Part shown: positions 1 to 64,000 of the stretch, piece by piece
How positions within the stretch are numbered: position 1 is the stretch's first letter
How the letters are laid out: each line of letters opens with the position of its first letter
From: Cellulophaga lytica DSM 7489
Lineage (GTDB): Bacteria > Bacteroidota > Bacteroidia > Flavobacteriales > Flavobacteriaceae
Direction: 5' to 3'
Assembly: GCF_000190595.1 (NCBI RefSeq)
Contig: NC_015167.1
Location: forward strand, 2,712,501 to 2,776,500
Length of the DNA stretch: 64,000 bases
Translations under genes and position numbers: made by a program
Notes under the pieces: generated by a model
Databases searched by the model: none
What the model saw: the letters and a program-made list of their open reading frames with translations, nothing else
What the model was told of the DNA's origin: nothing

Positions 1-79
1 TAACGATAAGGGCTTTTTTTGCTTTAAACTTAAAATTAAGCTATTTAAAAACATTTAAAAACTAATGACTAATACATAC

Positions 80-114
80 AAAAAAAGCCCTAGAAAATAT
101 TTCATAGGGCTTTT
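80..114 (-). terminator. Intrinsic terminator after the DUF349 gene
   Basis: An inverted repeat with arms AAAAGCCCTA and TAGGGCTTTT encloses about 12 nt. Read leftward it ends in a run of seven T, so it best fits the leftward gene that stops at 183. A separate AGGGCTTTTTTT at 9-20 looks like the right half of another rightward terminator whose left arm lies outside the window. Nothing else is visible in 1-182. Confidence 0.75.
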
Positions 115-182
115 AGTGTTTTATGTGGGTAGAGTATTAAATGTAAAAAAAAGGGGAACATTAAATGCTTTCCTTTTTTTAT

Positions 183-2171
183 TTATTCTTCCTCATTAGA
201 AGTATTTTCATCTTCTTTATTAATGCTATTTTCTAATATATTAAGCTTTTTTAGTTTTGCTTTCCAAGTATTTAAAGATTCTTTTTGATTGTTAATATTC
301 TTTAAAACATTTTTAACTAAAGGGTTATCTTCAGATGCATTAGAGAAGAATTGTAAGTTATTTTCTAATTGACGAATTTCGTTTTTACTTTCATCAATTT
401 TTCTTCTAATAAACAATCTTTCTTTGTAAATAGCATTTTCATTATCACTAGCAGATAGCTTTTGTATTTTATCGCCATACTTTAGTAATTCTGACTCTTG
501 TTTACTAATATCTAATTTTCTAAAAATAGCATCTAGGATTGTATTGAATTTGTTATTAATGTTTTTCTTTTTAAATGGTACATGACCATATTTTTTCCAT
601 TCATTAATAAATCCTTTTATTTCAGCTAAATCTTTAGACCTGTCTCCAGATAATTGAAATTCTTTTAGTTTATTTAAGCAAGCTGTTTTATGTTCTAAAT
701 TTTCTAATTCTTCTTTACTCGATTGGTTTTTTAGAGCATGTAATCTATCAAAATAATGATTGCAAGCACTTTTAAATTCATTCCAAATTTTATCAGAATA
801 TTTTCTAGGAACGTGACCAATAGTTTTCCATTCGCCTTGTATACGTTTCATTTCCTTGGTAGCAATGTCCCAATCTTCACTATCTTTTGTTTTTAGTGCA
901 ATGTCTAATAGTGCTCTTTTTTTATCTAGATTGTCTTGTTGTTCCCTTTTTAGATTTTTGTAAAATGCATTTTTAGATTTGTTAAATGTTTTTACAGCAT
1001 CTTTAAAGGTGGTCCAAGTTTGCTCATTATATTTTTGAGGGACTTTTCCTGCTTTAAAAAACTCTTCTCTTAAGGCTTCTATTTGTTTTATTTGTTTTTG
1101 AAGCTCTTTATGATTGCTAGAAGTATTTTCTGCAATTTCTTTTATTTGAGAAATTATTTTATGCTTCTTTTCTAAGTTTACTTCATAAACTTTATCTAAT
1201 TCTTTATAATAGTCTTGCCTTCTTTGGTGCAATACTTTAGTTGCGTTACTAAATTCTTCCCATATCTGCTCTCTATGCTCTTTGCCAACAGGACCAATAT
1301 CTTCTTTCCAGATTTTATGCAAAGTCTGTAGTTCTCTAAAAGCTTTATTTAAATCGGGTTCATTGGCTAGTGCATTGGCACGTACTATTAATTTTAATTT
1401 TTCTTCTAAATTATGTTTAAAATCTAAATCCCTTAGCTCTCTATTTAAGTGTAAGAAATCGTAAAAAATTTCGATGTGATGATGGTAAGTTCTCCATACA
1501 TTATTGTATTCTGTTCTAGGTATAGGACCAGCATTACGCCAATTTTCTTGAAGATCTTTAAAGTTTTTGTATGTAGTATTAATGTCTTCTTCAACATTAA
1601 CCAAACCTTTTAGTTCTTCAATTATTTGTATGCGTTTTTCTAAGTTACTCTGTAAATTTTGTTCTAAATTTTTGTAGTAAGCATCTCTTTTTTCTCTGTA
1701 ATCTGAATACACTTCATTAAATTGTCTTTTAGTTACGGAGTTGTATCTAAAATCAATTTCATTACCTCCATTGGTGATAAATTCTTCCTTTTTATGTTCT
1801 AGAAATTCTTGAAACTTTAAATCAAATTCATACTTGATACCGTCAACATGCTTTTTAATAGCTTGTACTTTTTCATTTTTTACTAGACGCTGTAATTCGC
1901 CTACTAAATTTTCCATACTCATAGCATGGTAATCTAATAAAGGTATCTCATGTCTTTGATGATTGTCATTATCCTCTGCATCTTCGGCATTGGTTTCTTC
2001 AATTTCATCTAAGATTTCTTTATCACCTTGCTTGTCATTAGATGATATTTCTTCTGAATTATTACTTTCTATTTCAGTGCTTTTCTCTGAAACAGTTTTA
2101 GCATCAGTAGTTTCTGAATTTTCATCACCCCCTACATTGTTTTGTAGTTCTTCTTTGCTGTCTTCCAACAT
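183..2171 (-). CDS. DUF349 repeat protein
   Basis: Large acidic, highly charged cytoplasmic protein of about 662 aa built from tandem DUF349-type helical repeats. Each repeat carries the recurrent pattern W-x(n)-G-x-V/I-P followed by an aromatic- and Lys-rich helix (for example WRNAGPIPRTEYNNVW and WKTIGHVPRKYSDKIW). The first 100 residues or so are Glu/Asn/Ser-rich and probably disordered, and the C-terminus is also acidic. No signal peptide or catalytic motif is seen. The start is taken at 2171 (MLEDSKEEL) because the 20 residues added by the upstream ATG at 2231 are hydrophobic and aromatic and unlike the rest. DUF349 proteins are widespread in Bacteroidota, and I know no established biochemical role. 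It sits alone, 158 bp downstream of thrB on the same strand, with its own terminator. Confidence 0.85.
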   Translation of the reverse strand: MLEDSKEELQNNVGGDENSETTDAKTVSEKSTEIESNNSEEISSNDKQGDKEILDEIEETNAEDAEDNDNHQRHEIPLLDYHAMSMENLVGELQRLVKNEKVQAIKKHVDGIKYEFDLKFQEFLEHKKEEFITNGGNEIDFRYNSVTKRQFNEVYSDYREKRDAYYKNLEQNLQSNLEKRIQIIEELKGLVNVEEDINTTYKNFKDLQENWRNAGPIPRTEYNNVWRTYHHHIEIFYDFLHLNRELRDLDFKHNLEEKLKLIVRANALANEPDLNKAFRELQTLHKIWKEDIGPVGKEHREQIWEEFSNATKVLHQRRQDYYKELDKVYEVNLEKKHKIISQIKEIAENTSSNHKELQKQIKQIEALREEFFKAGKVPQKYNEQTWTTFKDAVKTFNKSKNAFYKNLKREQQDNLDKKRALLDIALKTKDSEDWDIATKEMKRIQGEWKTIGHVPRKYSDKIWNEFKSACNHYFDRLHALKNQSSKEELENLEHKTACLNKLKEFQLSGDRSKDLAEIKGFINEWKKYGHVPFKKKNINNKFNTILDAIFRKLDISKQESELLKYGDKIQKLSASDNENAIYKERLFIRRKIDESKNEIRQLENNLQFFSNASEDNPLVKNVLKNINNQKESLNTWKAKLKKLNILENSINKEDENTSNEEE

Positions 2172-2329
2172 AATTATGTGTATTTGGATTTCTTTATAAC
2201 GGTAATATACTAACAACCAAACAAACGGCAAAACTTAATATGTTTTTTTAGGAGTCTAATAATCAATATATAGTACCTTAATTTTATTTAGTAGACGAAA
2301 TAATTTATGGTTTGTTACAGGTGTTGTTT

Positions 2330-3256
2330 TTATGATATGGTTTTTATTCCTTCAGTATTTACTGTAGATACGTGTATGTCATAAGGAATACCTACTTTAT
2401 TATAAATATTTTGCATTGCCTGGGCTACTTTTTCTGCTGTTTCTTTGCCTTTGCTAAGGGCGTAAATAGAAGGCCCTGAACCCGAAATGCCACAGCCCAA
2501 TGCGCCAGCATTTAACGACGCAGATTTAACATTATCAAAAGCAGGAATTAGTATAGAGCGTATTGGTTCTATAATATGATCTTCTAGTGACCTGCTAATT
2601 AAGTCATAATCTTCTGTGTATAAACCAGCTATTAATCCACCAACATTACCCCATTGTTTTATTCCGTCCGCTAAAGAAATTGTTGTTTTTAATATTTTTC
2701 TAGAGTCAGATGTTTTTATCTCTATTTGTGGATGTATTACAGTAGCGTATAATTTTTTAGGAGTATTTATTTTTATAATATCTAAGGGACTATAACTGCG
2801 AACTAGGGTAAAGCCACCATATATAGCTGGTGCAACATTATCTGCATGTTGCACGCCACTAGCAAGTTCTTCTCCTTTCATTGCAAATTGTACAAGTTCT
2901 AAATTGCTAAAAGGTTCTCCTAATAATTTATTCATAGCGCAAACAGCACCAGTAGAACTAGCAGCACTACTGCCTATACCGCTTCCGGCTTTTATTTTCT
3001 TATATATTTCTATTTCAAAACCTCCTTCATAATCAGATGCAGATAGTAACGCCAATCCGGCTACGCCAGCTACATTTTTATGTGTTTGTAAAGGTAAATT
3101 TTGACCTTCAATTTTTGTAATAGTAATTCCTTTTTTGCTGGTTTTTTTAACAACCATTTCATCTCCAACATTGTCTAATGCAACACCTAGTACATCAAAA
3201 CCACATGAAATGTTTGCGATGGTAGCCGGACAAAATACTTTAATTTCGTTTTTCAT
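2330..3256 (-). CDS. thrB: Homoserine kinase
   Basis: ATP-dependent phosphorylation of L-homoserine to O-phosphohomoserine, the step before threonine synthase. The 308-aa length is normal for the family. It is a GHMP kinase: the Gly/Ser-rich phosphate loop AGSGIGSSAASSTGAVCA lies near residue 90, and a C-terminal GHMP motif CGISGSGPSIYAL near residue 255. It begins 2 nt after the thrA stop, so the two genes are almost certainly co-transcribed and translationally coupled. It would share the thrA leader region for regulation. No thrC (threonine synthase) follows, although thrABC is a common arrangement in the group; the next gene is the DUF349 protein. Confidence 0.95.
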   Translation of the reverse strand: MKNEIKVFCPATIANISCGFDVLGVALDNVGDEMVVKKTSKKGITITKIEGQNLPLQTHKNVAGVAGLALLSASDYEGGFEIEIYKKIKAGSGIGSSAASSTGAVCAMNKLLGEPFSNLELVQFAMKGEELASGVQHADNVAPAIYGGFTLVRSYSPLDIIKINTPKKLYATVIHPQIEIKTSDSRKILKTTISLADGIKQWGNVGGLIAGLYTEDYDLISRSLEDHIIEPIRSILIPAFDNVKSASLNAGALGCGISGSGPSIYALSKGKETAEKVAQAMQNIYNKVGIPYDIHVSTVNTEGIKTIS

Positions 3257-3258
3257 AC

Positions 3259-5703
3259 TTAAAAGTTTCCTATTCTTATTATGTCTGCAAAAATACCAGA
3301 GGCAGTTACGTCTGCGCCAGCACCTGCACCTTTTATAATTAATGGTTGGTTAGGGTATCTTTCTGTAAAAAATAATACAATATTGTCACTTCCTTCAAGG
3401 TTGTAAAAATCATGTCCTTTAGGGATATGTTGTAGACCAACGCTTGCTTTTCCGTCTTCAAATTGCGCTACATATTTTAGTTTAGCATCTTTATTTGCTG
3501 CTTCTGTATACATTTCTTGAAAAGAAGGTTCGAATTTTATTAGTGAAGCAAAAAAGTCATTATTATTTGTTGTTTGTAAACTTTCTTCAGGTAAAAATGA
3601 TTTGTTTGTGATTTCATCTATATCTAGTTTGTAACCACTTTCTCTAGCTAAAATTAAAATTTTACGAGCTACATCTATTCCGCTTAAATCTATTTTAGGG
3701 TCTGGTTCTGTATAGCCTTCTTCTTGCGCTTGTTTAACAATGTCATGAAATGTGGTTTTATTGCTAAAGTTATTAAATACAAAGTTTAAGCTACCAGAAA
3801 GTACGGCTTGTATTTTTAAAATTTTATCTCCTGAAGCTATTAGGTGCTTTAAGGTGTCTATTATAGGTAAACCTGCGCCTACATTGGTTTCAAATAAAAA
3901 TGGAGCATTGTATTTTTGAGCTAAATATTTTAGTCTACTGTAATTTGTGTATACAGATGAACACGCAATTTTGTTGCAAGTAACAACAGAAATACTGTTG
4001 CTTAAATAATCTGCATATGTATTAGAAACTACCTCGCTAGCTGTATTGTCTACAAAAATACTATTTCTGTAATTTAAGCTATTTACTTTGCTAAAGAATT
4101 GTTCTTTATTTGCTTTTTCTCCTTTAGAAAGTAATGATTCCCAGTTTTTAAGAGATATTCCGTCTTCATCAAAAAACATTGTTCTAGAGTTTGATATTCC
4201 AATTACTCTAACATTAAGTTTAAGGTTTTCTTTTAAATACTTTTTTTGTTGTTTAATTTGGTGAAGTAATTTGGATCCAACATTACCAACACCCATAATA
4301 AATAGGTTAAGTTGCTTAATGTTTTCTTCAAAGAATTTTTCATGAAGAGAGTTTAATGCTTTTTTTACATCAGCCTTGTCTATAACTGCAGATATATTGC
4401 GCTCTGATGAACCTTGTGCTATAACTCTAATATTTACATTGTTTTTACCAAGTGTACTAAACATTTTGCCACTTAAACCTTGGTGATTTTTCATAGAGTC
4501 TCCTACCAAGGCAATAATGGCTAAATCATTTTCTACTAAAACAGGTTTAATTTTTTTTAATGAAATTTCATACTCAAATTCATTATTAATGGCTTCTTCT
4601 GCAAGAGCCACATCATTTGCATCTATAGCAACACAAATAGAATGTTCTGATGATGCCTGAGTTATAAGTACAATGCTTATTTGAGCTAGAGAAAGTACTT
4701 CAAAAAAACGTTTAGAGATACCAGGAATACCTACCATTCCTGAACCCTCTAGAGAAATAAGACTTATGTTTTCTATATGGCTAATACCACGTACTGTTTT
4801 GCCGTTTTTATCTAAATTTTTAGTGATTGTAGTGCCAATAGCATCTGGGTTAAAAGTATTTTTAATGGCAATAGGAATCCCTTTACTTAATACAGGTTGT
4901 ATTGTAGGAGGATAAAGAACCTTTGCACCAAAATGAGATAGTTCCATAGCTTCCTGGTAAGAGATGTTTTCTATAGCTTTAGCTTGTTTAACTAGTTTAG
5001 GGTTAGCGGTATACATACCACTTACGTCTGTCCAGATTTCTAAACTTTTTGCATCTACTGCAGCAGCAATAATTGCTGCTGTATAGTCAGATCCACCACG
5101 CCCTAGTGTAGTAGAATCTCCTTTAATTGAAGAAGCTATAAAGCCACCAAGAACAGTAATTTGGTTGTTGTTATTGTTAAAGTAGTTTTGAATTAAACTG
5201 TTTGTTTCTTCAAAATTATAAATAGCAGCTTTACCGTAGTTTGTATTAGTTTTAAGTAGTTCTCTACTGTCTTTGTAGCTGGCGTTTAGGCCTTCCGCAA
5301 TAAAGTATTCACTAATAATGTATGATGATAATAGCTCACCATAGCTTACAATTTTATCTGATAATTTAGGTGTTATTTCGCCAATAAAAAAAGCACCTTC
5401 TAAAAGTGTTTCTAAAATGTTTAATTCACTTTTAACCTTACTAAGTACTTTACTTTGGTTAGAAACTGGGATTAATTCTTTTATGGTAGAAATATGTCTT
5501 TCTTCAATTTTTAAAAATACATTTTTGTATTCTTTATTATGAGTAGAAGCTAATTCTGCAGCATTTAAAAGCAGGTCTGTTACGCCACCAAAGGCAGACA
5601 CAACTACTGCAGTTTTATTTTTTGAGTTTTTAACTATATTTTTAACTAACTCTATGTTGTTGGCGTTGGCAACCGAAGTTCCGCCGAACTTTAATACTTT
5701 CAT
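3259..5703 (-). CDS. thrA: Bifunctional aspartate kinase / homoserine dehydrogenase
   Basis: Fusion enzyme of 814 aa, the usual length for ThrA. The N-terminal aspartokinase domain opens with KFGGTSVANANNI and has the GRGGSDYTA motif near residue 205. Two ACT-type regulatory segments follow at about 310-460 (for example ISLEGSGMVGIPGISKRFF). The homoserine dehydrogenase domain starts with the nucleotide-binding GVGNVGSKLL near residue 470 and includes NVGAGLPIIDTLK and the GYTEPDPKIDLSGIDVARK signature. It catalyses the first and third steps from aspartate toward threonine and methionine. The ATG at 5703 is the only good start. It is preceded by about 180 nt of leader holding a Thr/Ile-rich ORF and hairpins, and it is followed 2 nt later by thrB. 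Feedback by threonine through the ACT domains is family knowledge. Confidence 0.96.
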   Translation of the reverse strand: MKVLKFGGTSVANANNIELVKNIVKNSKNKTAVVVSAFGGVTDLLLNAAELASTHNKEYKNVFLKIEERHISTIKELIPVSNQSKVLSKVKSELNILETLLEGAFFIGEITPKLSDKIVSYGELLSSYIISEYFIAEGLNASYKDSRELLKTNTNYGKAAIYNFEETNSLIQNYFNNNNNQITVLGGFIASSIKGDSTTLGRGGSDYTAAIIAAAVDAKSLEIWTDVSGMYTANPKLVKQAKAIENISYQEAMELSHFGAKVLYPPTIQPVLSKGIPIAIKNTFNPDAIGTTITKNLDKNGKTVRGISHIENISLISLEGSGMVGIPGISKRFFEVLSLAQISIVLITQASSEHSICVAIDANDVALAEEAINNEFEYEISLKKIKPVLVENDLAIIALVGDSMKNHQGLSGKMFSTLGKNNVNIRVIAQGSSERNISAVIDKADVKKALNSLHEKFFEENIKQLNLFIMGVGNVGSKLLHQIKQQKKYLKENLKLNVRVIGISNSRTMFFDEDGISLKNWESLLSKGEKANKEQFFSKVNSLNYRNSIFVDNTASEVVSNTYADYLSNSISVVTCNKIACSSVYTNYSRLKYLAQKYNAPFLFETNVGAGLPIIDTLKHLIASGDKILKIQAVLSGSLNFVFNNFSNKTTFHDIVKQAQEEGYTEPDPKIDLSGIDVARKILILARESGYKLDIDEITNKSFLPEESLQTTNNNDFFASLIKFEPSFQEMYTEAANKDAKLKYVAQFEDGKASVGLQHIPKGHDFYNLEGSDNIVLFFTERYPNQPLIIKGAGAGADVTASGIFADIIRIGNF

Positions 5704-5731
5704 GGTAAAATAATTATAGATTTTTATAAGT

Positions 5732-5796
5732 TGTATTGATAAAACAATACATATAACGGACGTGTATTATATAGCAGATTACCCCAAAGGGGTAAT
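5732..5796 (-). promoter_or_regulatory. Structured thr leader with alternative hairpins
   Basis: Between the leader ORF and thrA two clear inverted repeats are seen. One is ATTACCCC-aaa-GGGGTAAT at 5778-5796, which contains the leader stop codon. The other is TGTATTG-6 nt-CAATACA at 5732-5751. The segment 5746-5751 can instead pair with 5763-5768 (TGTATT on the plus strand), so two mutually exclusive foldings exist. No long T-run follows either stem on the minus strand, so a classic intrinsic terminator is not obvious. The switch may act on translation or through Rho. Confidence 0.5.
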
Positions 5797-5856
5797 TGTT
5801 GTGTTTGTGATAACACAAGTAAAAATTGTAGTAGAAAATGTAGTTACGTTGTCCAA
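5779..5856 (-). CDS. thrL: Thr/Ile-rich leader peptide of the thr operon
   Basis: A 25-codon ORF starting with TTG at 5856 and stopping with TAA at 5779-5781, upstream of thrA on the same strand. By my translation 9 of 25 residues are Thr and 3 are Ile, with Thr-Thr pairs at residues 5-6, 9-10 and 19-20 and the ending NTTITPLG. This composition is the hallmark of threonine/isoleucine attenuation leaders such as enterobacterial thrL. The ORF begins about 25 nt after the start site predicted from the promoter at 5889-5919, and its stop lies inside the hairpin 5778-5796. An in-frame TAA lies 4 codons upstream of the TTG, which bounds the ORF; ATT is the only other conceivable start. The TTG start and the lack of a U-run are the weak points. 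Confidence 0.75.
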   Translation of the reverse strand: MDNVTTFSTTIFTCVITNTTITPLG

Positions 5857-5871
5857 AATGTTTGTTTAAGC

Positions 5872-5905
5872 TTTGCTTATTAACAAGTCAAATGTAGTAC
5901 TTTTG
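5872..5905 (+). promoter_or_regulatory. Candidate promoter for the NAD(P)HX repair gene
   Basis: TTTG at 5872-5875 and TACTTTTG at 5898-5905 match the Bacteroidota -33/-7 consensus, with a 22-nt spacer that is slightly long. The predicted start is about 60 nt before the ATG at 5973. The -7 box is one base from the opposing thr -7 box. Confidence 0.5.
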
Positions 5906-5919
5906 TATTTTTAAACAAA
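5889..5919 (-). promoter_or_regulatory. Promoter of the thr operon
   Basis: Read leftward: TTTG (plus-strand CAAA 5916-5919), a 19-nt spacer, then TACATTTG (plus 5889-5896). This is an exact match to the Bacteroidota TTTG-N19-TAnnTTTG promoter. It places the transcript start near 5882, just ahead of the leader ORF. Confidence 0.7.
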
Positions 5920-5972
5920 TGATTTCTAAAACTTTTACCAATTTAATAGTAAAAGCTTAATATTTTTATAGA

Positions 5973-7517
5973 ATGAAGATTTTTACAGGAGAACAGATAT
6001 ACCAAGCTGATAAATTTACAATTGAAAAACAGCAAATTACAAGTGATGAGCTAATGGAGCGTGTAGCAGTACAATTGTTTAATTGGTTGCATTTACGTTT
6101 GCAAGGCGCACAACCAAAAATACATTTGTTTTGTGGTATAGGAAATAATGGAGGAGATGGTTTAGCTGTAGCGAGACATTTACAAGAGCATGGCTATAAT
6201 ATAGAAGTGTATATTGTAAATTATAATGAAAAACGTACTGATGAGTTCTTAACAAATTTGAAAAGGCTAAAGGATAGAAATGTTTGGCCTAATTTTTTGT
6301 CTAAAGAAACTGAGTTACCGACTATTAGTAGAGAAGATATTGTTGTAGATGCAATTTTTGGTATAGGACTAAATAGAACTCCAGATGATTGGGTGGCTAG
6401 TTTAATGACGCACATAAACAACTCTGAAGCTTTTGTGTTAGCTGTAGATGTCCCGTCTGGGTTGTTTTTAGATAAAGTTGTAGAAAATCCTAATGCTATA
6501 ATACACGCTAACCATATACTTACATTTCAGTCTCCTAAGTTGGCGTTCTTTTTACCACAAACAGGTATTTATTGTAACCAATGGGAAATAATTGATATTG
6601 GAATAGATGTAGAATTTTTAACTGTTACAGAAACCACATATACTTTAATTAGTAAAAATGAAGTTTTACAGAGTTATATGCCCAGAGAAAAGTTTGCTCA
6701 TAAAGGAACTTATGGTCATTCTTTAATAATAGGAGGAAGTTACGGTAAAATAGGGGCAACTATTTTAGCAGCTAAAGGAGCATTAAATTCTGGTAGTGGT
6801 TTAGTTTCTGCTTTTTTACCACAATGTGGATATATACCTATGCAGAGTGCTATGCCAGAGATTATGGTGCAAACAGATGTTAATGAAAATACTATAACAG
6901 ATTTTCATTTTAATTTAGAACCTACCGTTATTGGTGTTGGACCTGGTTTAGGAAAAGCATCAGAAACAGTAGAAGCTTTTACAAAGTTTTTGCAAAATAA
7001 TAAAATACCACTTGTAATAGATGCAGATGCGCTAAATATTATATCTGAAAATAAAGATTTGCTTAAGTTGATACCAGAAGATAGTGTGTTAACCCCACAC
7101 CCTAAGGAGTTAGAACGTTTAATTGGTGTATGGGATAGTGATTTTGATAAACTAGAAAAAGCTAAACTATTTTCATTAGAATTAAAATGTGTTTTGGTTA
7201 TAAAAGGGGCGCATACAATAGTTTTGTATAAGGGTAAAGGTTTTATTAATACATCTGGCAATCCGGGTATGGCAACTGCTGGCAGTGGAGATGTTCTTAC
7301 AGGGGTAATTACTGGTTTAATAGCACAAGGATATCCAAAAGTATTGGCGGCAATTTTTGGCGTTTATTTACACGGTAGTGCAGGGGATTTAGCTGTAGAA
7401 AAATTAGGCTATCAATCTTTAACGGCTTCTTCTATTGCAAACACTATTGGAGGGGCATTTATAGAGTTGTTTAAAAGGCCTGAAGTTCCTCAGCAACAAG
7501 AACAACAGCAGGCATAA
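5973..7517 (+). CDS. nnr: Bifunctional NAD(P)H-hydrate epimerase / ADP-dependent dehydratase
   Basis: Metabolite-repair enzyme of 514 aa that epimerises R-NAD(P)HX and dehydrates S-NAD(P)HX back to NAD(P)H. The N-terminal YjeF_N epimerase domain (about 1-215) includes the FCGIGNNGGDGLAVARHL motif near residue 55 and AVDVPSGLF near residue 160. The C-terminal carbohydrate-kinase-like dehydratase domain (about 225-500) includes HKGTYGHSLIIGGS, VIDADALNII, the VLTPHPKEL motif and the glycine-rich GNPGMATAGSGDVLTG near residue 430. The last dozen residues are Gln-rich and probably a disordered tail. It is divergent from thrA and convergent with the next gene. No regulatory link to threonine is known to me. 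Confidence 0.95.
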   Translation: MKIFTGEQIYQADKFTIEKQQITSDELMERVAVQLFNWLHLRLQGAQPKIHLFCGIGNNGGDGLAVARHLQEHGYNIEVYIVNYNEKRTDEFLTNLKRLKDRNVWPNFLSKETELPTISREDIVVDAIFGIGLNRTPDDWVASLMTHINNSEAFVLAVDVPSGLFLDKVVENPNAIIHANHILTFQSPKLAFFLPQTGIYCNQWEIIDIGIDVEFLTVTETTYTLISKNEVLQSYMPREKFAHKGTYGHSLIIGGSYGKIGATILAAKGALNSGSGLVSAFLPQCGYIPMQSAMPEIMVQTDVNENTITDFHFNLEPTVIGVGPGLGKASETVEAFTKFLQNNKIPLVIDADALNIISENKDLLKLIPEDSVLTPHPKELERLIGVWDSDFDKLEKAKLFSLELKCVLVIKGAHTIVLYKGKGFINTSGNPGMATAGSGDVLTGVITGLIAQGYPKVLAAIFGVYLHGSAGDLAVEKLGYQSLTASSIANTIGGAFIELFKRPEVPQQQEQQQA

Positions 7518-7545
7518 AATATAATCTATTAAAGTGGCGCTTAAA

Positions 7546-7968
7546 CTATTCTTTAGTTTTTGCTGCCGCTGCTGTAGATAATTTTCTCTTCACCCAAGTT
7601 AATGCGTTAGAATATTCTATAAAAAACTTCATTGGTTTTTTGTAGAACATTTTTTCAATTTTAAAGTTATGCATATCAATTTCTTTAACAGAAACAATTG
7701 CAAATGCTTTTAGGTTTTCTAAACCTCTAACAAAATTATATACAGTTGGGTCTATTGCATAAGAATTTTTACGCAAACTAATGTATCCAAAATCTTTATC
7801 TCTAAAGTGTATTTCTGAAATTCCTATAATTTGAAAAGCTTTTTCTAACGTTATGGTAGTTCCTTCATCAAAAGATGCTACCATATAGTTGTCATATATG
7901 TATATTTTGCCAGACTCTAATTGATATTCTTTAACAATTACAGCCTTTTTGGTTTGCCCCATCTTCAT
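7546..7968 (-). CDS. Conserved hypothetical protein, possibly STAS-like fold
   Basis: A 140-aa protein without signal peptide or membrane segment. It has mixed beta/alpha character with recurrent segments such as KIYIYDNYMVASFDEGTTITLEKA and GLENLKAFAIVSVKEIDM. The length and alternating pattern recall small STAS/SpoIIAA-like proteins of Bacteroidota, but I see no diagnostic motif, so no function is assigned. The start could be the ATG at 7968 or a second Met two codons in (MGQTKKAV). It converges with the NAD(P)HX repair gene (28 bp apart). Confidence 0.7.
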   Translation of the reverse strand: MKMGQTKKAVIVKEYQLESGKIYIYDNYMVASFDEGTTITLEKAFQIIGISEIHFRDKDFGYISLRKNSYAIDPTVYNFVRGLENLKAFAIVSVKEIDMHNFKIEKMFYKKPMKFFIEYSNALTWVKRKLSTAAAAKTKE

Positions 7969-8119
7969 ATTCTGTATGTAATAAAATAGTGTTCAGAAGC
8001 TAAATTAATTTTATGTTAAGATAATTTGAAAAAAACTAGATAAAAGGTTAATATATCCTTTAACAGTTGCTAATATGCTCTGTTGGCTTATATTTTCTTA
8101 CGTTTAATACAATTTGTAT

Positions 8120-8150
8120 AAAAAAAGGAGTCAATAAAAATTGACTCCTT
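8120..8150 (-). terminator. Intrinsic terminator of clpC
   Basis: Perfect 10-bp inverted repeat AAGGAGTCAA / TTGACTCCTT with a 6-nt loop, followed leftward by a run of seven T. It lies 25 nt after the clpC stop. Confidence 0.85.
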
Positions 8151-8174
8151 TGTACTTATTAACTTACGTTTTTT

Positions 8175-10727
8175 TTAAGCTTCAGATGCTTTTCCTTCTT
8201 TCTTAATTTTTATGGTAAGTTCGTTTTTTTCATCATTTAAATCCATAAAAATACTGTCACCTTCTTCTAGCTTAGAGTTTACTATTTCTTCAGCTAAAGC
8301 ATCTTCAATATACTTTTGAATTGCTCTTTTTAAAGGTCTTGCTCCATATTGCTTATCAAATCCTTTGTCTGCAATATAGTCTTTAGCTTTTTCTGATAAT
8401 GTTAAGTTGTAACCTATATCTTTAATTCTTGCATAAAGTTTGCTTAACTCAATGTCAATAATTTTATGGATATCTGCTCTTTCTAATGGGTTAAATACTA
8501 TTACGTCATCAATTCTGTTTAAAAACTCAGGAGCAAATGCTTTTTTAAGTGCATTTTCAATAACACTTTTCTGGTGTTCATCTGCTTGTGCTTTTTTTGC
8601 AGAAGTTCCAAAACCAACACCTTGTCCAAAATCTTTTAATTGACGTGCACCAATATTAGATGTCATTATAATAATAGTGTTTCTAAAGTCTATTTTACGA
8701 CCTAAACTATCTGTTAAAAAGCCATCATCTAATACCTGAAGCATCATATTAAACACATCTGGATGTGCTTTTTCTACCTCGTCTAATAAAACAACAGAAT
8801 AAGGTTTTCTGCGTACTTTTTCAGTTAATTGTCCGCCTTCTTCATAACCAACGTATCCTGGAGGCGCACCAACTAATCTAGAGATTGCAAATTTCTCCAT
8901 ATACTCACTCATATCAATACGTATAAGTGCATCTTCAGAGTCAAATAATTCTTTAGCAAGTACTTTTGCTAATTGTGTTTTACCAACACCGGTTTGGCCT
9001 AAAAATATAAACGACCCAATTGGCTTGTTAGGATCTTTAAGTCCGGCTCTGTTACGTTGTATGGCTTTAGATACCTTTGCAACAGCATCATCTTGACCAA
9101 TTACGTTGCCTTTAATTAAGCTTGGTAATTCTGCTAATTTATTAATTTCAGTTTGCGCAATTCTGTTTACAGGAATACCACTCATCATTGAAACTACATC
9201 TGCTACATTTTCTTCTGTAACTGTTTCTCTATGTAATTTGCTTTCTTCTTCCCATTTTTCTTGAGCAAGAGCTAAATCTTTTTCAATTCTTTTTTCATCA
9301 TCTCTAAGCTTAGCAGCCTCTTCATAACGTTGTTTTTTAACAACGGTATTTTTTAGTTCTCTAACATCTTCTAGTTGTTTTTCTAACTCTAAAATTTGTT
9401 TAGGTACATCCATATTAACTATGTGTACTCTAGAGCCAGCTTCATCTAGCGCGTCAATAGCCTTGTCTGGTAAAAAACGATCTGTCATATAACGGTTCGT
9501 TAATTTTACACAAGCAACTAAAGCTTCATCTGTATAATTTACATTGTGGTGTTCCTCATACTTGCCCTTAATGTTTTGCAAAATTTCTATTGTTTCGTCT
9601 ACAGAAGTAGGCTCTACAATTACTTTTTGAAAACGACGTTCTAAAGCACCATCTTTTTCTATATACTGTCTGTATTCATCTAATGTTGTGGCGCCAATAC
9701 ATTGTATTTCTCCACGGGCTAATGCAGGTTTAAACATATTAGAAGCATCTAAGCTTCCTGTAGCACCACCAGCACCAACAATAGTATGTATTTCGTCAAT
9801 AAAAAGAATAATATCATCATTCTTTTCTAGCTCATTCATAACAGCTTTCATACGTTCTTCAAACTGTCCACGATATTTTGTGCCAGCAACTAAAGAGGCT
9901 AAATCTAGTGTAACAACGCGTTTGTTGTATAAAATTCTAGAAACCTTTTTGTTAATGATACGTAATGCTAAACCTTCTGCAATGGCGCTTTTACCCACAC
10001 CAGGTTCACCAATTAAAAGTGGGTTATTTTTTTTACGACGAGATAATATTTGAGATACACGCTCTATTTCTTTTTCTCTACCAACAACAGGGTCTAATTT
10101 GTTTTCCTCTGCCATTTTGGTTAAGTCTCTACCAAAATTGTCTAAAACTGGTGTTTTAGATTTTTTGTTAGATTTTGGTCCAGCTGTAGCACCTCCACCA
10201 AAGTTTTCTTTTTCATCATTATCACTATCTGCATCACCAGGGAAAGACTCTGCTCTTGGAGAATCTATATAGTCTTCATCTTTAGTAATAATGGTTTTAA
10301 ATTCACTTTTTACATTATCGTAATCTACTTTTAGTTTGTGTAAAAGCTTAGTAGTAGGGTCGTTTTCGTTTCTCAAAATACATAGTAATAAATGCGCTGT
10401 ATTAATAGAAGAGCTTTGAAAAAGTTTAGCTTCTAAAAATGTTGTTTTTAATGCGCGTTCTGCTTGCCTTGTTAAGTGCAAGTTTTTTTTATCTTTTTGC
10501 AAATTGTCAGAGCTAGGATTTGCTGGGCTAAGTATTTCCACCTTGCGTCGCAAATGATCTAAATCTACCTCTAATGCATCTAATATATTAATTGCTTTTC
10601 CGTTTCCGTCTCGTAATAAGCCAAGCATTAAGTGCTCGGTACCAATAAAATCGTGTCCAAGTCTTAATGCCTCCTCCTTGCTGTACGCAATTACATCTTT
10701 TACTCTAGGTGAAAAATTGTCATCCAT
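8175..10727 (-). CDS. clpC: ATP-dependent Clp protease ATP-binding subunit ClpC
   Basis: Class I Hsp100 unfoldase of 850 aa that feeds substrates to ClpP. Two N-terminal Clp_N repeats (about 1-145) begin with FSPRVKDVIAYSKEEALRLGHDFIGTEHLML. An acidic/Gly linker and the first AAA+ module follow, with Walker A GEPGVGKSA near residue 240 and Walker B IILFIDEIH. A central UVR-type coiled coil (around 430-480, KKQRYEEAAKLRDDEKRIEKDL) marks ClpC rather than ClpA or ClpB. The second AAA+ module has Walker A GQTGVGKTQ near residue 580 and a C-terminal D2-small domain. The VGF/IGF-type ClpP loop is represented by GVGFGTSAKKA. It is divergent from gyrA with a 257-bp gap, in which I found no exact TAnnTTTG box on either strand. 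Confidence 0.96.
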   Translation of the reverse strand: MDDNFSPRVKDVIAYSKEEALRLGHDFIGTEHLMLGLLRDGNGKAINILDALEVDLDHLRRKVEILSPANPSSDNLQKDKKNLHLTRQAERALKTTFLEAKLFQSSSINTAHLLLCILRNENDPTTKLLHKLKVDYDNVKSEFKTIITKDEDYIDSPRAESFPGDADSDNDEKENFGGGATAGPKSNKKSKTPVLDNFGRDLTKMAEENKLDPVVGREKEIERVSQILSRRKKNNPLLIGEPGVGKSAIAEGLALRIINKKVSRILYNKRVVTLDLASLVAGTKYRGQFEERMKAVMNELEKNDDIILFIDEIHTIVGAGGATGSLDASNMFKPALARGEIQCIGATTLDEYRQYIEKDGALERRFQKVIVEPTSVDETIEILQNIKGKYEEHHNVNYTDEALVACVKLTNRYMTDRFLPDKAIDALDEAGSRVHIVNMDVPKQILELEKQLEDVRELKNTVVKKQRYEEAAKLRDDEKRIEKDLALAQEKWEEESKLHRETVTEENVADVVSMMSGIPVNRIAQTEINKLAELPSLIKGNVIGQDDAVAKVSKAIQRNRAGLKDPNKPIGSFIFLGQTGVGKTQLAKVLAKELFDSEDALIRIDMSEYMEKFAISRLVGAPPGYVGYEEGGQLTEKVRRKPYSVVLLDEVEKAHPDVFNMMLQVLDDGFLTDSLGRKIDFRNTIIIMTSNIGARQLKDFGQGVGFGTSAKKAQADEHQKSVIENALKKAFAPEFLNRIDDVIVFNPLERADIHKIIDIELSKLYARIKDIGYNLTLSEKAKDYIADKGFDKQYGARPLKRAIQKYIEDALAEEIVNSKLEEGDSIFMDLNDEKNELTIKIKKEGKASEA

Positions 10728-10984
10728 AAATTAATCCTTAATCAATTATAAAAGTAATAAATCTATTTTTATATAAGGCAAATACTGTTCCTATATTCGT
10801 TAAAGTTTGATTTTTTGTCGAAAAAAACAGCTTTGGCTGTCATAATTTAAATAATTATTAACCATTTGCCTATTAAAAAGTGTTAATAAATATTGTATTA
10901 AAGTAACTAAATATTGCTTTTCTCGTGATGATTTTATGTATATTGGCATCAATTTTTAATCAAATTAGTATATAAGATTTTAAT

Positions 10985-13540
10985 ATGGCAGAAGGGGAAA
11001 AAATTATTCCAATAAACATAGAAGACGAAATGAAATCTGCCTACATTGATTATTCAATGTCGGTTATTGTATCACGTGCCTTACCAGATGTAAGAGATGG
11101 TTTAAAGCCGGTACACAGAAGGGTTTTATACGGTATGCATGAGTTGGGTGTTCGTTCCAATAGCGCACATAAAAAATCTGCCCGTATTGTGGGTGAGGTT
11201 TTAGGTAAGTATCACCCTCACGGAGATACTTCTGTTTATGATTCTATGGTACGTATGGCTCAAGAGTGGAGTTTACGTTATATGCTTGTAGATGGCCAGG
11301 GTAACTTTGGTTCTATAGATGGTGATAGCCCTGCAGCAATGCGTTATACAGAAGCACGTATGCGTAAAATTGCCGATGACATGTTGGCAGATATAGAAAA
11401 AGACACTGTAGATCACCAATTAAACTTTGACGATTCTTTAAAAGAACCAACAGTTTTACCTGCAAGAATTCCTAACTTATTAGTAAACGGAGCCTCTGGT
11501 ATTGCAGTTGGTATGGCAACAAATATGCCACCACACAATTTATCTGAAGTTGTAGATGGTACTGTTGCATACATAGATAATAAAGATATAGAAATAGATG
11601 AGTTAATAACACATATAAAGGCTCCAGATTTTCCAACAGGAGGTATTATATATGGTTATGACGGCGTTAGAGAAGCTTTTAAAACAGGTAGAGGTAGAGT
11701 TGTAATGCGTGCAAAAGCTACTTTTGAAGAAGTTCAGGGTAGAGAATCTATTGTGGTTACAGAGATACCTTACCAGGTTAATAAGGCTGATATGATTAAG
11801 AAAACAGCCGATCTTATTAACGATAAAAAAATTGAAGGGATTTCTACTATTAGAGATGAGTCTGATAGAAATGGTATGCGTATTGTATACATTTTAAAAA
11901 GAGATGCTATACCTAATATTGTATTAAATACATTATTTAAATATACAGCACTACAAACTTCCTTTAGTGTAAACAATATTGCCTTAGTAAACGGAAGACC
12001 ACAGTTACTTAATGTTAAAGAAATGATTCACTATTTTGTGGAACACAGACATGAAGTAGTTGTACGTAGAACTAAGTTTGAACTTAAAAAGGCAGAAGAT
12101 AGAGCTCACATATTAGAGGGTTTAATTATTGCATCTGATAATATAGATGAAGTAATTGCCATAATTAGAGGTTCTTCTAACGCAGATGAAGCAAGAGAGA
12201 ACTTAATTAAAAGGTTTGAGCTGTCTGAAATACAAGCTAAAGCAATTGTAGAAATGCGTTTGCGCCAATTAACAGGTCTGGAACAAGACAAGTTAAGAGC
12301 AGAGTATGATGAGATTATAAAAACCATTGCAGACTTAAAAGATATTCTTGCTAATGAAGAACGCAGAATGCAAATTATTAAGGATGAACTTTTAGAAGTT
12401 AAAGAGAAATACGGAGACGAAAGAAGATCTGAAATTAATTTTGCAGGAGGTGATTTAAGTATTGAAGATATGATACCTGATGAGCAAGTGGTAATAACCA
12501 TATCTCATGCAGGATATATTAAACGTACTCCTTTATCTGAATACAAAACACAAAATAGAGGTGGAGTTGGGCAAAAAGCATCATCAACAAGAAATGAAGA
12601 CTTTTTAGAACACTTATTTGTAGGTACTAACCACCAATATATGTTGTTCTTTACACAAAAAGGTAAATGTTTCTGGATGCGTGTTTATGAAATACCAGAA
12701 GGTAGTAAAACATCTAAAGGTAGAGCAATACAAAATCTAATTAATATAGAGCAAGATGATAAAGTAATGGCATTTATATGTACTCAAGATCTTAAAGATG
12801 AAGAGTACGTTAACAGTCACTACGTTATTATGGCAACCAAAAAAGGTACTGTTAAAAAGACCTCTTTAGAGCAATACTCAAGACCTCGTTTAAATGGTAT
12901 TAATGCCATAGGTATAAAAGAAGGAGATGAGTTGCTAGAAGCTAAACTAACAACAGGTACTAGTCAAATATTTTTAGGATTAAAATCTGGTAAAGCCATT
13001 AGGTTTGAAGAAAGTAAAACAAGACCAATGGGTAGAAATGCCTCTGGTGTTAGAGGTATTACATTAGCAGATGATAATGATGAAGTTGTGGGTATGGTAT
13101 CTGTACACAACTTTGATGATGATATTTTAGTAGTTTCTGAAAAAGGATACGGTAAACGTTCTAGTTTAGAAGATTATAGAATTACTAATAGAGGCGGTAA
13201 AGGTGTTAAAACCATTAGCGTTACAGATAAAACAGGTGGTTTAGTAGCTATTAAAAATGTTACCGATTCTGATGATTTAATGATTATTAATAAATCTGGT
13301 ATTGCAATACGTATGGGTGTAGAAGATTTACGTGTAATGGGTAGAGCAACACAGGGTGTTAGGTTAATAAACATTAAAGGAAAAGATTCTATTGCAGCAG
13401 TTGCAAAAGTTATGAAAGACGAAGATGCTGTAGATGAAGAAGGTTTAGAGGGAGAAGCTCCTGATACTGCAGAAGGTGATGCTTCTACAGAAGATGGCAC
13501 GGCTCTTGATAATGATACAACGGAATCAACTGAAGAATAA
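10985..13540 (+). CDS. gyrA: DNA gyrase subunit A
   Basis: Type II topoisomerase subunit of 851 aa. The breakage-reunion domain has the catalytic Tyr at residue 121 ([10 protein letters not shown]). The quinolone-resistance region reads [15 protein letters not shown], with Thr82 and Asp86 at the positions of E. coli Ser83 and Asp87; this appears to be the wild-type state in flavobacteria such as F. psychrophilum. The C-terminal beta-pinwheel begins after residue 500 and carries a GyrA-box variant QNRGGVGQK and several GxRG-like blade motifs. The acidic tail (from about 815: [20 protein letters not shown]) is typical of the group. A TPR protein follows after 33 bp, probably in the same transcript. 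Confidence 0.97.
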
Positions 13541-13573
13541 ATTTTTTACACTAATTATTTAATAGAAATTGAA

Positions 13574-14839
13574 ATGAAAACTAAATTTTTAATATTAACA
13601 GCAGCAATGTCTTTTTCTGCAATGTCTTTTGCTCAAAAGAACGAAGTTAAAGCTGCTGATAAAGCATTAAAATCTGATAATGCAGCAGAAGCTAAAGCTG
13701 CTTTAGAAAAAGCAGAACCGTTATTAGGATCTGCAGACGCAAAAACAAAAGCGTTATACTACCTAGTTAAAGGTAAAACATACTCTAAATTAGCTAAATC
13801 TGGAGAAGAAGGTGCTTTTAAAAAATCTATAGCAGCTTTTAAAGATTTAATTGCTTACGAAGAAGAAGTAGGTAAAAAGAAATACACAGTAGAAGCTAAA
13901 CAAGCAATGACTGGTATGACAGGAGATATTGTTAATGCAGCAATTAAAGATAACAACGAAAAAAAGTTTGATGCTGGTGCAGACAAATTATACCTAGCTT
14001 ATAACTTAAGTAAAAAAGATACTGTTTACTTATTTTACGCCGCAAACAGTGCTGTAAATGCGCAGAATATGGAAAAAGCTCTTAAATATTACAATGAGCT
14101 AAAAGACATAAACTATGACGGTAGTGAAGTTAAGTACTCTGCAGTAAATATTGCAACAGGAGAAAGAGAAGAAATGGCTAAATCTCAAAGAGATTTAATG
14201 GTTAAGTCTAAGCAATACAAAGATCCTAAAGAGGAAAAGTCTCCATCTAGAAAAGCAGAGATAGTTAAAAATATTGCACTTATTTACACTCAATTAGGAG
14301 AAGATGAAAAAGCATTAGAAGCTTATAAAGATGCAAGAGCTAATAATCCTAGTGATGTAAACTTAATTTTAAACGAAGCTAACCTACAATATAAATTAGG
14401 TAACAAAGACAAGTTTAAAGAGTTAATGGCAGAAGCTACAAGAGTAGATCCTAACAATCCAGATTTATTTTACAACATTGGTGTAATAAATATGGAGCAA
14501 GAAAACATAGAGGAGGCAAGAGCTGCTTATGAAAAAGCAATTGAGCTTAACCCAGGTTATGTTAACGCACAATTAAACTTATCTACTACCTATGTTAACG
14601 AAGGTAACGGATTAATTGATGCTATGAATGCATTAGGTAGTTCTAGAGCAGATATAGCTAAGTATGATGAGTTAAAAGCTAAAAAAGATGGTTTGTTTAG
14701 AGAAGGAGCACAAATTTTAGAAGATGCTTTAAAACAAACTCCAGGTAACCAAGCGTTGTTATCACAGTTAAAAAACATTTACGGTGCATTAGGTGATACT
14801 GAAAACTTTATGCGTCTTAAAAAGTTATTAGGAGAATAA
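13574..14839 (+). CDS. Secreted/periplasmic TPR repeat protein
   Basis: Protein of 421 aa with a signal peptide (MKTKFLILTAAMSFSAMSFAQ, cleavage after the first 20 or so residues). The body is Ala/Lys-rich and helical. Tetratricopeptide repeats are clear in the second half, for example IALIYTQLGEDEKALEAYKDARANNPSDVN and LFYNIGVINMEQENIEEARAAYEKAIELNPGY. It probably mediates protein-protein contacts in the periplasm; no partner can be named. It sits 33 bp after gyrA and ends before a bidirectional terminator, so co-expression with gyrA is likely. No catalytic motif is seen. Confidence 0.88.
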   Translation: MKTKFLILTAAMSFSAMSFAQKNEVKAADKALKSDNAAEAKAALEKAEPLLGSADAKTKALYYLVKGKTYSKLAKSGEEGAFKKSIAAFKDLIAYEEEVGKKKYTVEAKQAMTGMTGDIVNAAIKDNNEKKFDAGADKLYLAYNLSKKDTVYLFYAANSAVNAQNMEKALKYYNELKDINYDGSEVKYSAVNIATGEREEMAKSQRDLMVKSKQYKDPKEEKSPSRKAEIVKNIALIYTQLGEDEKALEAYKDARANNPSDVNLILNEANLQYKLGNKDKFKELMAEATRVDPNNPDLFYNIGVINMEQENIEEARAAYEKAIELNPGYVNAQLNLSTTYVNEGNGLIDAMNALGSSRADIAKYDELKAKKDGLFREGAQILEDALKQTPGNQALLSQLKNIYGALGDTENFMRLKKLLGE

Positions 14840-14863
14840 TCTTTTTAATAACACAACATAAAT

Positions 14864-14894
14864 AAAAAAGCCTTCAGAAATGAAGGCTTTTTTT
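14864..14894. terminator. Bidirectional intrinsic terminator
   Basis: AAAAAAGCCTTCA-gaaa-TGAAGGCTTTTTTT gives a stem with A/T tails on both sides. It separates the TPR gene from the convergent NlpC/P60-like gene. Confidence 0.9.
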
Positions 14895-14920
14895 ATGCAT
14901 TAAAGTAAACTAACTTTAGT

Positions 14921-15673
14921 TTAAATTATTTTTTTAATAACACGTAATTGGTGCGTATATTTTTTTAGTTCGGCATTAAAAATTCCTGTGTGGTCTATAC
15001 GATCTATACGTACTTTACCGTGGCAGTGAATAATGTAGTTGTCTTGCATAATAATACCTACATGATCTATAATACCTTCTTTATTGTCAAAAAAGGCTAA
15101 GTCACCAGGTTCACTTTCTTCAATAAAACTTAAAGGTTCTCCTTGTGTAGATTGTTCTTGCGCTGTACGCAATAACTTGTATCCATTTATTTTATAAACC
15201 ATTTGTGTTAAGCCAGAACTATCTGTGCCAAAAGGAGTTTTTCCTCCGGCTAAATAAGGACTATTTAAATACAATAATGCGGTATTTACAAGTTTACTTT
15301 TACTTTGTATGCCTTGTATATAATTACCCTCAAAAGAATGATTTAATATAGGTATGCCATTTAAAACAGAACCTACAATAACTGGCATTAAATCGTTTTC
15401 TGATGAAGATATAAATGCAACTAAGTCAGAGCTTAGTGCTATATCTGTAGTAGCGTCTAGGGCATCATAATCATCTTCATCAATAAAGCTAAATTGATTG
15501 TTACTAACCCAAGCCTCTACACCATCAAAAGCAATTCTTATTCTACTCCAAAATTTACGATGCTCCAGAACCTTAAAATGGTCGCCATATAAAAGCTGAG
15601 CAACCATTTCTGAATTTTCTTCTGGAGTAAACCTTACAGGAACTATACTAAGATTACAAATACCGTATTGCAT
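14921..15673 (-). CDS. NlpC/P60-like protein with Ser in place of the catalytic Cys
   Basis: A 250-aa protein. The N-terminal half has bacterial SH3-like segments (ICNLSIVPVRFTPEENSEMVAQLLYG, FWSRIRIAFDGVEAWV) and the C-terminal half is an NlpC/P60 (C40) fold. In active members the motif around the nucleophile is G-x-D-C-S-G. Here it reads GTDSSGLTQM, with Ser152 (codon AGT on the minus strand, plus 15218-15220) at the Cys position. The usual YLWGGKTP is YLAGGKTP. The His of IDHVGII (about H204) and the third polar residue (H216) are kept. Family members cleave peptidoglycan stem peptides, but this one may be inactive or act as a binding protein. No signal peptide is evident. It lies 23 bp after the thiolase gene. 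Confidence 0.85.
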   Translation of the reverse strand: MQYGICNLSIVPVRFTPEENSEMVAQLLYGDHFKVLEHRKFWSRIRIAFDGVEAWVSNNQFSFIDEDDYDALDATTDIALSSDLVAFISSSENDLMPVIVGSVLNGIPILNHSFEGNYIQGIQSKSKLVNTALLYLNSPYLAGGKTPFGTDSSGLTQMVYKINGYKLLRTAQEQSTQGEPLSFIEESEPGDLAFFDNKEGIIDHVGIIMQDNYIIHCHGKVRIDRIDHTGIFNAELKKYTHQLRVIKKII

Positions 15674-15696
15674 ACAAATTGTTCTATTCCGCTATA

Positions 15697-16872
15697 TTAC
15701 GCTTTTTCTAAAACAATTGCAGAGGCACCACCACCACCATTACAAATAGCAGCTGCTCCAATTTTTCCGTTATTTTGTTCTAAAACACTAAGTAAAGTAA
15801 TTACAATTCTAGCTCCAGAGCATCCTAACGGATGTCCTAAAGATACAGCCCCACCATTAACATTTACGTTGGAGTCATTTAAACCTAATATTTTCATATT
15901 GGCTAGGCCAACAACAGAAAATGCTTCGTTAAATTCAAAATAATCTACGTCTCCTATTTCTATACCTGCTTTTCCTAAAGCTTTTGGTAACGCTTTAGAT
16001 GGTGCTGTTGTAAACCATTCTGGTTCGTGTGCAGCATCTGCATAACTTTTTATTTTAGCTAAAGGTGTTAGGTTTAATTCTTTTGCTTTATCTGCACTCA
16101 TAAGTACAAGAGCAGCAGCACCATCATTTATGGTAGATGCGTTAGCAGCAGTTACAGTACCTTCTTTTGTAAAAGCAGGTCTTAATGCTGGTATTTTTTC
16201 TAGTTTAACGTTTTTAAATTCTTCATCTTCAGAAACTACAACTGGCTCACCTCTTCTTTGTGGTACTTCTACAGGTACAACTTCATTATTAAATTTCCCT
16301 TGTTCCCAAGCAGCTGCAGATCTTTTGTAAGACTGTATTGCAAAATTGTCTTGGTCTTCTCTACTAAATTCATATTCTGTAGCACATGCATCTGCACAAA
16401 CGCCCATAGCGTTTTGGTCATAAGCATCTACTAAACCATCTTTTTGTAAACCATCTACTAATGATGTTGGTCCAAATTTTTGTCCGTTTCTTAAATGTAC
16501 GTAGTGTGGCACCATACTCATATTTTCCATACCACCCGCAACAACAATATCATTATCACCTAAAGCAATAGATTGCGCAGCTTGCATTATAGTTTTCATT
16601 CCAGAAGCACAAACTTTGTTTACTGTTGTGCAAGGAACTGTGTTTGGTATACCAGCGTATATAGCCGCTTGCCTTGCAGGAGCTTGCCCTACACCAGCTT
16701 GTACTACATTACCCATTAATACTTCTTGAACCTGAGATGGCTCTAGTTTTATTTTATCTAATGCGCCTTTTATAGCAATTGCACCTAATTTAGGGGCTGC
16801 AACACTAGATAATGATCCTAAAAAACTCCCTATTGGAGTTCTTGCCATAGAAACTATAACAACATCTTTCAT
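15697..16872 (-). CDS. Acetyl-CoA C-acetyltransferase (thiolase)
   Basis: Thiolase II family enzyme of 391 aa, standard length. It has the acyl-accepting Cys88 in TVNKVCASGMKT, the GGMENMS motif near residue 120, the NEAFSVV segment with the active-site His-containing C-terminal part, and the second Cys in GHPLGCSGARIV. It condenses two acetyl-CoA or thiolyses acetoacetyl-CoA, and so may serve beta-oxidation, branched-chain amino acid breakdown or mevalonate supply. The ATG at 16872 lies 22 nt from TAATTTTG (plus 16894-16901), a match to the Bacteroidota -7 box, although no -33 TTTG is found at the right distance. It is probably co-transcribed with the NlpC/P60-like gene. Confidence 0.94.
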   Translation of the reverse strand: MKDVVIVSMARTPIGSFLGSLSSVAAPKLGAIAIKGALDKIKLEPSQVQEVLMGNVVQAGVGQAPARQAAIYAGIPNTVPCTTVNKVCASGMKTIMQAAQSIALGDNDIVVAGGMENMSMVPHYVHLRNGQKFGPTSLVDGLQKDGLVDAYDQNAMGVCADACATEYEFSREDQDNFAIQSYKRSAAAWEQGKFNNEVVPVEVPQRRGEPVVVSEDEEFKNVKLEKIPALRPAFTKEGTVTAANASTINDGAAALVLMSADKAKELNLTPLAKIKSYADAAHEPEWFTTAPSKALPKALGKAGIEIGDVDYFEFNEAFSVVGLANMKILGLNDSNVNVNGGAVSLGHPLGCSGARIVITLLSVLEQNNGKIGAAAICNGGGGASAIVLEKA

Positions 16873-16931
16873 AAATTCTAAATTTTAGTGTTGCAAAATT
16901 AATAAATTAATGCACATAGAGTAGGGTTCTT

Positions 16932-19040
16932 TTGCCAAAACCATTATTTAAGCGCATAATTTTCTATTTTTGGAAAAAGTTACTTTTAACTACAAAATCT
17001 ATCTTGGAGAAAATTTATAAAAATCAATCGTTACTATACAAGTGCTTTCTATACGTAGGTACCATATTTTTAATTGTATTTTTCTTTCCTAAAGGGGGAA
17101 AGTTTAAGTATGAGTTTCAAAAAGGAAAGCCATGGCAGTATGAAAATTTGTATGCACCTTTTGATTTTTCAATACAAAAAGATGTAGTAGAAATAGAAAA
17201 AGAAAAACAAGTAGTTAAAAATAACCATTTAGATTACTATACTTATAACCAAGACATAGTAGCATCGGTTACCAAAAATTACAATGCTAATTTTAGCAAA
17301 GTATTTAATAGTTTAGACCTTAATTCAGAAGAAAAAAGATATTTAAAGTCTGTAGGAGAAGAGATAATAAATACACTTTATTTAAATGGTATTATAAAGA
17401 AAAATAAGGTTGCTGCTAAAACTCAAAAGTTTTTTTTATTACGTAATAATGAAGCAAAAGAACTAAGCTTTAAAGATGTTACAAGCATACAAAGTATAGA
17501 TAAAGTAATAAACTCGGTTTTACGTAAAAAGCAACTAACAACATATAACTCACAATTTAAAAAGCTATTTTTTAACATAGTAAAACCCAATGTTTTTTAT
17601 AACGATAATATTTCTAAAAAAACATTGAATGAGGAGTTAGCCAAAATTTCTGTTACTCGTGGTACTATTGATGAAGGCAAGCTAATTATAGTTAAAGGAG
17701 AAGTAGTAGAGGCAGATAATTATAAAATATTAAACTCTTTAAAACAAGAGTATGAGTCTGAGCTTTGGACCGATAATAATTATTACATAATTGTATCTGG
17801 TTACACAATTTTGGTGGCTCTTGTATTGCTAATGTTGCTTTTGTTTTTAAAAAAATATAGGGCTTCAGTATTTAAAAATAATACTAAGGTTACTTTTATC
17901 TTTTTTAATATTTTACTAATGGTTTTTGTAACCACAATGGTTATAAAGTATAATGAGGCATACGTTTATGTAGTACCATTATGTATTTTACCTTTAATAT
18001 TAAAAACATTTTTTGATGCCCGTTTAGGACTTTTTGTGCATGTACTTACATTGTTAATTTTAGGGTTTGTTGTGCCTAATAGTTTTGAGTATATTTTTCT
18101 TCAGATAATGGCGGGTATAGTTACTATTTTAACGGTATCTCAATTGTATAAAAGAGCTAATTTATTTATATCTGTAGGTCAAATTACTTTAATATATATA
18201 ATAGGTTATTTTGCTTTTCATATTATACATGAGGGTAATTTAAATAATATGTATGCAATTACGTTTGGTGTATTTTTATTAAACGGAATGATTACTCTTT
18301 TTGTACAACCGCTTATTTATATTTACGAAAAGATTTTTGGATTAGTGTCAGACGTATCATTGTTAGAATTGTCAGATACTAACTCTAAACTTTTAAAAGA
18401 ACTGTCTAACAAGGCTCCAGGTACATTTCATCATTCTTTACAAGTAGCAAATTTGGCAGAAGCAGCAGCGCAGGAAATTGGTGCAAATGCTATGCTGGTA
18501 AGGGTAGGAGCATTGTATCATGATATTGGTAAAATGAATAATCCAACTTATTTTACAGAAAACCAAGTAACTAATGTAAATCCGCATAATGAGCATACGC
18601 CTATAGAGAGTGCTAAAATTATAATTAACCATGTTTTAGACGGAATAGAAATTGCACGTAAAAACAATTTGCCAGACCGTGTTATAGATTTTATTAGAGT
18701 GCACCACGGAACCTCTAAAGTGTATTACTTTTTTAAAAAACAGTCAGAGATTGATGAAGATGTAAACGAAGACGACTTTAAATATCCTGGGCCATTACCT
18801 TTTTCTAAGGAAACTGCAATTTTAATGATGGCAGATGCGGTAGAAGCAGCTTCAAAAAGTTTAAAAAATCCTACTTTTTTAATGATTGATGAGTTTGTAG
18901 ATAAAATTATAGATGGACAAATGAGAGCCAATCAATTTTCTAATGCAAATATTACATTTAAAGAAATTGTAGAAATAAAAAAGGTGTTAAAATTAAAGTT
19001 AACCAATATTTATCATCTTAGAATTGAATATCCAGAATAA
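16932..19040 (+). CDS. 7TM-HD family phosphohydrolase (PgpH-like)
   Basis: Membrane protein of 702 aa. A first transmembrane helix (about 38-55) is followed by an extracytoplasmic 7TMR-HDED-like domain (about 60-280), a cluster of seven helices (about 285-475) and a C-terminal cytoplasmic HD domain. The HD domain has FHHSLQVANLAEAAAQ, LYHDIGKMNNP and the later HHGTSK, all starting near residue 499. In Listeria the homologue PgpH degrades cyclic di-AMP; applying this here is inference. No ATG is available: the frame opens with TTG at 16932. A second TTG at 17004 (then EKIYKNQSLLY) gives an N-terminus closer to what I would expect for the family. Divergent from the thiolase by 59 bp. Confidence 0.88.
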   Translation: MPKPLFKRIIFYFWKKLLLTTKSILEKIYKNQSLLYKCFLYVGTIFLIVFFFPKGGKFKYEFQKGKPWQYENLYAPFDFSIQKDVVEIEKEKQVVKNNHLDYYTYNQDIVASVTKNYNANFSKVFNSLDLNSEEKRYLKSVGEEIINTLYLNGIIKKNKVAAKTQKFFLLRNNEAKELSFKDVTSIQSIDKVINSVLRKKQLTTYNSQFKKLFFNIVKPNVFYNDNISKKTLNEELAKISVTRGTIDEGKLIIVKGEVVEADNYKILNSLKQEYESELWTDNNYYIIVSGYTILVALVLLMLLLFLKKYRASVFKNNTKVTFIFFNILLMVFVTTMVIKYNEAYVYVVPLCILPLILKTFFDARLGLFVHVLTLLILGFVVPNSFEYIFLQIMAGIVTILTVSQLYKRANLFISVGQITLIYIIGYFAFHIIHEGNLNNMYAITFGVFLLNGMITLFVQPLIYIYEKIFGLVSDVSLLELSDTNSKLLKELSNKAPGTFHHSLQVANLAEAAAQEIGANAMLVRVGALYHDIGKMNNPTYFTENQVTNVNPHNEHTPIESAKIIINHVLDGIEIARKNNLPDRVIDFIRVHHGTSKVYYFFKKQSEIDEDVNEDDFKYPGPLPFSKETAILMMADAVEAASKSLKNPTFLMIDEFVDKIIDGQMRANQFSNANITFKEIVEIKKVLKLKLTNIYHLRIEYPE

Positions 19041-19081
19041 AAAATTCTAACTAAACACAAATATTTATAAACCATTATAGT

Positions 19082-19561
19082 ATGAAAACATATGTTGTTT
19101 CAGTAAATGATGAAGAAATAACAGTAAATAGCAAAGAGGTTTCTAAGCTAAATATTGTTAAAGATTCAGATGAAGAATACCATATTTTAGAAGACAATAA
19201 AAAGTACAATGCTAAATTAATTAGCGCAAATTTTTTAGAAAAAACCTTAAAAGTTGAGGTTAATGGTAATAGTTATACAATTGCCATTGCAGATGAGTAC
19301 GACCAGATGGTTAAAAAAATGGGCTTACTTGCTGTAAATACAAAAAAAGAGAAAAATATAAATGCTCCTATGCCAGGGCTTATTTTAGATATTTTGGTAA
19401 CAGAAGGCCAAGAAGTTAAAGAAGGAGAGCAAGTTTTGGTTTTATCTGCTATGAAAATGGAAAATATTATTACGGCACCTAGTGATGGTGTGGTTAGTGT
19501 AGTAAATGTTGCTAAGGATGATGCTGTGGAAAAAGGACAATTATTAATAGAAATAGCATAA
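19082..19561 (+). CDS. Biotin carboxyl carrier protein of an acyl-CoA carboxylase
   Basis: A 159-aa carrier with a C-terminal biotinyl/lipoyl domain (about 90-159). The biotinylated lysine is Lys125 in LSAMKMENII. The N-terminal half (about 1-85) is a small beta-rich domain of the kind found on carriers of propionyl-CoA-type carboxylases. It carries CO2 between the biotin carboxylase and carboxyltransferase encoded immediately downstream: it ends 2 nt before the carboxylase gene, and carboxyltransferase follows 1 nt after that, so the three form a tight operon. The ATG at 19082 follows A-rich sequence and is well placed. Confidence 0.92.
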   Translation: MKTYVVSVNDEEITVNSKEVSKLNIVKDSDEEYHILEDNKKYNAKLISANFLEKTLKVEVNGNSYTIAIADEYDQMVKKMGLLAVNTKKEKNINAPMPGLILDILVTEGQEVKEGEQVLVLSAMKMENIITAPSDGVVSVVNVAKDDAVEKGQLLIEIA

Positions 19562-19563
19562 AT

Positions 19564-21042
19564 ATGAAAAAAATATTAGTTGCTAACAGAGGAGAAATTG
19601 CATTACGTGTTATGCGTTCTGCAAAAAAAATGGGAATTAAAACTGTAGCAGTTTTTTCTGAGGTAGATAGAGAAGCACCACACGTAAAATATGCAGATGA
19701 AGCTATTTGTTTAGGTGCAGCACCATCATCAGAGTCTTACTTGGTAATGGATAAAGTTATACAGGCGGCAAAAGATACTGCTGCAGATGGTATACACCCA
19801 GGTTACGGCTTTTTAAGTGAAAATGCAGAATTTGCAAAAAAAGTTACCAATGCAGGAATAACATTTATAGGTCCCAAACCCCACGCAATTGAAGTAATGG
19901 GTAATAAACTAGCAGCAAAAGAAGCTGTTAAAGATTATAATATACCTATGGTACCTGGTATTGAAGAAGCTATTACAGATGTAGACTTAGCAACTAAAAT
20001 AGCTAAAGAAATAGGTTTCCCTATTTTAATTAAAGCAGCAGCTGGTGGTGGCGGAAAAGGAATGCGTGTTGTAGAAAATATAGAAGAACTAGCAGACCAA
20101 ATGAAACGTGCAATTAGTGAGGCAGAATCTGCGTTTGGAGATGGTTCTGTTTTTATAGAAAAGTACGTAGCATCACCAAGGCATATAGAAATTCAGGTTT
20201 TAGCAGATAATCACGGTAATGTAGTGCACTTATTTGAACGCGAATGTAGCATACAACGTAGACATCAAAAAGTTGTAGAAGAAGCACCATCTGTTGTATT
20301 AACACCTGCCATTAGAGAGGCTATGGGAGATGCAGCAATTAAAGTAGCAAAAGCCTGTGACTATGTTGGTGTTGGTACAGTAGAATTTTTATTAGATGCT
20401 GATAAAAATTTCTATTTTTTAGAAATGAATACACGTTTGCAAGTAGAACACCCAGTTACAGAACTAATTACAGGTGTAGACTTGGTAGAGCAACAAATTA
20501 AAGTTGCTAGAAATGAAACGCTACAAATTACTCAAAACGATTTAAAAATTAAAGGTCACGCTGTAGAAGTTAGGGTGTATGCAGAAGATCCCTTGGATAA
20601 CTTTATGCCTAGTATTGGTACGTTATCAACCTATAAAAGACCAAGAGGTAAAGGTATACGTTTAGATGATGGTTTTGAAGAAGGTATGGAAATACCAATT
20701 TATTACGATCCTATGTTATCTAAATTGATAACCTACGGAGATACCAGAGAAGAAGCAATACAATTAATGCTTTCTGCTATTGAAAATTATAAAATTGAAG
20801 GAGCATCTACAACCTTGTCTTTTGGTAAGTTTGTTTGTGAGCATCCTGCATTTTTATCTGGAGATTTTGATACACATTTTGTTAAAAATTACTATTCTGC
20901 AGATAAGTTAATAGCTGCTCGTTTACCAGAACATAAAGTGGCGGGCTTATTTGGCGTGCACTTGTTTAATGAGTACACTAAAGTAGTAAAAACGCCAGAA
21001 CAAGAAACTTCCAATTGGAGAACTAACAGAAATACAAAGTAA
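19564..21042 (+). CDS. accC: Biotin carboxylase subunit
   Basis: ATP-grasp biotin carboxylase of 492 aa. Motifs in order: the N-terminal [14 protein letters not shown], the Gly-rich ATP loop [14 protein letters not shown] near residue 160, [17 protein letters not shown] near residue 230, and the catalytic segment [16 protein letters not shown] near residue 285. It is somewhat longer than E. coli AccC (about 450 aa), with extra C-terminal residues. Paired with a propionyl-CoA-type carboxyltransferase, it more likely serves an acyl-CoA (propionyl-CoA) carboxylase than fatty-acid acetyl-CoA carboxylase, though sharing between the two is possible. Middle gene of the operon. Confidence 0.93.
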
Positions 21043-21043
21043 A

Positions 21044-22591
21044 ATGGGAGAGCAAAGCAAAGAAAATATATTACAGTCTAAAATAGATTTAGCTAAATTA
21101 GGTGGAGGCAAAACACGTATAGAAAAACAACACGCTAAAGGTAAATTAACTGCCCGTGAGCGTATTCATTTTTTGTTAGACGAAGGTTCTTTTGAAGAAA
21201 TGGGTATTTTAGTAACCCACAGAACGTCTGATTTTGGTATGGACAAACAACAGTTTTATGGAGATGGTGTTGTAACTGGTTACGGAACAATAAATGGTAG
21301 ACAGGTTTGTGTTTTTGCACAAGATTTTACTGTTTTTGGCGGTGCATTATCTGAGACTCACGCAGAAAAAATATGTAAAATTATGGATATGGCTATGAAA
21401 ATAGGTGTGCCTGTAATTGGATTAAACGATAGTGGAGGAGCAAGAATACAAGAAGGTGTACGCTCTTTAGGTGGTTATGCAGATATTTTTCATAGAAATG
21501 TAATGTCTTCAGGTGTTATTCCTCAAATTTCGGCAATAATGGGGCCTTGTGCAGGTGGTGCTGTTTACTCGCCAGCTATGACAGATTTTACACTTATGGT
21601 AGAAAACTCTAGCTATATGTTTGTAACTGGGCCAAATGTTGTAAAAACAGTGACTAATGAAGAGGTAACCTCAGAAGAATTAGGAGGCGCAAAAACACAC
21701 GCTACAAAATCTGGTGTAACACACGTTACTGCTGCCAATGATATAGAATGTATTAGCCAAATTAAGCAAATGATTAGCTATATGCCTCAAAACTGTGAGG
21801 ATAAACCAGCTAAGCTTCCTTATACTTTGGGTGATGAAATTAGAGAAGAATTAGAAACTATGGTTCCAGCAAATGCAAATCAGCCTTATGATATGCGTAC
21901 CGTTATAAACGGAATTATAGATAAAGAATCTTTTTTTGAAATTCATAAAGATTACGCAGATAATTTAGTTGTTGGTTTTGCACGCTTAGCAGGTAGGAGT
22001 ATAGGTATTGTAGCTAACCAGCCAATGAGTTTGGCTGGAGTATTAGATGTAGAAAGCTCTAAAAAAGGGGCTCGTTTTACACGTTTTTGTGATTGTTTTA
22101 ATATTCCGCTAGTTGTACTAGTAGACGTACCAGGATTTTTACCAGGTACGGATCAAGAATGGAATGGCATAATTACTAACGGAGCTAAATTATTATACGC
22201 ATTAAGTGAAGCAACAGTGCCAAAAGTAACTGTTATTACGCGTAAAGCTTATGGTGGGGCATATGATGTTATGAACTCTAAACATATAGGTGCGGATATG
22301 AACTATGCTTGGCCTGGAGCAGAAATAGCAGTAATGGGAGCTAAAGGAGCTAGTGAAATTATTTTTAGGAAAGAAATACAAGCTGCAGACGACCCAGTAG
22401 CTAAACTTGCAGAAAAAGAGCAAGAGTATGCAGATACTTTTGCAAACCCATATAGTGCAGCCCAAAGAGGATTTATAGACGAGGTTATTTTGCCAAAAGA
22501 TACTCGTAAAAAACTTATAAAAGCTATGGCTATGTTAGAGGATAAGGTTGTAAACGTACCTAAACGTAAGCACGGTAATATTCCGTTATAA
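21044..22591 (+). CDS. pccB: Acyl-CoA (propionyl-CoA type) carboxylase beta subunit
   Basis: Carboxyltransferase of 515 aa with the two crotonase-like halves fused, as in PccB/MccB enzymes. Motifs include [20 protein letters not shown], the first oxyanion-hole region [14 protein letters not shown] near residue 130, [16 protein letters not shown], and the second-half segments [15 protein letters not shown] and AYGGAYDVM. It moves the carboxyl group from biotin to the acyl-CoA, probably propionyl-CoA giving methylmalonyl-CoA. It closes the three-gene operon and is followed by an intrinsic terminator. The exact acyl substrate is not decided by sequence inspection. Confidence 0.92.
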
Positions 22592-22608
22592 GTATATTTA
22601 AAAAAGTA

Positions 22609-22643
22609 AAATCGCCAATTTTTATTAAAATTGGCGATTTTTT
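22609..22643. terminator. Bidirectional intrinsic terminator
   Basis: A 14-bp perfect stem (AAATCGCCAATTTT / AAAATTGGCGATTT, 4-nt loop) with T6 on the right and A-rich sequence on the left. It lies between the carboxylase operon and the convergent GH13 gene. Confidence 0.9.
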
Positions 22644-22660
22644 AATGCGTGTTATTTTTA

Positions 22661-24094
22661 TTATTTAGCAGTCAAAATATGGTATTCCCAAGGTGCTAAT
22701 GTTAAGCTTTTTTCTTCATTAATGTTAAAATCAGTACTAGAAATATAATCAGTAAAGTCTCCTGTAATACTAACAGTAACGTTTTGTTCTATATCAGTTA
22801 AGTTAGCTATAAAATATACAGTTTCACTATTTTTTTCTCTTTTAAAAGCTAAAACAGCTTCATTTTTAGAGGTTTGTATTCTAGTGTAATTTGCAGCTTT
22901 TTTACCACCATTTAAAGCTGAATTGCTATTTTTTAGTTCACCTAATTTTTCTAATAAGGCAAAATATTCACCTTTAGTTTTAGGTATGGTATCTTTTTCA
23001 AAAAAACGTAATCTGTGTGCCATATCATATTCCTGTCCAGAATATATTAATGGCATTCCTGGCATAAGGTATGTTAATGCAGTAAATACTTCTTTGTTGT
23101 TTGGCATTCTTTCTAATAAAGTACCATTCCAAGAGTTTTCGTCATGGTTTGTAACAAAGTTCATATTAATGTCATCTGCTTCTAAAATAGTATCTAGTTT
23201 TACCATATAGTCATCAAACTTAGTAACGTTGGCTTCACCTTTAGCTATTTCATTAAAAATATGATGAACCTCCCAGCCGTATTGCATATCAAAACCATTT
23301 TGTAGCAAATCTGGTTGTTCAGCTTCCGCTAGCATAAAAACAGGTTTTACAGTTTTCATTTCTTTTATGGCGGTATTAAAAAAGTCTACAGGTACTTTGT
23401 GTGCAACATCCATTCTAAAGCCGTCTATATCTGCTTTTTCTACCCAAAATTTCATATCACTAATCATTTCCTTACGCATTTCTTCATTGTCGTAATTTAA
23501 ATCAGCAACGTCTGTCCATCCCCATGATTCTCCTGTTTCTGGGTTTATTGGATCTATAATTTCTCCTTGTTCATTTTGAGTGTAATATTCTGGATGGTCT
23601 GTAATCCAAGGATGATCCCAACCTGTATGGTTTGGTACCCAATCTACAATAACTAAAATACCATTGTCATGTGCAGTGGTTACCATATTTTTAAAGTCAT
23701 CAAACGTTCCAAACTCAGGGTTTATAGCTTTATAGTCAGATACTGAGTAGTAGCTACCTAAGTATTTTTTACGCTCTTCTTCGTCTTTAATATCGCTAGT
23801 AAACTGTCCGTCTGTAGCTTTACGTTTAATTTTAGATATAGGATTAATTGGCATTACCCAAATAACTTTAACTCCAAGTTTTTTAAGTACAGGAATGTCT
23901 TTTGTAAAAGCATTAAACGTACCTTCTGGTGAGTATTGGCGAATGTTGGCTTCGTAAATAACACCATCTTCCATAACTTCTGTTACAGCAATTGGTTCTT
24001 TTTCTACAATTACATTGTTTTCTTCTTTTTTAACTTTTTCCTTGCAGGATATTACTACTGCAAATAAGGATAAAATTGTAATTATTTTTTTCAT
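22661..24094 (-). CDS. GH13 alpha-amylase family lipoprotein
   Basis: A 477-aa lipoprotein (MKKIITILSLFAVVISCKEK, lipid Cys17). It has a single (beta/alpha)8 GH13 catalytic domain from about residue 45 and a short C-terminal beta domain. Conserved regions: VDWVPNHTG (region I), nucleophile Asp229 in GFRMDVAHK, general acid Glu257 in FMLAEAE, and Asp318 in TNHDEN. It would hydrolyse alpha-1,4-glucosidic bonds of maltodextrin in the periplasm or on a membrane face. It is the last gene of the leftward maltodextrin operon. Its ATG lies inside the 3' end of the upstream esterase gene (65-bp overlap), an unusual overlap discussed under findings. Confidence 0.92.
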   Translation of the reverse strand: MKKIITILSLFAVVISCKEKVKKEENNVIVEKEPIAVTEVMEDGVIYEANIRQYSPEGTFNAFTKDIPVLKKLGVKVIWVMPINPISKIKRKATDGQFTSDIKDEEERKKYLGSYYSVSDYKAINPEFGTFDDFKNMVTTAHDNGILVIVDWVPNHTGWDHPWITDHPEYYTQNEQGEIIDPINPETGESWGWTDVADLNYDNEEMRKEMISDMKFWVEKADIDGFRMDVAHKVPVDFFNTAIKEMKTVKPVFMLAEAEQPDLLQNGFDMQYGWEVHHIFNEIAKGEANVTKFDDYMVKLDTILEADDINMNFVTNHDENSWNGTLLERMPNNKEVFTALTYLMPGMPLIYSGQEYDMAHRLRFFEKDTIPKTKGEYFALLEKLGELKNSNSALNGGKKAANYTRIQTSKNEAVLAFKREKNSETVYFIANLTDIEQNVTVSITGDFTDYISSTDFNINEEKSLTLAPWEYHILTAK

Positions 24095-25058
24095 TTTTAA
24101 TTGTTTTAAGTAAAAAAGTTAGTGGTATTTTTATGCGTTTTTGCCAAGAGTTTTCACTATGGTTTTCGCCTTCAAATTTTAGATTTTTATAATTTTTTTG
24201 TGTGTAGCCATTTTTTAAATAAATGCTATCTACAGTGTTTGCATATTTTAGGTAGTAAGCATCTAGAGTTTCTGTGCCATAGTCAAAATACAATTTATGT
24301 GTTTTAGAGTCTGGTATATTAGATGCTGCATACTTAAAAATTAAATTAGGTAGCACATTATTATCCATAGGCTTAAAGCCTAGCCAATGCGTAGATAAAC
24401 AAGCAGCTCCGCCAAATATATTTGGATATTCTGATATGGCATACATAGACATTAAACCTCCCATACTAGATCCCATAACAAATGTATTTTTGGCATCTTT
24501 TTTTACAGAGAATGATGTGTCTATTATTGGTTTTAGCTCGGTAACTATAAATTTTAAATACTGGTCTCCAGTAAGCTTGTCAATATCAAAATTATCGTTT
24601 TTAAAATCTTGTACTAATGATTTGTTTATGGCGCTTACGTTGTTTGTTATTGCTTTTTTTGGAAACAAATCTTGCCATCTTAATTCCGCTATATTATGTA
24701 CAGCAACAACTATAAATTTTTTAATGTTTTTATCATTATTTAATTTAGCAGCTACTTCGTCTACTTTCCATTCTTGTTTATTCCATGTTGTGGTACTGTC
24801 AAACAACATTTGGCCATCATGCATATAAATAACAGCATATTCCTCTTTGGTAGTATAATTATTAGGTAGCCAAACATCTACTGGTCTAGGTGTTATGTAT
24901 TTAGACGCTATATTATTTAGCCTTACCAGTTTTCCACTAGCTAAATTTATTTGTTCTACTTCAGCAAATGGTAAATTAGTTTTTACTTCTTCAGTTTTTT
25001 GTTTGTTTGTACAAGAAAGTAAACAGCCTAGTATAAAAATATATAATATTAGTTTCAT
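24030..25058 (-). CDS. Putative esterase family lipoprotein (alpha/beta hydrolase)
   Basis: A 342-aa lipoprotein (MKLILYIFILGCLLSC, Cys16). It is an esterase-D-like alpha/beta hydrolase: the VDVWLPNNY and YAVIYMHDGQMLF strands are followed by the nucleophile elbow GSSMGGLMS (Ser near residue 196), and a His in GENHSENSWQKR near residue 310 could complete the triad. Members include feruloyl/acetyl esterases and enterochelin-esterase-like proteins. Within a maltodextrin operon its substrate is unclear. The start at 25058 overlaps the stop of the upstream GH13 gene by 1 nt. The last 20 or so residues (IKNEKNNYNFILICSSN) look unlike a family C-terminus and run over the start of the next gene, which may reflect a frameshift in a T6 run at 24112-24117. 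Confidence 0.85.
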   Translation of the reverse strand: MKLILYIFILGCLLSCTNKQKTEEVKTNLPFAEVEQINLASGKLVRLNNIASKYITPRPVDVWLPNNYTTKEEYAVIYMHDGQMLFDSTTTWNKQEWKVDEVAAKLNNDKNIKKFIVVAVHNIAELRWQDLFPKKAITNNVSAINKSLVQDFKNDNFDIDKLTGDQYLKFIVTELKPIIDTSFSVKKDAKNTFVMGSSMGGLMSMYAISEYPNIFGGAACLSTHWLGFKPMDNNVLPNLIFKYAASNIPDSKTHKLYFDYGTETLDAYYLKYANTVDSIYLKNGYTQKNYKNLKFEGENHSENSWQKRIKIPLTFLLKTIKNEKNNYNFILICSSNILQGKS

Positions 25059-26983
25059 TATTTTTTTAGCTTATTGGTAGTTAGTATGTAACATCCTTTT
25101 TTAGGAAGTGTTATATTATTGTCCCAAACTAAAGTTTCGCCAGTAAAAATATTGGTTACTTTTTTACCATCTAAACCAACCTCTTTAAACCTAGAAAGAT
25201 CTAATTGGTATGGATCTTCATTTTTATTTAAAATGATGGTAACTATTTCATTATTTAAAATTCTAAATAACACATAAATACCATTTTGAGGTGCAAAATG
25301 TATGGTTTTTCCTTTGTGTATGGCTTTGCTTTGTTTTCTGAAATTTAGCAGGTTACTCATAAAACGCTGCATTTCTTTTTGATTATTAGTTAAGCCTTTA
25401 CCGGTAAATGCATTTGTTGTATCTGTATCCCATCCGCCAGGAAAATCTGTTCGTATTAATCCATGATCTCCTGGTTTAGCAGTGTTCTGCATTAATATTT
25501 CTGTACCGTAATAAAACTGAGGAATACGTGGTAGCAATGCTAAATAAGCAACAGCCATTTTTGTGTTTTCTATATTTTCATTAAGTTGAGTATAAACGCG
25601 GTCCATATCATGGTTGTCTAAAAAAGCCATAATATCTATAGGAGACTGATATGCAAAATCATTAGCTAATCCTTCATATGTTTTTATAAATCCTGTTCCC
25701 CAAGTTTCGTCTTCGTTTAAAGCGTCTATAATATTTTTTTGCATAGCAAAATCCATTGTAGAGGTTAAGTTAGACTCATAACCATCTTTATTAGGATTAT
25801 TTTTTTGCCAATATGCAATTAATAAAGGATTGTAACTCCATTCTTCTCCTACTATTGAAAAATTTGGATATTCATCCATAATAGTTCCAGCCCAATTAGC
25901 CATAAAGTCTTTATCTGGGTAAGGATATGTGTCTTGACGAATACCTCCTAACTCTAAAGTCTCTATCCACCAAATACTATTTTGAATAATATAAGTTGCT
26001 AAAAAAGGATTACGTTGGTTAAGATCTGGCATATGATTACCAAACCAACCGTCTGTCATTTCTTTTTTATCTGCTTTAGAGGCATATATGTCTTGGTTAC
26101 TTGTTCTTTTGTGGTTTGCTATAGTTACAGGTTTATTATTTATAAATTTGTCTTGATAATTAACCCAATCTTTAAATGGTAAATCTTTCATCCACCAGTG
26201 CTCTAACCCACAATGGTTAGCCACTTGATCCATTATTAATTTAATTCCTTTTTCTTTAGATTTTATAGCTAATTGCTTGTACTCATCTAAAGTTCCAAAC
26301 CTAGGATCTACGCCATAAAAATCTGTAATTGCATATCCGTGGTACGATTGTTTTGGCATATTATTAGTTAATAAAGGACTAGGCCAAATGGCTGTATAAC
26401 CTAAGGATTCTATATACTCTAAATGTGTAGTAATTCCTTTAATATCTCCACCGTGCCTTGCATAGTCATCTGTACGATCTATATTTTTCTCAAGTAAAGA
26501 ACTATTTATGTCATTAGAAGTATCTGCGTTAGCAAACCTATCTGGAGTAATTAAATAAACTGCATCTGCACTAGAAAAACCTATATAATCTTCAGCTTTT
26601 TTAACTCTGTTTTTAAGTTCATAAGTTTGCGTTTTTGTAGTGCCATCTTCAGATGTAAAATCAATATTAAATAAGCCTGCTTTTGCTGTTTCACTAATCT
26701 CTACATCAATAAACAAATAATTAGGACTATCTGCTTTAGTTACTTTTTTTATAGAAATACCTGTTTTAGAAATCTTTGGAGTACTATTGGCTATATTAGG
26801 ATTTTTAACCAATAATTGCAGTTTGTTGTTTTTAAAACCTACCCACCAATGTGGAGGCTCTACACGCTCTATATCATTAGAAACTGTAATAGGAGCTTCT
26901 TCTTGTTTCTGTTCCTTTTTAGGAGAACAAGAAACAAAAAGAGCAAAAACTAATACAAAAACACTTAAAAATCCTTTTTTCAT
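25058..26983 (-). CDS. GH13 neopullulanase/cyclomaltodextrinase-like lipoprotein (SusA-like)
   Basis: A 641-aa lipoprotein (MKKGFLSVFVLVFALFVSC). It has an N-terminal early-set/Ig-like domain (about 30-130), as in cyclomaltodextrinases and Bacteroides SusA, then a GH13 barrel. Conserved residues: MDQVANHCG (region I), nucleophile Asp351 in GGIRQDTYPY, acid Glu380 in IVGEEWSY, and Asp459 in LDNHDMDR. It should degrade imported maltodextrins, pullulan fragments or cyclodextrins in the periplasm. It lies 14 bp after the GH65 gene and 1 nt overlapped with the esterase gene, so the operon is tightly packed. Confidence 0.93.
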   Translation of the reverse strand: MKKGFLSVFVLVFALFVSCSPKKEQKQEEAPITVSNDIERVEPPHWWVGFKNNKLQLLVKNPNIANSTPKISKTGISIKKVTKADSPNYLFIDVEISETAKAGLFNIDFTSEDGTTKTQTYELKNRVKKAEDYIGFSSADAVYLITPDRFANADTSNDINSSLLEKNIDRTDDYARHGGDIKGITTHLEYIESLGYTAIWPSPLLTNNMPKQSYHGYAITDFYGVDPRFGTLDEYKQLAIKSKEKGIKLIMDQVANHCGLEHWWMKDLPFKDWVNYQDKFINNKPVTIANHKRTSNQDIYASKADKKEMTDGWFGNHMPDLNQRNPFLATYIIQNSIWWIETLELGGIRQDTYPYPDKDFMANWAGTIMDEYPNFSIVGEEWSYNPLLIAYWQKNNPNKDGYESNLTSTMDFAMQKNIIDALNEDETWGTGFIKTYEGLANDFAYQSPIDIMAFLDNHDMDRVYTQLNENIENTKMAVAYLALLPRIPQFYYGTEILMQNTAKPGDHGLIRTDFPGGWDTDTTNAFTGKGLTNNQKEMQRFMSNLLNFRKQSKAIHKGKTIHFAPQNGIYVLFRILNNEIVTIILNKNEDPYQLDLSRFKEVGLDGKKVTNIFTGETLVWDNNITLPKKGCYILTTNKLKK

Positions 26984-26997
26984 AGCTTAAATAGTTT

Positions 26998-29301
26998 TTA
27001 TGCGGTAATTAAGTTATTTTGATTAATAGTTATAGACTTACCATTAACCATTAACGTAAGCTCTTCTCCTTTTAATAGTTCAAAAGTATTTTTATTTTGT
27101 GTTACACTTACTTTAATAGTGTGGTTTCTAAAATTCACTTTAAATGAATAACCATCCCATTCTTTAGGTATTTTAGGGCTAAAAGATAAAGTGTTATTGC
27201 GTACGCGCATACCACCAAAACCTTCTATAATGCTCATCCAAGTACCAGCCATAGATGTAATATGTAAGCCTTCTTCTACCTCTTTGTTGTAATCATCTAA
27301 ATCTAGTCTAGATGTTCTTAAATAAAAACTATATGCTTGGTCCATACGGTCTAACTTTGCGGCTAAAATACTATGTACACAAGGAGAAAGTGAACTTTCA
27401 TGTACTGTAAAAGGTTCATAAAAATCAAAATGACGCTCTATCTCTTCAATAGTAAAATTGTCTTCAAATAAATAAAAACCCTGTAAAGTATCTGCTTGTT
27501 TTATATATGGTGAACGTAAAATTCTGTCCCAAGACCATTTCTGATTAATAGGGCGTTGAGAATTTTTTAAGCTAGAAGCCGGAGTTAGTTCTTTATCTAA
27601 AAAACCGTCTTGTTGTAAAAATACATTATGCTCCTCAGAAAACGGAAAATACATATTATCTGCAACGTCTTTCCATTTTTTAATTTCATCGGAATTTAAA
27701 TTAACTTTAGACATTATACGATCATAATCTGAAGCATAATTTTCTTTAATATTAGCAATAGTTTCTACGGTATAATTAATACACCATTGCGCCATATAGT
27801 TTGTATACCAGTTATTATTTATATTGTTCTCATACTCATTAGGGCCAGTAACACCAAGAATAACATATTTATTTTGCTTGGTAGAAAAAGTAGCTCTTTG
27901 GTGCCAAAAGCGTGCTATACCAATAAGAACTTCTAATCCTTTTTCTGGAATGTAACTGTAGTCTCCCGTGTATCTGTAATAATTGTAAATAGCAAAAGCA
28001 ATGGCACCGTTTCTGTGTATTTCCTCAAAAGTTATTTCCCACTCGTTATGGCATTCTTCGCCATTCATAGTTACCATTGGGTACAATGCAGCTCCGTTAG
28101 AAAAATCTAACTTTTCTGCATTCTCTATTGCTTTTTCTAGGTGATTGTATCTGTATGCTAATAAATTACGACCAACATTTTGGTCTTTAGTAGCCATATA
28201 AAAAGGCAAACAATAAGCCTCTGTGTCCCAGTACGTACTACCGCCATATTTTTCGCCAGTAAAACCTTTAGGTCCAATATTTAGCTGTGCATCTGTACCT
28301 AAATATGTTTGGTTTAACTGAAAAATGTTAAAACGGATACCTTGCTGCGCTTTAACATCACCGTTAATGGTAATATCTGATGTTTCCCAGATTGTTGCCC
28401 ATGCATTTTTTTGAGCTTCTAATAAAGCATTAAAACCAGTAGAAGTAGCTTTTTCTAAAGCTTTTGTAGCAGCAGAAATAAGCTTGTCTTTAGGGTGGTT
28501 TCTATCTACAGTATACCCAGCAAATTTGTGTATAGTAAAAGAAGATTTTGCATCTACATCTGCAGTGTAATTGTATGTGATTTTATTTTCTAGCTTTTCT
28601 ATTTTAGGAGTAATATCTGTTTTTTTATCATTTAAAAAACACTCAGACTCCATAAAAGTACAGGTGTTAAACTCTGTTTTTAAAGTATGTGCCTCTATAA
28701 ATGCTTTATTGTCTTTAGAATTTATGCTAGTTATTTCCCAAAATTTATCATCCCAGTTGGTGTCTTCATTGGTAATGCCTGCATCTAAATAAGGACTATA
28801 CGTTATTGTTGCATCTACGTTTACAGGAGTAATAGTGTAATTAATGGCACCAACTTCATCTAAAGTTAAACTTAAAAAGCGTTTTGTTTTTACAGTAACA
28901 ACTACATTATTTTTTAGGGTAGCGGTAAAAGTTCTAGACAGCCAACCTTCTTGCATATTTAACTCTCTCTTAAAATTATCTACTTTACACGTAAATAAAT
29001 CCAGATTTTCTCCGTTAACTTGCACGTTAATACCAATCCAATTTGGAGCATTTAATACTTTTGCAAAATACTCTGGATACCCTTTTTTCCACCAACCAAC
29101 TTTAGTTTTATCTGGGTAATAAACACCCGCAATGTAGCTCCCCTGAAACGTTGGTCCTGAGTAGTATTCTTCAAAATTTGCTCTTTGTCCCATTGCACCG
29201 TTTCCAATGCTAAACAAGCTTTCTGAAGATTTAACTCTGTCTGTATTAAAACCTTCTTCTATGATAGACCAGTTGTTTGGTATGATATAATCTTGATTCA
29301 T
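26998..29301 (-). CDS. GH65 family phosphorylase (maltose phosphorylase type)
   Basis: A 767-aa cytoplasmic enzyme without signal peptide, the usual GH65 length. It has the N-terminal beta-sandwich (about 1-260), a linker, an (alpha/alpha)6 barrel with the acidic cluster NGEECHNEWEITFEEIHRNG (residues about 413-432, containing the general acid), and a C-terminal beta-sheet domain. Phosphorolysis of maltose yields beta-glucose-1-phosphate and glucose. The beta-phosphoglucomutase encoded directly downstream supports this product and argues for maltose (or another alpha-glucobiose such as trehalose or kojibiose) rather than a hydrolytic role. The exact disaccharide cannot be set by eye. Confidence 0.93.
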   Translation of the reverse strand: MNQDYIIPNNWSIIEEGFNTDRVKSSESLFSIGNGAMGQRANFEEYYSGPTFQGSYIAGVYYPDKTKVGWWKKGYPEYFAKVLNAPNWIGINVQVNGENLDLFTCKVDNFKRELNMQEGWLSRTFTATLKNNVVVTVKTKRFLSLTLDEVGAINYTITPVNVDATITYSPYLDAGITNEDTNWDDKFWEITSINSKDNKAFIEAHTLKTEFNTCTFMESECFLNDKKTDITPKIEKLENKITYNYTADVDAKSSFTIHKFAGYTVDRNHPKDKLISAATKALEKATSTGFNALLEAQKNAWATIWETSDITINGDVKAQQGIRFNIFQLNQTYLGTDAQLNIGPKGFTGEKYGGSTYWDTEAYCLPFYMATKDQNVGRNLLAYRYNHLEKAIENAEKLDFSNGAALYPMVTMNGEECHNEWEITFEEIHRNGAIAFAIYNYYRYTGDYSYIPEKGLEVLIGIARFWHQRATFSTKQNKYVILGVTGPNEYENNINNNWYTNYMAQWCINYTVETIANIKENYASDYDRIMSKVNLNSDEIKKWKDVADNMYFPFSEEHNVFLQQDGFLDKELTPASSLKNSQRPINQKWSWDRILRSPYIKQADTLQGFYLFEDNFTIEEIERHFDFYEPFTVHESSLSPCVHSILAAKLDRMDQAYSFYLRTSRLDLDDYNKEVEEGLHITSMAGTWMSIIEGFGGMRVRNNTLSFSPKIPKEWDGYSFKVNFRNHTIKVSVTQNKNTFELLKGEELTLMVNGKSITINQNNLITA

Positions 29302-29357
29302 AATTTCTTATGCTATTGATTCTTGTAAATAGTACTTTTAGTAAGTTAGTATCTACC

Positions 29358-30014
29358 TTATTTTTTTATTAATTCTTGTATAAAGTCTGATGAGATTTCT
29401 GTAAAATCTTTAAAAACGTAATCTGCTTCATATAAAACAGAAGCATCTCCAATACCAATGCTAATCATATTTGCAGCATTGGCGGCTTTAATACCAGCAG
29501 TGGCATCTTCAAAAACAATACAATTTTCTGGAGCTATAGAAAGTGCCTTTGCAGCATTTAAAAACACCTCAGGATCTGGTTTACCTTTAGTAACCCCATT
29601 ACCATCTATAATGGCACTAAACTTTTGTATTAGATGTACTTTTTGTAAAATAACCTCTGCGTTTTTACTTGCCGAACCTAAAGCAATACCTTGTTTTTCT
29701 TTTTCTAAAAGCTCTAAAACTCTAGGTACATCTGGTAAAATTTCTGAAGCGTCCATTTTTTCTATATGCAGTAAATAATCTTCATTTTTTTTAGCCATTA
29801 AGCCAGTAAACTCTTCGTTATCTAGAGTAATATTACCCCAGTTAAGTATTTTTTCTAAAGATTTTACTCTGCTAACACCTTTTAGTTGCTCATTTTGTTC
29901 ATGAGTAAATTCAACACCAATAGAATTAGCTAGTTTTTGCCAAGCTAAAAAATGGTATTTGGCTGTATCTACAATAACGCCATCTAGGTCAAATATGAAT
30001 CCTTTTCTTTTCAT
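29358..30014 (-). CDS. pgmB: Beta-phosphoglucomutase
   Basis: HAD-superfamily enzyme of 218 aa. The nucleophile and acid/base are Asp9 and Asp11 in FDLDGVIVDTAKYH. GSASKN (motif II) lies near residue 117, and GKPDPEVF plus the acidic FEDATAGIKAA motif near residues 145-175. It converts beta-glucose-1-phosphate to glucose-6-phosphate, completing the phosphorolytic maltose route with the adjacent GH65 enzyme. It starts 1 nt after the MFS transporter stop, so translational coupling is likely. Confidence 0.95.
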   Translation of the reverse strand: MKRKGFIFDLDGVIVDTAKYHFLAWQKLANSIGVEFTHEQNEQLKGVSRVKSLEKILNWGNITLDNEEFTGLMAKKNEDYLLHIEKMDASEILPDVPRVLELLEKEKQGIALGSASKNAEVILQKVHLIQKFSAIIDGNGVTKGKPDPEVFLNAAKALSIAPENCIVFEDATAGIKAANAANMISIGIGDASVLYEADYVFKDFTEISSDFIQELIKK

Positions 30015-30015
30015 T

Positions 30016-31392
30016 TTATTCTTCTATTGTTTGATAAGAAATTGCACTTTTTTCGGTAATTAAGAAGTTGCATAAACCAGCAATAATTAAGCTTATACCA
30101 GCAATAATCATTGCATTTATAGCGCCTTCTCCTAATAAATTAGAGATAATATTTATGCCACCTATAGCAGCAATAATTTGAGGTATAACTATAAACATAT
30201 TAAAAATGCCCATAAAAACCCCCATTCTTTTAGGGTCTACAGCACTAGAAAGCATAGCATATGGCATAGATAAAATACTACCCCAAGCAAAGCCAATTAG
30301 TATAAAACATAAGGTTAAATATTCTGGAGACGGAATAAAATACATTAACAAAAAGCCAACACCACCAATAATTAAAGAGCACATATGTACTATTTTTCTA
30401 TTGATTCTTTTTCTAGAAGTATACAATACTAATATTAGGGCAAATGCCATAGATGATAAACCATAAGTTCCCATATAAGAACCTACTAAGTTTGATGATT
30501 TCTGGAACGCCTCATTAGTAGTATTAAAAGCAAGTAAATCTTCAGCTATCTCCATATTATAATTAGCCTCTACTGGAGCAGGTGTATTAAAAACGTGTTC
30601 TGTTAGTGCTGGGTTAGCCATACTCCACATTGTAAAAAAGGCAAACCAGCTAAAAAACTGAATTACACCTAACTTTTTCATAGTAGAAGGCATATTGCCA
30701 ATATTGTTTATGATATCTGAAATAAACTGATTTTTTTTAGCCTTTTCTCTTTTAAATTCTTCCATATCTTCTGGCGGATACTCCGATGTAGTAAATATGG
30801 TGTACAGTATGCTAATTAAAAATACAACCGCACCTATGGCAAATGCTACTTTTACAGACATTGGTACCACTCCAGAAGGAGCAGCATCACTTACACCAAG
30901 TTTAGATACCATCCAGGGTAAATTACTGGCAACCCAAGTACCAATACCAATAATTAATGTTTGTATAACAAAACCGTAAGAGCGTTGTGAGTCTGGCAAT
31001 TTATCTGCTACTAAAGCCCTAAAAGGTTCCATAGAAACATTAATTGACGCATCTAAAATCCATAAAAAACCAGCGGCAATCCACAAAACAGGAGAGTGTG
31101 GTACTAAAAATAAAGCTAGGGAACTTAAAATAGCACCAATTAAAAAATAAGGTTTTCTTCTTCCCCAACGTGCGCTCCAAGTACGGTCACTTAAATAACC
31201 AATAATTGGTTGTACAACCAGTCCTGTTAAAGGAGCGGCAATCCATAAAAGAGGTATAGCATCTTTTTCTGCACCTAGCGTCTGAAAAATTCTGGACATA
31301 AAACCGCCTTGTAGGGCAAATCCAAATTGAATTCCCAGGAACCCGAAACTCATGTTCCAGATCTGCCAGAAACCAAGTTTCTGTTTTTCCAT
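30016..31392 (-). CDS. MFS maltose/maltodextrin transporter (SLC45-like)
   Basis: Inner-membrane permease of 458 aa with about 12 hydrophobic helices. The MFS loop motif appears as GYLSDRTWSARWGRRKPYFLIG near residues 63-84, as in sucrose/maltose SLC45-like carriers. Others are RALVADKLPDSQRSYGF and a conserved SMPYAMLSSAVDPKRMGVFMGIFNM. It would bring maltose or short dextrins produced by periplasmic GH13 enzymes to the cytoplasmic GH65. First gene of the six-gene leftward operon; a candidate promoter lies at the lacI 3' end (31502-31534). Confidence 0.92.
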   Translation of the reverse strand: MEKQKLGFWQIWNMSFGFLGIQFGFALQGGFMSRIFQTLGAEKDAIPLLWIAAPLTGLVVQPIIGYLSDRTWSARWGRRKPYFLIGAILSSLALFLVPHSPVLWIAAGFLWILDASINVSMEPFRALVADKLPDSQRSYGFVIQTLIIGIGTWVASNLPWMVSKLGVSDAAPSGVVPMSVKVAFAIGAVVFLISILYTIFTTSEYPPEDMEEFKREKAKKNQFISDIINNIGNMPSTMKKLGVIQFFSWFAFFTMWSMANPALTEHVFNTPAPVEANYNMEIAEDLLAFNTTNEAFQKSSNLVGSYMGTYGLSSMAFALILVLYTSRKRINRKIVHMCSLIIGGVGFLLMYFIPSPEYLTLCFILIGFAWGSILSMPYAMLSSAVDPKRMGVFMGIFNMFIVIPQIIAAIGGINIISNLLGEGAINAMIIAGISLIIAGLCNFLITEKSAISYQTIEE

Positions 31393-31415
31393 AATGTAAA
31401 TATTTAGTATAAAAA

Positions 31416-31449
31416 TACAGCGCCAGTTTTTGTGTCAGTGTGGCGTGTA
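31416..31449. repeat. Imperfect inverted repeat in the leader of the MFS operon
   Basis: TACAGCGCCA (31416-31425) and TGGCGTGTA (31441-31449) pair with one bulged base around a 15-nt loop. It lies 24 nt before the MFS start codon and could be an RNA hairpin or a protein-binding site. Confidence 0.35.
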
Positions 31450-31501
31450 TAGGGTGCGAAGTGTAAAAATATTAAGTGTTAAGTTTAATATTTTGATGGG
31501 G

Positions 31502-31534
31502 TAAAGATATAAAATTTTTAATACAGATTACAAA
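31502..31534 (-). promoter_or_regulatory. Candidate promoter of the MFS-GH65-GH13 operon
   Basis: Read leftward: TTTG (plus CAAA 31531-31534), a 21-nt spacer, TATCTTTA (plus 31502-31509), which is 7 of 8 bases of TAnnTTTG. It overlaps the last codons of the LacI gene. Transcription of the operon from the lacI promoter is an alternative. Confidence 0.4.
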
Positions 31535-32565
31535 ACTGTATTTTTTTCTGATGATTTTCTAACAATTAAATCGGTAGAAATAACTTTACGTTGGTATTCT
31601 TTATTTGCTGTTTTGTTTTGAATACGATCTAACAATAATTCTGCAGCGTGCTCGCCAATTGTAATACCGTGTTGGTCTATTGTAGATAAAGAAGGTGTTG
31701 AGAATGAAGATATTAATCCGTCTGTAAACCCAACAACACAAAGTTCATTAGGAATTTGTAAATCTTTTTCTTTAGCTATTTTTATAACATTTGCAGCATA
31801 AATTTCATTTACAGCAACAATACCATCATAACTTAAATTAGAGTTGTGCATAAATGTGCTTATTTGTTTGGTAATGCTAGAGTTGTCGTTTACTTTAAAA
31901 ATAAGATTTTCATCTATAGCAATTCCTTTTTCTTCTAAAGCTCTTTTGTAGCCAATTGTGCGTAATGCACCAACATTTACGTGGTCTGGAGTAGATAATA
32001 TAGCTATTTTTTTACAACCAACATTAAGCAAATGTTTGGTTGCTTTGTAGCCACCTCCAATGTCGTCTACAATAACTTTGTCACAATCTATTTTATCAGA
32101 AATTCTATCAAATAAAACTAAGGGAATATTGTAATCTTTTAATTCATTAAAATGCTCAAAGTCGCCTTTTTCTAAGGTTTCTTTAGCTATAGAAACAAGC
32201 AAGCCATCTACGCTTCCATTAGCCATCATTTGTATGTTTAACTTTTCTTTTTCATAAGATTCATTAGATAAGCATATCATAACATTGTAATCTCTGCCGT
32301 TAGCAATTTTTTCAATACCACTAATAACTCTAGAAAAAAAATGATGCACAATTTCTGGAATAATTACGCCAATTACCATAGTTTTATTATTACGTAATTT
32401 TTGAGCAAGCATATTAGGCTTGTAATGATACAAGTCTGCAAAGGCTTTAACTTTTTTACGTGTTTCTTCACTAATTTCTGGACTATTTTTTAATGCTCTA
32501 GATACTGTAGAAGAAGACACACCTAGCTCTTTTGCAATGTCTTTTATGGTAATTTTGGCTTTCAT
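31528..32565 (-). CDS. LacI family transcriptional regulator
   Basis: DNA-binding repressor/activator of 345 aa from the ATG at 32565 (MKAKITIKDIAKELG). The upstream ATG at 32580 adds five residues with no family support. The N-terminal LacI helix-turn-helix (KITIKDIAKELGVSSSTVSRALKNSPEIS) is followed by the hinge (YKPNMLAQKLRNNKT) and a periplasmic-binding-protein-like effector domain with VDDIGGGYKATKHLL and VVGFTDGLISSFSTPSLSTI. It is divergent from susC, with the 12-bp palindrome GCAACGCGTTGC between them, and would control both arms of the maltodextrin locus. The effector is presumably maltose or a dextrin derivative (inference). Its position replaces the SusR type of regulator known from Bacteroides. 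Confidence 0.93.
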   Translation of the reverse strand: MKAKITIKDIAKELGVSSSTVSRALKNSPEISEETRKKVKAFADLYHYKPNMLAQKLRNNKTMVIGVIIPEIVHHFFSRVISGIEKIANGRDYNVMICLSNESYEKEKLNIQMMANGSVDGLLVSIAKETLEKGDFEHFNELKDYNIPLVLFDRISDKIDCDKVIVDDIGGGYKATKHLLNVGCKKIAILSTPDHVNVGALRTIGYKRALEEKGIAIDENLIFKVNDNSSITKQISTFMHNSNLSYDGIVAVNEIYAANVIKIAKEKDLQIPNELCVVGFTDGLISSFSTPSLSTIDQHGITIGEHAAELLLDRIQNKTANKEYQRKVISTDLIVRKSSEKNTVL

Positions 32566-32714
32566 AATATAAAGATACAACGTTTGTAAACATCAATTAA
32601 GTATTAACTCTAAATTGATAATACCTAATTTTTAATAGCAAATAAATAACAATCTATTAAAATTGGAGTCATTTTTTATGATAAAAACACACTTTTTGAT
32701 AAAGTTGTTAACAT

Positions 32715-32726
32715 GCAACGCGTTGC
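32715..32726. promoter_or_regulatory. Probable LacI-family operator
   Basis: Perfect 12-bp palindrome GCAACGCGTTGC with a central CG, the typical form of LacI/GalR operators. It is GC-rich in an AT-rich intergenic region and is located between lacI and susC, just upstream of the susC -7 box. Confidence 0.7.
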
Positions 32727-32735
32727 GTAACTCTG

Positions 32736-32743
32736 TAGATTTG
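32736..32743 (+). promoter_or_regulatory. Candidate -7 box of the susC operon
   Basis: TAGATTTG matches TAnnTTTG exactly. No TTTG lies at the usual -33 spacing; instead the operator palindrome occupies about 10-21 bp upstream. This would give an mRNA leader of about 80 nt and fits a regulated promoter. Confidence 0.5.
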
Positions 32744-32830
32744 TTAAATTAAAGTTAAGCTTATACTTTCACTGAGCGAAATATAAAAATGTGTTAAGTT
32801 TTAATCAAATTATTAACTCAAACTAACTTT

Positions 32831-35800
32831 ATGAATAAACTAAAAAACATCTTTTTAGGTGTGTTTCTTTTTTTTCCACTGCTGTTTTTTGCACAACAAA
32901 CAGTATCTGGTAAAATTACAGACAATGTAACAAAAGCTCCATTATTAGGAGTTAATGTTGTTGTAAAAGGAACAACAAACGGATCTATTTCAGATTTTGA
33001 CGGATTGTACGAAATTAGAAATGTAAATATGGGTGATGTACTTTTATTTACTTCTATTGGTTATAATCCTAAAGAAGTGAAAGTTACTTCTAGTACTTTA
33101 AATGTAGAAATGACAGAATCTACAGAATTACTAGATGAGGTTGTACTAATTGGTTACGGTAGTGCCAAAAAAGAAGATTTAACGGGTTCTGTAGATGTGT
33201 TATCATCTAAAGACTTTAACCAGGGCTCTGTGGTTTCTGCAGACCAATTGTTAACTGGTAAAATGGCTGGTGTACGTATTACATCTAACGGTGGGCAACC
33301 AGATGCAGCACCAAATATTAGAATTAGAGGTGGTTCTTCATTATCTGCAAACAATAGTCCATTAATAGTTATAGATGGTATTCCAGTAGATAATACTAAC
33401 CCTGCTGGTGTAGGCAACCCTTTGTCTCTAATAAACCCTAATGATATAGAAAGTTTTAGTGTTTTAAAAGATGCTTCTGCTACTGCTATATACGGTTCTA
33501 GAGCTTCTAACGGTGTTATTATAATTTCTACTAAAAAGGGTACATCTGGCGAAGTTAAGTTTAACTTTTCATCAGACGTGTCTGTTAGTAATGTTGCTAA
33601 CTCTATAGACTTAATGAATAGTCAACAATACGTTAGTTATATTCAGCAATACCACCCAACTTACACTAATTTATTAGGTATAGATGATCCTAGTACAAAT
33701 GTTACAGATAATTTGGCTACTCCAGGTATAGAAGGAAGAATACTTTCAGATACTGATTGGCAAGACGAAATTTATAGAACAGCAATATCTACAAACACAA
33801 ACTTTAGTGCTAGAGCAAATTTAGGAGGTAAAATTCCTTTTAGAGGTTCTATAGGTTACACAAATACTGGTGGTGTAGTTAAAACTAACGATTATGAAAG
33901 AGTTAGTTTATCTGCCAAATTAACACCAACTTTTTTTGATGATCACTTAAAAGTAAGTTTAAATGCTAAAGGATTATATTCTGAAAAAAATGCTATTGAT
34001 GAAGGCGGTGCTTTAGGAGGGGCTGTAAATATGGATCCTACAAAGCCTGTTTTTGATGTAAACCCAAACAACCGTTTTGGAGGATTTTACCAAAATACAA
34101 TTGTAGATGGTAATAGATTATTGCTAGATGGCCAGAGTAATCCTTTGGCATTATTAAAACAAAGAGAAAGGCCAGAAGAAGTAAAACGTTTTTTAGGAAA
34201 TATAGAACTAGATTACAAATTACATGCTTTGCCAGAATTAAGAGCAGTTTTAAATTTAGGTTTAGAAGCATCTAAGGCAAACATTGAAGAAAGGTTTTTA
34301 GATAATTCTATTGCTACTTACAGGTTTAATAACGCAGATACAGATATTAATACCAATTATTTGTTTAATCCAGGTGTTAATTATACAGAAAATCAAGATA
34401 TTACAAATACAACACTAGATGCTTACTTAGTTTATACTAAAGAGTTTGATGGCTTTGTAAAAAGATTTGAAGTACAAGGAGGTTACTCTTACCAAAATTT
34501 TAAAAATGATGGAACATCTGTTCAATACAGATACAATGATGAATCAGGTTTAAGAGAAGAGTTAATAAATCCCAACAATTTAAATAATAGGTATTATAAT
34601 GTACTAAACCTACAATCTTACTTTGGAAGAGCAAATATAGATTTAGCAGAACAGTTTTTAGTAACATTATCTTTTAGAGCAGATGGTTCTTCATTATTTA
34701 CAGAGGAAAATAGATGGGGATATTTTCCTGCGGCAGCGGTTGCTTGGAAAATTGGTAATGCTGGTTTTGTAGAAAACTCTAATGTTATTAATGACCTAAA
34801 ATTAAGGTTAGGAGCAGGTAAAACAGGACAGCAAGATATTACTGGCGCTGTTGGTTATTACCCGTCTTCACCATTATTTACTATTGGTTCTACTACTAGT
34901 CAGTACTTAAGTGGAGTAAACTTATACTCTGCTAAAGCATTTAATCCAGACTTAACTTGGGAAAAAACAACAACATACAATGTTGGTTTAGATTTTGATT
35001 TATTTGCAAACGGAATTGTTTCTGGTTCTGTAGATTTTTATCAAAAACAAACAAAAGATTTACTAGCAAGAACAGCTGTGCCTCCTGGGCAAGCATTATC
35101 AGATGCATTTGTACAAAATGTAGGTGAAACAGAGAGTAAAGGTTTTGAAGTAAATTTAAACTTAAGACCTATTAGCACAGAAGATTTTACCTTAGAGTTT
35201 AATTCAAATGTTGGGTACAATAGATCTGAGGTTACTAGTTTAAAAGATGTAACTAGAATTACTGCGGCAGAGTCTGGTTTACCAACAGGTACAGGAGTAA
35301 GTTTAGCATACCATGCTGTAGGTTACCAACCATATTCTGCATGGGTATTTAAGCAGGTTTATGACACAAATGGAGATCCTATTTCTAATGCATTTGTAGA
35401 TATTAACGGTGATAATGTTATAAATAATGATGATAGATATTATGAAACATTAAGGCCTAATTGGACTTTTGGTTTTGGTCTTAATTTTAACTATAAAAAC
35501 TGGGACCTAAGTTCTAGCTTTAGAGGACAATTAGGAGGTCAAGTATACAACGCAAGAAGGTTAACTTCTGGTTGGATTGATAGAGCTATACCAAACAATA
35601 GTAATAGTTTAAGTAATGTATTGGATTTTAATTCTGATGCAGCTACCACTTCTTTTGCAAATGTGCAGGGTAATATTCCTTTCTCAGATTATTTCTTAGA
35701 AGATGCTTCTTTTTTAAGAATGGAAAACATTGTTATTGGTTTTAGAGTACCTAATTTCTTAAAAGATACTTCTTTAAGAATATATGGTGCTGCTAATAAC

Positions 35801-35914
35801 CTTTTTGTTATAAGTGATTATAGCGGACAAGACCCTGAGAATTTTAACTCAATAGATAACAATTTCTACCCAAGACCTAGAGTATTTACCTTGGGATTAA
35901 ATTTAGACTTTTAG
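32831..35914 (+). CDS. SusC-like TonB-dependent outer-membrane transporter (maltodextrin locus)
   Basis: A 1027-aa outer-membrane receptor. A signal peptide (to about residue 22, LFFAQQ) is followed by a carboxypeptidase-regulatory-like domain (QTVSGKITDNVTKAPLLGVNVVVKG), the region EVVLIGYGSAKKEDLTGSV, a plug with RIRGGSSLSANNSPLIVIDGIP and a 22-strand-type barrel ending in LGLNLDF. With SusD it forms the lidded importer of starch oligosaccharides, powered by TonB-ExbBD. It is the first gene of the rightward operon, under the predicted LacI operator, and susD begins 4 nt after its stop. Confidence 0.95.
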   Translation: MNKLKNIFLGVFLFFPLLFFAQQTVSGKITDNVTKAPLLGVNVVVKGTTNGSISDFDGLYEIRNVNMGDVLLFTSIGYNPKEVKVTSSTLNVEMTESTELLDEVVLIGYGSAKKEDLTGSVDVLSSKDFNQGSVVSADQLLTGKMAGVRITSNGGQPDAAPNIRIRGGSSLSANNSPLIVIDGIPVDNTNPAGVGNPLSLINPNDIESFSVLKDASATAIYGSRASNGVIIISTKKGTSGEVKFNFSSDVSVSNVANSIDLMNSQQYVSYIQQYHPTYTNLLGIDDPSTNVTDNLATPGIEGRILSDTDWQDEIYRTAISTNTNFSARANLGGKIPFRGSIGYTNTGGVVKTNDYERVSLSAKLTPTFFDDHLKVSLNAKGLYSEKNAIDEGGALGGAVNMDPTKPVFDVNPNNRFGGFYQNTIVDGNRLLLDGQSNPLALLKQRERPEEVKRFLGNIELDYKLHALPELRAVLNLGLEASKANIEERFLDNSIATYRFNNADTDINTNYLFNPGVNYTENQDITNTTLDAYLVYTKEFDGFVKRFEVQGGYSYQNFKNDGTSVQYRYNDESGLREELINPNNLNNRYYNVLNLQSYFGRANIDLAEQFLVTLSFRADGSSLFTEENRWGYFPAAAVAWKIGNAGFVENSNVINDLKLRLGAGKTGQQDITGAVGYYPSSPLFTIGSTTSQYLSGVNLYSAKAFNPDLTWEKTTTYNVGLDFDLFANGIVSGSVDFYQKQTKDLLARTAVPPGQALSDAFVQNVGETESKGFEVNLNLRPISTEDFTLEFNSNVGYNRSEVTSLKDVTRITAAESGLPTGTGVSLAYHAVGYQPYSAWVFKQVYDTNGDPISNAFVDINGDNVINNDDRYYETLRPNWTFGFGLNFNYKNWDLSSSFRGQLGGQVYNARRLTSGWIDRAIPNNSNSLSNVLDFNSDAATTSFANVQGNIPFSDYFLEDASFLRMENIVIGFRVPNFLKDTSLRIYGAANNLFVISDYSGQDPENFNSIDNNFYPRPRVFTLGLNLDF

Positions 35915-35918
35915 GATT

Positions 35919-37454
35919 ATGAAAAAAATTATAATAGCTTTTCTAGGTATAACTATGTTAGTTAACATAAGTTGTACAAAAGATTTAGATACAGATCCAC
36001 TAGTAGAATTAACTTTAGAAGAATTAATTAACAGAGATCCTAATGCTGTACAAGGTATTGTTTCTAGATTATATGGTTCTTTTGCCTTATCTGGTCCAGA
36101 TGGTCCAGGTAGTTCAGATATTAGTGATGATGCAGGTGAATCTCCTTTTTTAAGAGGGATTGTAAATTTACAAGATTTTACTGCAGACGGTATTAAAAAC
36201 AGGTGGGGAGATGATGGTTTAGACCAACTTACAACTACAACTAACTGGGATGAAAATAATAAGTTCTTTAGATACCTTTACAACAGAATTTATTATACAA
36301 TTCCGCAATGTAATAACTTATTATCTGTATTAGATAATGTAGATACAGAAGGTAAAGAACAGGTAATTGCTGAGGTACGTTTTTTAAGGTCTTTAGCATA
36401 CTACTACTTAATAGATACTTTTGGGAAAGGTGTACTGGCTACAGAAGAAAACTTTGGATCTTCGGCCCCATTACCAGAAGCTACAAGAGCAGAGTTATTT
36501 GCTTATGTAGAGTCAGAGTTACTAGATGTTGTTGAAACTTTACCAGATTCTAATGACTATGGTAGAGCAAACAAGGCTGTTGGTAATATGTTACTAGCTA
36601 AACTGTACATTAATGCAGAAGTATACACAGGTACAGATAAGTTTGCAGAAGCACTAACTTCAATAAATAAAGTAATTACAGATGGTGGATACAGTTTAGC
36701 AGATAGCTATGTAAGTATATTTTCTGCAGATAATAATACATCACCAGAAATAATATTACCATTAATTGCAGACGCAGTAACTAGTCAAAGCTACGGTAAT
36801 ACTACTTATATTGTTAATGGCTCTAGTAGTTCAGAAACTATGACTTTAGCAGACTATGGATTAACAGATGGTTGGGGAGGACATAGAGCTTCTAAAGGTT
36901 GGTACGGTTTGTATGGAGATTTAGAAACTTCTACAGATGAAAGAGCTAGCTTGTTTTTTACAGAGGGCCATTCATATGAAATGAATGATTATAAAACTTG
37001 GACAGATGGTTACCCTCCAATAAAGTTTAGAAATACTAATGCTTTAACACCTTCAACAGCTCCAACACCTTTTTCTAGTACAGATTTTCCTTTGTTTAGG
37101 CTAGCAGATGCTTACTTAATGTTTGCAGAATGTGCTGTTAGAACAAATCAAAATTTAGGCGAAGCATTAGGATACGTAAACCAAATTAGAGAAAGAGCCA
37201 ATGCAGAGCCAATTAGCGCAGGAGATTTAACACTAGATTTTATTTTGGATGAACGAGGTAGAGAGCTAAACTTAGAAGGACACAGAAGAACAGACTTAAT
37301 CCGTTTTGGCAAATTTACAGGTAGCACATACCTATGGCCTTGGAAAGGTGGGGTGTTAGAAGGTACATCAATACCAGATACATATAAATTGTTTCCTATT
37401 CCTTTACAGGCTTTAGAAGCAAATCCAAACCTAAAACAAAACAACGGATACTAA
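35919..37454 (+). CDS. SusD/RagB family glycan-binding lipoprotein
   Basis: A 511-aa surface lipoprotein (MKKIIIAFLGITMLVNISC, Cys19). It is an all-helical SusD fold: the TPR-like helices carry EVRFLRSLAYYYLIDTFGKG near residue 150, and the C-terminal SusD block has LADAYLMFAECAVRTN and ERGRELNLEGHRRTDLIRFGKF. It forms the extracellular lid over SusC and binds the oligosaccharide. It ends in LFPIPLQALEANPNLKQNNGY, the usual SusD C-terminus. It is followed 19 bp later by the SusE/F-like gene. Confidence 0.95.
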   Translation: MKKIIIAFLGITMLVNISCTKDLDTDPLVELTLEELINRDPNAVQGIVSRLYGSFALSGPDGPGSSDISDDAGESPFLRGIVNLQDFTADGIKNRWGDDGLDQLTTTTNWDENNKFFRYLYNRIYYTIPQCNNLLSVLDNVDTEGKEQVIAEVRFLRSLAYYYLIDTFGKGVLATEENFGSSAPLPEATRAELFAYVESELLDVVETLPDSNDYGRANKAVGNMLLAKLYINAEVYTGTDKFAEALTSINKVITDGGYSLADSYVSIFSADNNTSPEIILPLIADAVTSQSYGNTTYIVNGSSSSETMTLADYGLTDGWGGHRASKGWYGLYGDLETSTDERASLFFTEGHSYEMNDYKTWTDGYPPIKFRNTNALTPSTAPTPFSSTDFPLFRLADAYLMFAECAVRTNQNLGEALGYVNQIRERANAEPISAGDLTLDFILDERGRELNLEGHRRTDLIRFGKFTGSTYLWPWKGGVLEGTSIPDTYKLFPIPLQALEANPNLKQNNGY

Positions 37455-37473
37455 ATAACTAAAAACCATAACT

Positions 37474-38838
37474 ATGAAAAATTTAAAAATTATAGGATTA
37501 TTTATCCTAGCTGTTGCAGGCTTATCTTCTTGTGAAGACGATGATAATTTAATATACACCGCACAAACACCATCTGAAAATGTAGCTTTTACTAGCACGT
37601 TTTTAAATGAATATGTTTTAACTGATGAAACTAAGGCAAACGTAGCAGAACGCTTTGTTTGGAACTCGCCAGACTTTGGTATTGCTACGCCCAATGCATA
37701 TGATTTACAAGGTTCTGCTACCGAAGATTTTGCAGAAGTATTAGAACTAGGTTCTACACCAAATAACAATAAGGCAGTTACAGTAGAAGAGATGTTAGAG
37801 TTGGCTACAATTGCTGGTTTAGATAATGACCCTAGTACTGCAGATATGCCAAATACAGGTGTATTGTATTTTAGAGTTAGAGCTTATGTTGGTGATGGTG
37901 CAGAAAATGCTCCAGAAAGCTTTTCTGAAGTAACAGCATTAAATGTTGTACTACCAGAAGATACTGGAGCAGGTAGTGGCATAGAAATGTCTTCTTGGGG
38001 TATTGTAGGTTCTGCAGCTAATGATTGGGGTGCAACACCAGATATTCCTTTTTATACAACAGAAACACCAGATGTTATTGTTTCTTATGCAAACCTTATT
38101 GCCGGTGAAATTAAATTTAGAGAAAACAATACATGGGGAGGAGATTTAGGTGATGCTACCTTAGATGGTATTTTAGATGCAGACCCAGATAACAATATTG
38201 TTATTGCAGAAGCAGGTAGTTATAAAGTTACTATTAATTTAAGTGATAATTCTTATACTATTGAAGAATACTTTTGGGGTATTGTAGGTAGTGCAGCTCC
38301 TAACGGATGGGATGGTCCTAACGTAAAATTAGCGTATGACTATAATACAGATACTTTTAAGGCTGTAGTTCAGTTAATTGATGGTGAAATGAAAGTTAGA
38401 ATGAACGATAAGTGGGATACTAGCTATGGTGACGGAAACTTAGATGGTGTATTAGATACAGACGCAGACAATAATATTGCTGTTACTGCTGGCTATTACT
38501 TATTAACGGTTAACTTTAATACTTTAGAGTATACATTAGAAGAAACTACAATTTGGGGCTTAGTTGGTTCTGCTACTCCTAACGGATGGGACGGACCAGA
38601 TACTAAATTCACTCCAGATTTTGCTAATCCTGGCGTGTGGACTATAGATAGTATTGACTTAGTAGACGGGGAAATAAAGGTTAGAGCTAATGATGCTTGG
38701 GATACAAGTTATGGTGATTTAGAATCAGACGGAATATTGGACACGGAAAATGACAATAATATTAGTGTTGTTGCTGGTACATATAAAGTTACCATAGATT
38801 TTTCTGATGAAGCTTCTCCTACAATAGTAATAGAATAA
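37474..38838 (+). CDS. SusE/SusF-like starch-binding outer-membrane lipoprotein
   Basis: A 454-aa lipoprotein (MKNLKIIGLFILAVAGLSSC). The N-terminal SusE-like Ig domain (about 20-170) is followed by three tandem domains of about 93 aa. Each begins with W-G-x-V-G-S-A and contains G-E-x-K-x-R and D-N-N-I blocks; they start at residues 175, 268 and 361. In Bacteroides SusE and SusF such domains are starch-binding modules that hold polymer at the surface; the same role here is inference. It sits third in the susCDE order and ends 14 bp before a strong terminator. Confidence 0.9.
   Translation: MKNLKIIGLFILAVAGLSSCEDDDNLIYTAQTPSENVAFTSTFLNEYVLTDETKANVAERFVWNSPDFGIATPNAYDLQGSATEDFAEVLELGSTPNNNKAVTVEEMLELATIAGLDNDPSTADMPNTGVLYFRVRAYVGDGAENAPESFSEVTALNVVLPEDTGAGSGIEMSSWGIVGSAANDWGATPDIPFYTTETPDVIVSYANLIAGEIKFRENNTWGGDLGDATLDGILDADPDNNIVIAEAGSYKVTINLSDNSYTIEEYFWGIVGSAAPNGWDGPNVKLAYDYNTDTFKAVVQLIDGEMKVRMNDKWDTSYGDGNLDGVLDTDADNNIAVTAGYYLLTVNFNTLEYTLEETTIWGLVGSATPNGWDGPDTKFTPDFANPGVWTIDSIDLVDGEIKVRANDAWDTSYGDLESDGILDTENDNNISVVAGTYKVTIDFSDEASPTIVIE
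37996..38838 (+). repeat. Three tandem 279-bp units encoding starch-binding domains
   Basis: The WG-[IL]-VGSA codon block recurs at 37996, 38275 and 38554, exactly 279 bp apart. The second and third units are most similar (both NGWDGP and W-DTSYGD), the first more diverged. Confidence 0.85.
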
Positions 38839-38851
38839 AGTAAATAAACTT

Positions 38852-38882
38852 AAAAGGGTTGCACATAGTGCAACCCTTTTTT
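38852..38882 (+). terminator. Intrinsic terminator inside the susCDE-amylase operon
   Basis: A 13-bp stem (AAAAGGGTTGCAC / GTGCAACCCTTTT, loop ATA) followed by a T6 run. It ends only 11 nt before the amylase ATG, so it separates susCDE from the amylase. Confidence 0.85.
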
Positions 38883-38893
38883 AATAACTGACT

Positions 38894-41800
38894 ATGAAAA
38901 AAACGTTACTACTTCTTTTTTTGTTTTTTACTACGCTAGGTTTTGCTCAACAGCAAAATGTAACTTATTCGGTTTCTCCAGATACTTTTGGAGAAAATGA
39001 AGAAATTACCATTACTGTTTCTAATTTAGATGTGTCTACTTGGGGTGTATCAGATGTATATTTATGGGCTTGGTCCTTAGATGCAGACGGTGAAAACTCT
39101 CAGGATTCTCCTACAAATGGTAGCTGGACAAACTCTAGCGAAGACCAAAAACTTACCGCTAATGGAGACGGTACTTATAGTTTTGTCTTAACTCCATCTA
39201 GTTTTTTTAATAGAACTAATATTGGACAAATAGGAATGCTAATAAAAGCTAAAAATGGCGACGGAGATAAAAAAACACAAGATTATATTTTTAATGTTGG
39301 TACGTTTCAATTTAACTTAAATTCACCAACAGAAACTACAACCGTATTAAATTCTGGAGATAATTTATCTATTGAGGCTACTTCTTCTATAAACGCAACA
39401 TTTGTTTTAAAAGCAAATAATGTAATAGTAGACACGCAAACAGCAATTACTGCATATAGTTATACGTATACCATAGCAGAAAATACTAATTTTAGTTTAG
39501 AGGTTACTAATGACACAGAAACTAAATTGGCAACATTTAATGCTGTAGTTTCACCAACAGTAGAGGAAGCTCCAGTACCTGCTGGTATGTTAGACGGTAT
39601 AAATTTAGATCCGCTAGATGCTACAAAAGCAACCCTGGTTTTATATGCTCCTTTAAAAGATTTTGTGCACGTTATTGGTGACTTTAATAATTGGCAAATA
39701 AACAATAACTATCTAATGAAAAAAGATAGTGCTACAGATAGGTTTTGGATAGAGTTAACTGGTTTAACGCCACAAACCAATCATATGTATCAATATTTGG
39801 TAAATTTTGAAATTAATGTAGCAGATCCTTATTCTACTTTAGTTTTAGATCCATACTCAGATCAATATATAGATGAGGTTACATATCCTAATTTACCTGC
39901 TTACCCAACAAATTTAACAACAGAAGCTGTTACCATTTTGCGTACTGGTGATGCAGATTATAATTGGCAAACAGCAAATTTTGTTGCTCCAGATAAAACA
40001 GATTTAGTAGTTTATGAGGTATTACTTAGAGATTTTGATGCGTTGCATTCTTTTGAAGCTTTAGAAAACAGGTTAGACTATATACAAAAATTAGGAATAA
40101 ACGCAATAGAACTTATGCCTGTTAGTGAGTTTGATGGTAATGAAAGTTGGGGATACAATCCGTCTTTTCATATGGCATTAGATAAATATTATGGCACAAA
40201 AGATGCTTTTAAAAGTTTGATTGATGAATGCCATAGTAGAGGTATTGCTGTAATCTTAGACGTAGTTTACAATCACGCTAGTGGTCAAAACCCATATTTT
40301 AGGTTATGGAATGATAGCAATGGTGGTTTAGGCGGTAAGGTTACTGCAGATAATCCATTTTTTAATGATGAGGCAAAGCATTCTTATAGTGTTTTTAACG
40401 ATTATAATCACCAATCTACAGCTACACAAGAGTATGTTAAACGTACTGCTCAATATTGGATAGAGGAATATAATTTAGATGGTTTTAGATGGGATTTAAC
40501 AAAAGGATTTACTCAAAATTGTACTGCAAATGACGAGAGTTGTACCAATGCATATCAGCAAGATAGGGTAGATGTCTTAAAACAATATGCAGATGACCAA
40601 TGGGAAGTAAATGATGATTTTTATATCATTTTTGAACATTTAGGAGGTATAACAGAAGAAGAGCAGTGGGCAGATTATAGAGTTGCAGAAGGCAAAGGCA
40701 TTTTACTTTGGAACAAACAAACAGAGGCATATAACGAGGCTTTAATGGGGTATAATACAGGCGGAAAGTCTAATTTTTCTGGTGTGTCTTATGCTCAAAA
40801 AGGATTTAAGCAAGCCTCTGCAGTATCTTTTATGGAAAGCCATGATGAGGAACGATTGCTTTACAAGAGTTTAAACTTTGGTAATGAAGAAGGTAATTAT
40901 TCTACTAAAAATTTAAATACTGCTTTAGCGCGTTTGCAGACGGCAGGAGCATTCTTCTTTACAGTTCCGGGACCAAAAATGATATGGCAGTTTGGAGAAT
41001 TAGGGTATGATATTTCTATTGAAGAAAATGGTAGAGTAGGCAACAAACCAATTTTATGGGAGTATGCAAATAACCCTAATAGAAAAGCAGTTTACAATAG
41101 CTGGAGCAAGATTATCAACCTTAAGAAAAAAGCAGAAGTATTTAGCACTACTAATTTTACTGTTGATGCATCTAATGCTAGCGGATTAAAAAGGATTCAT
41201 TTAACATTAGAGAGTGCTACAACAGACCAAATAAAGCATATTGTTGTTTTAGGTAATTTTGGAATGTCTGCTCAAAGCATAACTGCAGATTTTCAAGAAA
41301 CTGGTACGTGGTATAATTTATTAGAAAAAAATACTCCTTTAGAGGTAACAACAACCGCTACAGACTTAAATTTAGAAGCAGGTGAGTTTGTAATTTATGC
41401 AGATAAACCTTTTGTAGACCCTAATGATTTGGATAGTGATGGTGTTGCAAATGCAGATGACGCCTGCCCAAATACTCCAATTGGTACTACTGTAGATGTT
41501 ACCGGATGCAGCTTGTTTACATTGCCAGTTACCAACTATCAAATAGCTACAGTTAGTGAAACTTGTAAAGATGCTAACAACGGAAAAATTGCTATTACTA
41601 CTACAGAAAATTTAAATTATACGGTATCTATAACCGGTCCTAGTGGTTTTTCTTCTACTGAAGATTTTACAACAGAATTTAGCTTAGAAAATTTAAATGC
41701 AGGCACGTATACTGTTTGTTTTACTATTGATGGTGAAACTGGTTATGAGCAGTGTTTTACGGTACTTATTTCAGAACCAGAAGATTTATCGGTTTCTTCT

Positions 41801-42235
41801 AAAATAAATACTTCTGATAAAAGTGCTAGTTTAACCCTTAAAGGAGCGGATGTTTATTTTGTAACCATAAATGGCGTTACGTATGAAACCACAGAAAACA
41901 ATATTAACTTAAACTTACAACCAGGAATGAATAGAATTTCTGCAGAAACAGGAATAGATTGTCAGGGTAAGTTTACTGAAGAGGTTTTTGTATCTGAGGA
42001 GGTTAGGTTTTTTCCTAACCCAGTACAAACAGAGTTAAAAGTGTATTGTGCTGGTAAGGACTTAAATGTAACATACACTTTGTATGATTTTACAGGAAGG
42101 CAATTAGAGTCTAACACAAAAGAGGTAGATGCTAATAGAGAAATTTCAATTGCTACTTCAGCCTTAAAAAAGGGTAAATATGTAGTAACTGTAAAAGGGA
42201 AAACTATACGTAAAACATTTAAAATTATTAAGTAA
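38894..42235 (+). CDS. Secreted GH13 alpha-amylase with T9SS sorting domain
   Basis: A 1113-aa secreted enzyme with signal peptide MKKTLLLLFLFFTTLGFAQ. N-terminal Ig/carbohydrate-associated domains (about 20-225) precede a CBM48-like module (FVHVIGDFNNWQINN, about 235-330) and a GH13 barrel. The barrel has region I DVVYNHAS, nucleophile Asp534 in GFRWDLTKG, acid Glu581 in IIFEHLGG and Asp651 in ESHDEER. A thrombospondin type-3 segment (DPNDLDSDGVANADDACPN) follows near residue 845, then beta domains. The C-terminal T9SS type A sorting domain (FFPNPVQTELKVY ... KTIRKTFKIIK) covers about the last 80 residues. It should be exported by type IX secretion and act outside the cell, in the place of lipoprotein SusG. 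Confidence 0.92.
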   Translation: MKKTLLLLFLFFTTLGFAQQQNVTYSVSPDTFGENEEITITVSNLDVSTWGVSDVYLWAWSLDADGENSQDSPTNGSWTNSSEDQKLTANGDGTYSFVLTPSSFFNRTNIGQIGMLIKAKNGDGDKKTQDYIFNVGTFQFNLNSPTETTTVLNSGDNLSIEATSSINATFVLKANNVIVDTQTAITAYSYTYTIAENTNFSLEVTNDTETKLATFNAVVSPTVEEAPVPAGMLDGINLDPLDATKATLVLYAPLKDFVHVIGDFNNWQINNNYLMKKDSATDRFWIELTGLTPQTNHMYQYLVNFEINVADPYSTLVLDPYSDQYIDEVTYPNLPAYPTNLTTEAVTILRTGDADYNWQTANFVAPDKTDLVVYEVLLRDFDALHSFEALENRLDYIQKLGINAIELMPVSEFDGNESWGYNPSFHMALDKYYGTKDAFKSLIDECHSRGIAVILDVVYNHASGQNPYFRLWNDSNGGLGGKVTADNPFFNDEAKHSYSVFNDYNHQSTATQEYVKRTAQYWIEEYNLDGFRWDLTKGFTQNCTANDESCTNAYQQDRVDVLKQYADDQWEVNDDFYIIFEHLGGITEEEQWADYRVAEGKGILLWNKQTEAYNEALMGYNTGGKSNFSGVSYAQKGFKQASAVSFMESHDEERLLYKSLNFGNEEGNYSTKNLNTALARLQTAGAFFFTVPGPKMIWQFGELGYDISIEENGRVGNKPILWEYANNPNRKAVYNSWSKIINLKKKAEVFSTTNFTVDASNASGLKRIHLTLESATTDQIKHIVVLGNFGMSAQSITADFQETGTWYNLLEKNTPLEVTTTATDLNLEAGEFVIYADKPFVDPNDLDSDGVANADDACPNTPIGTTVDVTGCSLFTLPVTNYQIATVSETCKDANNGKIAITTTENLNYTVSITGPSGFSSTEDFTTEFSLENLNAGTYTVCFTIDGETGYEQCFTVLISEPEDLSVSSKINTSDKSASLTLKGADVYFVTINGVTYETTENNINLNLQPGMNRISAETGIDCQGKFTEEVFVSEEVRFFPNPVQTELKVYCAGKDLNVTYTLYDFTGRQLESNTKEVDANREISIATSALKKGKYVVTVKGKTIRKTFKIIK

Positions 42236-42942
42236 TGTATACAAAGTATTTTAAAATATACGGATTTATAATAGCCATACTTTTAACAAGTTGTGGCGGA
42301 GGAGGAGATGATAGTCCGTCTGAGCCAGAAGTTTTTCCACCAGCAGAAGCAGTATTAAGTTTACCTGCAAATGATGAGGTTTGTTTAACTGGCGTATCTA
42401 TAAACAGTACGCAGGCTACAGTAACATTTACCTGGCAAACAGCACCTAATGCAGATAGTTATAGTGTTGTGCTTAAAAATTTAGCAACCCAACAAGTAAA
42501 TACATTTTTAGCAACAACAGAAACAACAGATATTACTTTAACCAAGGGAGAACCTTACTCTTGGTATGTTGTTTCTAAATCTAGTACAACTACAGAAACT
42601 GCAGAAAGTGACGAATGGAAATTTTATTTGGCAGGAGACGGAATTGTAAATTATGCACCTTTTATGGCAGAAGCAATATCACCAGAGATAGGAGAAACAG
42701 TTTCTGCGTCTAATAATAAAGTAACTTTAAGTTGGCGTGGTACAGATGTAGATAATGATATTAAAGACTATGAAGTTTTTGTAGCAACAACATCACCACC
42801 AGCTACAAGTATAGGTACAACTACAGATGCTTTTTTAGAGCATACTGTAAGTTCAGGAACGGTTTACTATTGGCAAGTTGTAACAACAGACCATGAGAAT
42901 AACAGTTCCAATTCACAAATATTTGAGTTTAAAGTTAATTAA
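42235..42942 (+). CDS. FN3-like lipoprotein, candidate surface glycan-binding protein
   Basis: A 235-aa lipoprotein (FIIAILLTSCGGGGDD; Cys followed by Gly/Asp typical of surface-exposed Bacteroidota lipoproteins). Two fibronectin type III-like domains are seen: about 35-135 (VTFTWQTAPNADSYSVVLKN, PYSWYVVSKS) and about 140-235 (KVTLSWRGTDVDNDIKDYEVFVA, VYYWQVVTTDHENNSSNS). No catalytic motif is present. Its ATG overlaps the amylase stop by 1 nt (TAATG), so the two are translationally coupled and presumably cooperate. I do not recognise a named family. Confidence 0.8.
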   Translation: MYTKYFKIYGFIIAILLTSCGGGGDDSPSEPEVFPPAEAVLSLPANDEVCLTGVSINSTQATVTFTWQTAPNADSYSVVLKNLATQQVNTFLATTETTDITLTKGEPYSWYVVSKSSTTTETAESDEWKFYLAGDGIVNYAPFMAEAISPEIGETVSASNNKVTLSWRGTDVDNDIKDYEVFVATTSPPATSIGTTTDAFLEHTVSSGTVYYWQVVTTDHENNSSNSQIFEFKVN

Positions 42943-42968
42943 ACCAAGTGTGTTAGTAAGTTTTGTTT

Positions 42969-43001
42969 GGCCAGAAATAGTAGTATTTCTGGCCTTTTTT
43001 T
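42969..43001. terminator. Intrinsic terminator
   Basis: An 11-bp stem GGCCAGAAATA / TATTTCTGGCC with a 4-nt loop and a T7 run. It ends the rightward amylase/FN3 transcript; the convergent OmpA gene stops at 43006. Confidence 0.9.
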
Positions 43002-43005
43002 ATAT

Positions 43006-44949
43006 TTATTTGTTTATAATTATAAATTCTGATCTCCTGTTAACTGCGTGTTCTTCATTGGAACATTTTACACCGTTTTTACATTTATTAAGTAGTTGAG
43101 ACTCACCAAAACCAATACCTGTTATTCTACTAGCATCTACACCTTTAGATACAAGATATTTTACGGTAGATTTTGCTCTTCTGTTAGATAGCCATAAATT
43201 GTAGGTATCACTTTCTGTACTATCTGTATGTGCACCAACCTCTATAACTACTGTTGGGTTTTCTAACATATAATTAGCAACTTTGTCTAAATCTGGGTAA
43301 GACTCTACTCTTAAATACGAACTATTTGTATCAAAATAAATAGATTTTAATTTTAAATAGTTTGACAAGTCAGAGCCTACAGAAGTTGCTTCTTTAGAGT
43401 TGCTTAACTCCAAAACTACTTCTTCAATTTTGTTTTCATTTTTAGGAGAGTACATATATTTTACAGCATCTGTATAACCATTACTTTTAGCTATAAATCG
43501 GTATTTTTTTTCAGGTAAGTTAAGAGCTGTTGTAAAGGCACCATTTTCATCACTTACGGTTTCTATTAAATTATTATTTTCATAATCATAAATAGTTACA
43601 GTAGCATTTGCAACAAGTTGTTTGGTTGTTTTATCTATTACTATACCATTAATTTTTGCATTTAAAGATTGTAGCGGAGGATCACCAATAAAGGTATAAA
43701 TGTCATCACTACCTTTACCTTTTGGTCTGTTAGAAGCAAAATATCCTTCGTTTTTAGATTCGTTTACAATTAAAGAAAAATCATCTTGTTTGCTATTTAT
43801 ACCTTTTCCCATATTAGCAACCTCAGCATTTTCTTGTTGTAGGTTGATGTAAAAAATGTCTAAACCACCTAAGCCAGGGTGTCCGTCTGAAGCAAAATAT
43901 AAGGTTTCAGATTCAGATATGTAAGGGAACGTTTCTCTGCCTTCGGTATTAATGTTAGCGCCTAAATTTTGCGGAGTTCCAAAGCTTCCGTCACTATTAA
44001 TAGCTACAACAAAAATATCTGAAGCACCAAGCGTACCAGGCATATCTGAAGCAAAATAAAGTTTGTCTTCTTCATAATTTAACGTTGGGTTGGCCACAGA
44101 ATACTCATCACTATTAAAAGGCAGTTCAGTAACATTTGCCCATTTTCCGTTTTCTAATGTAGCCTTATAAATTTTAAGTCTACTTAATCCGTTTTTATCT
44201 GGAGAAAATTTACCATTTTCTGAGTTATTTCTTGTAAAATATACAGTTTTGCCATCTTTAGTAAATGCAGTAGAAGACTCGTGTGTTTTAGTATTTAATT
44301 CTTTAGCAAAACTACCAAGGTACATAAAATTAGAACTGTCTTTTTTTGCAGTATGTAAATTTAAAAATGGCCTATTGTTCCACTCGTGTACATTATTTAT
44401 TAAAAAACCAGTGTCTCTAGCACTAGAAAAAACTAAGGTATCTTTATAGAAAGATGGAGCAAAATCTGACTCTACAGAGTTAGACTCTAAATTGGTTAGA
44501 ATATATTTTTGTGCTATGTTTTTGATGCGTTCTAAATAGTTTTGCTTTTCAATAAATTTAGAGGCTCTTAAATCTTTATTTTTAATAGCGTTAAATTGAA
44601 GCATTATTTTATCTGCTTCTGTGTAATTACCAGTAGACCTAAGTGTTTGTGCGTATTTAAACAAATATTCAGAATCAGAATTTTTAAGGTCTGGTGTTAT
44701 TAGTTTAGCATAGCAATTAGCAGCTTCTTTATAGTTTGCATTTAGGTAATAAGCATCACCTAATTTTTTATAAATATCTATAGATGTTTCCCCTTTTTCT
44801 ATTGCTTTAGTATAAGCATCTATTGCAAGTGCATATGCTTTGGTATTAAAAAGGCGGTCTGCCTCTGTTAACTGTTTTGTTTGTGCAATTGCAGTAAAAT
44901 GGGTTATAGCTAATAAAAAACTACCAATTATAATTTTATGTATTTTCAT
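43006..44949 (-). CDS. OmpA family protein with TPR and PD40 beta-propeller repeats
   Basis: A 647-aa envelope protein with signal peptide (IIGSFLLAITHFTAIAQ). N-terminal TPR helices (about 25-130, for example YALAIDAYTKAIEKGETSIDIYKKLGDAYYLN) are followed by PD40/WD40-like repeats (about 165-410, SRLKIYKATLENGKW, DKLYFASDMPGTLGASDIFV). A carboxypeptidase-regulatory-like domain (about 430-500) and a C-terminal OmpA peptidoglycan-binding domain (about 535-647, YFDTNSSYLRVE, VEVGAHTDS, NRRAKSTVKYLVSKG) complete it. This is the PorE-like layout found with T9SS and PorP/SprF proteins. It starts 1 nt after the PorP/SprF stop, forming an operon with the giant adhesin. Confidence 0.92.
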   Translation of the reverse strand: MKIHKIIIGSFLLAITHFTAIAQTKQLTEADRLFNTKAYALAIDAYTKAIEKGETSIDIYKKLGDAYYLNANYKEAANCYAKLITPDLKNSDSEYLFKYAQTLRSTGNYTEADKIMLQFNAIKNKDLRASKFIEKQNYLERIKNIAQKYILTNLESNSVESDFAPSFYKDTLVFSSARDTGFLINNVHEWNNRPFLNLHTAKKDSSNFMYLGSFAKELNTKTHESSTAFTKDGKTVYFTRNNSENGKFSPDKNGLSRLKIYKATLENGKWANVTELPFNSDEYSVANPTLNYEEDKLYFASDMPGTLGASDIFVVAINSDGSFGTPQNLGANINTEGRETFPYISESETLYFASDGHPGLGGLDIFYINLQQENAEVANMGKGINSKQDDFSLIVNESKNEGYFASNRPKGKGSDDIYTFIGDPPLQSLNAKINGIVIDKTTKQLVANATVTIYDYENNNLIETVSDENGAFTTALNLPEKKYRFIAKSNGYTDAVKYMYSPKNENKIEEVVLELSNSKEATSVGSDLSNYLKLKSIYFDTNSSYLRVESYPDLDKVANYMLENPTVVIEVGAHTDSTESDTYNLWLSNRRAKSTVKYLVSKGVDASRITGIGFGESQLLNKCKNGVKCSNEEHAVNRRSEFIIINK

Positions 44950-44950
44950 A

Positions 44951-45904
44951 TTAAAAGAATCTTGGAGTTAGTGCGTTTCTAAATTTAGATTTAAAATCGT
45001 ATCTAAGAAAAACCTCAAAAGAGCCATCGTTAAAAGTAGTGCCTCCAAGGGCAGTAGTTTCTTTGTCATAGGCTAAACCTACCATTAATCTTTGTGTGGC
45101 TTGTATGCCAATAAGAGCACTTAAAGCGGCATCCCATCTGTAAGCAACACCCATAGAAAATTTGTCTTTGTATAAAAACGTAGTAGAAACATCTACTTGT
45201 AGCGGAGCGCCATAAGTTGTTTTTAATAGGGTAGCGGGTTTCATTTTTAAATCGCTATTTAAATTAAAAACATAACCTGTAATTAAATACCAGTTTACTT
45301 GTTCTTCTGCAATGTATGATGTGCTTGTAGACGACTCATCAAAATGTTTTGTTTCTAAAAAATTAGGAATAGATAAACCCGCATAAAATTTATCTTCGTG
45401 GTAATAAATACCAGCGCCAAAATTTGGAGAAAATTGTTTGTCTACGCCATTATCTGGTGTGACAACTGTAGGGTTATTAGCTCTTAATTTATTGTGATCT
45501 ATATTTAAAAAATGACCACCAGCTTTTAATCCAAATGAAACTTTCCCTTTTTCTGATGCTTTTATTGTATAGGAATATAAGGCATCTATATAGGTGTCTT
45601 GGTTAGTACCATTACCAATTTCATCATTAATAACAGAAATTCCTAAACCAGATTTTGCAGAAACAGGAGCGTGAATGTTAAATGTTTGTGTAACAGGAGC
45701 ACCATCTAAACCAACCCATTGTGAACGGTGTAATGCAGCAATACTTAATGCACCTCTAGAACCAGCATAAGCTGGGTTTATAGAAATTGTATTGTACATA
45801 TACTGCGTATATTGCGCATCTTGCTGTGCAATTGCGCCTATAGTAAGTAACAGTACACCAATTAGGCTGCATACGTGTTTTTTATGTTTATATATTGATA
45901 TCAT
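44951..45904 (-). CDS. PorP/SprF family type IX secretion membrane protein
   Basis: A 317-aa outer-membrane protein with signal peptide (LIGVLLLTIGAIAQQDAQYTQYMYN). The sequence DAQYTQYMYNTISINPAYAGSRGALSIAALHRSQWVGLDGAP is the family signature, and the rest is an amphipathic beta-barrel ending in a Phe (ALTPRFF). In Flavobacterium johnsoniae SprF is needed for surface localisation of SprB, and type B T9SS substrates usually have an adjacent PorP/SprF partner. Here the partner is the 2784-aa protein immediately upstream (9 bp). Confidence 0.94.
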   Translation of the reverse strand: MISIYKHKKHVCSLIGVLLLTIGAIAQQDAQYTQYMYNTISINPAYAGSRGALSIAALHRSQWVGLDGAPVTQTFNIHAPVSAKSGLGISVINDEIGNGTNQDTYIDALYSYTIKASEKGKVSFGLKAGGHFLNIDHNKLRANNPTVVTPDNGVDKQFSPNFGAGIYYHEDKFYAGLSIPNFLETKHFDESSTSTSYIAEEQVNWYLITGYVFNLNSDLKMKPATLLKTTYGAPLQVDVSTTFLYKDKFSMGVAYRWDAALSALIGIQATQRLMVGLAYDKETTALGGTTFNDGSFEVFLRYDFKSKFRNALTPRFF

Positions 45905-45913
45905 TTTTTACAA

Positions 45914-48900
45914 TTAATTAAGGTATAAGTAGCCATTTTTAGTTTTAGGGTCTCCTTTTTTCACATAGTTAATGATGTAATAATACACACCAGCAGGTAA
46001 TGTACTACTAGATTTAACTACGGCTCTACCATTAGAAATACCCGTAAATGCTCTTGAGGCATTGTCATAAGATTTTGTGCTATATACTTTTACACCCCAT
46101 CTGTTAAATATTTCTACAGTATTATCAGGAAAAGCTTCTATGTTTACTATAACAAACGTGCCGTCTGTAGTACCAGGTGTAATATTTTCATTTTGTATTT
46201 CTATATCACAAGCAACACCTAAAGGAGGTGTACCACCAACCGAGTCACAAGCATCTAATGGGTCTGTGTTATCTGTAACTTCTTGTCCATCTAAAATTCC
46301 GTCTTTATCTGTATCAGGATCTTCAGGATCTGTGCCAATTGCATTTTCTTCTGCATTAGTTAAGCCGTCAGCATCACAGTCAGACGTACCTAAAGGTGTT
46401 CCGTTAAGAGAATCACAGTCATCCAAAGGATTGGTGTTATCTGCAACCTCTTGTCCGTCTGTAACACCATCATCATCTGTATCTGCGTCATTAGGGTCTG
46501 TGCCAAGTGCAGCTTCATCTTCATTAGTTAACCCATCATTATCAAAATCATCTGTAATAAAAATAACAGCTGTATTTGTATTACCTGCTGCATCAGAAAC
46601 AGTAATATCTAATGTACTAGGAAAACCTAAACTAGGTAAAGTACCACTAATTGGAGTAGCCGTGTTTGTATCTAAACTAAAGTTACCTGCAGCATCTGTT
46701 GTAACTGTATAAGTAACTTCTGGTGTACCGTCAGCATCAACATCAATAGCAATAGTTAAAGTTTCATTTGCACTACCAGTACCAGTAATAACAGGAGTAA
46801 GGTTATCTGTTATTTCATCGTTTACAATAGGAGCTACGGTATCTATAACAATAGGGTATGCTGCAGAAGAAAAACTAATGTTGCCAAAAGCATCACTTGC
46901 TACTGCAGTAATATCATAGTTTCCATCTGGTAAAATAGTTGCACTGTGGTCTAAAGTCCAATTACCTGTAGCATTAGCAGTTGTAGTACCTATTATTACA
47001 CCATCAATATAAATATCTATAATTCTATTTGGTTCAGATGTTCCAAAAATGGATAGTGTATTGTCAGATGTAATTGCATCATCAGGAATATTTGTATCAA
47101 TACTACTGCTACTAATAACAGGTGTAGCAATAGTTGCAGTTTCTACATTGTATAGTTTAGTAGCAGCAACTGTATTGTTATTGCCTGCAGAGTCTGTAGT
47201 AGTTAAATTAGCATCTATAGTAGTATCTGCATCTAAAGCTAAATTATTTCCAGACACTATTATACTAAACGTTCCGGTATTACTAACAGTACCTGTTGTA
47301 GAAACACCGTTTATTAATAATGTAACCGTATCTCCGGTATTAAATTCTCCTGTAGCAGAACCTGTAATTGTTATATTTTGAGAAGCTTCAATAGCATTAA
47401 TGGTATTATCAGTAGTTACATCATCAATAATAATTGTTGGTGTAGGAGCTGTAATATCTAAAGCATATATTTTTGTTGCATTAATTGTATTACTATTACC
47501 AACACTATCTGTGGTAACCAAGCTAGCGTTTATTGTTACATCTGCATCTGCAAGAAGATCTCCACCACTAACGGTAATGCTAAAAATACCAGAAGCATTA
47601 ACAGTACCTGTTGTAGAGACACCGTTTATTAATAGTGTAACTGTATCTCCGTTATTAAATTCTCCTGTAGCAGTACCTGTAATAGTTATGTTTGATGTTG
47701 ATTCTGCGGTATTTATAATATTATCTGCAGTAACATCATTAATTGTTAGCGTAGGTGTAGGAGCAGTAACATCTACATTATATGTTTTGTTTGTTGTTCC
47801 AGTACCTGTGTTTCCTGCTGTGTTTGTTGTACTAACACTACCATTTACAGTTAGGTCTGCATCTGCAGTAAGCTCTGTCCCCGGAATAGGCATACTAAAG
47901 TTGCCTAAAGCATCTATTGCATTGGTGTATGATATGCCGTTTACTACTAAAGTAACCACATCACCAGTTAAAAAGTCGCCACTAATATTACCAATTACTG
48001 TTATTGTGGTTGTAGCTTCAGTAGTATTAATAGTATTGTCTGCCGTAATATTGTTAATTGTAATAACAGGCATAGGCAAAGTAGTATCTACATTATAAAT
48101 TTTACTGTTTGTAGCAGTACCAACATTACCAGCCATGTCTAAGGTATTTACCACGCCATTTATAGTGAAATCTGCATCTGCAGCAAGATCACTACCACTA
48201 ACAGGAATGCTAAAATTACCAGAAGCATCTACACCATTAAAATATGAATTTCCATTTATAGTAATAGTCACAAGATCTCCAATATTAAAATCGCCACCAA
48301 CAGTACCTGTAATAGTTATAGTTGATGCTGCCTCATTGGCATTTACTACATTGTCTGCAGTAACATCATTTATTGTTAGTGTAGGTGTAGGAGCTGTAAC
48401 ATCTACATTATATGTTTTAGTTGCATTTACGGTATTACCATTTCCAGAGCTATCTGTAGTTGTAATTGATGCATCTATTGTTGTGTCTGTATCTGCAGCA
48501 AGATTACTACCGTTAACAGAAATACTAAAATTACCAGAGGCATCTACAGTTCCAGTACTTGAAACACCATTACTAACAAGAGTAACGGTATCACCAGTGT
48601 TAAATTCGCCACTAACAGTACCTGTAATGGTTATGTTTGATGCTGCTTCTGTGGCATTTATAGTATTATCTGCAGTAACATCATTTATTGTTAGTGTAGG
48701 TGTAGGAGCAGTAACATCTACATTATATGTTTTAGTTGCATTTATGGTATTTGTATTACCAGAATTATCTGTAGTTATAATTGAAGCATTTATAGTTGTA
48801 TCTGAATCTACAGCAAGATCACTACCATTAACAGGAATACTATAGTTGCCAGAAGCATCTACACTTCCAGTGCTTGAAACACCATTAATAACAAGGGTTA

Positions 48901-51900
48901 CATTGTCTCCAGTATTAAATTCTCCTGTAACAGTACCCGTAAGAGTTATGGTTGATGTTGATTCTGTTGTGTTTATAATATTATCTGCAGTAACATCATT
49001 TATTGTTAGTGTAGGTGTAGGAGCAGTAACATCTACACTATAAGTTTTAGTTGTATTTACTGTGTTTGTGTTTCCAGAATTGTCTGTAGTTGTAATTGAT
49101 GCATCTATTGTTGTATCTGCATCATCTGCTAAGTTGCTACCACTAACAGGTATACTAAAGTTACCAGAGGCATCTACATTTCCTGTACTAGAAATACCAT
49201 TGATAAGAAGAGTTACACTGTCTCCAGTATTAAATTCTCCTGTAACAGTACCTGTAATAGTTATGCTACCCGCAGCCTCTGCTGAGTTTACGGTATTATC
49301 TGCAGTAACATCATTAATTGTTAGCGTAGGCGTAGGCGCAGTAACATCTACATTATAAGTTTTAATTGCTGTAGCTGTTCCTATATTACCTGCAGTATCT
49401 GTTGTACTAACACTACCATTTATGGTTGTATCTGTATCAGTAGCAAGATCACTACCGTTAACAGAAATACTAAAGTTACCAGTAGCATTTGTAGTTCCAG
49501 TGCTTGTAACACCATTAATTACCAGAGTAACCGTATCACCTGTATTAAAATCACCACCAACAGAACCTGTAATAGTTACGGTTGATGCTGCCTCAGTGGT
49601 ATTAACTACATTATCTGCAGTAACGTCATTTATTGCTAGTGTAGGTATTGGTAGTGTAGTATCTATCGTTGCAGAATCGCTTCCGTTTGTACTTGTATTT
49701 CCTGCAGCATCAGTGATTGATGCTGTAACAGTAATGGTATTACCTTCACCCGGACTAACAAAACTAGTAGTTACAGTACCATTACCAATATCTGTAGCAG
49801 TTAAAGTTTGATTGGTACCGTTTATAGTTAAAATATAGTTCTCTACAGCTTCAGCAGGTAAAGTAATGGTAACATCAATATCACCCACCAATTCTGTACT
49901 GTTTATAATAGCGTCGTTATTAATATCTTCACTAATTACAACAACAGGAGCAGAAGTAGCAGCAGTGTCAATTACAGCAGAATCGCTTCCGTTTGTGCTT
50001 GTGTTTCCTGAGGCATCAGTAATTGATGCTGTAACAGTAATGGTATTACCTTCACCCGGACTAACAAAACTAGTAGTTACAGTACCAGTACTAATATCTG
50101 TAGCAGTTAAAGTCTGATTAGTTCCGTTTATGGTTAAAATATCGTTTTCTACAGCTTCAGCAGGTAAAGTAATGGTAACATCAATATTACTAGAAAGCTC
50201 AGAATTACTTATGATTCCATCATTATTAATATCTTCAGTAATTACAACCGTAGGAGCAGAAGTAGCAATAGTTTCAATTGTAGCAGAATCGCTTCCGTTT
50301 GTGCTTGTGTTTCCTGCAGCATCAGTGATTGATGCAGTAACAGTAATGGTATTACCTTCTCCCGGACTAGCAAAACTTGTAGTTACAGTACCAGCAGTAA
50401 TGTCGCCCGCAGTTAAAGTTTGATTGGTACCGTTTATAGTTAAAATATCATTTTCTACAGCTTCAGTAGGTAAAGTAATGATAACATCAATATCACCCAC
50501 CAATTCTGTGCTGTTTATAATAGCGTCGTTATTAATATCTTCACTAATTACAACTGCAGGAGCAGAAGTAGCAGCAGTGTCAATTACAGCAGAATCGCTT
50601 CCGTTTGTGCTTGTGTTTCCTGAGGCATCAGTAATTGATGCTGTAACAGTAATGGTATTACCTTCACCCGGACTAACAAAACTAGTAGTTACAGTACCAG
50701 TACTAATATCTGTAGCAGTTAAAGTCTGATTAGTTCCGTTTATGGTTAAAATATCGTTTTCTACAGCTTCAGCAGGTAAAGTAATGGTAACATCAATATT
50801 ACTAGAAAGCTCAGAATTACTTATGATTCCATCATTATTAATATCTTCAGTAATTACAACCGTAGGAGCAGAAGTAGCAATAGTTTCTATGGTTGCAGAA
50901 TCGCTTCCGTTTGTACTTGTATTTCCTGCTGTATCAGTTATTGATGCAGTAACAGTAATGGTATTACCTTCACCCGGACTAGCAAAACTAGTTGTAACTG
51001 TACCAGCAGTAATGTCGGCTGCAGTTAAAGTCTGATTAGTCCCATTTACGGTTAAAATATCGTTTTCTACAGCTTCAGCAGGTAAAGTAATGGCAACATC
51101 AATATCACCTACCAATTCTGTACTGTTTATAATAGCGTCGTTATTGGTGTCTTCAGTAATTACAACTACAGGAGCAGAAGTTGAGGTAGTATTTACTGTA
51201 GCAGAATCACTAGCTTCTGGACTCGTGTTTCCTGAGGCATCAGTAATTGATGCTGTAACAGTAATGGTGTTATCTTCACCCGGACTAACAAAACTAGTAG
51301 TTACAGTACCATTACTAATATCTGTAGCAGTTAAAGTCTGATTAGTTCCGTTTATGGTTAAAATATCGTTCTCTACAGCTTCAGCAGGTAAAGTAATGGT
51401 AACATCAATATCACCCACCAATTCTGTACTGTTTATAATAGCGTCGTTGTTAATATCCTCAGTAATTACAACCGTAGGAGCAGAAGTAGCAACAGTTTCT
51501 ATGGTAGCAGAATCGCTTCCGTTTGTACTTGTATTTCCTGCTGTATCAGTTATTGATGCAGTAACAGTAATGGTATTACCTTCACCCGGACTAGCAAAAC
51601 TAGCAGTTACAGTACCAGCAGTAATATCTGTAGCAGTTAAAGTCTGATTAGTCCCATTTACGGTTAAAATATCGTTCTCTACAGCTTCAGCAGGTAAAGT
51701 AATGGTAACATTAATATCACCCACCAATTCTGTACTGTTTATAATAGCGTCGTTATTAATATCTTCAGTAATTACAACTACAGGAGCAGAAGTAGCAGCA
51801 GTGTTAACCAAAACCGAATCTGAACTAGGATTACTTGTATTACCTACGGGATCTGTAATAGTAGCTGTTACAGTTAAAGAACCATCTTCTGCTGGAGGAG

Positions 51901-54268
51901 TAAATGTTAGAAGAACTTCTCCGTTTGCAATATCTGTAGCGGTTAATGTTTGGTTTGTACCGTTTACAGTTAAAATATCATTCTCTGCAGCATTTGCTGG
52001 TAATGTAATGGTTACATTAACATCTCCAACTAACTCGCTTGTATTTAAAAAACCATCATTATTAATATCTTCAGTAATAACAACAATTGGAGCATCTGGT
52101 GGTGTATCATCAAAAATAATTGTAGCGCTACTAGAAGTAAGAGTGGCACAAGAAAAGGTTTCATCATTAATAATAACCTGATATAAAAAGCCATCATAAC
52201 TAGCTGTAATTCCAGTTAGTGTAAGTGTGTTAGTTGTGCTGCCTGTATAAATATCTACAGTGTTGGCATCATTTATATCTACAAAACCATTACCATCTAA
52301 ACGGTTTACTTGCCATTGATAAGTTAAAGCTTCGCCAGTTGCTGTAACTACAAAAGTTTCTGGGTTTGTGCCATTGGTTAAAATATCTTGAGGTTGGTTT
52401 GCAGTATTAGTTATTGCTGGTGCTTGTCCTATCTGTTGAAAGTCAAAGTCAGTATTTCCAGAACCACTATCTGCATTCTTAGGAGTAGTATAACCATCTA
52501 TAACCATACTAGCAGTTACAGTACCGTTTGTAGCATTTACAGTTGTGGGTAAGCCTCCTAAAATACCGTCATTGTTTTGGTCTGTAAACCCAGCTTCTAA
52601 AACATCATTACAACCATCGCCATCTGCATCTAGCTCTAAATAATCTGGTGTTCCGTTTGGTGTTGCCTCAGAATCTGCTAAAGTATAATCTACAGTGCCA
52701 TTATTAACACCGCTACTAGTTTGTAAGGCATCAAAAATACCATCTTCACTAACAGCAGTACCTAAAATACCATTGGTATGAGGTTGGTTATGTCCGGCTT
52801 CAATAACATCAAAAATACCATCGTTATCAGAATCTAAATCCAATAAATCTGGCACACCATCAATATCAGAATCTCTGTCTTTACAAGCAAATAATATAAG
52901 TTCTATCTCATCTTCTACACCTGTGGAAGAAGTTTGTACCAATTGCAATGTAAAAGTAGATACTCTTTGGTTAATTTGTAATGTTCCTGCGGCAGAACCA
53001 TCGCTATCTTTTAATGAGCTTTCAGGGTCATAACCATCTGATGGTAAACCCGTACCTCCATCTTTTACTGTAGTTACAGTAGAAACAAAGTCGAATGTAC
53101 CGGCAAGTTCTGACCACGTTAAACCGTTTAAAAGGCTTATTTCTGCAGAGGTCTGATTATTACTAGTATCATTGCCACCAATTCTATCCAGATGAAGCCT
53201 AGGTTTATCTACAAAAACGGGGTTGTTAGTGGCATCTACAAACTCAACAGTAACTGTTACTCCGCTATCATAAGTAGCAGCAAGAGAAATATCTCCTTGT
53301 AAATCTTCAGTCCAAAAATCTACACCAGGATTTGTAAAATTACCGCTTACAAAGTTGGTAGAGTTTGTAGTTGTGACATTAGCAATAACTCCGTTGCCAT
53401 AATCAAAAGAAGCAGTTTTGCCAGCAATAGTCCAAGCACCAGATTGTACAGGAGTACAACTACCTTCATCAGTATCTAAAATACCATCATTATCATCATC
53501 TAAATCGCAACTATTATTTACACCGTCACCATCTGTGTCGTTCTCTGTAGGTGTGCCAACTATAGCTCCAGAAGTACAAGGATTTATCACTAAGTTAGAA
53601 AAGGCAAATTCTACTTCGTCTCTGTTTGGAGCATTATTGGTTAATGGTGTTGAGTTCCTTTCTAGAAGTGTATTTAAATTTATAGTGTTTATTAAGTTTG
53701 TTATTTGTAGACTACCTCCTGCGGTATTAGCACATTCACCAGTGCCTCCTAATATTTCAAATAAATTTTCTCCCTTAAAAAAAACAGAATCACTATCTAA
53801 TCTATCAGTAGCGCTTAGTTCATCCCAAGTGTATCCGTCCTGTAAATAAAATGTACCAGTAGTATTAGATCCTAATACCCCTGTTGCTCCAACTTTATCA
53901 ACGTGTAAGATAGGGTTTTGTATGTCTGCTAATGCATTTGTTCTGGTGTCATAGAACTCAAAAGAAATTGTCCCATTACTACCATTAACTTCTAAAGCTA
54001 GAGATGGTGTCCCTGTAATAGTTGGGTCACTAAAAGCATCAGGAGAGCACAACATTGTATCTCCGCCTAAAATATCTACATAACCAGTAACGGTAACTTC
54101 AATTCGTACTAAACCGTCAGAACTTACAGATGTCCATTTTCCCCCACCAGCATCTGACCATACGCCAGAGGTTTGAGCAAAAAATAGTTGAGTAAAAAAT
54201 ATAAAAGCTATAAGAGTAATTAATTTTACTCTGTTTATATGAAAGAATTTTGTATTCAATTTTATCAT
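45914..54268 (-). CDS. Giant repeat surface adhesin with T9SS type B C-terminal domain (SprB-like context)
   Basis: A 2784-aa secreted protein. The signal peptide is at about 15-31 (LITLIAFIFFTQLFFAQ). A Cys-containing N-terminal region (about 32-720) carries thrombospondin type-3-like Asp-rich segments (DTDGDGVNNSCDLDDDNDGILDTDEG). Then come 8 tandem units of 102 aa (ITEDINNDAIINSTELVGD type), 8 of 105 aa (APTPTLTINDVTADN type), further Ig-like domains and more Asp-rich calcium-binding-type repeats (DFDNDGLTNEDEAALGTDPNDADTDDDGV). The C-terminus (VEIFNRWGVKVYSTKSYDN ... GVYYYIINY ... GYLYLN) is the gliding-motility-associated type B sorting domain. Adhesion or gliding is inferred. It is first in the operon with PorP/SprF and the OmpA protein. 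Confidence 0.92.
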   Translation of the reverse strand: MIKLNTKFFHINRVKLITLIAFIFFTQLFFAQTSGVWSDAGGGKWTSVSSDGLVRIEVTVTGYVDILGGDTMLCSPDAFSDPTITGTPSLALEVNGSNGTISFEFYDTRTNALADIQNPILHVDKVGATGVLGSNTTGTFYLQDGYTWDELSATDRLDSDSVFFKGENLFEILGGTGECANTAGGSLQITNLINTINLNTLLERNSTPLTNNAPNRDEVEFAFSNLVINPCTSGAIVGTPTENDTDGDGVNNSCDLDDDNDGILDTDEGSCTPVQSGAWTIAGKTASFDYGNGVIANVTTTNSTNFVSGNFTNPGVDFWTEDLQGDISLAATYDSGVTVTVEFVDATNNPVFVDKPRLHLDRIGGNDTSNNQTSAEISLLNGLTWSELAGTFDFVSTVTTVKDGGTGLPSDGYDPESSLKDSDGSAAGTLQINQRVSTFTLQLVQTSSTGVEDEIELILFACKDRDSDIDGVPDLLDLDSDNDGIFDVIEAGHNQPHTNGILGTAVSEDGIFDALQTSSGVNNGTVDYTLADSEATPNGTPDYLELDADGDGCNDVLEAGFTDQNNDGILGGLPTTVNATNGTVTASMVIDGYTTPKNADSGSGNTDFDFQQIGQAPAITNTANQPQDILTNGTNPETFVVTATGEALTYQWQVNRLDGNGFVDINDANTVDIYTGSTTNTLTLTGITASYDGFLYQVIINDETFSCATLTSSSATIIFDDTPPDAPIVVITEDINNDGFLNTSELVGDVNVTITLPANAAENDILTVNGTNQTLTATDIANGEVLLTFTPPAEDGSLTVTATITDPVGNTSNPSSDSVLVNTAATSAPVVVITEDINNDAIINSTELVGDINVTITLPAEAVENDILTVNGTNQTLTATDITAGTVTASFASPGEGNTITVTASITDTAGNTSTNGSDSATIETVATSAPTVVITEDINNDAIINSTELVGDIDVTITLPAEAVENDILTINGTNQTLTATDISNGTVTTSFVSPGEDNTITVTASITDASGNTSPEASDSATVNTTSTSAPVVVITEDTNNDAIINSTELVGDIDVAITLPAEAVENDILTVNGTNQTLTAADITAGTVTTSFASPGEGNTITVTASITDTAGNTSTNGSDSATIETIATSAPTVVITEDINNDGIISNSELSSNIDVTITLPAEAVENDILTINGTNQTLTATDISTGTVTTSFVSPGEGNTITVTASITDASGNTSTNGSDSAVIDTAATSAPAVVISEDINNDAIINSTELVGDIDVIITLPTEAVENDILTINGTNQTLTAGDITAGTVTTSFASPGEGNTITVTASITDAAGNTSTNGSDSATIETIATSAPTVVITEDINNDGIISNSELSSNIDVTITLPAEAVENDILTINGTNQTLTATDISTGTVTTSFVSPGEGNTITVTASITDASGNTSTNGSDSAVIDTAATSAPVVVISEDINNDAIINSTELVGDIDVTITLPAEAVENYILTINGTNQTLTATDIGNGTVTTSFVSPGEGNTITVTASITDAAGNTSTNGSDSATIDTTLPIPTLAINDVTADNVVNTTEAASTVTITGSVGGDFNTGDTVTLVINGVTSTGTTNATGNFSISVNGSDLATDTDTTINGSVSTTDTAGNIGTATAIKTYNVDVTAPTPTLTINDVTADNTVNSAEAAGSITITGTVTGEFNTGDSVTLLINGISSTGNVDASGNFSIPVSGSNLADDADTTIDASITTTDNSGNTNTVNTTKTYSVDVTAPTPTLTINDVTADNIINTTESTSTITLTGTVTGEFNTGDNVTLVINGVSSTGSVDASGNYSIPVNGSDLAVDSDTTINASIITTDNSGNTNTINATKTYNVDVTAPTPTLTINDVTADNTINATEAASNITITGTVSGEFNTGDTVTLVSNGVSSTGTVDASGNFSISVNGSNLAADTDTTIDASITTTDSSGNGNTVNATKTYNVDVTAPTPTLTINDVTADNVVNANEAASTITITGTVGGDFNIGDLVTITINGNSYFNGVDASGNFSIPVSGSDLAADADFTINGVVNTLDMAGNVGTATNSKIYNVDTTLPMPVITINNITADNTINTTEATTTITVIGNISGDFLTGDVVTLVVNGISYTNAIDALGNFSMPIPGTELTADADLTVNGSVSTTNTAGNTGTGTTNKTYNVDVTAPTPTLTINDVTADNIINTAESTSNITITGTATGEFNNGDTVTLLINGVSTTGTVNASGIFSITVSGGDLLADADVTINASLVTTDSVGNSNTINATKIYALDITAPTPTIIIDDVTTDNTINAIEASQNITITGSATGEFNTGDTVTLLINGVSTTGTVSNTGTFSIIVSGNNLALDADTTIDANLTTTDSAGNNNTVAATKLYNVETATIATPVISSSSIDTNIPDDAITSDNTLSIFGTSEPNRIIDIYIDGVIIGTTTANATGNWTLDHSATILPDGNYDITAVASDAFGNISFSSAAYPIVIDTVAPIVNDEITDNLTPVITGTGSANETLTIAIDVDADGTPEVTYTVTTDAAGNFSLDTNTATPISGTLPSLGFPSTLDITVSDAAGNTNTAVIFITDDFDNDGLTNEDEAALGTDPNDADTDDDGVTDGQEVADNTNPLDDCDSLNGTPLGTSDCDADGLTNAEENAIGTDPEDPDTDKDGILDGQEVTDNTDPLDACDSVGGTPPLGVACDIEIQNENITPGTTDGTFVIVNIEAFPDNTVEIFNRWGVKVYSTKSYDNASRAFTGISNGRAVVKSSSTLPAGVYYYIINYVKKGDPKTKNGYLYLN
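47136..49655 (-). repeat. Eight tandem 315-bp units (105-aa Ig-like repeats)
   Basis: Each unit begins APTPTLTINDVTADN (or LP variants) and ends with KTYNVDVT. Boundaries were placed from the translated protein. The units are diverged from one another at the DNA level, so this array looks older than the neighbouring 306-bp one. Confidence 0.85.
49656..52103 (-). repeat. Eight tandem 306-bp units (102-aa Ig-like repeats)
   Basis: Units of the type TSAPTVVITEDINND ... GNTSTNGSDSA. Units 5 and 7 encode identical 102-aa sequences, and the DNA 49945-50275 is identical to 50557-50887 (offset 612 bp, two units). The antisense strand stays open through the array, which creates many spurious plus-strand ORFs. 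Confidence 0.9.
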
Positions 54269-54756
54269 AAAAAAAGTTCATTTTATGAATAAGCTAATGG
54301 TTTGGTTAAAAAGTTATTCAATTTTAAAAGCTAATTTATATTGAAAAATACCGAACAGTGTATTAATGTTGTGAATACTAGGCTTTTGTATGCGTAGGCT
54401 TAATTGTAATACGTTTAAGAGCTAGAGTTTATGCTGTTTTTAATAAACAATATGAACAGTTGTTTTTTTAATGATTAACCATAAGTGTTTTTTTGATGGT
54501 TTGTTGTTTTTAAAATTAAATAGTGTAGATGAAGGTGTTTTTTTAAGTGTGTAATTTTTATAAAAAATAAAATAAAATAAAATTAACATTACATAAGTAA
54601 GGGTTTAGTAAAAATTAATCGTCTTAGTAGTATATAATGTAATATTTAAAATGAAAAAATTAAACTTTACTATTTGGTAGTAAAGTCTATTTATAACAAC
54701 ACCTTTCTTTATGCTTTGTTTTCAGTATAAATTTTGAATTAGTCAATCAATAAAAA
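54269..54756. other. AT-rich intergenic region upstream of the adhesin and aminotransferase genes
   Basis: Very AT-rich sequence that should hold the divergent promoters of the adhesin (leftward) and the aminotransferase leader (rightward). I found no exact TAnnTTTG box with a matching -33 on either strand; several near matches have a 3-nt instead of a 2-nt spacing. A 9-codon ORF at 54651-54680 (MKKLNFTIW) has nothing to support it. Confidence 0.5.
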
Positions 54757-54789
54757 ATGAAAGAATGTTGTTTAAAGGGCTATTTTTAG
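54757..54789 (+). CDS. Candidate Cys-Cys leader peptide
   Basis: A 10-codon ORF from ATG 54757 to TAG 54787-54789, reading MKECCLKGYF, with tandem TGT codons. Its last codons lie in the left arm and loop of the terminator at 54774-54805, upstream of a cysteine-desulfurase-like gene. The position resembles attenuation leaders, but with only two Cys codons it could be chance. Confidence 0.35.
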   Translation: MKECCLKGYF

Positions 54790-54805
54790 TGGGTAGCCCT
54801 TTTTT
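54774..54805 (+). terminator. Intrinsic terminator/attenuator upstream of the aminotransferase gene
   Basis: A 9-bp stem AAAGGGCTA / TAGCCCTTT with an 11-nt loop; the T6 run at 54800-54805 forms the end of the right arm and the tail. It points rightward yet no recognised rightward gene lies upstream, and it ends 49 nt before the aminotransferase start. This suits an attenuator or the end of a small RNA. Confidence 0.7.
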
Positions 54806-54854
54806 AAAATAAAAGAAGAAAATCGAACTAAAGAACGATTAAAAAGTAAATGTT

Positions 54855-56342
54855 GTGAGCGTTAAAGAAGAAGTTTTAGTAAAAGAAAATTTAGAAAATT
54901 ATTTTCAGCAATTTTCTAAAGGAGTTATAGGTAGTAACCATTATTTTAAAACCTTATACGGTAAACAAAAGTTGGTTTACGCAGATTGGATAGCAAGCGG
55001 AAGATTGTATGCTCCTATTGAAGAAAAAATGCAGTATAAAATAGGGCCAATGGTTGCTAATACACATTCTTTTTCTAGTGAAACAGGCAAAGCATCTACC
55101 TATGCTTATAAATTAGCAAGAAGAATAATTAAAGAACATGTAAATGCTAATGATGACGATGTTTTAGTTACAACTGGTACTGGTATGACTGGTGCAATTG
55201 TTAAGCTTCAGCGTTTAATAGGGTTACGTAAAAGTTTTAAACACAAACCAAATAGAGTAGATAGGCCAGTTGTTTTTATTACACATATGGAACACCACTC
55301 TAACCACGTTTCTTGGATGGAAACTTTAGCAGATGTTGTTATTTTAGACTGTGATGAAAATAAACTTGTAGACGTTAATAGCTTAGAACAAAAATTATTA
55401 GAATATGCAGATAGGCCAATGAAAATTGGTGCTTTTACAGCTTGTTCTAATGTTACCGGTATTATTACACCTTACCAAGAGTTGGCTAAAATAATGCACA
55501 AACATAACGGATATTGTGTGGTAGACTTTGCTGCCTCTGCACCTTATGTAAAAATGGATATGCATCCAGCAGATCCAGAAGCTTATTTAGATGCTATTGC
55601 ATTTTCTCCGCATAAATTTTTGGGAGGACCAGGAAGTTGTGGAGTGTTAGTGTTTAATAAAAAACTATACAATGCTAAATGCCCAGATACTCCAGGTGGT
55701 GGTAATGTAAAATGGACAAATCCTTGGGGTAGTTATAGCTATTTTGATGATATAGAGGTTAAAGAAGATGGTGGTACTCCAGGTTTTTTACAAACTATGA
55801 AGGCTGCCTTAACTATTAGGTTAAAAGACCAAATGGAGGTAAGTAAAATTCACAAAAGAGAAGAAGAATTATTACAATTAAGCTACCAGAAATTAGGAGA
55901 AATAAACGGCCTAGAAATTTTAGGAAGTACAGACGTACCAAGAATTGGTTGTATTTCATTTACAATGTCTAACATACATTATAATTTAATTGTTAGGTTA
56001 TTAAATGATAGGTTTGGTATACAAGTAAGAGGTGGTTGGTCATGTGCTAGTACTTACGGTCATTATTTATTTGACATAGATAGAAGAAAATCTAAAAAAA
56101 TAACACGTAATATTATAAATAAAGACCTTAGTAATAAGCCTGGTTGGGTACGCTTATCTTTACATCCTTTAATGACTAATGAAGACGTAATTTTTATTAG
56201 TGAGGCTTTAAAAGAAATACAAAAAAAGATTGCACTTTGGAAATGTGATTATAAATACAACCCAACAACAAATGAATGGGATTGTCTACAAAGAGGAGAT
56301 CAAGAAATTAAACAAGAGGTATGCAAATGGTTTAGTTTGTAA
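54855..56342 (+). CDS. Class V PLP-dependent aminotransferase (cysteine desulfurase-like)
   Basis: A 495-aa fold-type I PLP enzyme of the aminotransferase class V / SufS-NifS superfamily. Motifs: YADWIASGRLYAPIEEKM (N-terminal substrate region), HMEHHSNHVSWME near residue 145, VVDFAASAPYVKMDM (PLP-binding Asp), the Schiff-base Lys254 in AFSPHKFLGGPGSCGVL, and a C-terminal GGWSCASTYGHYLF whose Cys may be the persulfide residue (inference). It is longer than SufS (about 400 aa). The start is GTG at 54855: the only nearby ATG (54850) hits TGA after two codons, and an in-frame stop lies just upstream. The gene follows a terminator-like element without room for a promoter between them. Confidence 0.88.
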   Translation: MSVKEEVLVKENLENYFQQFSKGVIGSNHYFKTLYGKQKLVYADWIASGRLYAPIEEKMQYKIGPMVANTHSFSSETGKASTYAYKLARRIIKEHVNANDDDVLVTTGTGMTGAIVKLQRLIGLRKSFKHKPNRVDRPVVFITHMEHHSNHVSWMETLADVVILDCDENKLVDVNSLEQKLLEYADRPMKIGAFTACSNVTGIITPYQELAKIMHKHNGYCVVDFAASAPYVKMDMHPADPEAYLDAIAFSPHKFLGGPGSCGVLVFNKKLYNAKCPDTPGGGNVKWTNPWGSYSYFDDIEVKEDGGTPGFLQTMKAALTIRLKDQMEVSKIHKREEELLQLSYQKLGEINGLEILGSTDVPRIGCISFTMSNIHYNLIVRLLNDRFGIQVRGGWSCASTYGHYLFDIDRRKSKKITRNIINKDLSNKPGWVRLSLHPLMTNEDVIFISEALKEIQKKIALWKCDYKYNPTTNEWDCLQRGDQEIKQEVCKWFSL

Positions 56343-56378
56343 CAACTTAACAAGAACTTAATTTAGTTTTTATTTCTA

Positions 56379-56420
56379 GAAAACGCTGGTAACTTTATTT
56401 GTTATCGGCGTTTTCGTTTT
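56379..56420. terminator. Bidirectional intrinsic terminator
   Basis: A long stem, GAAAACGCTGGTAAC paired with GTTATCGGCGTTTTC through two G-T wobbles, with a 7-nt loop and a T-rich tail. It lies between the aminotransferase gene and the convergent GDPD-GH16 gene. Confidence 0.85.
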
Positions 56421-56429
56421 TAGTATTTC

Positions 56430-58022
56430 TTAATTGTTTTGTAGCTCTTCTTTTTTCTGAAAAACTCTAACATAATCTACAGCCATATGTTGAGGAAAAA
56501 CGGTATCATCAATTCCTTTTTGTCCGCCTAGCATACCACCAACAGATACATTTAAAATTAAATAAAATTTTTGATCAAAAGGCCATTCTGCCGTTGTCTT
56601 GTGCTCATTAGCAAAACTATTATAAACCACGTCATCCAGAATAAAATCCATTTTTTCTGGTGTCCATTCTAATGAGTATGTATGGTAAGTATCATTAGGG
56701 TTACTTATAAAAGTTTTTTTCCCTTTTTGTGTTTTTTTTAAGTGGTTGTATGCTTTTGTGTGTATAGTTCCAAAAATAGAATCTGGACTAAAGCCTACGT
56801 ATTCCATAATATCAATTTCACCACTTTCTGGCCAGCCAACCTCTTTTCTATTTTCTCCTAACATCCATATGGCAGGCCATAAGCCTATTCCTTTAGGAAG
56901 TTTAGCCCTAACATCTATACGGCCATATTTCCAAGATGCTAAGCCCTGAGTCTTTATTCTGGCAGAAGTGTATTTTGCGCTATCAATTTTAGGAATATAA
57001 TGTAACCAGCTTTTGTTTTTAAATGCATTACTTTTATAATCCTTGTTGGCAACACTTTCTTTGTGGGCTTCTATAATTAAATTTCCTTTTTCTACTCTTA
57101 CATTTTTAGTATTACTTGTAAAGTATTGTTTTTCTTCATTACTTATAAAGCCAATATCATATACCCATTTTTTATTGTTGGGAGCTCCTTTGTAATTAAA
57201 CTCATCACTCCATACTAGTTGATAGCCATTAGAAACTGGATTTTTTTTTAACCTTTTAAATAGTAGTTCTGGTTCGTTAGTTGTAATATAATTAAAATTA
57301 TGGGCAATAAATAAATCTAAGTTTTCTTCATTATTTACAGTCCATACGTTAAGAGCTAAATTTAGTTTTTTAGCTTCTTTTATCCATTCTGGATGTTTTT
57401 TAAATACATTTTTTTCATAATCTAGTCCAGAAATTGAATCCTTTTTTAGTTGACTAGGAGCTTTAGATCCGTCTAAATACTGTGTATTAGCATTAGGGTC
57501 TAGTTCTTTTATTTTTAGCAGTATGTTGTAACTAAAGCTTATGTACGTTTTTATATAAGGGTCTGCTTTTAGCCTTTTAACTTCTTTAATTACTTTTTCG
57601 GTAATTATAGAGTTACGCTCTTTGTATTTAGAGGGTTTTATTTCTAAAACTAGTCCTGTAGAGGTATTATTTTTCATACCAGCAAGCAAATAGTCTTTTA
57701 AAGTTGGTAATGTTTCTCCGTTAGATAATTTTTTTTTAGATAACTCTGCAAATGTGGTATCTTCAATAGGTAAGTTGTTGTAAGTAGGGTCATGGGTTAC
57801 AATTAGTATATTGTCAGAAGTCATTCTAACATCAAATTCTGAACCAGTACAATTTAGGGAAATAGCTTCTTTTAATGCAGCAATTGAATTTTCTGGTAAA
57901 TTTTTATTTTTCCAAGCACCACGGTGTGCAACTACTGGGTTATCTGCAAATAATATTTTATTAGTATTATTTGTTTTACAGGCACTAAGAGCAAGAATAA
58001 ACGCTAAAAATAAGATACGCAT
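56430..58022 (-). CDS. GDPD - GH16 fusion lipoprotein
   Basis: A 530-aa lipoprotein from the ATG at 58022 (MRILFLAFILALSAC, Cys15). The earlier in-frame ATG at 58067 would spoil the signal peptide. Residues about 28-260 are a glycerophosphodiester phosphodiesterase domain with His33-Arg34 (VVAHRGAWKN), PENS, Glu62/Asp64 (SEFDVR) and His77 (THDPTYN), all catalytic/metal residues present. Residues about 265-525 are a GH16 beta-glucanase domain (LVWSDEFNYKG, WPAIWMLGE) with the catalytic ExDxxE as Glu402, Asp404 and Glu407 in GEIDIMEYVG. GH16 enzymes cut beta-1,3/1,4 glucans such as laminarin, or algal galactans. The gene ends the susC-susD operon. The substrate could be a beta-glucan bearing glycerophosphate (inference). 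Confidence 0.9.
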   Translation of the reverse strand: MRILFLAFILALSACKTNNTNKILFADNPVVAHRGAWKNKNLPENSIAALKEAISLNCTGSEFDVRMTSDNILIVTHDPTYNNLPIEDTTFAELSKKKLSNGETLPTLKDYLLAGMKNNTSTGLVLEIKPSKYKERNSIITEKVIKEVKRLKADPYIKTYISFSYNILLKIKELDPNANTQYLDGSKAPSQLKKDSISGLDYEKNVFKKHPEWIKEAKKLNLALNVWTVNNEENLDLFIAHNFNYITTNEPELLFKRLKKNPVSNGYQLVWSDEFNYKGAPNNKKWVYDIGFISNEEKQYFTSNTKNVRVEKGNLIIEAHKESVANKDYKSNAFKNKSWLHYIPKIDSAKYTSARIKTQGLASWKYGRIDVRAKLPKGIGLWPAIWMLGENRKEVGWPESGEIDIMEYVGFSPDSIFGTIHTKAYNHLKKTQKGKKTFISNPNDTYHTYSLEWTPEKMDFILDDVVYNSFANEHKTTAEWPFDQKFYLILNVSVGGMLGGQKGIDDTVFPQHMAVDYVRVFQKKEELQNN

Positions 58023-58056
58023 ATTTGTATTTATATAAATTATTATGTAATAAAAT

Positions 58057-58083
58057 GCTAAGGACAATTAAATTGCCCTTAGC
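58057..58083 (-). terminator. Intercistronic hairpin between susD and the GDPD-GH16 gene
   Basis: Arms GCTAAGGACAATT and AATTGCCCTTAGC pair over 13 positions with one mismatch. Leftward only a weak ATTTTATT follows, so it is a poor terminator and may instead protect the upstream susCD mRNA or lower read-through. Confidence 0.5.
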
Positions 58084-58118
58084 TTTAAAAAACTAGGTAA
58101 CTAAAAAACTAAACTTAA

Positions 58119-59729
58119 TTAATATCCTGTGTTTTGTGGGTAACTAGCTCCTAATAAATCTAAATCTTCCTGAAAAATTGGAAAATTAATATAATGATCT
58201 TTCCAATTTATTCTTGGGTCTTTACTTCCTCCAAAATAGTTTGGATAATATTCGCCATCTCCAGAGAAATTTATCATTTGATTATTTAAAACATCAGCTC
58301 CCATTCTTTTTAATGTAAACCAACGCTCTCCTTCAAATGCTAGTTCACGAGCATTTTCATCTAGTATATCTTGCATAGTAACACTAGTTAAAGGTGCTGC
58401 ATTTGCTCTTGTTCTAATTGCATTTATGTATGGCAAAGCATCTCCGCTAGATCTTAAAATAGCTTCTGCAGCTATTAAATAGGTTTCTGCTAGTCTGTAA
58501 ACTAAAATATTACTTCTTTGTGTGTAAGAGTTAGGGTCGTCATCTTCTTGTGCAAATTTTATACAAGAAGGGTGTAACCTTTGGTAGTACCTTGTGTAAG
58601 TGTCACTAGGGTTATCTAAATCAGTTATAGGTTTATAAATATCTATTTCATCACCAATATTATCTCCTGTATTGTAATAATATTTTAGCCTAAAATAGGT
58701 GTTGTCATCTCTTGTGTCATTTGGGTCTTCTGCTAAAAGATTTAATAAATATAGGTTTGGTAAAACTCTAGAAAAACCTCTACCGCCTTGTTCTATATCT
58801 GAGTTTATGCCAGATATTTGAAAATATTGAGTTACATAGTTGGCATTCATCATAGTTGCGTCTCCACCTCCTAATACATCATCTTGTGACTGTATAACAA
58901 ATAATTGCTCGCTATTATTTAGGTCACCTTTAAAAACATCTGCAGTAGAAGAAACTAAACTGTGTGGGCTTTCTGGATCTTCAATTACAGATAAAGCTTG
59001 TTCTTTAGCTTCTAACCAATCTCCTTGCCACATAGCTACTTTAGCTTTTATGTGTTTAGCTGTTCCTTTAGAAACTCTACCAAAGTTTACATTCCAATCT
59101 AAATGTTCTATAGCAAAATTTAAATCGCTGTTTAATAAAGCAAAAATTTCTTCTTTTGATGATTTATTCTCTATAACATTAAAAGCATTATCTACAGTTA
59201 CAGATTCTGTTGTAACATATATGTTGTTATACATTCTGTACAGAAAAAAATAAGACTGCGCTCTAAAGAATTTTGCTTCTGCAATAATTTGGTTTCTAGT
59301 GTCCTCATCTATATTATCTACAACCTCTGCTGCATTAATAATATCTGTAGCTTTATTGGTAATGTTGTAGTAATGTTTCCAAAATAAAGAAGAAACCAGT
59401 TCTGTGCCATAATCTATTGGTGATACGCCTCTTTCATACCTTCCCATTAAGCCTGTATAACCAGATCTACTAAAGGTTAAATCGCTTCTAGAAGATAAAA
59501 GAACAGCTCCCATGTAATCTTCTGTTCTTTGGTCATACCTATCTCTATTAAATTTATATAAACTTACTACGCCAGATTTTAAACCTTCTTCTGTAGTGTA
59601 TACATAGTTAGAGTCTATTAATGTGCTTGGCTGCTCTTCTAAATAGTCTTGGCAACTAACCATACTAATTATGATAAAAGCAAACCCTAAAATACTATTA
59701 GCTTTTTTGTATATATATGTTGTATTCAT
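58119..59729 (-). CDS. SusD/RagB family lipoprotein (second polysaccharide locus)
   Basis: A 536-aa surface lipoprotein (ILGFAFIIISMVSC). SusD fold features: EAKFFRAQSYFFLYRMYNN near residue 155, RLAETYLIAAEAILRSSGDA near residue 415, ARELAFEGERWFTLKRMGAD, and the C-terminus NFPIFQEDLDLLGASYPQNTGY. It is the binding partner of the SusC encoded 16 bp upstream. Sequence does not reveal the glycan; the downstream GH16 suggests a beta-glucan or galactan. Confidence 0.94.
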   Translation of the reverse strand: MNTTYIYKKANSILGFAFIIISMVSCQDYLEEQPSTLIDSNYVYTTEEGLKSGVVSLYKFNRDRYDQRTEDYMGAVLLSSRSDLTFSRSGYTGLMGRYERGVSPIDYGTELVSSLFWKHYYNITNKATDIINAAEVVDNIDEDTRNQIIAEAKFFRAQSYFFLYRMYNNIYVTTESVTVDNAFNVIENKSSKEEIFALLNSDLNFAIEHLDWNVNFGRVSKGTAKHIKAKVAMWQGDWLEAKEQALSVIEDPESPHSLVSSTADVFKGDLNNSEQLFVIQSQDDVLGGGDATMMNANYVTQYFQISGINSDIEQGGRGFSRVLPNLYLLNLLAEDPNDTRDDNTYFRLKYYYNTGDNIGDEIDIYKPITDLDNPSDTYTRYYQRLHPSCIKFAQEDDDPNSYTQRSNILVYRLAETYLIAAEAILRSSGDALPYINAIRTRANAAPLTSVTMQDILDENARELAFEGERWFTLKRMGADVLNNQMINFSGDGEYYPNYFGGSKDPRINWKDHYINFPIFQEDLDLLGASYPQNTGY

Positions 59730-59745
59730 AATGTTTGTTTTTAAA

Positions 59746-62700
59746 TTATAAACTTGCTTTTACACCAAATGTGAAACTTCTAGAATCTGGATAACCTGTA
59801 TCTGAACTAGAAAATGTATTTCTAATATTTACTTCTGGGCTATAACCTATATAATCTGTATTGGTAAATAAGTTGGTAGCAGTTACATAAAATTTAATTT
59901 GATCTACATTAATTTTAGATAAAAAGTTTTGTGGTAAACTATACCCTAAACTTAAAGTTCTTAGCCTAACATAGGATGCGTCTTTAACAGCAAGGGAGTT
60001 TAAATACTGTGGTGTAGAGTCATAACTAGGTCTAGGGAAACTTGTAGACGGATTTTCTGGTGTATAATAAGGTACTTTTACACCATTTAATTTACCAGAT
60101 AAAGTACCACCATTATTAAAGTCTGATAAAAATGGGTTTACTTTAGTAGCCCCTTCTACAGCATAAAAATCTACAAACAAATCAAAACCTTTGTAAGATA
60201 GTGTTGTAGATAAAGAGCCAAACCAATCTGGGTTAGGATCTGTAAATACTCTGTCTTCTTGTGTTATAGCACCATCACCATTTGTGTCTTTAATTCTAAT
60301 ATCTCCAGGCCTTAAATCTTCTTGTGTAATTGTAGATTCTGGGTTTGCTTGTGGTGCATTTGCAAAGTCGTCTCCTTCTTGAAAAATTCCATCAAACTGA
60401 TACTGTCTAATAACTCCTGTTGGTTGCCCTACATAGTAGTTATAGGCATCATCCTCTAAAATAGGTTCTCCATTACCATCGTTATATAAGTTAACTAATT
60501 CATTTTTATTGTTAGACCAGTTTGTAGAAACAGACCATCTAAAATCTTCAGTATTAATTAGGTTGGCAGTTAAGCTTAACTCTATACCAGAATTTTTTAA
60601 TTCACCAGCATTAAAATAGGTGTATCTATAACCTGTGGTAGATGGCACACCTCTTCTTAACAATAAATCTTTAGTTCTAGCATCATAATATTCTGCAGTA
60701 CCAGTTAAAAAGTTTTTAAACAATGAAAAATCTAATCCGAAATTTAAGGTTGTAATGGTCTCAAATTTTAGATTTACATTTGGTAATACTACAGATGGTG
60801 AGTAACCAGATGCAGATTCGCTATCAAAAACATAATTTTGTCCTTCTGCAGTAAACAAAGATGTATATGGTCTACTAATACCATTTACTAAAGAGCCATA
60901 ACTTGCTCTAAACTTTAATTCTTGTACAGCAGTAGATTCTTTCAAGAAGTTTTCGTTGTGAATTTTCCAAGCAACTGAAGCAGCAGGGTTATGACTCCAT
61001 TTATTACCCTCGGCATTTACAGATGCACCATCTGCTCTATAAGTTGCAGAAAATAAGTACTTATCTAATAAAGTATAACGAGCTCTAGCCATAAAAGAGG
61101 CACTCTTAAAAGTGTTTTGGTCTCTTTCTACAGTAACATTACCAATGGCATTTGTAATACCATTATACCCTAAGCTTTCGTTTATAAAACTCCTGCCTTC
61201 TGTAAATGTTCTTGTAAATTTGTCTTCTTGTACAGACTGTACTAGCGTTAGGTTAAACTTGTTGTTGTTATTAAAGTCATTAGTATAAGTTAAAATATTT
61301 TCAACTAAATAAGACTCTTTTAACTGGTTGTCTATCCTAGCTATACCACTATCTGTATCACCAGCAGAACTTAAAGAAGATTGGTATTGGCCTCTTTCAG
61401 AATTTTTTCTAGTTAAATTGGTTTTTAATTGATAATGTAAATTTTTAGTTATTTGGTATGATGGAGATAAATTGATAATAAAATCGTTTCCTTTTTCATC
61501 ATTATCTTGCTCTCTTAAATTCCATAATGGGTTTGTAGCAGATAATTCTTCTCCGCTAGGGTATTGAGTTAAACTACCATCTTCATTATAGGCTTTGCCT
61601 AATGGGGAAAAAGTAATTACATTAATATTGGCAGCTCTCTCTATATCATCAGACAATAAGTTAAAATCAAAATTTACAGAGAATTTATCATTTATTTTTT
61701 GGTCTACGTTTAGTCTTAAATTTTTACGTGTATAGCTTGATGATGGAATTATACCGTCTTCTTTAAAATAGTTTACACTAGCATATACTTTTGTAAAATC
61801 TGTTCCTCCAGAAACATTTAAAGATTGACTATTAACTAAGCCAGATCTTAATAATTCATCTTCCCAATCTACAAATTCATTATTTGCTATAGATTCCATT
61901 TCAATTTCAGAAAATGCATCTTCTTCATTTGGGTATTCATTTGTTGCATTGTTAGAACGTATAGCTTCTCTTCTTAGTTGTGCAAATTCTTCACCGCTAT
62001 ACACATCAAAATTTCGTTCAATAGATTTTGTAGTTACATAACCATGATAAGAGACGTTTACTTTACCACTTTCTCCTCTTTTTGTTGTTACTAAAATAAC
62101 ACCGTTAGCACCTCTAGATCCGTAAATAGCTTGTGCAGAAGCATCTTTTAATACCTCTATAGATTTAATATCATCAGAATTTATGTCTTCTATACCACCT
62201 TCTCTAATAATACCGTCTACTACATAAATAGCACTTGTATTACCTTCTATAGAACTACGGCCTCTAAAAATAATTTCAGAAAAACCACCAGGTCTTAAAG
62301 TTCCGCCTCCGACTTCTACTTGTAAACCAGCAACTCTACCTCTTAGCATTTCTGTAACGTCAGATGTTGGTGTTAGTGTTGCTTTACTTAGGTCTGTGGT
62401 AGCTACAGCGTTTACTAAATCACTTTTTTTCTGTGTACCGTATCCTACAACAATAACTTCGTCTAAGGCACTAGCATCTTCAGTTAATGTTATTGTTAAA
62501 GGAGCGTTTGTAATGGATACTTCTTTTGTAACATAACCTACATAAGATATAACTAAGGTTTGTGACGCTGTAGAGGTCTCTATACTAAACTCTCCATCAA
62601 AGTTTGTAGTTGTACCTATACTTGTACTTTTTAAGAGCACAGTTGCTCCTAATAAAGGAATTCCATTCTGGTCTAATACTTTACCAGATACTGTTTTTTG

Positions 62701-62787
62701 GTCTTGAGCATTTACTATAGTATTAGATAAAAATAGTAGTGCTATAAAAACCAATAATTTTGGTTGTTTTAATAGTTTTGAAATCAT
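59746..62787 (-). CDS. SusC-like TonB-dependent outer-membrane transporter (second polysaccharide locus)
   Basis: A 1013-aa receptor with signal peptide (LLVFIALLFLSNTIVNAQ). A carboxypeptidase-regulatory-like domain (KTVSGKVLDQNGIPLLGATVLLKS) is followed by the conserved EVIVVGYGTQKKSDLVNAV stretch, a plug with FRGRSSIEGNTSAIYVVDGII and VEVLKDASAQAIYGSRGANGVI-type motifs (here IEVLKD), and a barrel ending GVKASL. It should import oligosaccharides released by the GH16-containing surface protein. First gene of a leftward susC-susD-GDPD/GH16 operon. The 298 bp upstream are AT-rich and contain repeated GGCAA/TTGCC half-sites near 62979-63000 but no exact TAnnTTTG box. Confidence 0.95.
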   Translation of the reverse strand: MISKLLKQPKLLVFIALLFLSNTIVNAQDQKTVSGKVLDQNGIPLLGATVLLKSTSIGTTTNFDGEFSIETSTASQTLVISYVGYVTKEVSITNAPLTITLTEDASALDEVIVVGYGTQKKSDLVNAVATTDLSKATLTPTSDVTEMLRGRVAGLQVEVGGGTLRPGGFSEIIFRGRSSIEGNTSAIYVVDGIIREGGIEDINSDDIKSIEVLKDASAQAIYGSRGANGVILVTTKRGESGKVNVSYHGYVTTKSIERNFDVYSGEEFAQLRREAIRSNNATNEYPNEEDAFSEIEMESIANNEFVDWEDELLRSGLVNSQSLNVSGGTDFTKVYASVNYFKEDGIIPSSSYTRKNLRLNVDQKINDKFSVNFDFNLLSDDIERAANINVITFSPLGKAYNEDGSLTQYPSGEELSATNPLWNLREQDNDEKGNDFIINLSPSYQITKNLHYQLKTNLTRKNSERGQYQSSLSSAGDTDSGIARIDNQLKESYLVENILTYTNDFNNNNKFNLTLVQSVQEDKFTRTFTEGRSFINESLGYNGITNAIGNVTVERDQNTFKSASFMARARYTLLDKYLFSATYRADGASVNAEGNKWSHNPAASVAWKIHNENFLKESTAVQELKFRASYGSLVNGISRPYTSLFTAEGQNYVFDSESASGYSPSVVLPNVNLKFETITTLNFGLDFSLFKNFLTGTAEYYDARTKDLLLRRGVPSTTGYRYTYFNAGELKNSGIELSLTANLINTEDFRWSVSTNWSNNKNELVNLYNDGNGEPILEDDAYNYYVGQPTGVIRQYQFDGIFQEGDDFANAPQANPESTITQEDLRPGDIRIKDTNGDGAITQEDRVFTDPNPDWFGSLSTTLSYKGFDLFVDFYAVEGATKVNPFLSDFNNGGTLSGKLNGVKVPYYTPENPSTSFPRPSYDSTPQYLNSLAVKDASYVRLRTLSLGYSLPQNFLSKINVDQIKFYVTATNLFTNTDYIGYSPEVNIRNTFSSSDTGYPDSRSFTFGVKASL

Positions 62788-63085
62788 AGATAGTTAATTT
62801 TTCTCAAATAAACAGATAGTTCTATTTGTTTGTATTAACGAAATGTTATGAAACTAGCTGTTTAAGTATTGCTAAATTATACTATTAAAAATGAGAATAA
62901 TTAAATTTTAACTATACAAAAACATACATTTTACATTTTATTGTATCTTTTTTTGGTAATTAAGCAATTACAGTGGTTTGGCAATTGTTTTATTTTGCCC
63001 ATAAAGCCAAAAAACTGCCAAAAAAGAGAGAAAATTGGCTTGTAGTAGTGGTATTGTAGTGGTAATATTAAGCTAATATTATCAA

Positions 63086-64000
63086 TTATATGGATAGTAT
63101 GTGTTCTATTAAGTTAGTTTCTCTAGAAAGGTTCATTTTTTTTCTAAGTCTAGATCTTCTTACCTCTACACTTTTTACAGAAATGTTTAATAATGGTGCA
63201 ATTTCTTTAGAAGAAAGGTTAAGTCTTAGATAGGCACAAAACTTTAAATCATTTGCAGATAAATCTGGATGAAGCTCTTTAGCTCTAGTTAAAAATTCTT
63301 TGTCTGCGTTATTAAATGCTTCCATAAAAAACTTTCTGTCCTTAACATTATTTAAGTTTTTATCTATAAGTTTAAAAACAGGGTGTTTAGTGTTAGTAAT
63401 ACCAGTATCTTTTTTAAGTTCTTTTTTTATTCTTCTTAACACCTCATTACGTTTTACTATACTCATAGTAGAGATGGCTAGTTCTCTGTTTTTACTTTCT
63501 ATTTCTTGATTTAGCTTCTCATTTTTTAAACGAATAACTTCTTGTTCATTTTTAAACTCTAAAAGTTGCATTTTTTGCTTATTTTCTAATAAAGTTTTTT
63601 GGTGCTTTTTATAATAGTACCTTTTGTAAAATTTATGAGTTAAAAAAATAAGAAATAGCCCTAACAAAACATAACTAACTATTGCTATTGCTGACAAGTA
63701 AAAAGGCCTTTGTATGGTAAAAGTGTACGTGGCAATATTAGTAGATATTTTATTGCCTATTTTAGACCTAACTTTAAATACATAGTCTCCGTATGATAAC
63801 TTATCGTAAGACGTATAAGAGTTTTGTGACCAACTAGACCAATCAGAATCAAAATTCTCTAGTTGATATTGGTAGTATGTATTTTCATACTTATTATAAT
63901 TAGGAGTAGTATAACTAAAAAATACAGAAGATTGTTTAAATTTAAAATCTCCTTTATTGTAAATGTTTACATCACTATAATTTGTCTCCTTTTCCTTAAC
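63086..64000 (-). CDS. Two-component-regulator-propeller type protein with LuxR-like HTH (partial)
   Basis: The frame stays open to the window edge, so the gene continues upstream; 304 codons are visible. The visible part starts in a Y_Y_Y (triple-tyrosine) Ig-like domain (YYQYQLENFDSDWSSW, YGDYVFKVRSKIGNK). One transmembrane helix (AIAIVSYVLLGLFLIFLTHKF), a basic coiled coil (about 50 residues, LENKQKMQLLEFKNEQEVIRLKNEKL) and a C-terminal LuxR-type helix-turn-helix (DLKFCAYLRLNLSSKEIAPLLNISVKSVEVRRSRLRKKM) follow. Such one-protein sensors, with periplasmic beta-propellers, regulate neighbouring susCD loci in Bacteroidota. An internal ATG at 63697 is not the real start. It probably senses the glycan of the adjacent locus. 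Confidence 0.9.
   Translation of the reverse strand, partial: VKEKETNYSDVNIYNKGDFKFKQSSVFFSYTTPNYNKYENTYYQYQLENFDSDWSSWSQNSYTSYDKLSYGDYVFKVRSKIGNKISTNIATYTFTIQRPFYLSAIAIVSYVLLGLFLIFLTHKFYKRYYYKKHQKTLLENKQKMQLLEFKNEQEVIRLKNEKLNQEIESKNRELAISTMSIVKRNEVLRRIKKELKKDTGITNTKHPVFKLIDKNLNNVKDRKFFMEAFNNADKEFLTRAKELHPDLSANDLKFCAYLRLNLSSKEIAPLLNISVKSVEVRRSRLRKKMNLSRETNLIEHILSI

Follow-up and report, generated by a model that had tools for sequence, protein, structure and literature searches.

A leader peptide ending in a hairpin upstream of thrA in Cellulophaga lytica and other Bacteroidota probably senses threonine and isoleucine shortage

Introduction

The described systems closest to the locus reported here are the enterobacterial threonine leader thrL, the Bacteroid-trp leader (RF01692) and the Rho-dependent tnaC leader of Escherichia coli. 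In canonical amino-acid leaders a 1:2 hairpin forms at the regulatory codons and the stop codon of the leader peptide. The Bacteroidota lack Shine-Dalgarno signals and have unusual promoters. A transcriptome study of Flavobacterium psychrophilum published in 2021 reports that there are strong clues to attenuation by leader peptides ahead of amino-acid operons (PMC9723704), and leader control in the Flavobacteriaceae is therefore not new. The main text of that report mentions neither an element at thrA nor a type of hairpin or a box, and a listing in its supplementary table is possible. A description of the thrA element with its unusual anatomy was not found in the searchable literature, a scope outside which most subscription journals fall, and the element seems to be a version of this classic switch that has not been described before. 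Here we describe it from a stretch of 64,000 nucleotides (the window; positions 2,712,501 to 2,776,500 of NC_015167.1) of the marine bacterium Cellulophaga lytica DSM 7489, a genome of 3,765,936 bases whose nearest relatives among the named records are Maribacter and Arenibacter. From sequence comparison we take it to be an unannotated small gene together with a regulatory RNA.

Results

The initial annotation of the window had pointed to a minus-strand ORF of 25 codons with a TTG start, nine Thr codons, three Ile codons and three Thr-Thr pairs, preceded by an exact Bacteroidota promoter and ending inside a hairpin ahead of thrA, and each of these features was found in place (Table 1). The translation of the ORF is LDNVTTFSTTIFTCVITNTTITPLG, followed by its stop codon, and among the 550 ORFs with a length of 20-60 codons that the two strands of the window contain, it ranks first by Thr fraction and again by Thr+Ile fraction. 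The promoter consists of TTTG, 19 nt and then TACATTTG, and TAnnTTTG lies no further than 90 nt ahead of the leader start in 109/147 relatives that carry the leader (see below); after shuffling the figure is 14/147. The locus thus shows what is expected of an amino-acid attenuator, a run of codons for the regulated amino acids in a short ORF between a promoter and the first gene, and translation of this ORF probably senses shortage of Thr and Ile through the ribosome. The presumed target, thrA, starts 74 nt past the hairpin, and is followed after 2 nt by a gene that we take, on recognition of its sequence, to be thrB. The next gene (window 183-2231) encodes a DUF349-type protein as judged by eye; threonine synthase is not adjacent to thrAB, so thrC is presumably elsewhere in the genome. 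By eye, the other two aspartokinase genes of the genome (L002, L003) have no obvious leader.

Table 1. Features of the thrA leader region and its presumed target genes (positions in the window)
Feature	Position	Strand	Remarks
-33 promoter element TTTG	5916..5919	minus	exact match; aligned in the genus
-7 promoter element TACATTTG	5889..5896	minus	exact match
Putative Thr/Ile leader peptide ORF	5779..5856	minus	TTG start, 25 codons, 9 Thr, 3 Ile
P0 5' arm GGAC (tentative)	5851..5854	minus	at the leader start; pairs with GUCC 5758-5761
H1 stop-codon hairpin ATTACCCC-TTT-GGGGTAAT	5778..5796	minus	covarying stem across families
Box TATATAATAC	5764..5773	minus	divergent copy of the conserved YATATNATCC motif
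P0 3' arm GUCC (tentative)	5758..5761	minus	pairs with GGAC 5851-5854
P2 second hairpin GTATTG-TTTTAT-CAATAC	5733..5750	minus	self-fold and compensatory pairs
thrA (aspartokinase-homoserine dehydrogenase), presumed target	3259..5703	minus	814-aa ORF
thrB (homoserine kinase), presumed same operon	2330..3256	minus	308-aa ORF, 2 nt after thrA

Every one of the 18 genomes of the genus retains the promoter, the leader and the hairpin. Conservation of the Thr/Ile codons and the hairpin against diverging surroundings, on which the initial annotation had made its reading depend, holds in 18/18 congeners: Thr codons vary synonymously (ACT/ACA/ACC) or are exchanged with Ile, while neighbouring codons change freely. 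The TTG start of the C. lytica clade aligns with ATG in sister species, ATG being the usual start among the conserved leaders. For wider comparison we assembled 226 thrA upstream regions from the genus, the family, a sample of the phylum and 80 named genomes, with region L054 excluded, and applied a strict detector, which required that five or more of the last 14 codons specify Thr or Ile and that a stem of 5 bp or longer form at the stop codon. ORF and hairpin were found together in 147/226 regions, versus 1/1130 dinucleotide shuffles and 0/226 reverse complements. Conservation of the leader before thrA extends across the whole family and to several further families of the Bacteroidota, which include others of the same class and one (f23) of another class of the phylum. 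A Thr/Ile-rich short ORF is wholly absent from about a fifth of the thrA upstream regions. At five loci (L252, L261, L272, L273 and L288) a leaderless thrA directly follows a gene with a threonine dehydratase-like C-terminus, which suggests a different operon arrangement without control of this kind. In four other relatives (L103, L109, L137 and L285) the Thr-rich leader before thrA is combined with a classical U-run terminator in place of the stop-codon hairpin and the box described below, and the two designs have therefore replaced one another.

H1, a GC hairpin, spans the stop codon, with the UAA (5779-5781) in its 3' arm, and adjoins the Thr/Ile codon run. Across relatives the stop lies in the H1 loop, in the 3' arm or just past the stem, and in some species (L006, L007) the leader is translated past H1, so that the element does not require the stop at one precise place. 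Thr and Ile together make up a fraction of 0.72-0.99 of the codons at positions -5 to 0 counted from H1, about 0.5 of those at -8 to -6 and, for the most part, 0.2-0.35 of the codons before these. The H1 stem changes between lineages in a compensated manner (ACCCC/GGGGT, CAACCC/GGGTTG, ATCCGC/GCGGAT, CCCGG/CCGGG, ACGGG/CCCGT), including G-C to C-G swaps. Our first covariation counts for H1 were partly circular because the detector demands pairing; in a second analysis, which removed this circularity by choosing ORFs regardless of any hairpin, 81-84% of ORFs picked by Thr/Ile content alone had a hairpin at the stop, versus 4-5% after local shuffling. The YATATNATCC box, which scores 750 as a motif where shuffled sequences reach 456-490, usually lies 7-11 nt past the H1 core and is degenerate in the C. 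lytica clade. Downstream of it, P2 is variable in sequence and conserved in structure, with a mean z of -1.07 for self-folding of the downstream RNA and compensatory pairs in 25 relatives; in the window it ends about 30 nt upstream of the thrA start. A long-range pairing between the leader start and the region before P2 (P0, GGAC:GUCC) was considered as the key switch and rejected, its weak support (mean z -0.57 +/- 0.16) being confined to the C. lytica clade and Maribacter relatives. The GUCCY-hairpin motif, given for Bacteroidetes in Weinberg 2010 (PMC2864571), might overlap the GUCC-P2 portion in the C. lytica clade.

In the window no U-run follows H1, and the absence of a clear U-run terminator given in the initial annotation was therefore borne out. 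Of the 8 nt after H1 usually only 3-4 are T, in 121/142 cases the longest stretch of T among the first 12 nt measures 1-3, and a U-run terminator downstream of H1 was seen in only 1/147 H1 cases (L283). In shuffling tests no antiterminator partner for H1 was found upstream or downstream, the mean z values lying between -0.19 and +0.20 (3' arm of H1 with downstream RNA, +0.20; H1 with upstream RNA, -0.09); antiterminator pairings no better than shuffles were accordingly rejected. The same type of test was applied to the trp, his and ilv leaders of a panel of 15 genomes, that of C. lytica included, as positive controls. In 36/45 of these leaders there is a U-run terminator whose 5' arm pairs with upstream RNA, and the mean z was -1.44 for trp, -3.25 for his and -2.16 for ilv. 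In the genome of C. lytica the classical leaders, all outside the window, are those of trpE (MKITTNIWWWNNLRQTS), hisG (MRNKNTHHHHFTPCYQAS) and ilvD (MKNNIIIIVLVIIISLWG; L192, L183 and L156, respectively), each with its stop codon and a U-run terminator; that of trpE matches RF01692, as does the trp leader of a second genome (G128, L191). The thr element matched no Rfam family, permissive thresholds giving chance hits only, and the Bacteroid-trp covariance model had no match at the thr leaders. An intrinsic terminator, an antiterminator pairing and an Rfam match, as looked for in a classical four-segment attenuator, are thus all lacking at this element. The layout of thrL-like attenuation proposed in the initial annotation stands insofar as a Thr/Ile-sensing leader peptide precedes thrA, but not as to a U-run terminator and a conserved antiterminator to H1; its doubt about a thrL-style terminator was justified. 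The trp, his and ilv leaders of the panel mostly have both. The initial annotation had stressed differences in start codon and promoter; what sets the element apart is instead the stop-codon hairpin at the Thr run, the conserved box after it and the scarcity of G ahead of thrA.

Four hisG upstream regions of the distant family f23 (L172, L175, L182, L184) carry His-rich leaders. Their stop codon apparently falls within a small hairpin (three of the four have GUGC..GCAC), and the UTR after it is rich in pyrimidines, poor in G and devoid of a U-run terminator. These leaders apparently share the design of the thr leader, evolved at another operon.

Run on 30 chosen genomes, a covariance model (R1) of H1 plus the box gave 20 matches, of which 19 precede thrA. 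A larger scan of 296 Bacteroidota genomes gave 34 matches at E values up to 0.02, one per genome and 34/34 upstream of thrA, the model having been built partly from matched genomes, with G128, G141, G227, G296, G316 and G327 among those that did not contribute. The genome of C. lytica fell below the stricter filters and threshold of the larger scan and was matched at E 0.04 in the smaller. One model can thus find the element in many genomes. In one genome (G412, L330) the conserved leader and thrA are separated by a gene recognised by eye as GxxExxY-type. Only three places in the whole C. lytica genome contain the H1-like pattern CCCCN3-5GGGG. Because this pattern is rare and R1 has no copies at other genes, we rejected the idea that H1 and the box are a general terminator.

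The usual signature of Rho loading is C-rich, G-poor untranslated RNA. The RNA from H1 to thrA contains 18% C and 9% G (C/G 2.1), with C exceeding G in 144/147 cases, and the last 30 nt before thrA hold only 3.9% G; by comparison, the C/G ratio is 0.87-1.16 in UTRs that follow a U-run terminator of trp, his or ilv. The leader ORF itself is C-biased (1.95), in part because Thr codons contain C, and as a pointer to Rho the base bias is only suggestive. The Rho gene is present in C. lytica, and Rho is reported to be essential in Bacteroides thetaiotaomicron (PMC13269538). The locus therefore has sequence features expected of a Rho-type leader: no intrinsic terminator, C-rich and G-poor RNA after the leader stop, and an encoded Rho.

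Discussion

Our data strongly support the assignment of the ORF as a Thr/Ile-sensing regulatory leader peptide. The best reading, to which we give a probability of about 0.6, is a ribosome-mediated attenuator that would measure charged tRNA-Thr and tRNA-Ile and control thrA(B). With ample Thr and Ile, the ribosome would traverse the leader, stop at the codon within H1 and depart; H1 so freed would fold, RNA polymerase would pause at the box, 7-11 nt beyond the hairpin, and the exposed RNA, rich in C and poor in G, would let Rho, or the pause itself, terminate transcription ahead of thrA. With Thr or Ile scarce, the ribosome would stall in the Thr/Ile codons abutting H1 and hold it open, and polymerase would continue into thrA. 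H1 would in this scheme promote termination, the box would be a pause or release site and Rho the presumptive terminator, termination being probably Rho- or pause-dependent. The direction of the switch, shortage leading to read-through, we infer from the logic of biosynthetic operons. Given the footprint of a ribosome, one stalled in the last few Thr/Ile codons would overlap the 5' arm of H1. Counting against the attenuator reading, stalls at earlier Thr codons would leave H1 foldable, and to this are added the leaders read past H1 in L006 and L007, the relatives with the classical design, the leaderless fifth of thrA regions and the degenerate box in the C. lytica clade. A more tentative proposal, to which we would give slightly less than an even chance, is that the element may represent a distinct class of attenuator, free of antiterminator and U-run, in which a stalled ribosome holds a stop-codon hairpin open and a phylum-specific pause box and Rho terminate, in several families of Bacteroidota including one of another class, with the his leader of one distant family having apparently arrived at this design too.

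Several other explanations have to be weighed against this attenuator. H1 and the box could themselves be an unusual intrinsic terminator or terminal pause, controlled by the ribosome and independent of Rho, with P2 a second stop signal or the start of a stable thrA mRNA. The box is conserved in sequence at a distance from the hairpin that is about the release point of an intrinsic terminator, or the position of polymerase at hairpin-stabilised pauses, and the structure of P2 is conserved as well; however, the sequence after H1 is T-poor, with the short T runs given above, the H1-box model has no copies at other genes, unlike a general terminator, and the strong excess of C over G would require a separate cause. 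We consider this explanation unlikely, and yet the most credible of those discussed here beside the attenuator. A classical four-segment attenuator of thrL type, with H1 as the 1:2 pause hairpin and its antiterminator and terminator merely hard to see, has far less to recommend it. Relatives with clear downstream U-run terminators (the four named above) would fit it, as would Hymenobacter (L287) and a relative (L123) in which, by eye, the 3' arm of H1 can pair with GCAGCCCG ahead of a GGGCTTTTT hairpin. Against these stand the pairing of H1, no better than shuffles in a type of test that does detect the his, ilv and trp antiterminators, and the single downstream U-run terminator among the 147 H1 cases.

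It is equally improbable that the leader acts on translation or stability of the thrA mRNA, either by processing between H1 and P2 that depends on ribosome position or by structure at the thrA start. The conserved, single-stranded box flanked by two hairpins does resemble a processing site, and the scarcity of G in the 30 nt before thrA could be read in the same sense, but no conserved pairing over the thrA start was found, P2 ends well before it, and starts that are A-rich and unstructured are the rule in Flavobacterium (PMC6847099). Strongly disfavoured is the notion that the Thr-rich ORF is fortuitous or has another role without Thr/Ile sensing, as its Thr/Ile codons are conserved through synonymous exchanges, and it is located at thrA only, at frequencies (147/226 regions versus 1/1130 shuffles) far from those of shuffled sequence.

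If the attenuator reading is true, the Bacteroidota have dropped the textbook terminator/antiterminator switch at one gene and retained it for trp, his and ilv, and the replacement is a simpler hairpin occluded by the ribosome with a conserved box. The element offers a defined set of sequences for asking how translation is coupled to polymerase pausing and Rho in this phylum. With enterobacterial thrL (the Rfam Thr leader family) it shares a short Thr/Ile-rich leader directly before thrA and a stop near a hairpin; it differs in having no U-run terminator, antiterminator or Rfam match, and in its conserved box and G-poor region before thrA. With Bacteroid-trp, and with the his and ilv leaders found in the same genomes, it shares the phylum and the runs of regulated amino acids in leader peptides, whereas those leaders mostly have the U-run terminators and antiterminator pairing that the thr element does without. 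With the Rho-dependent tnaC leader of E. coli it would share a leader peptide, a decision made by ribosome position, the absence of a U-run and C-rich, G-poor RNA after the stop; in contrast to tnaC, the proposed signal of the thr element is uncharged tRNA-Thr or tRNA-Ile, its hairpin spans the stop codon, and its dependence on Rho is conjectural.
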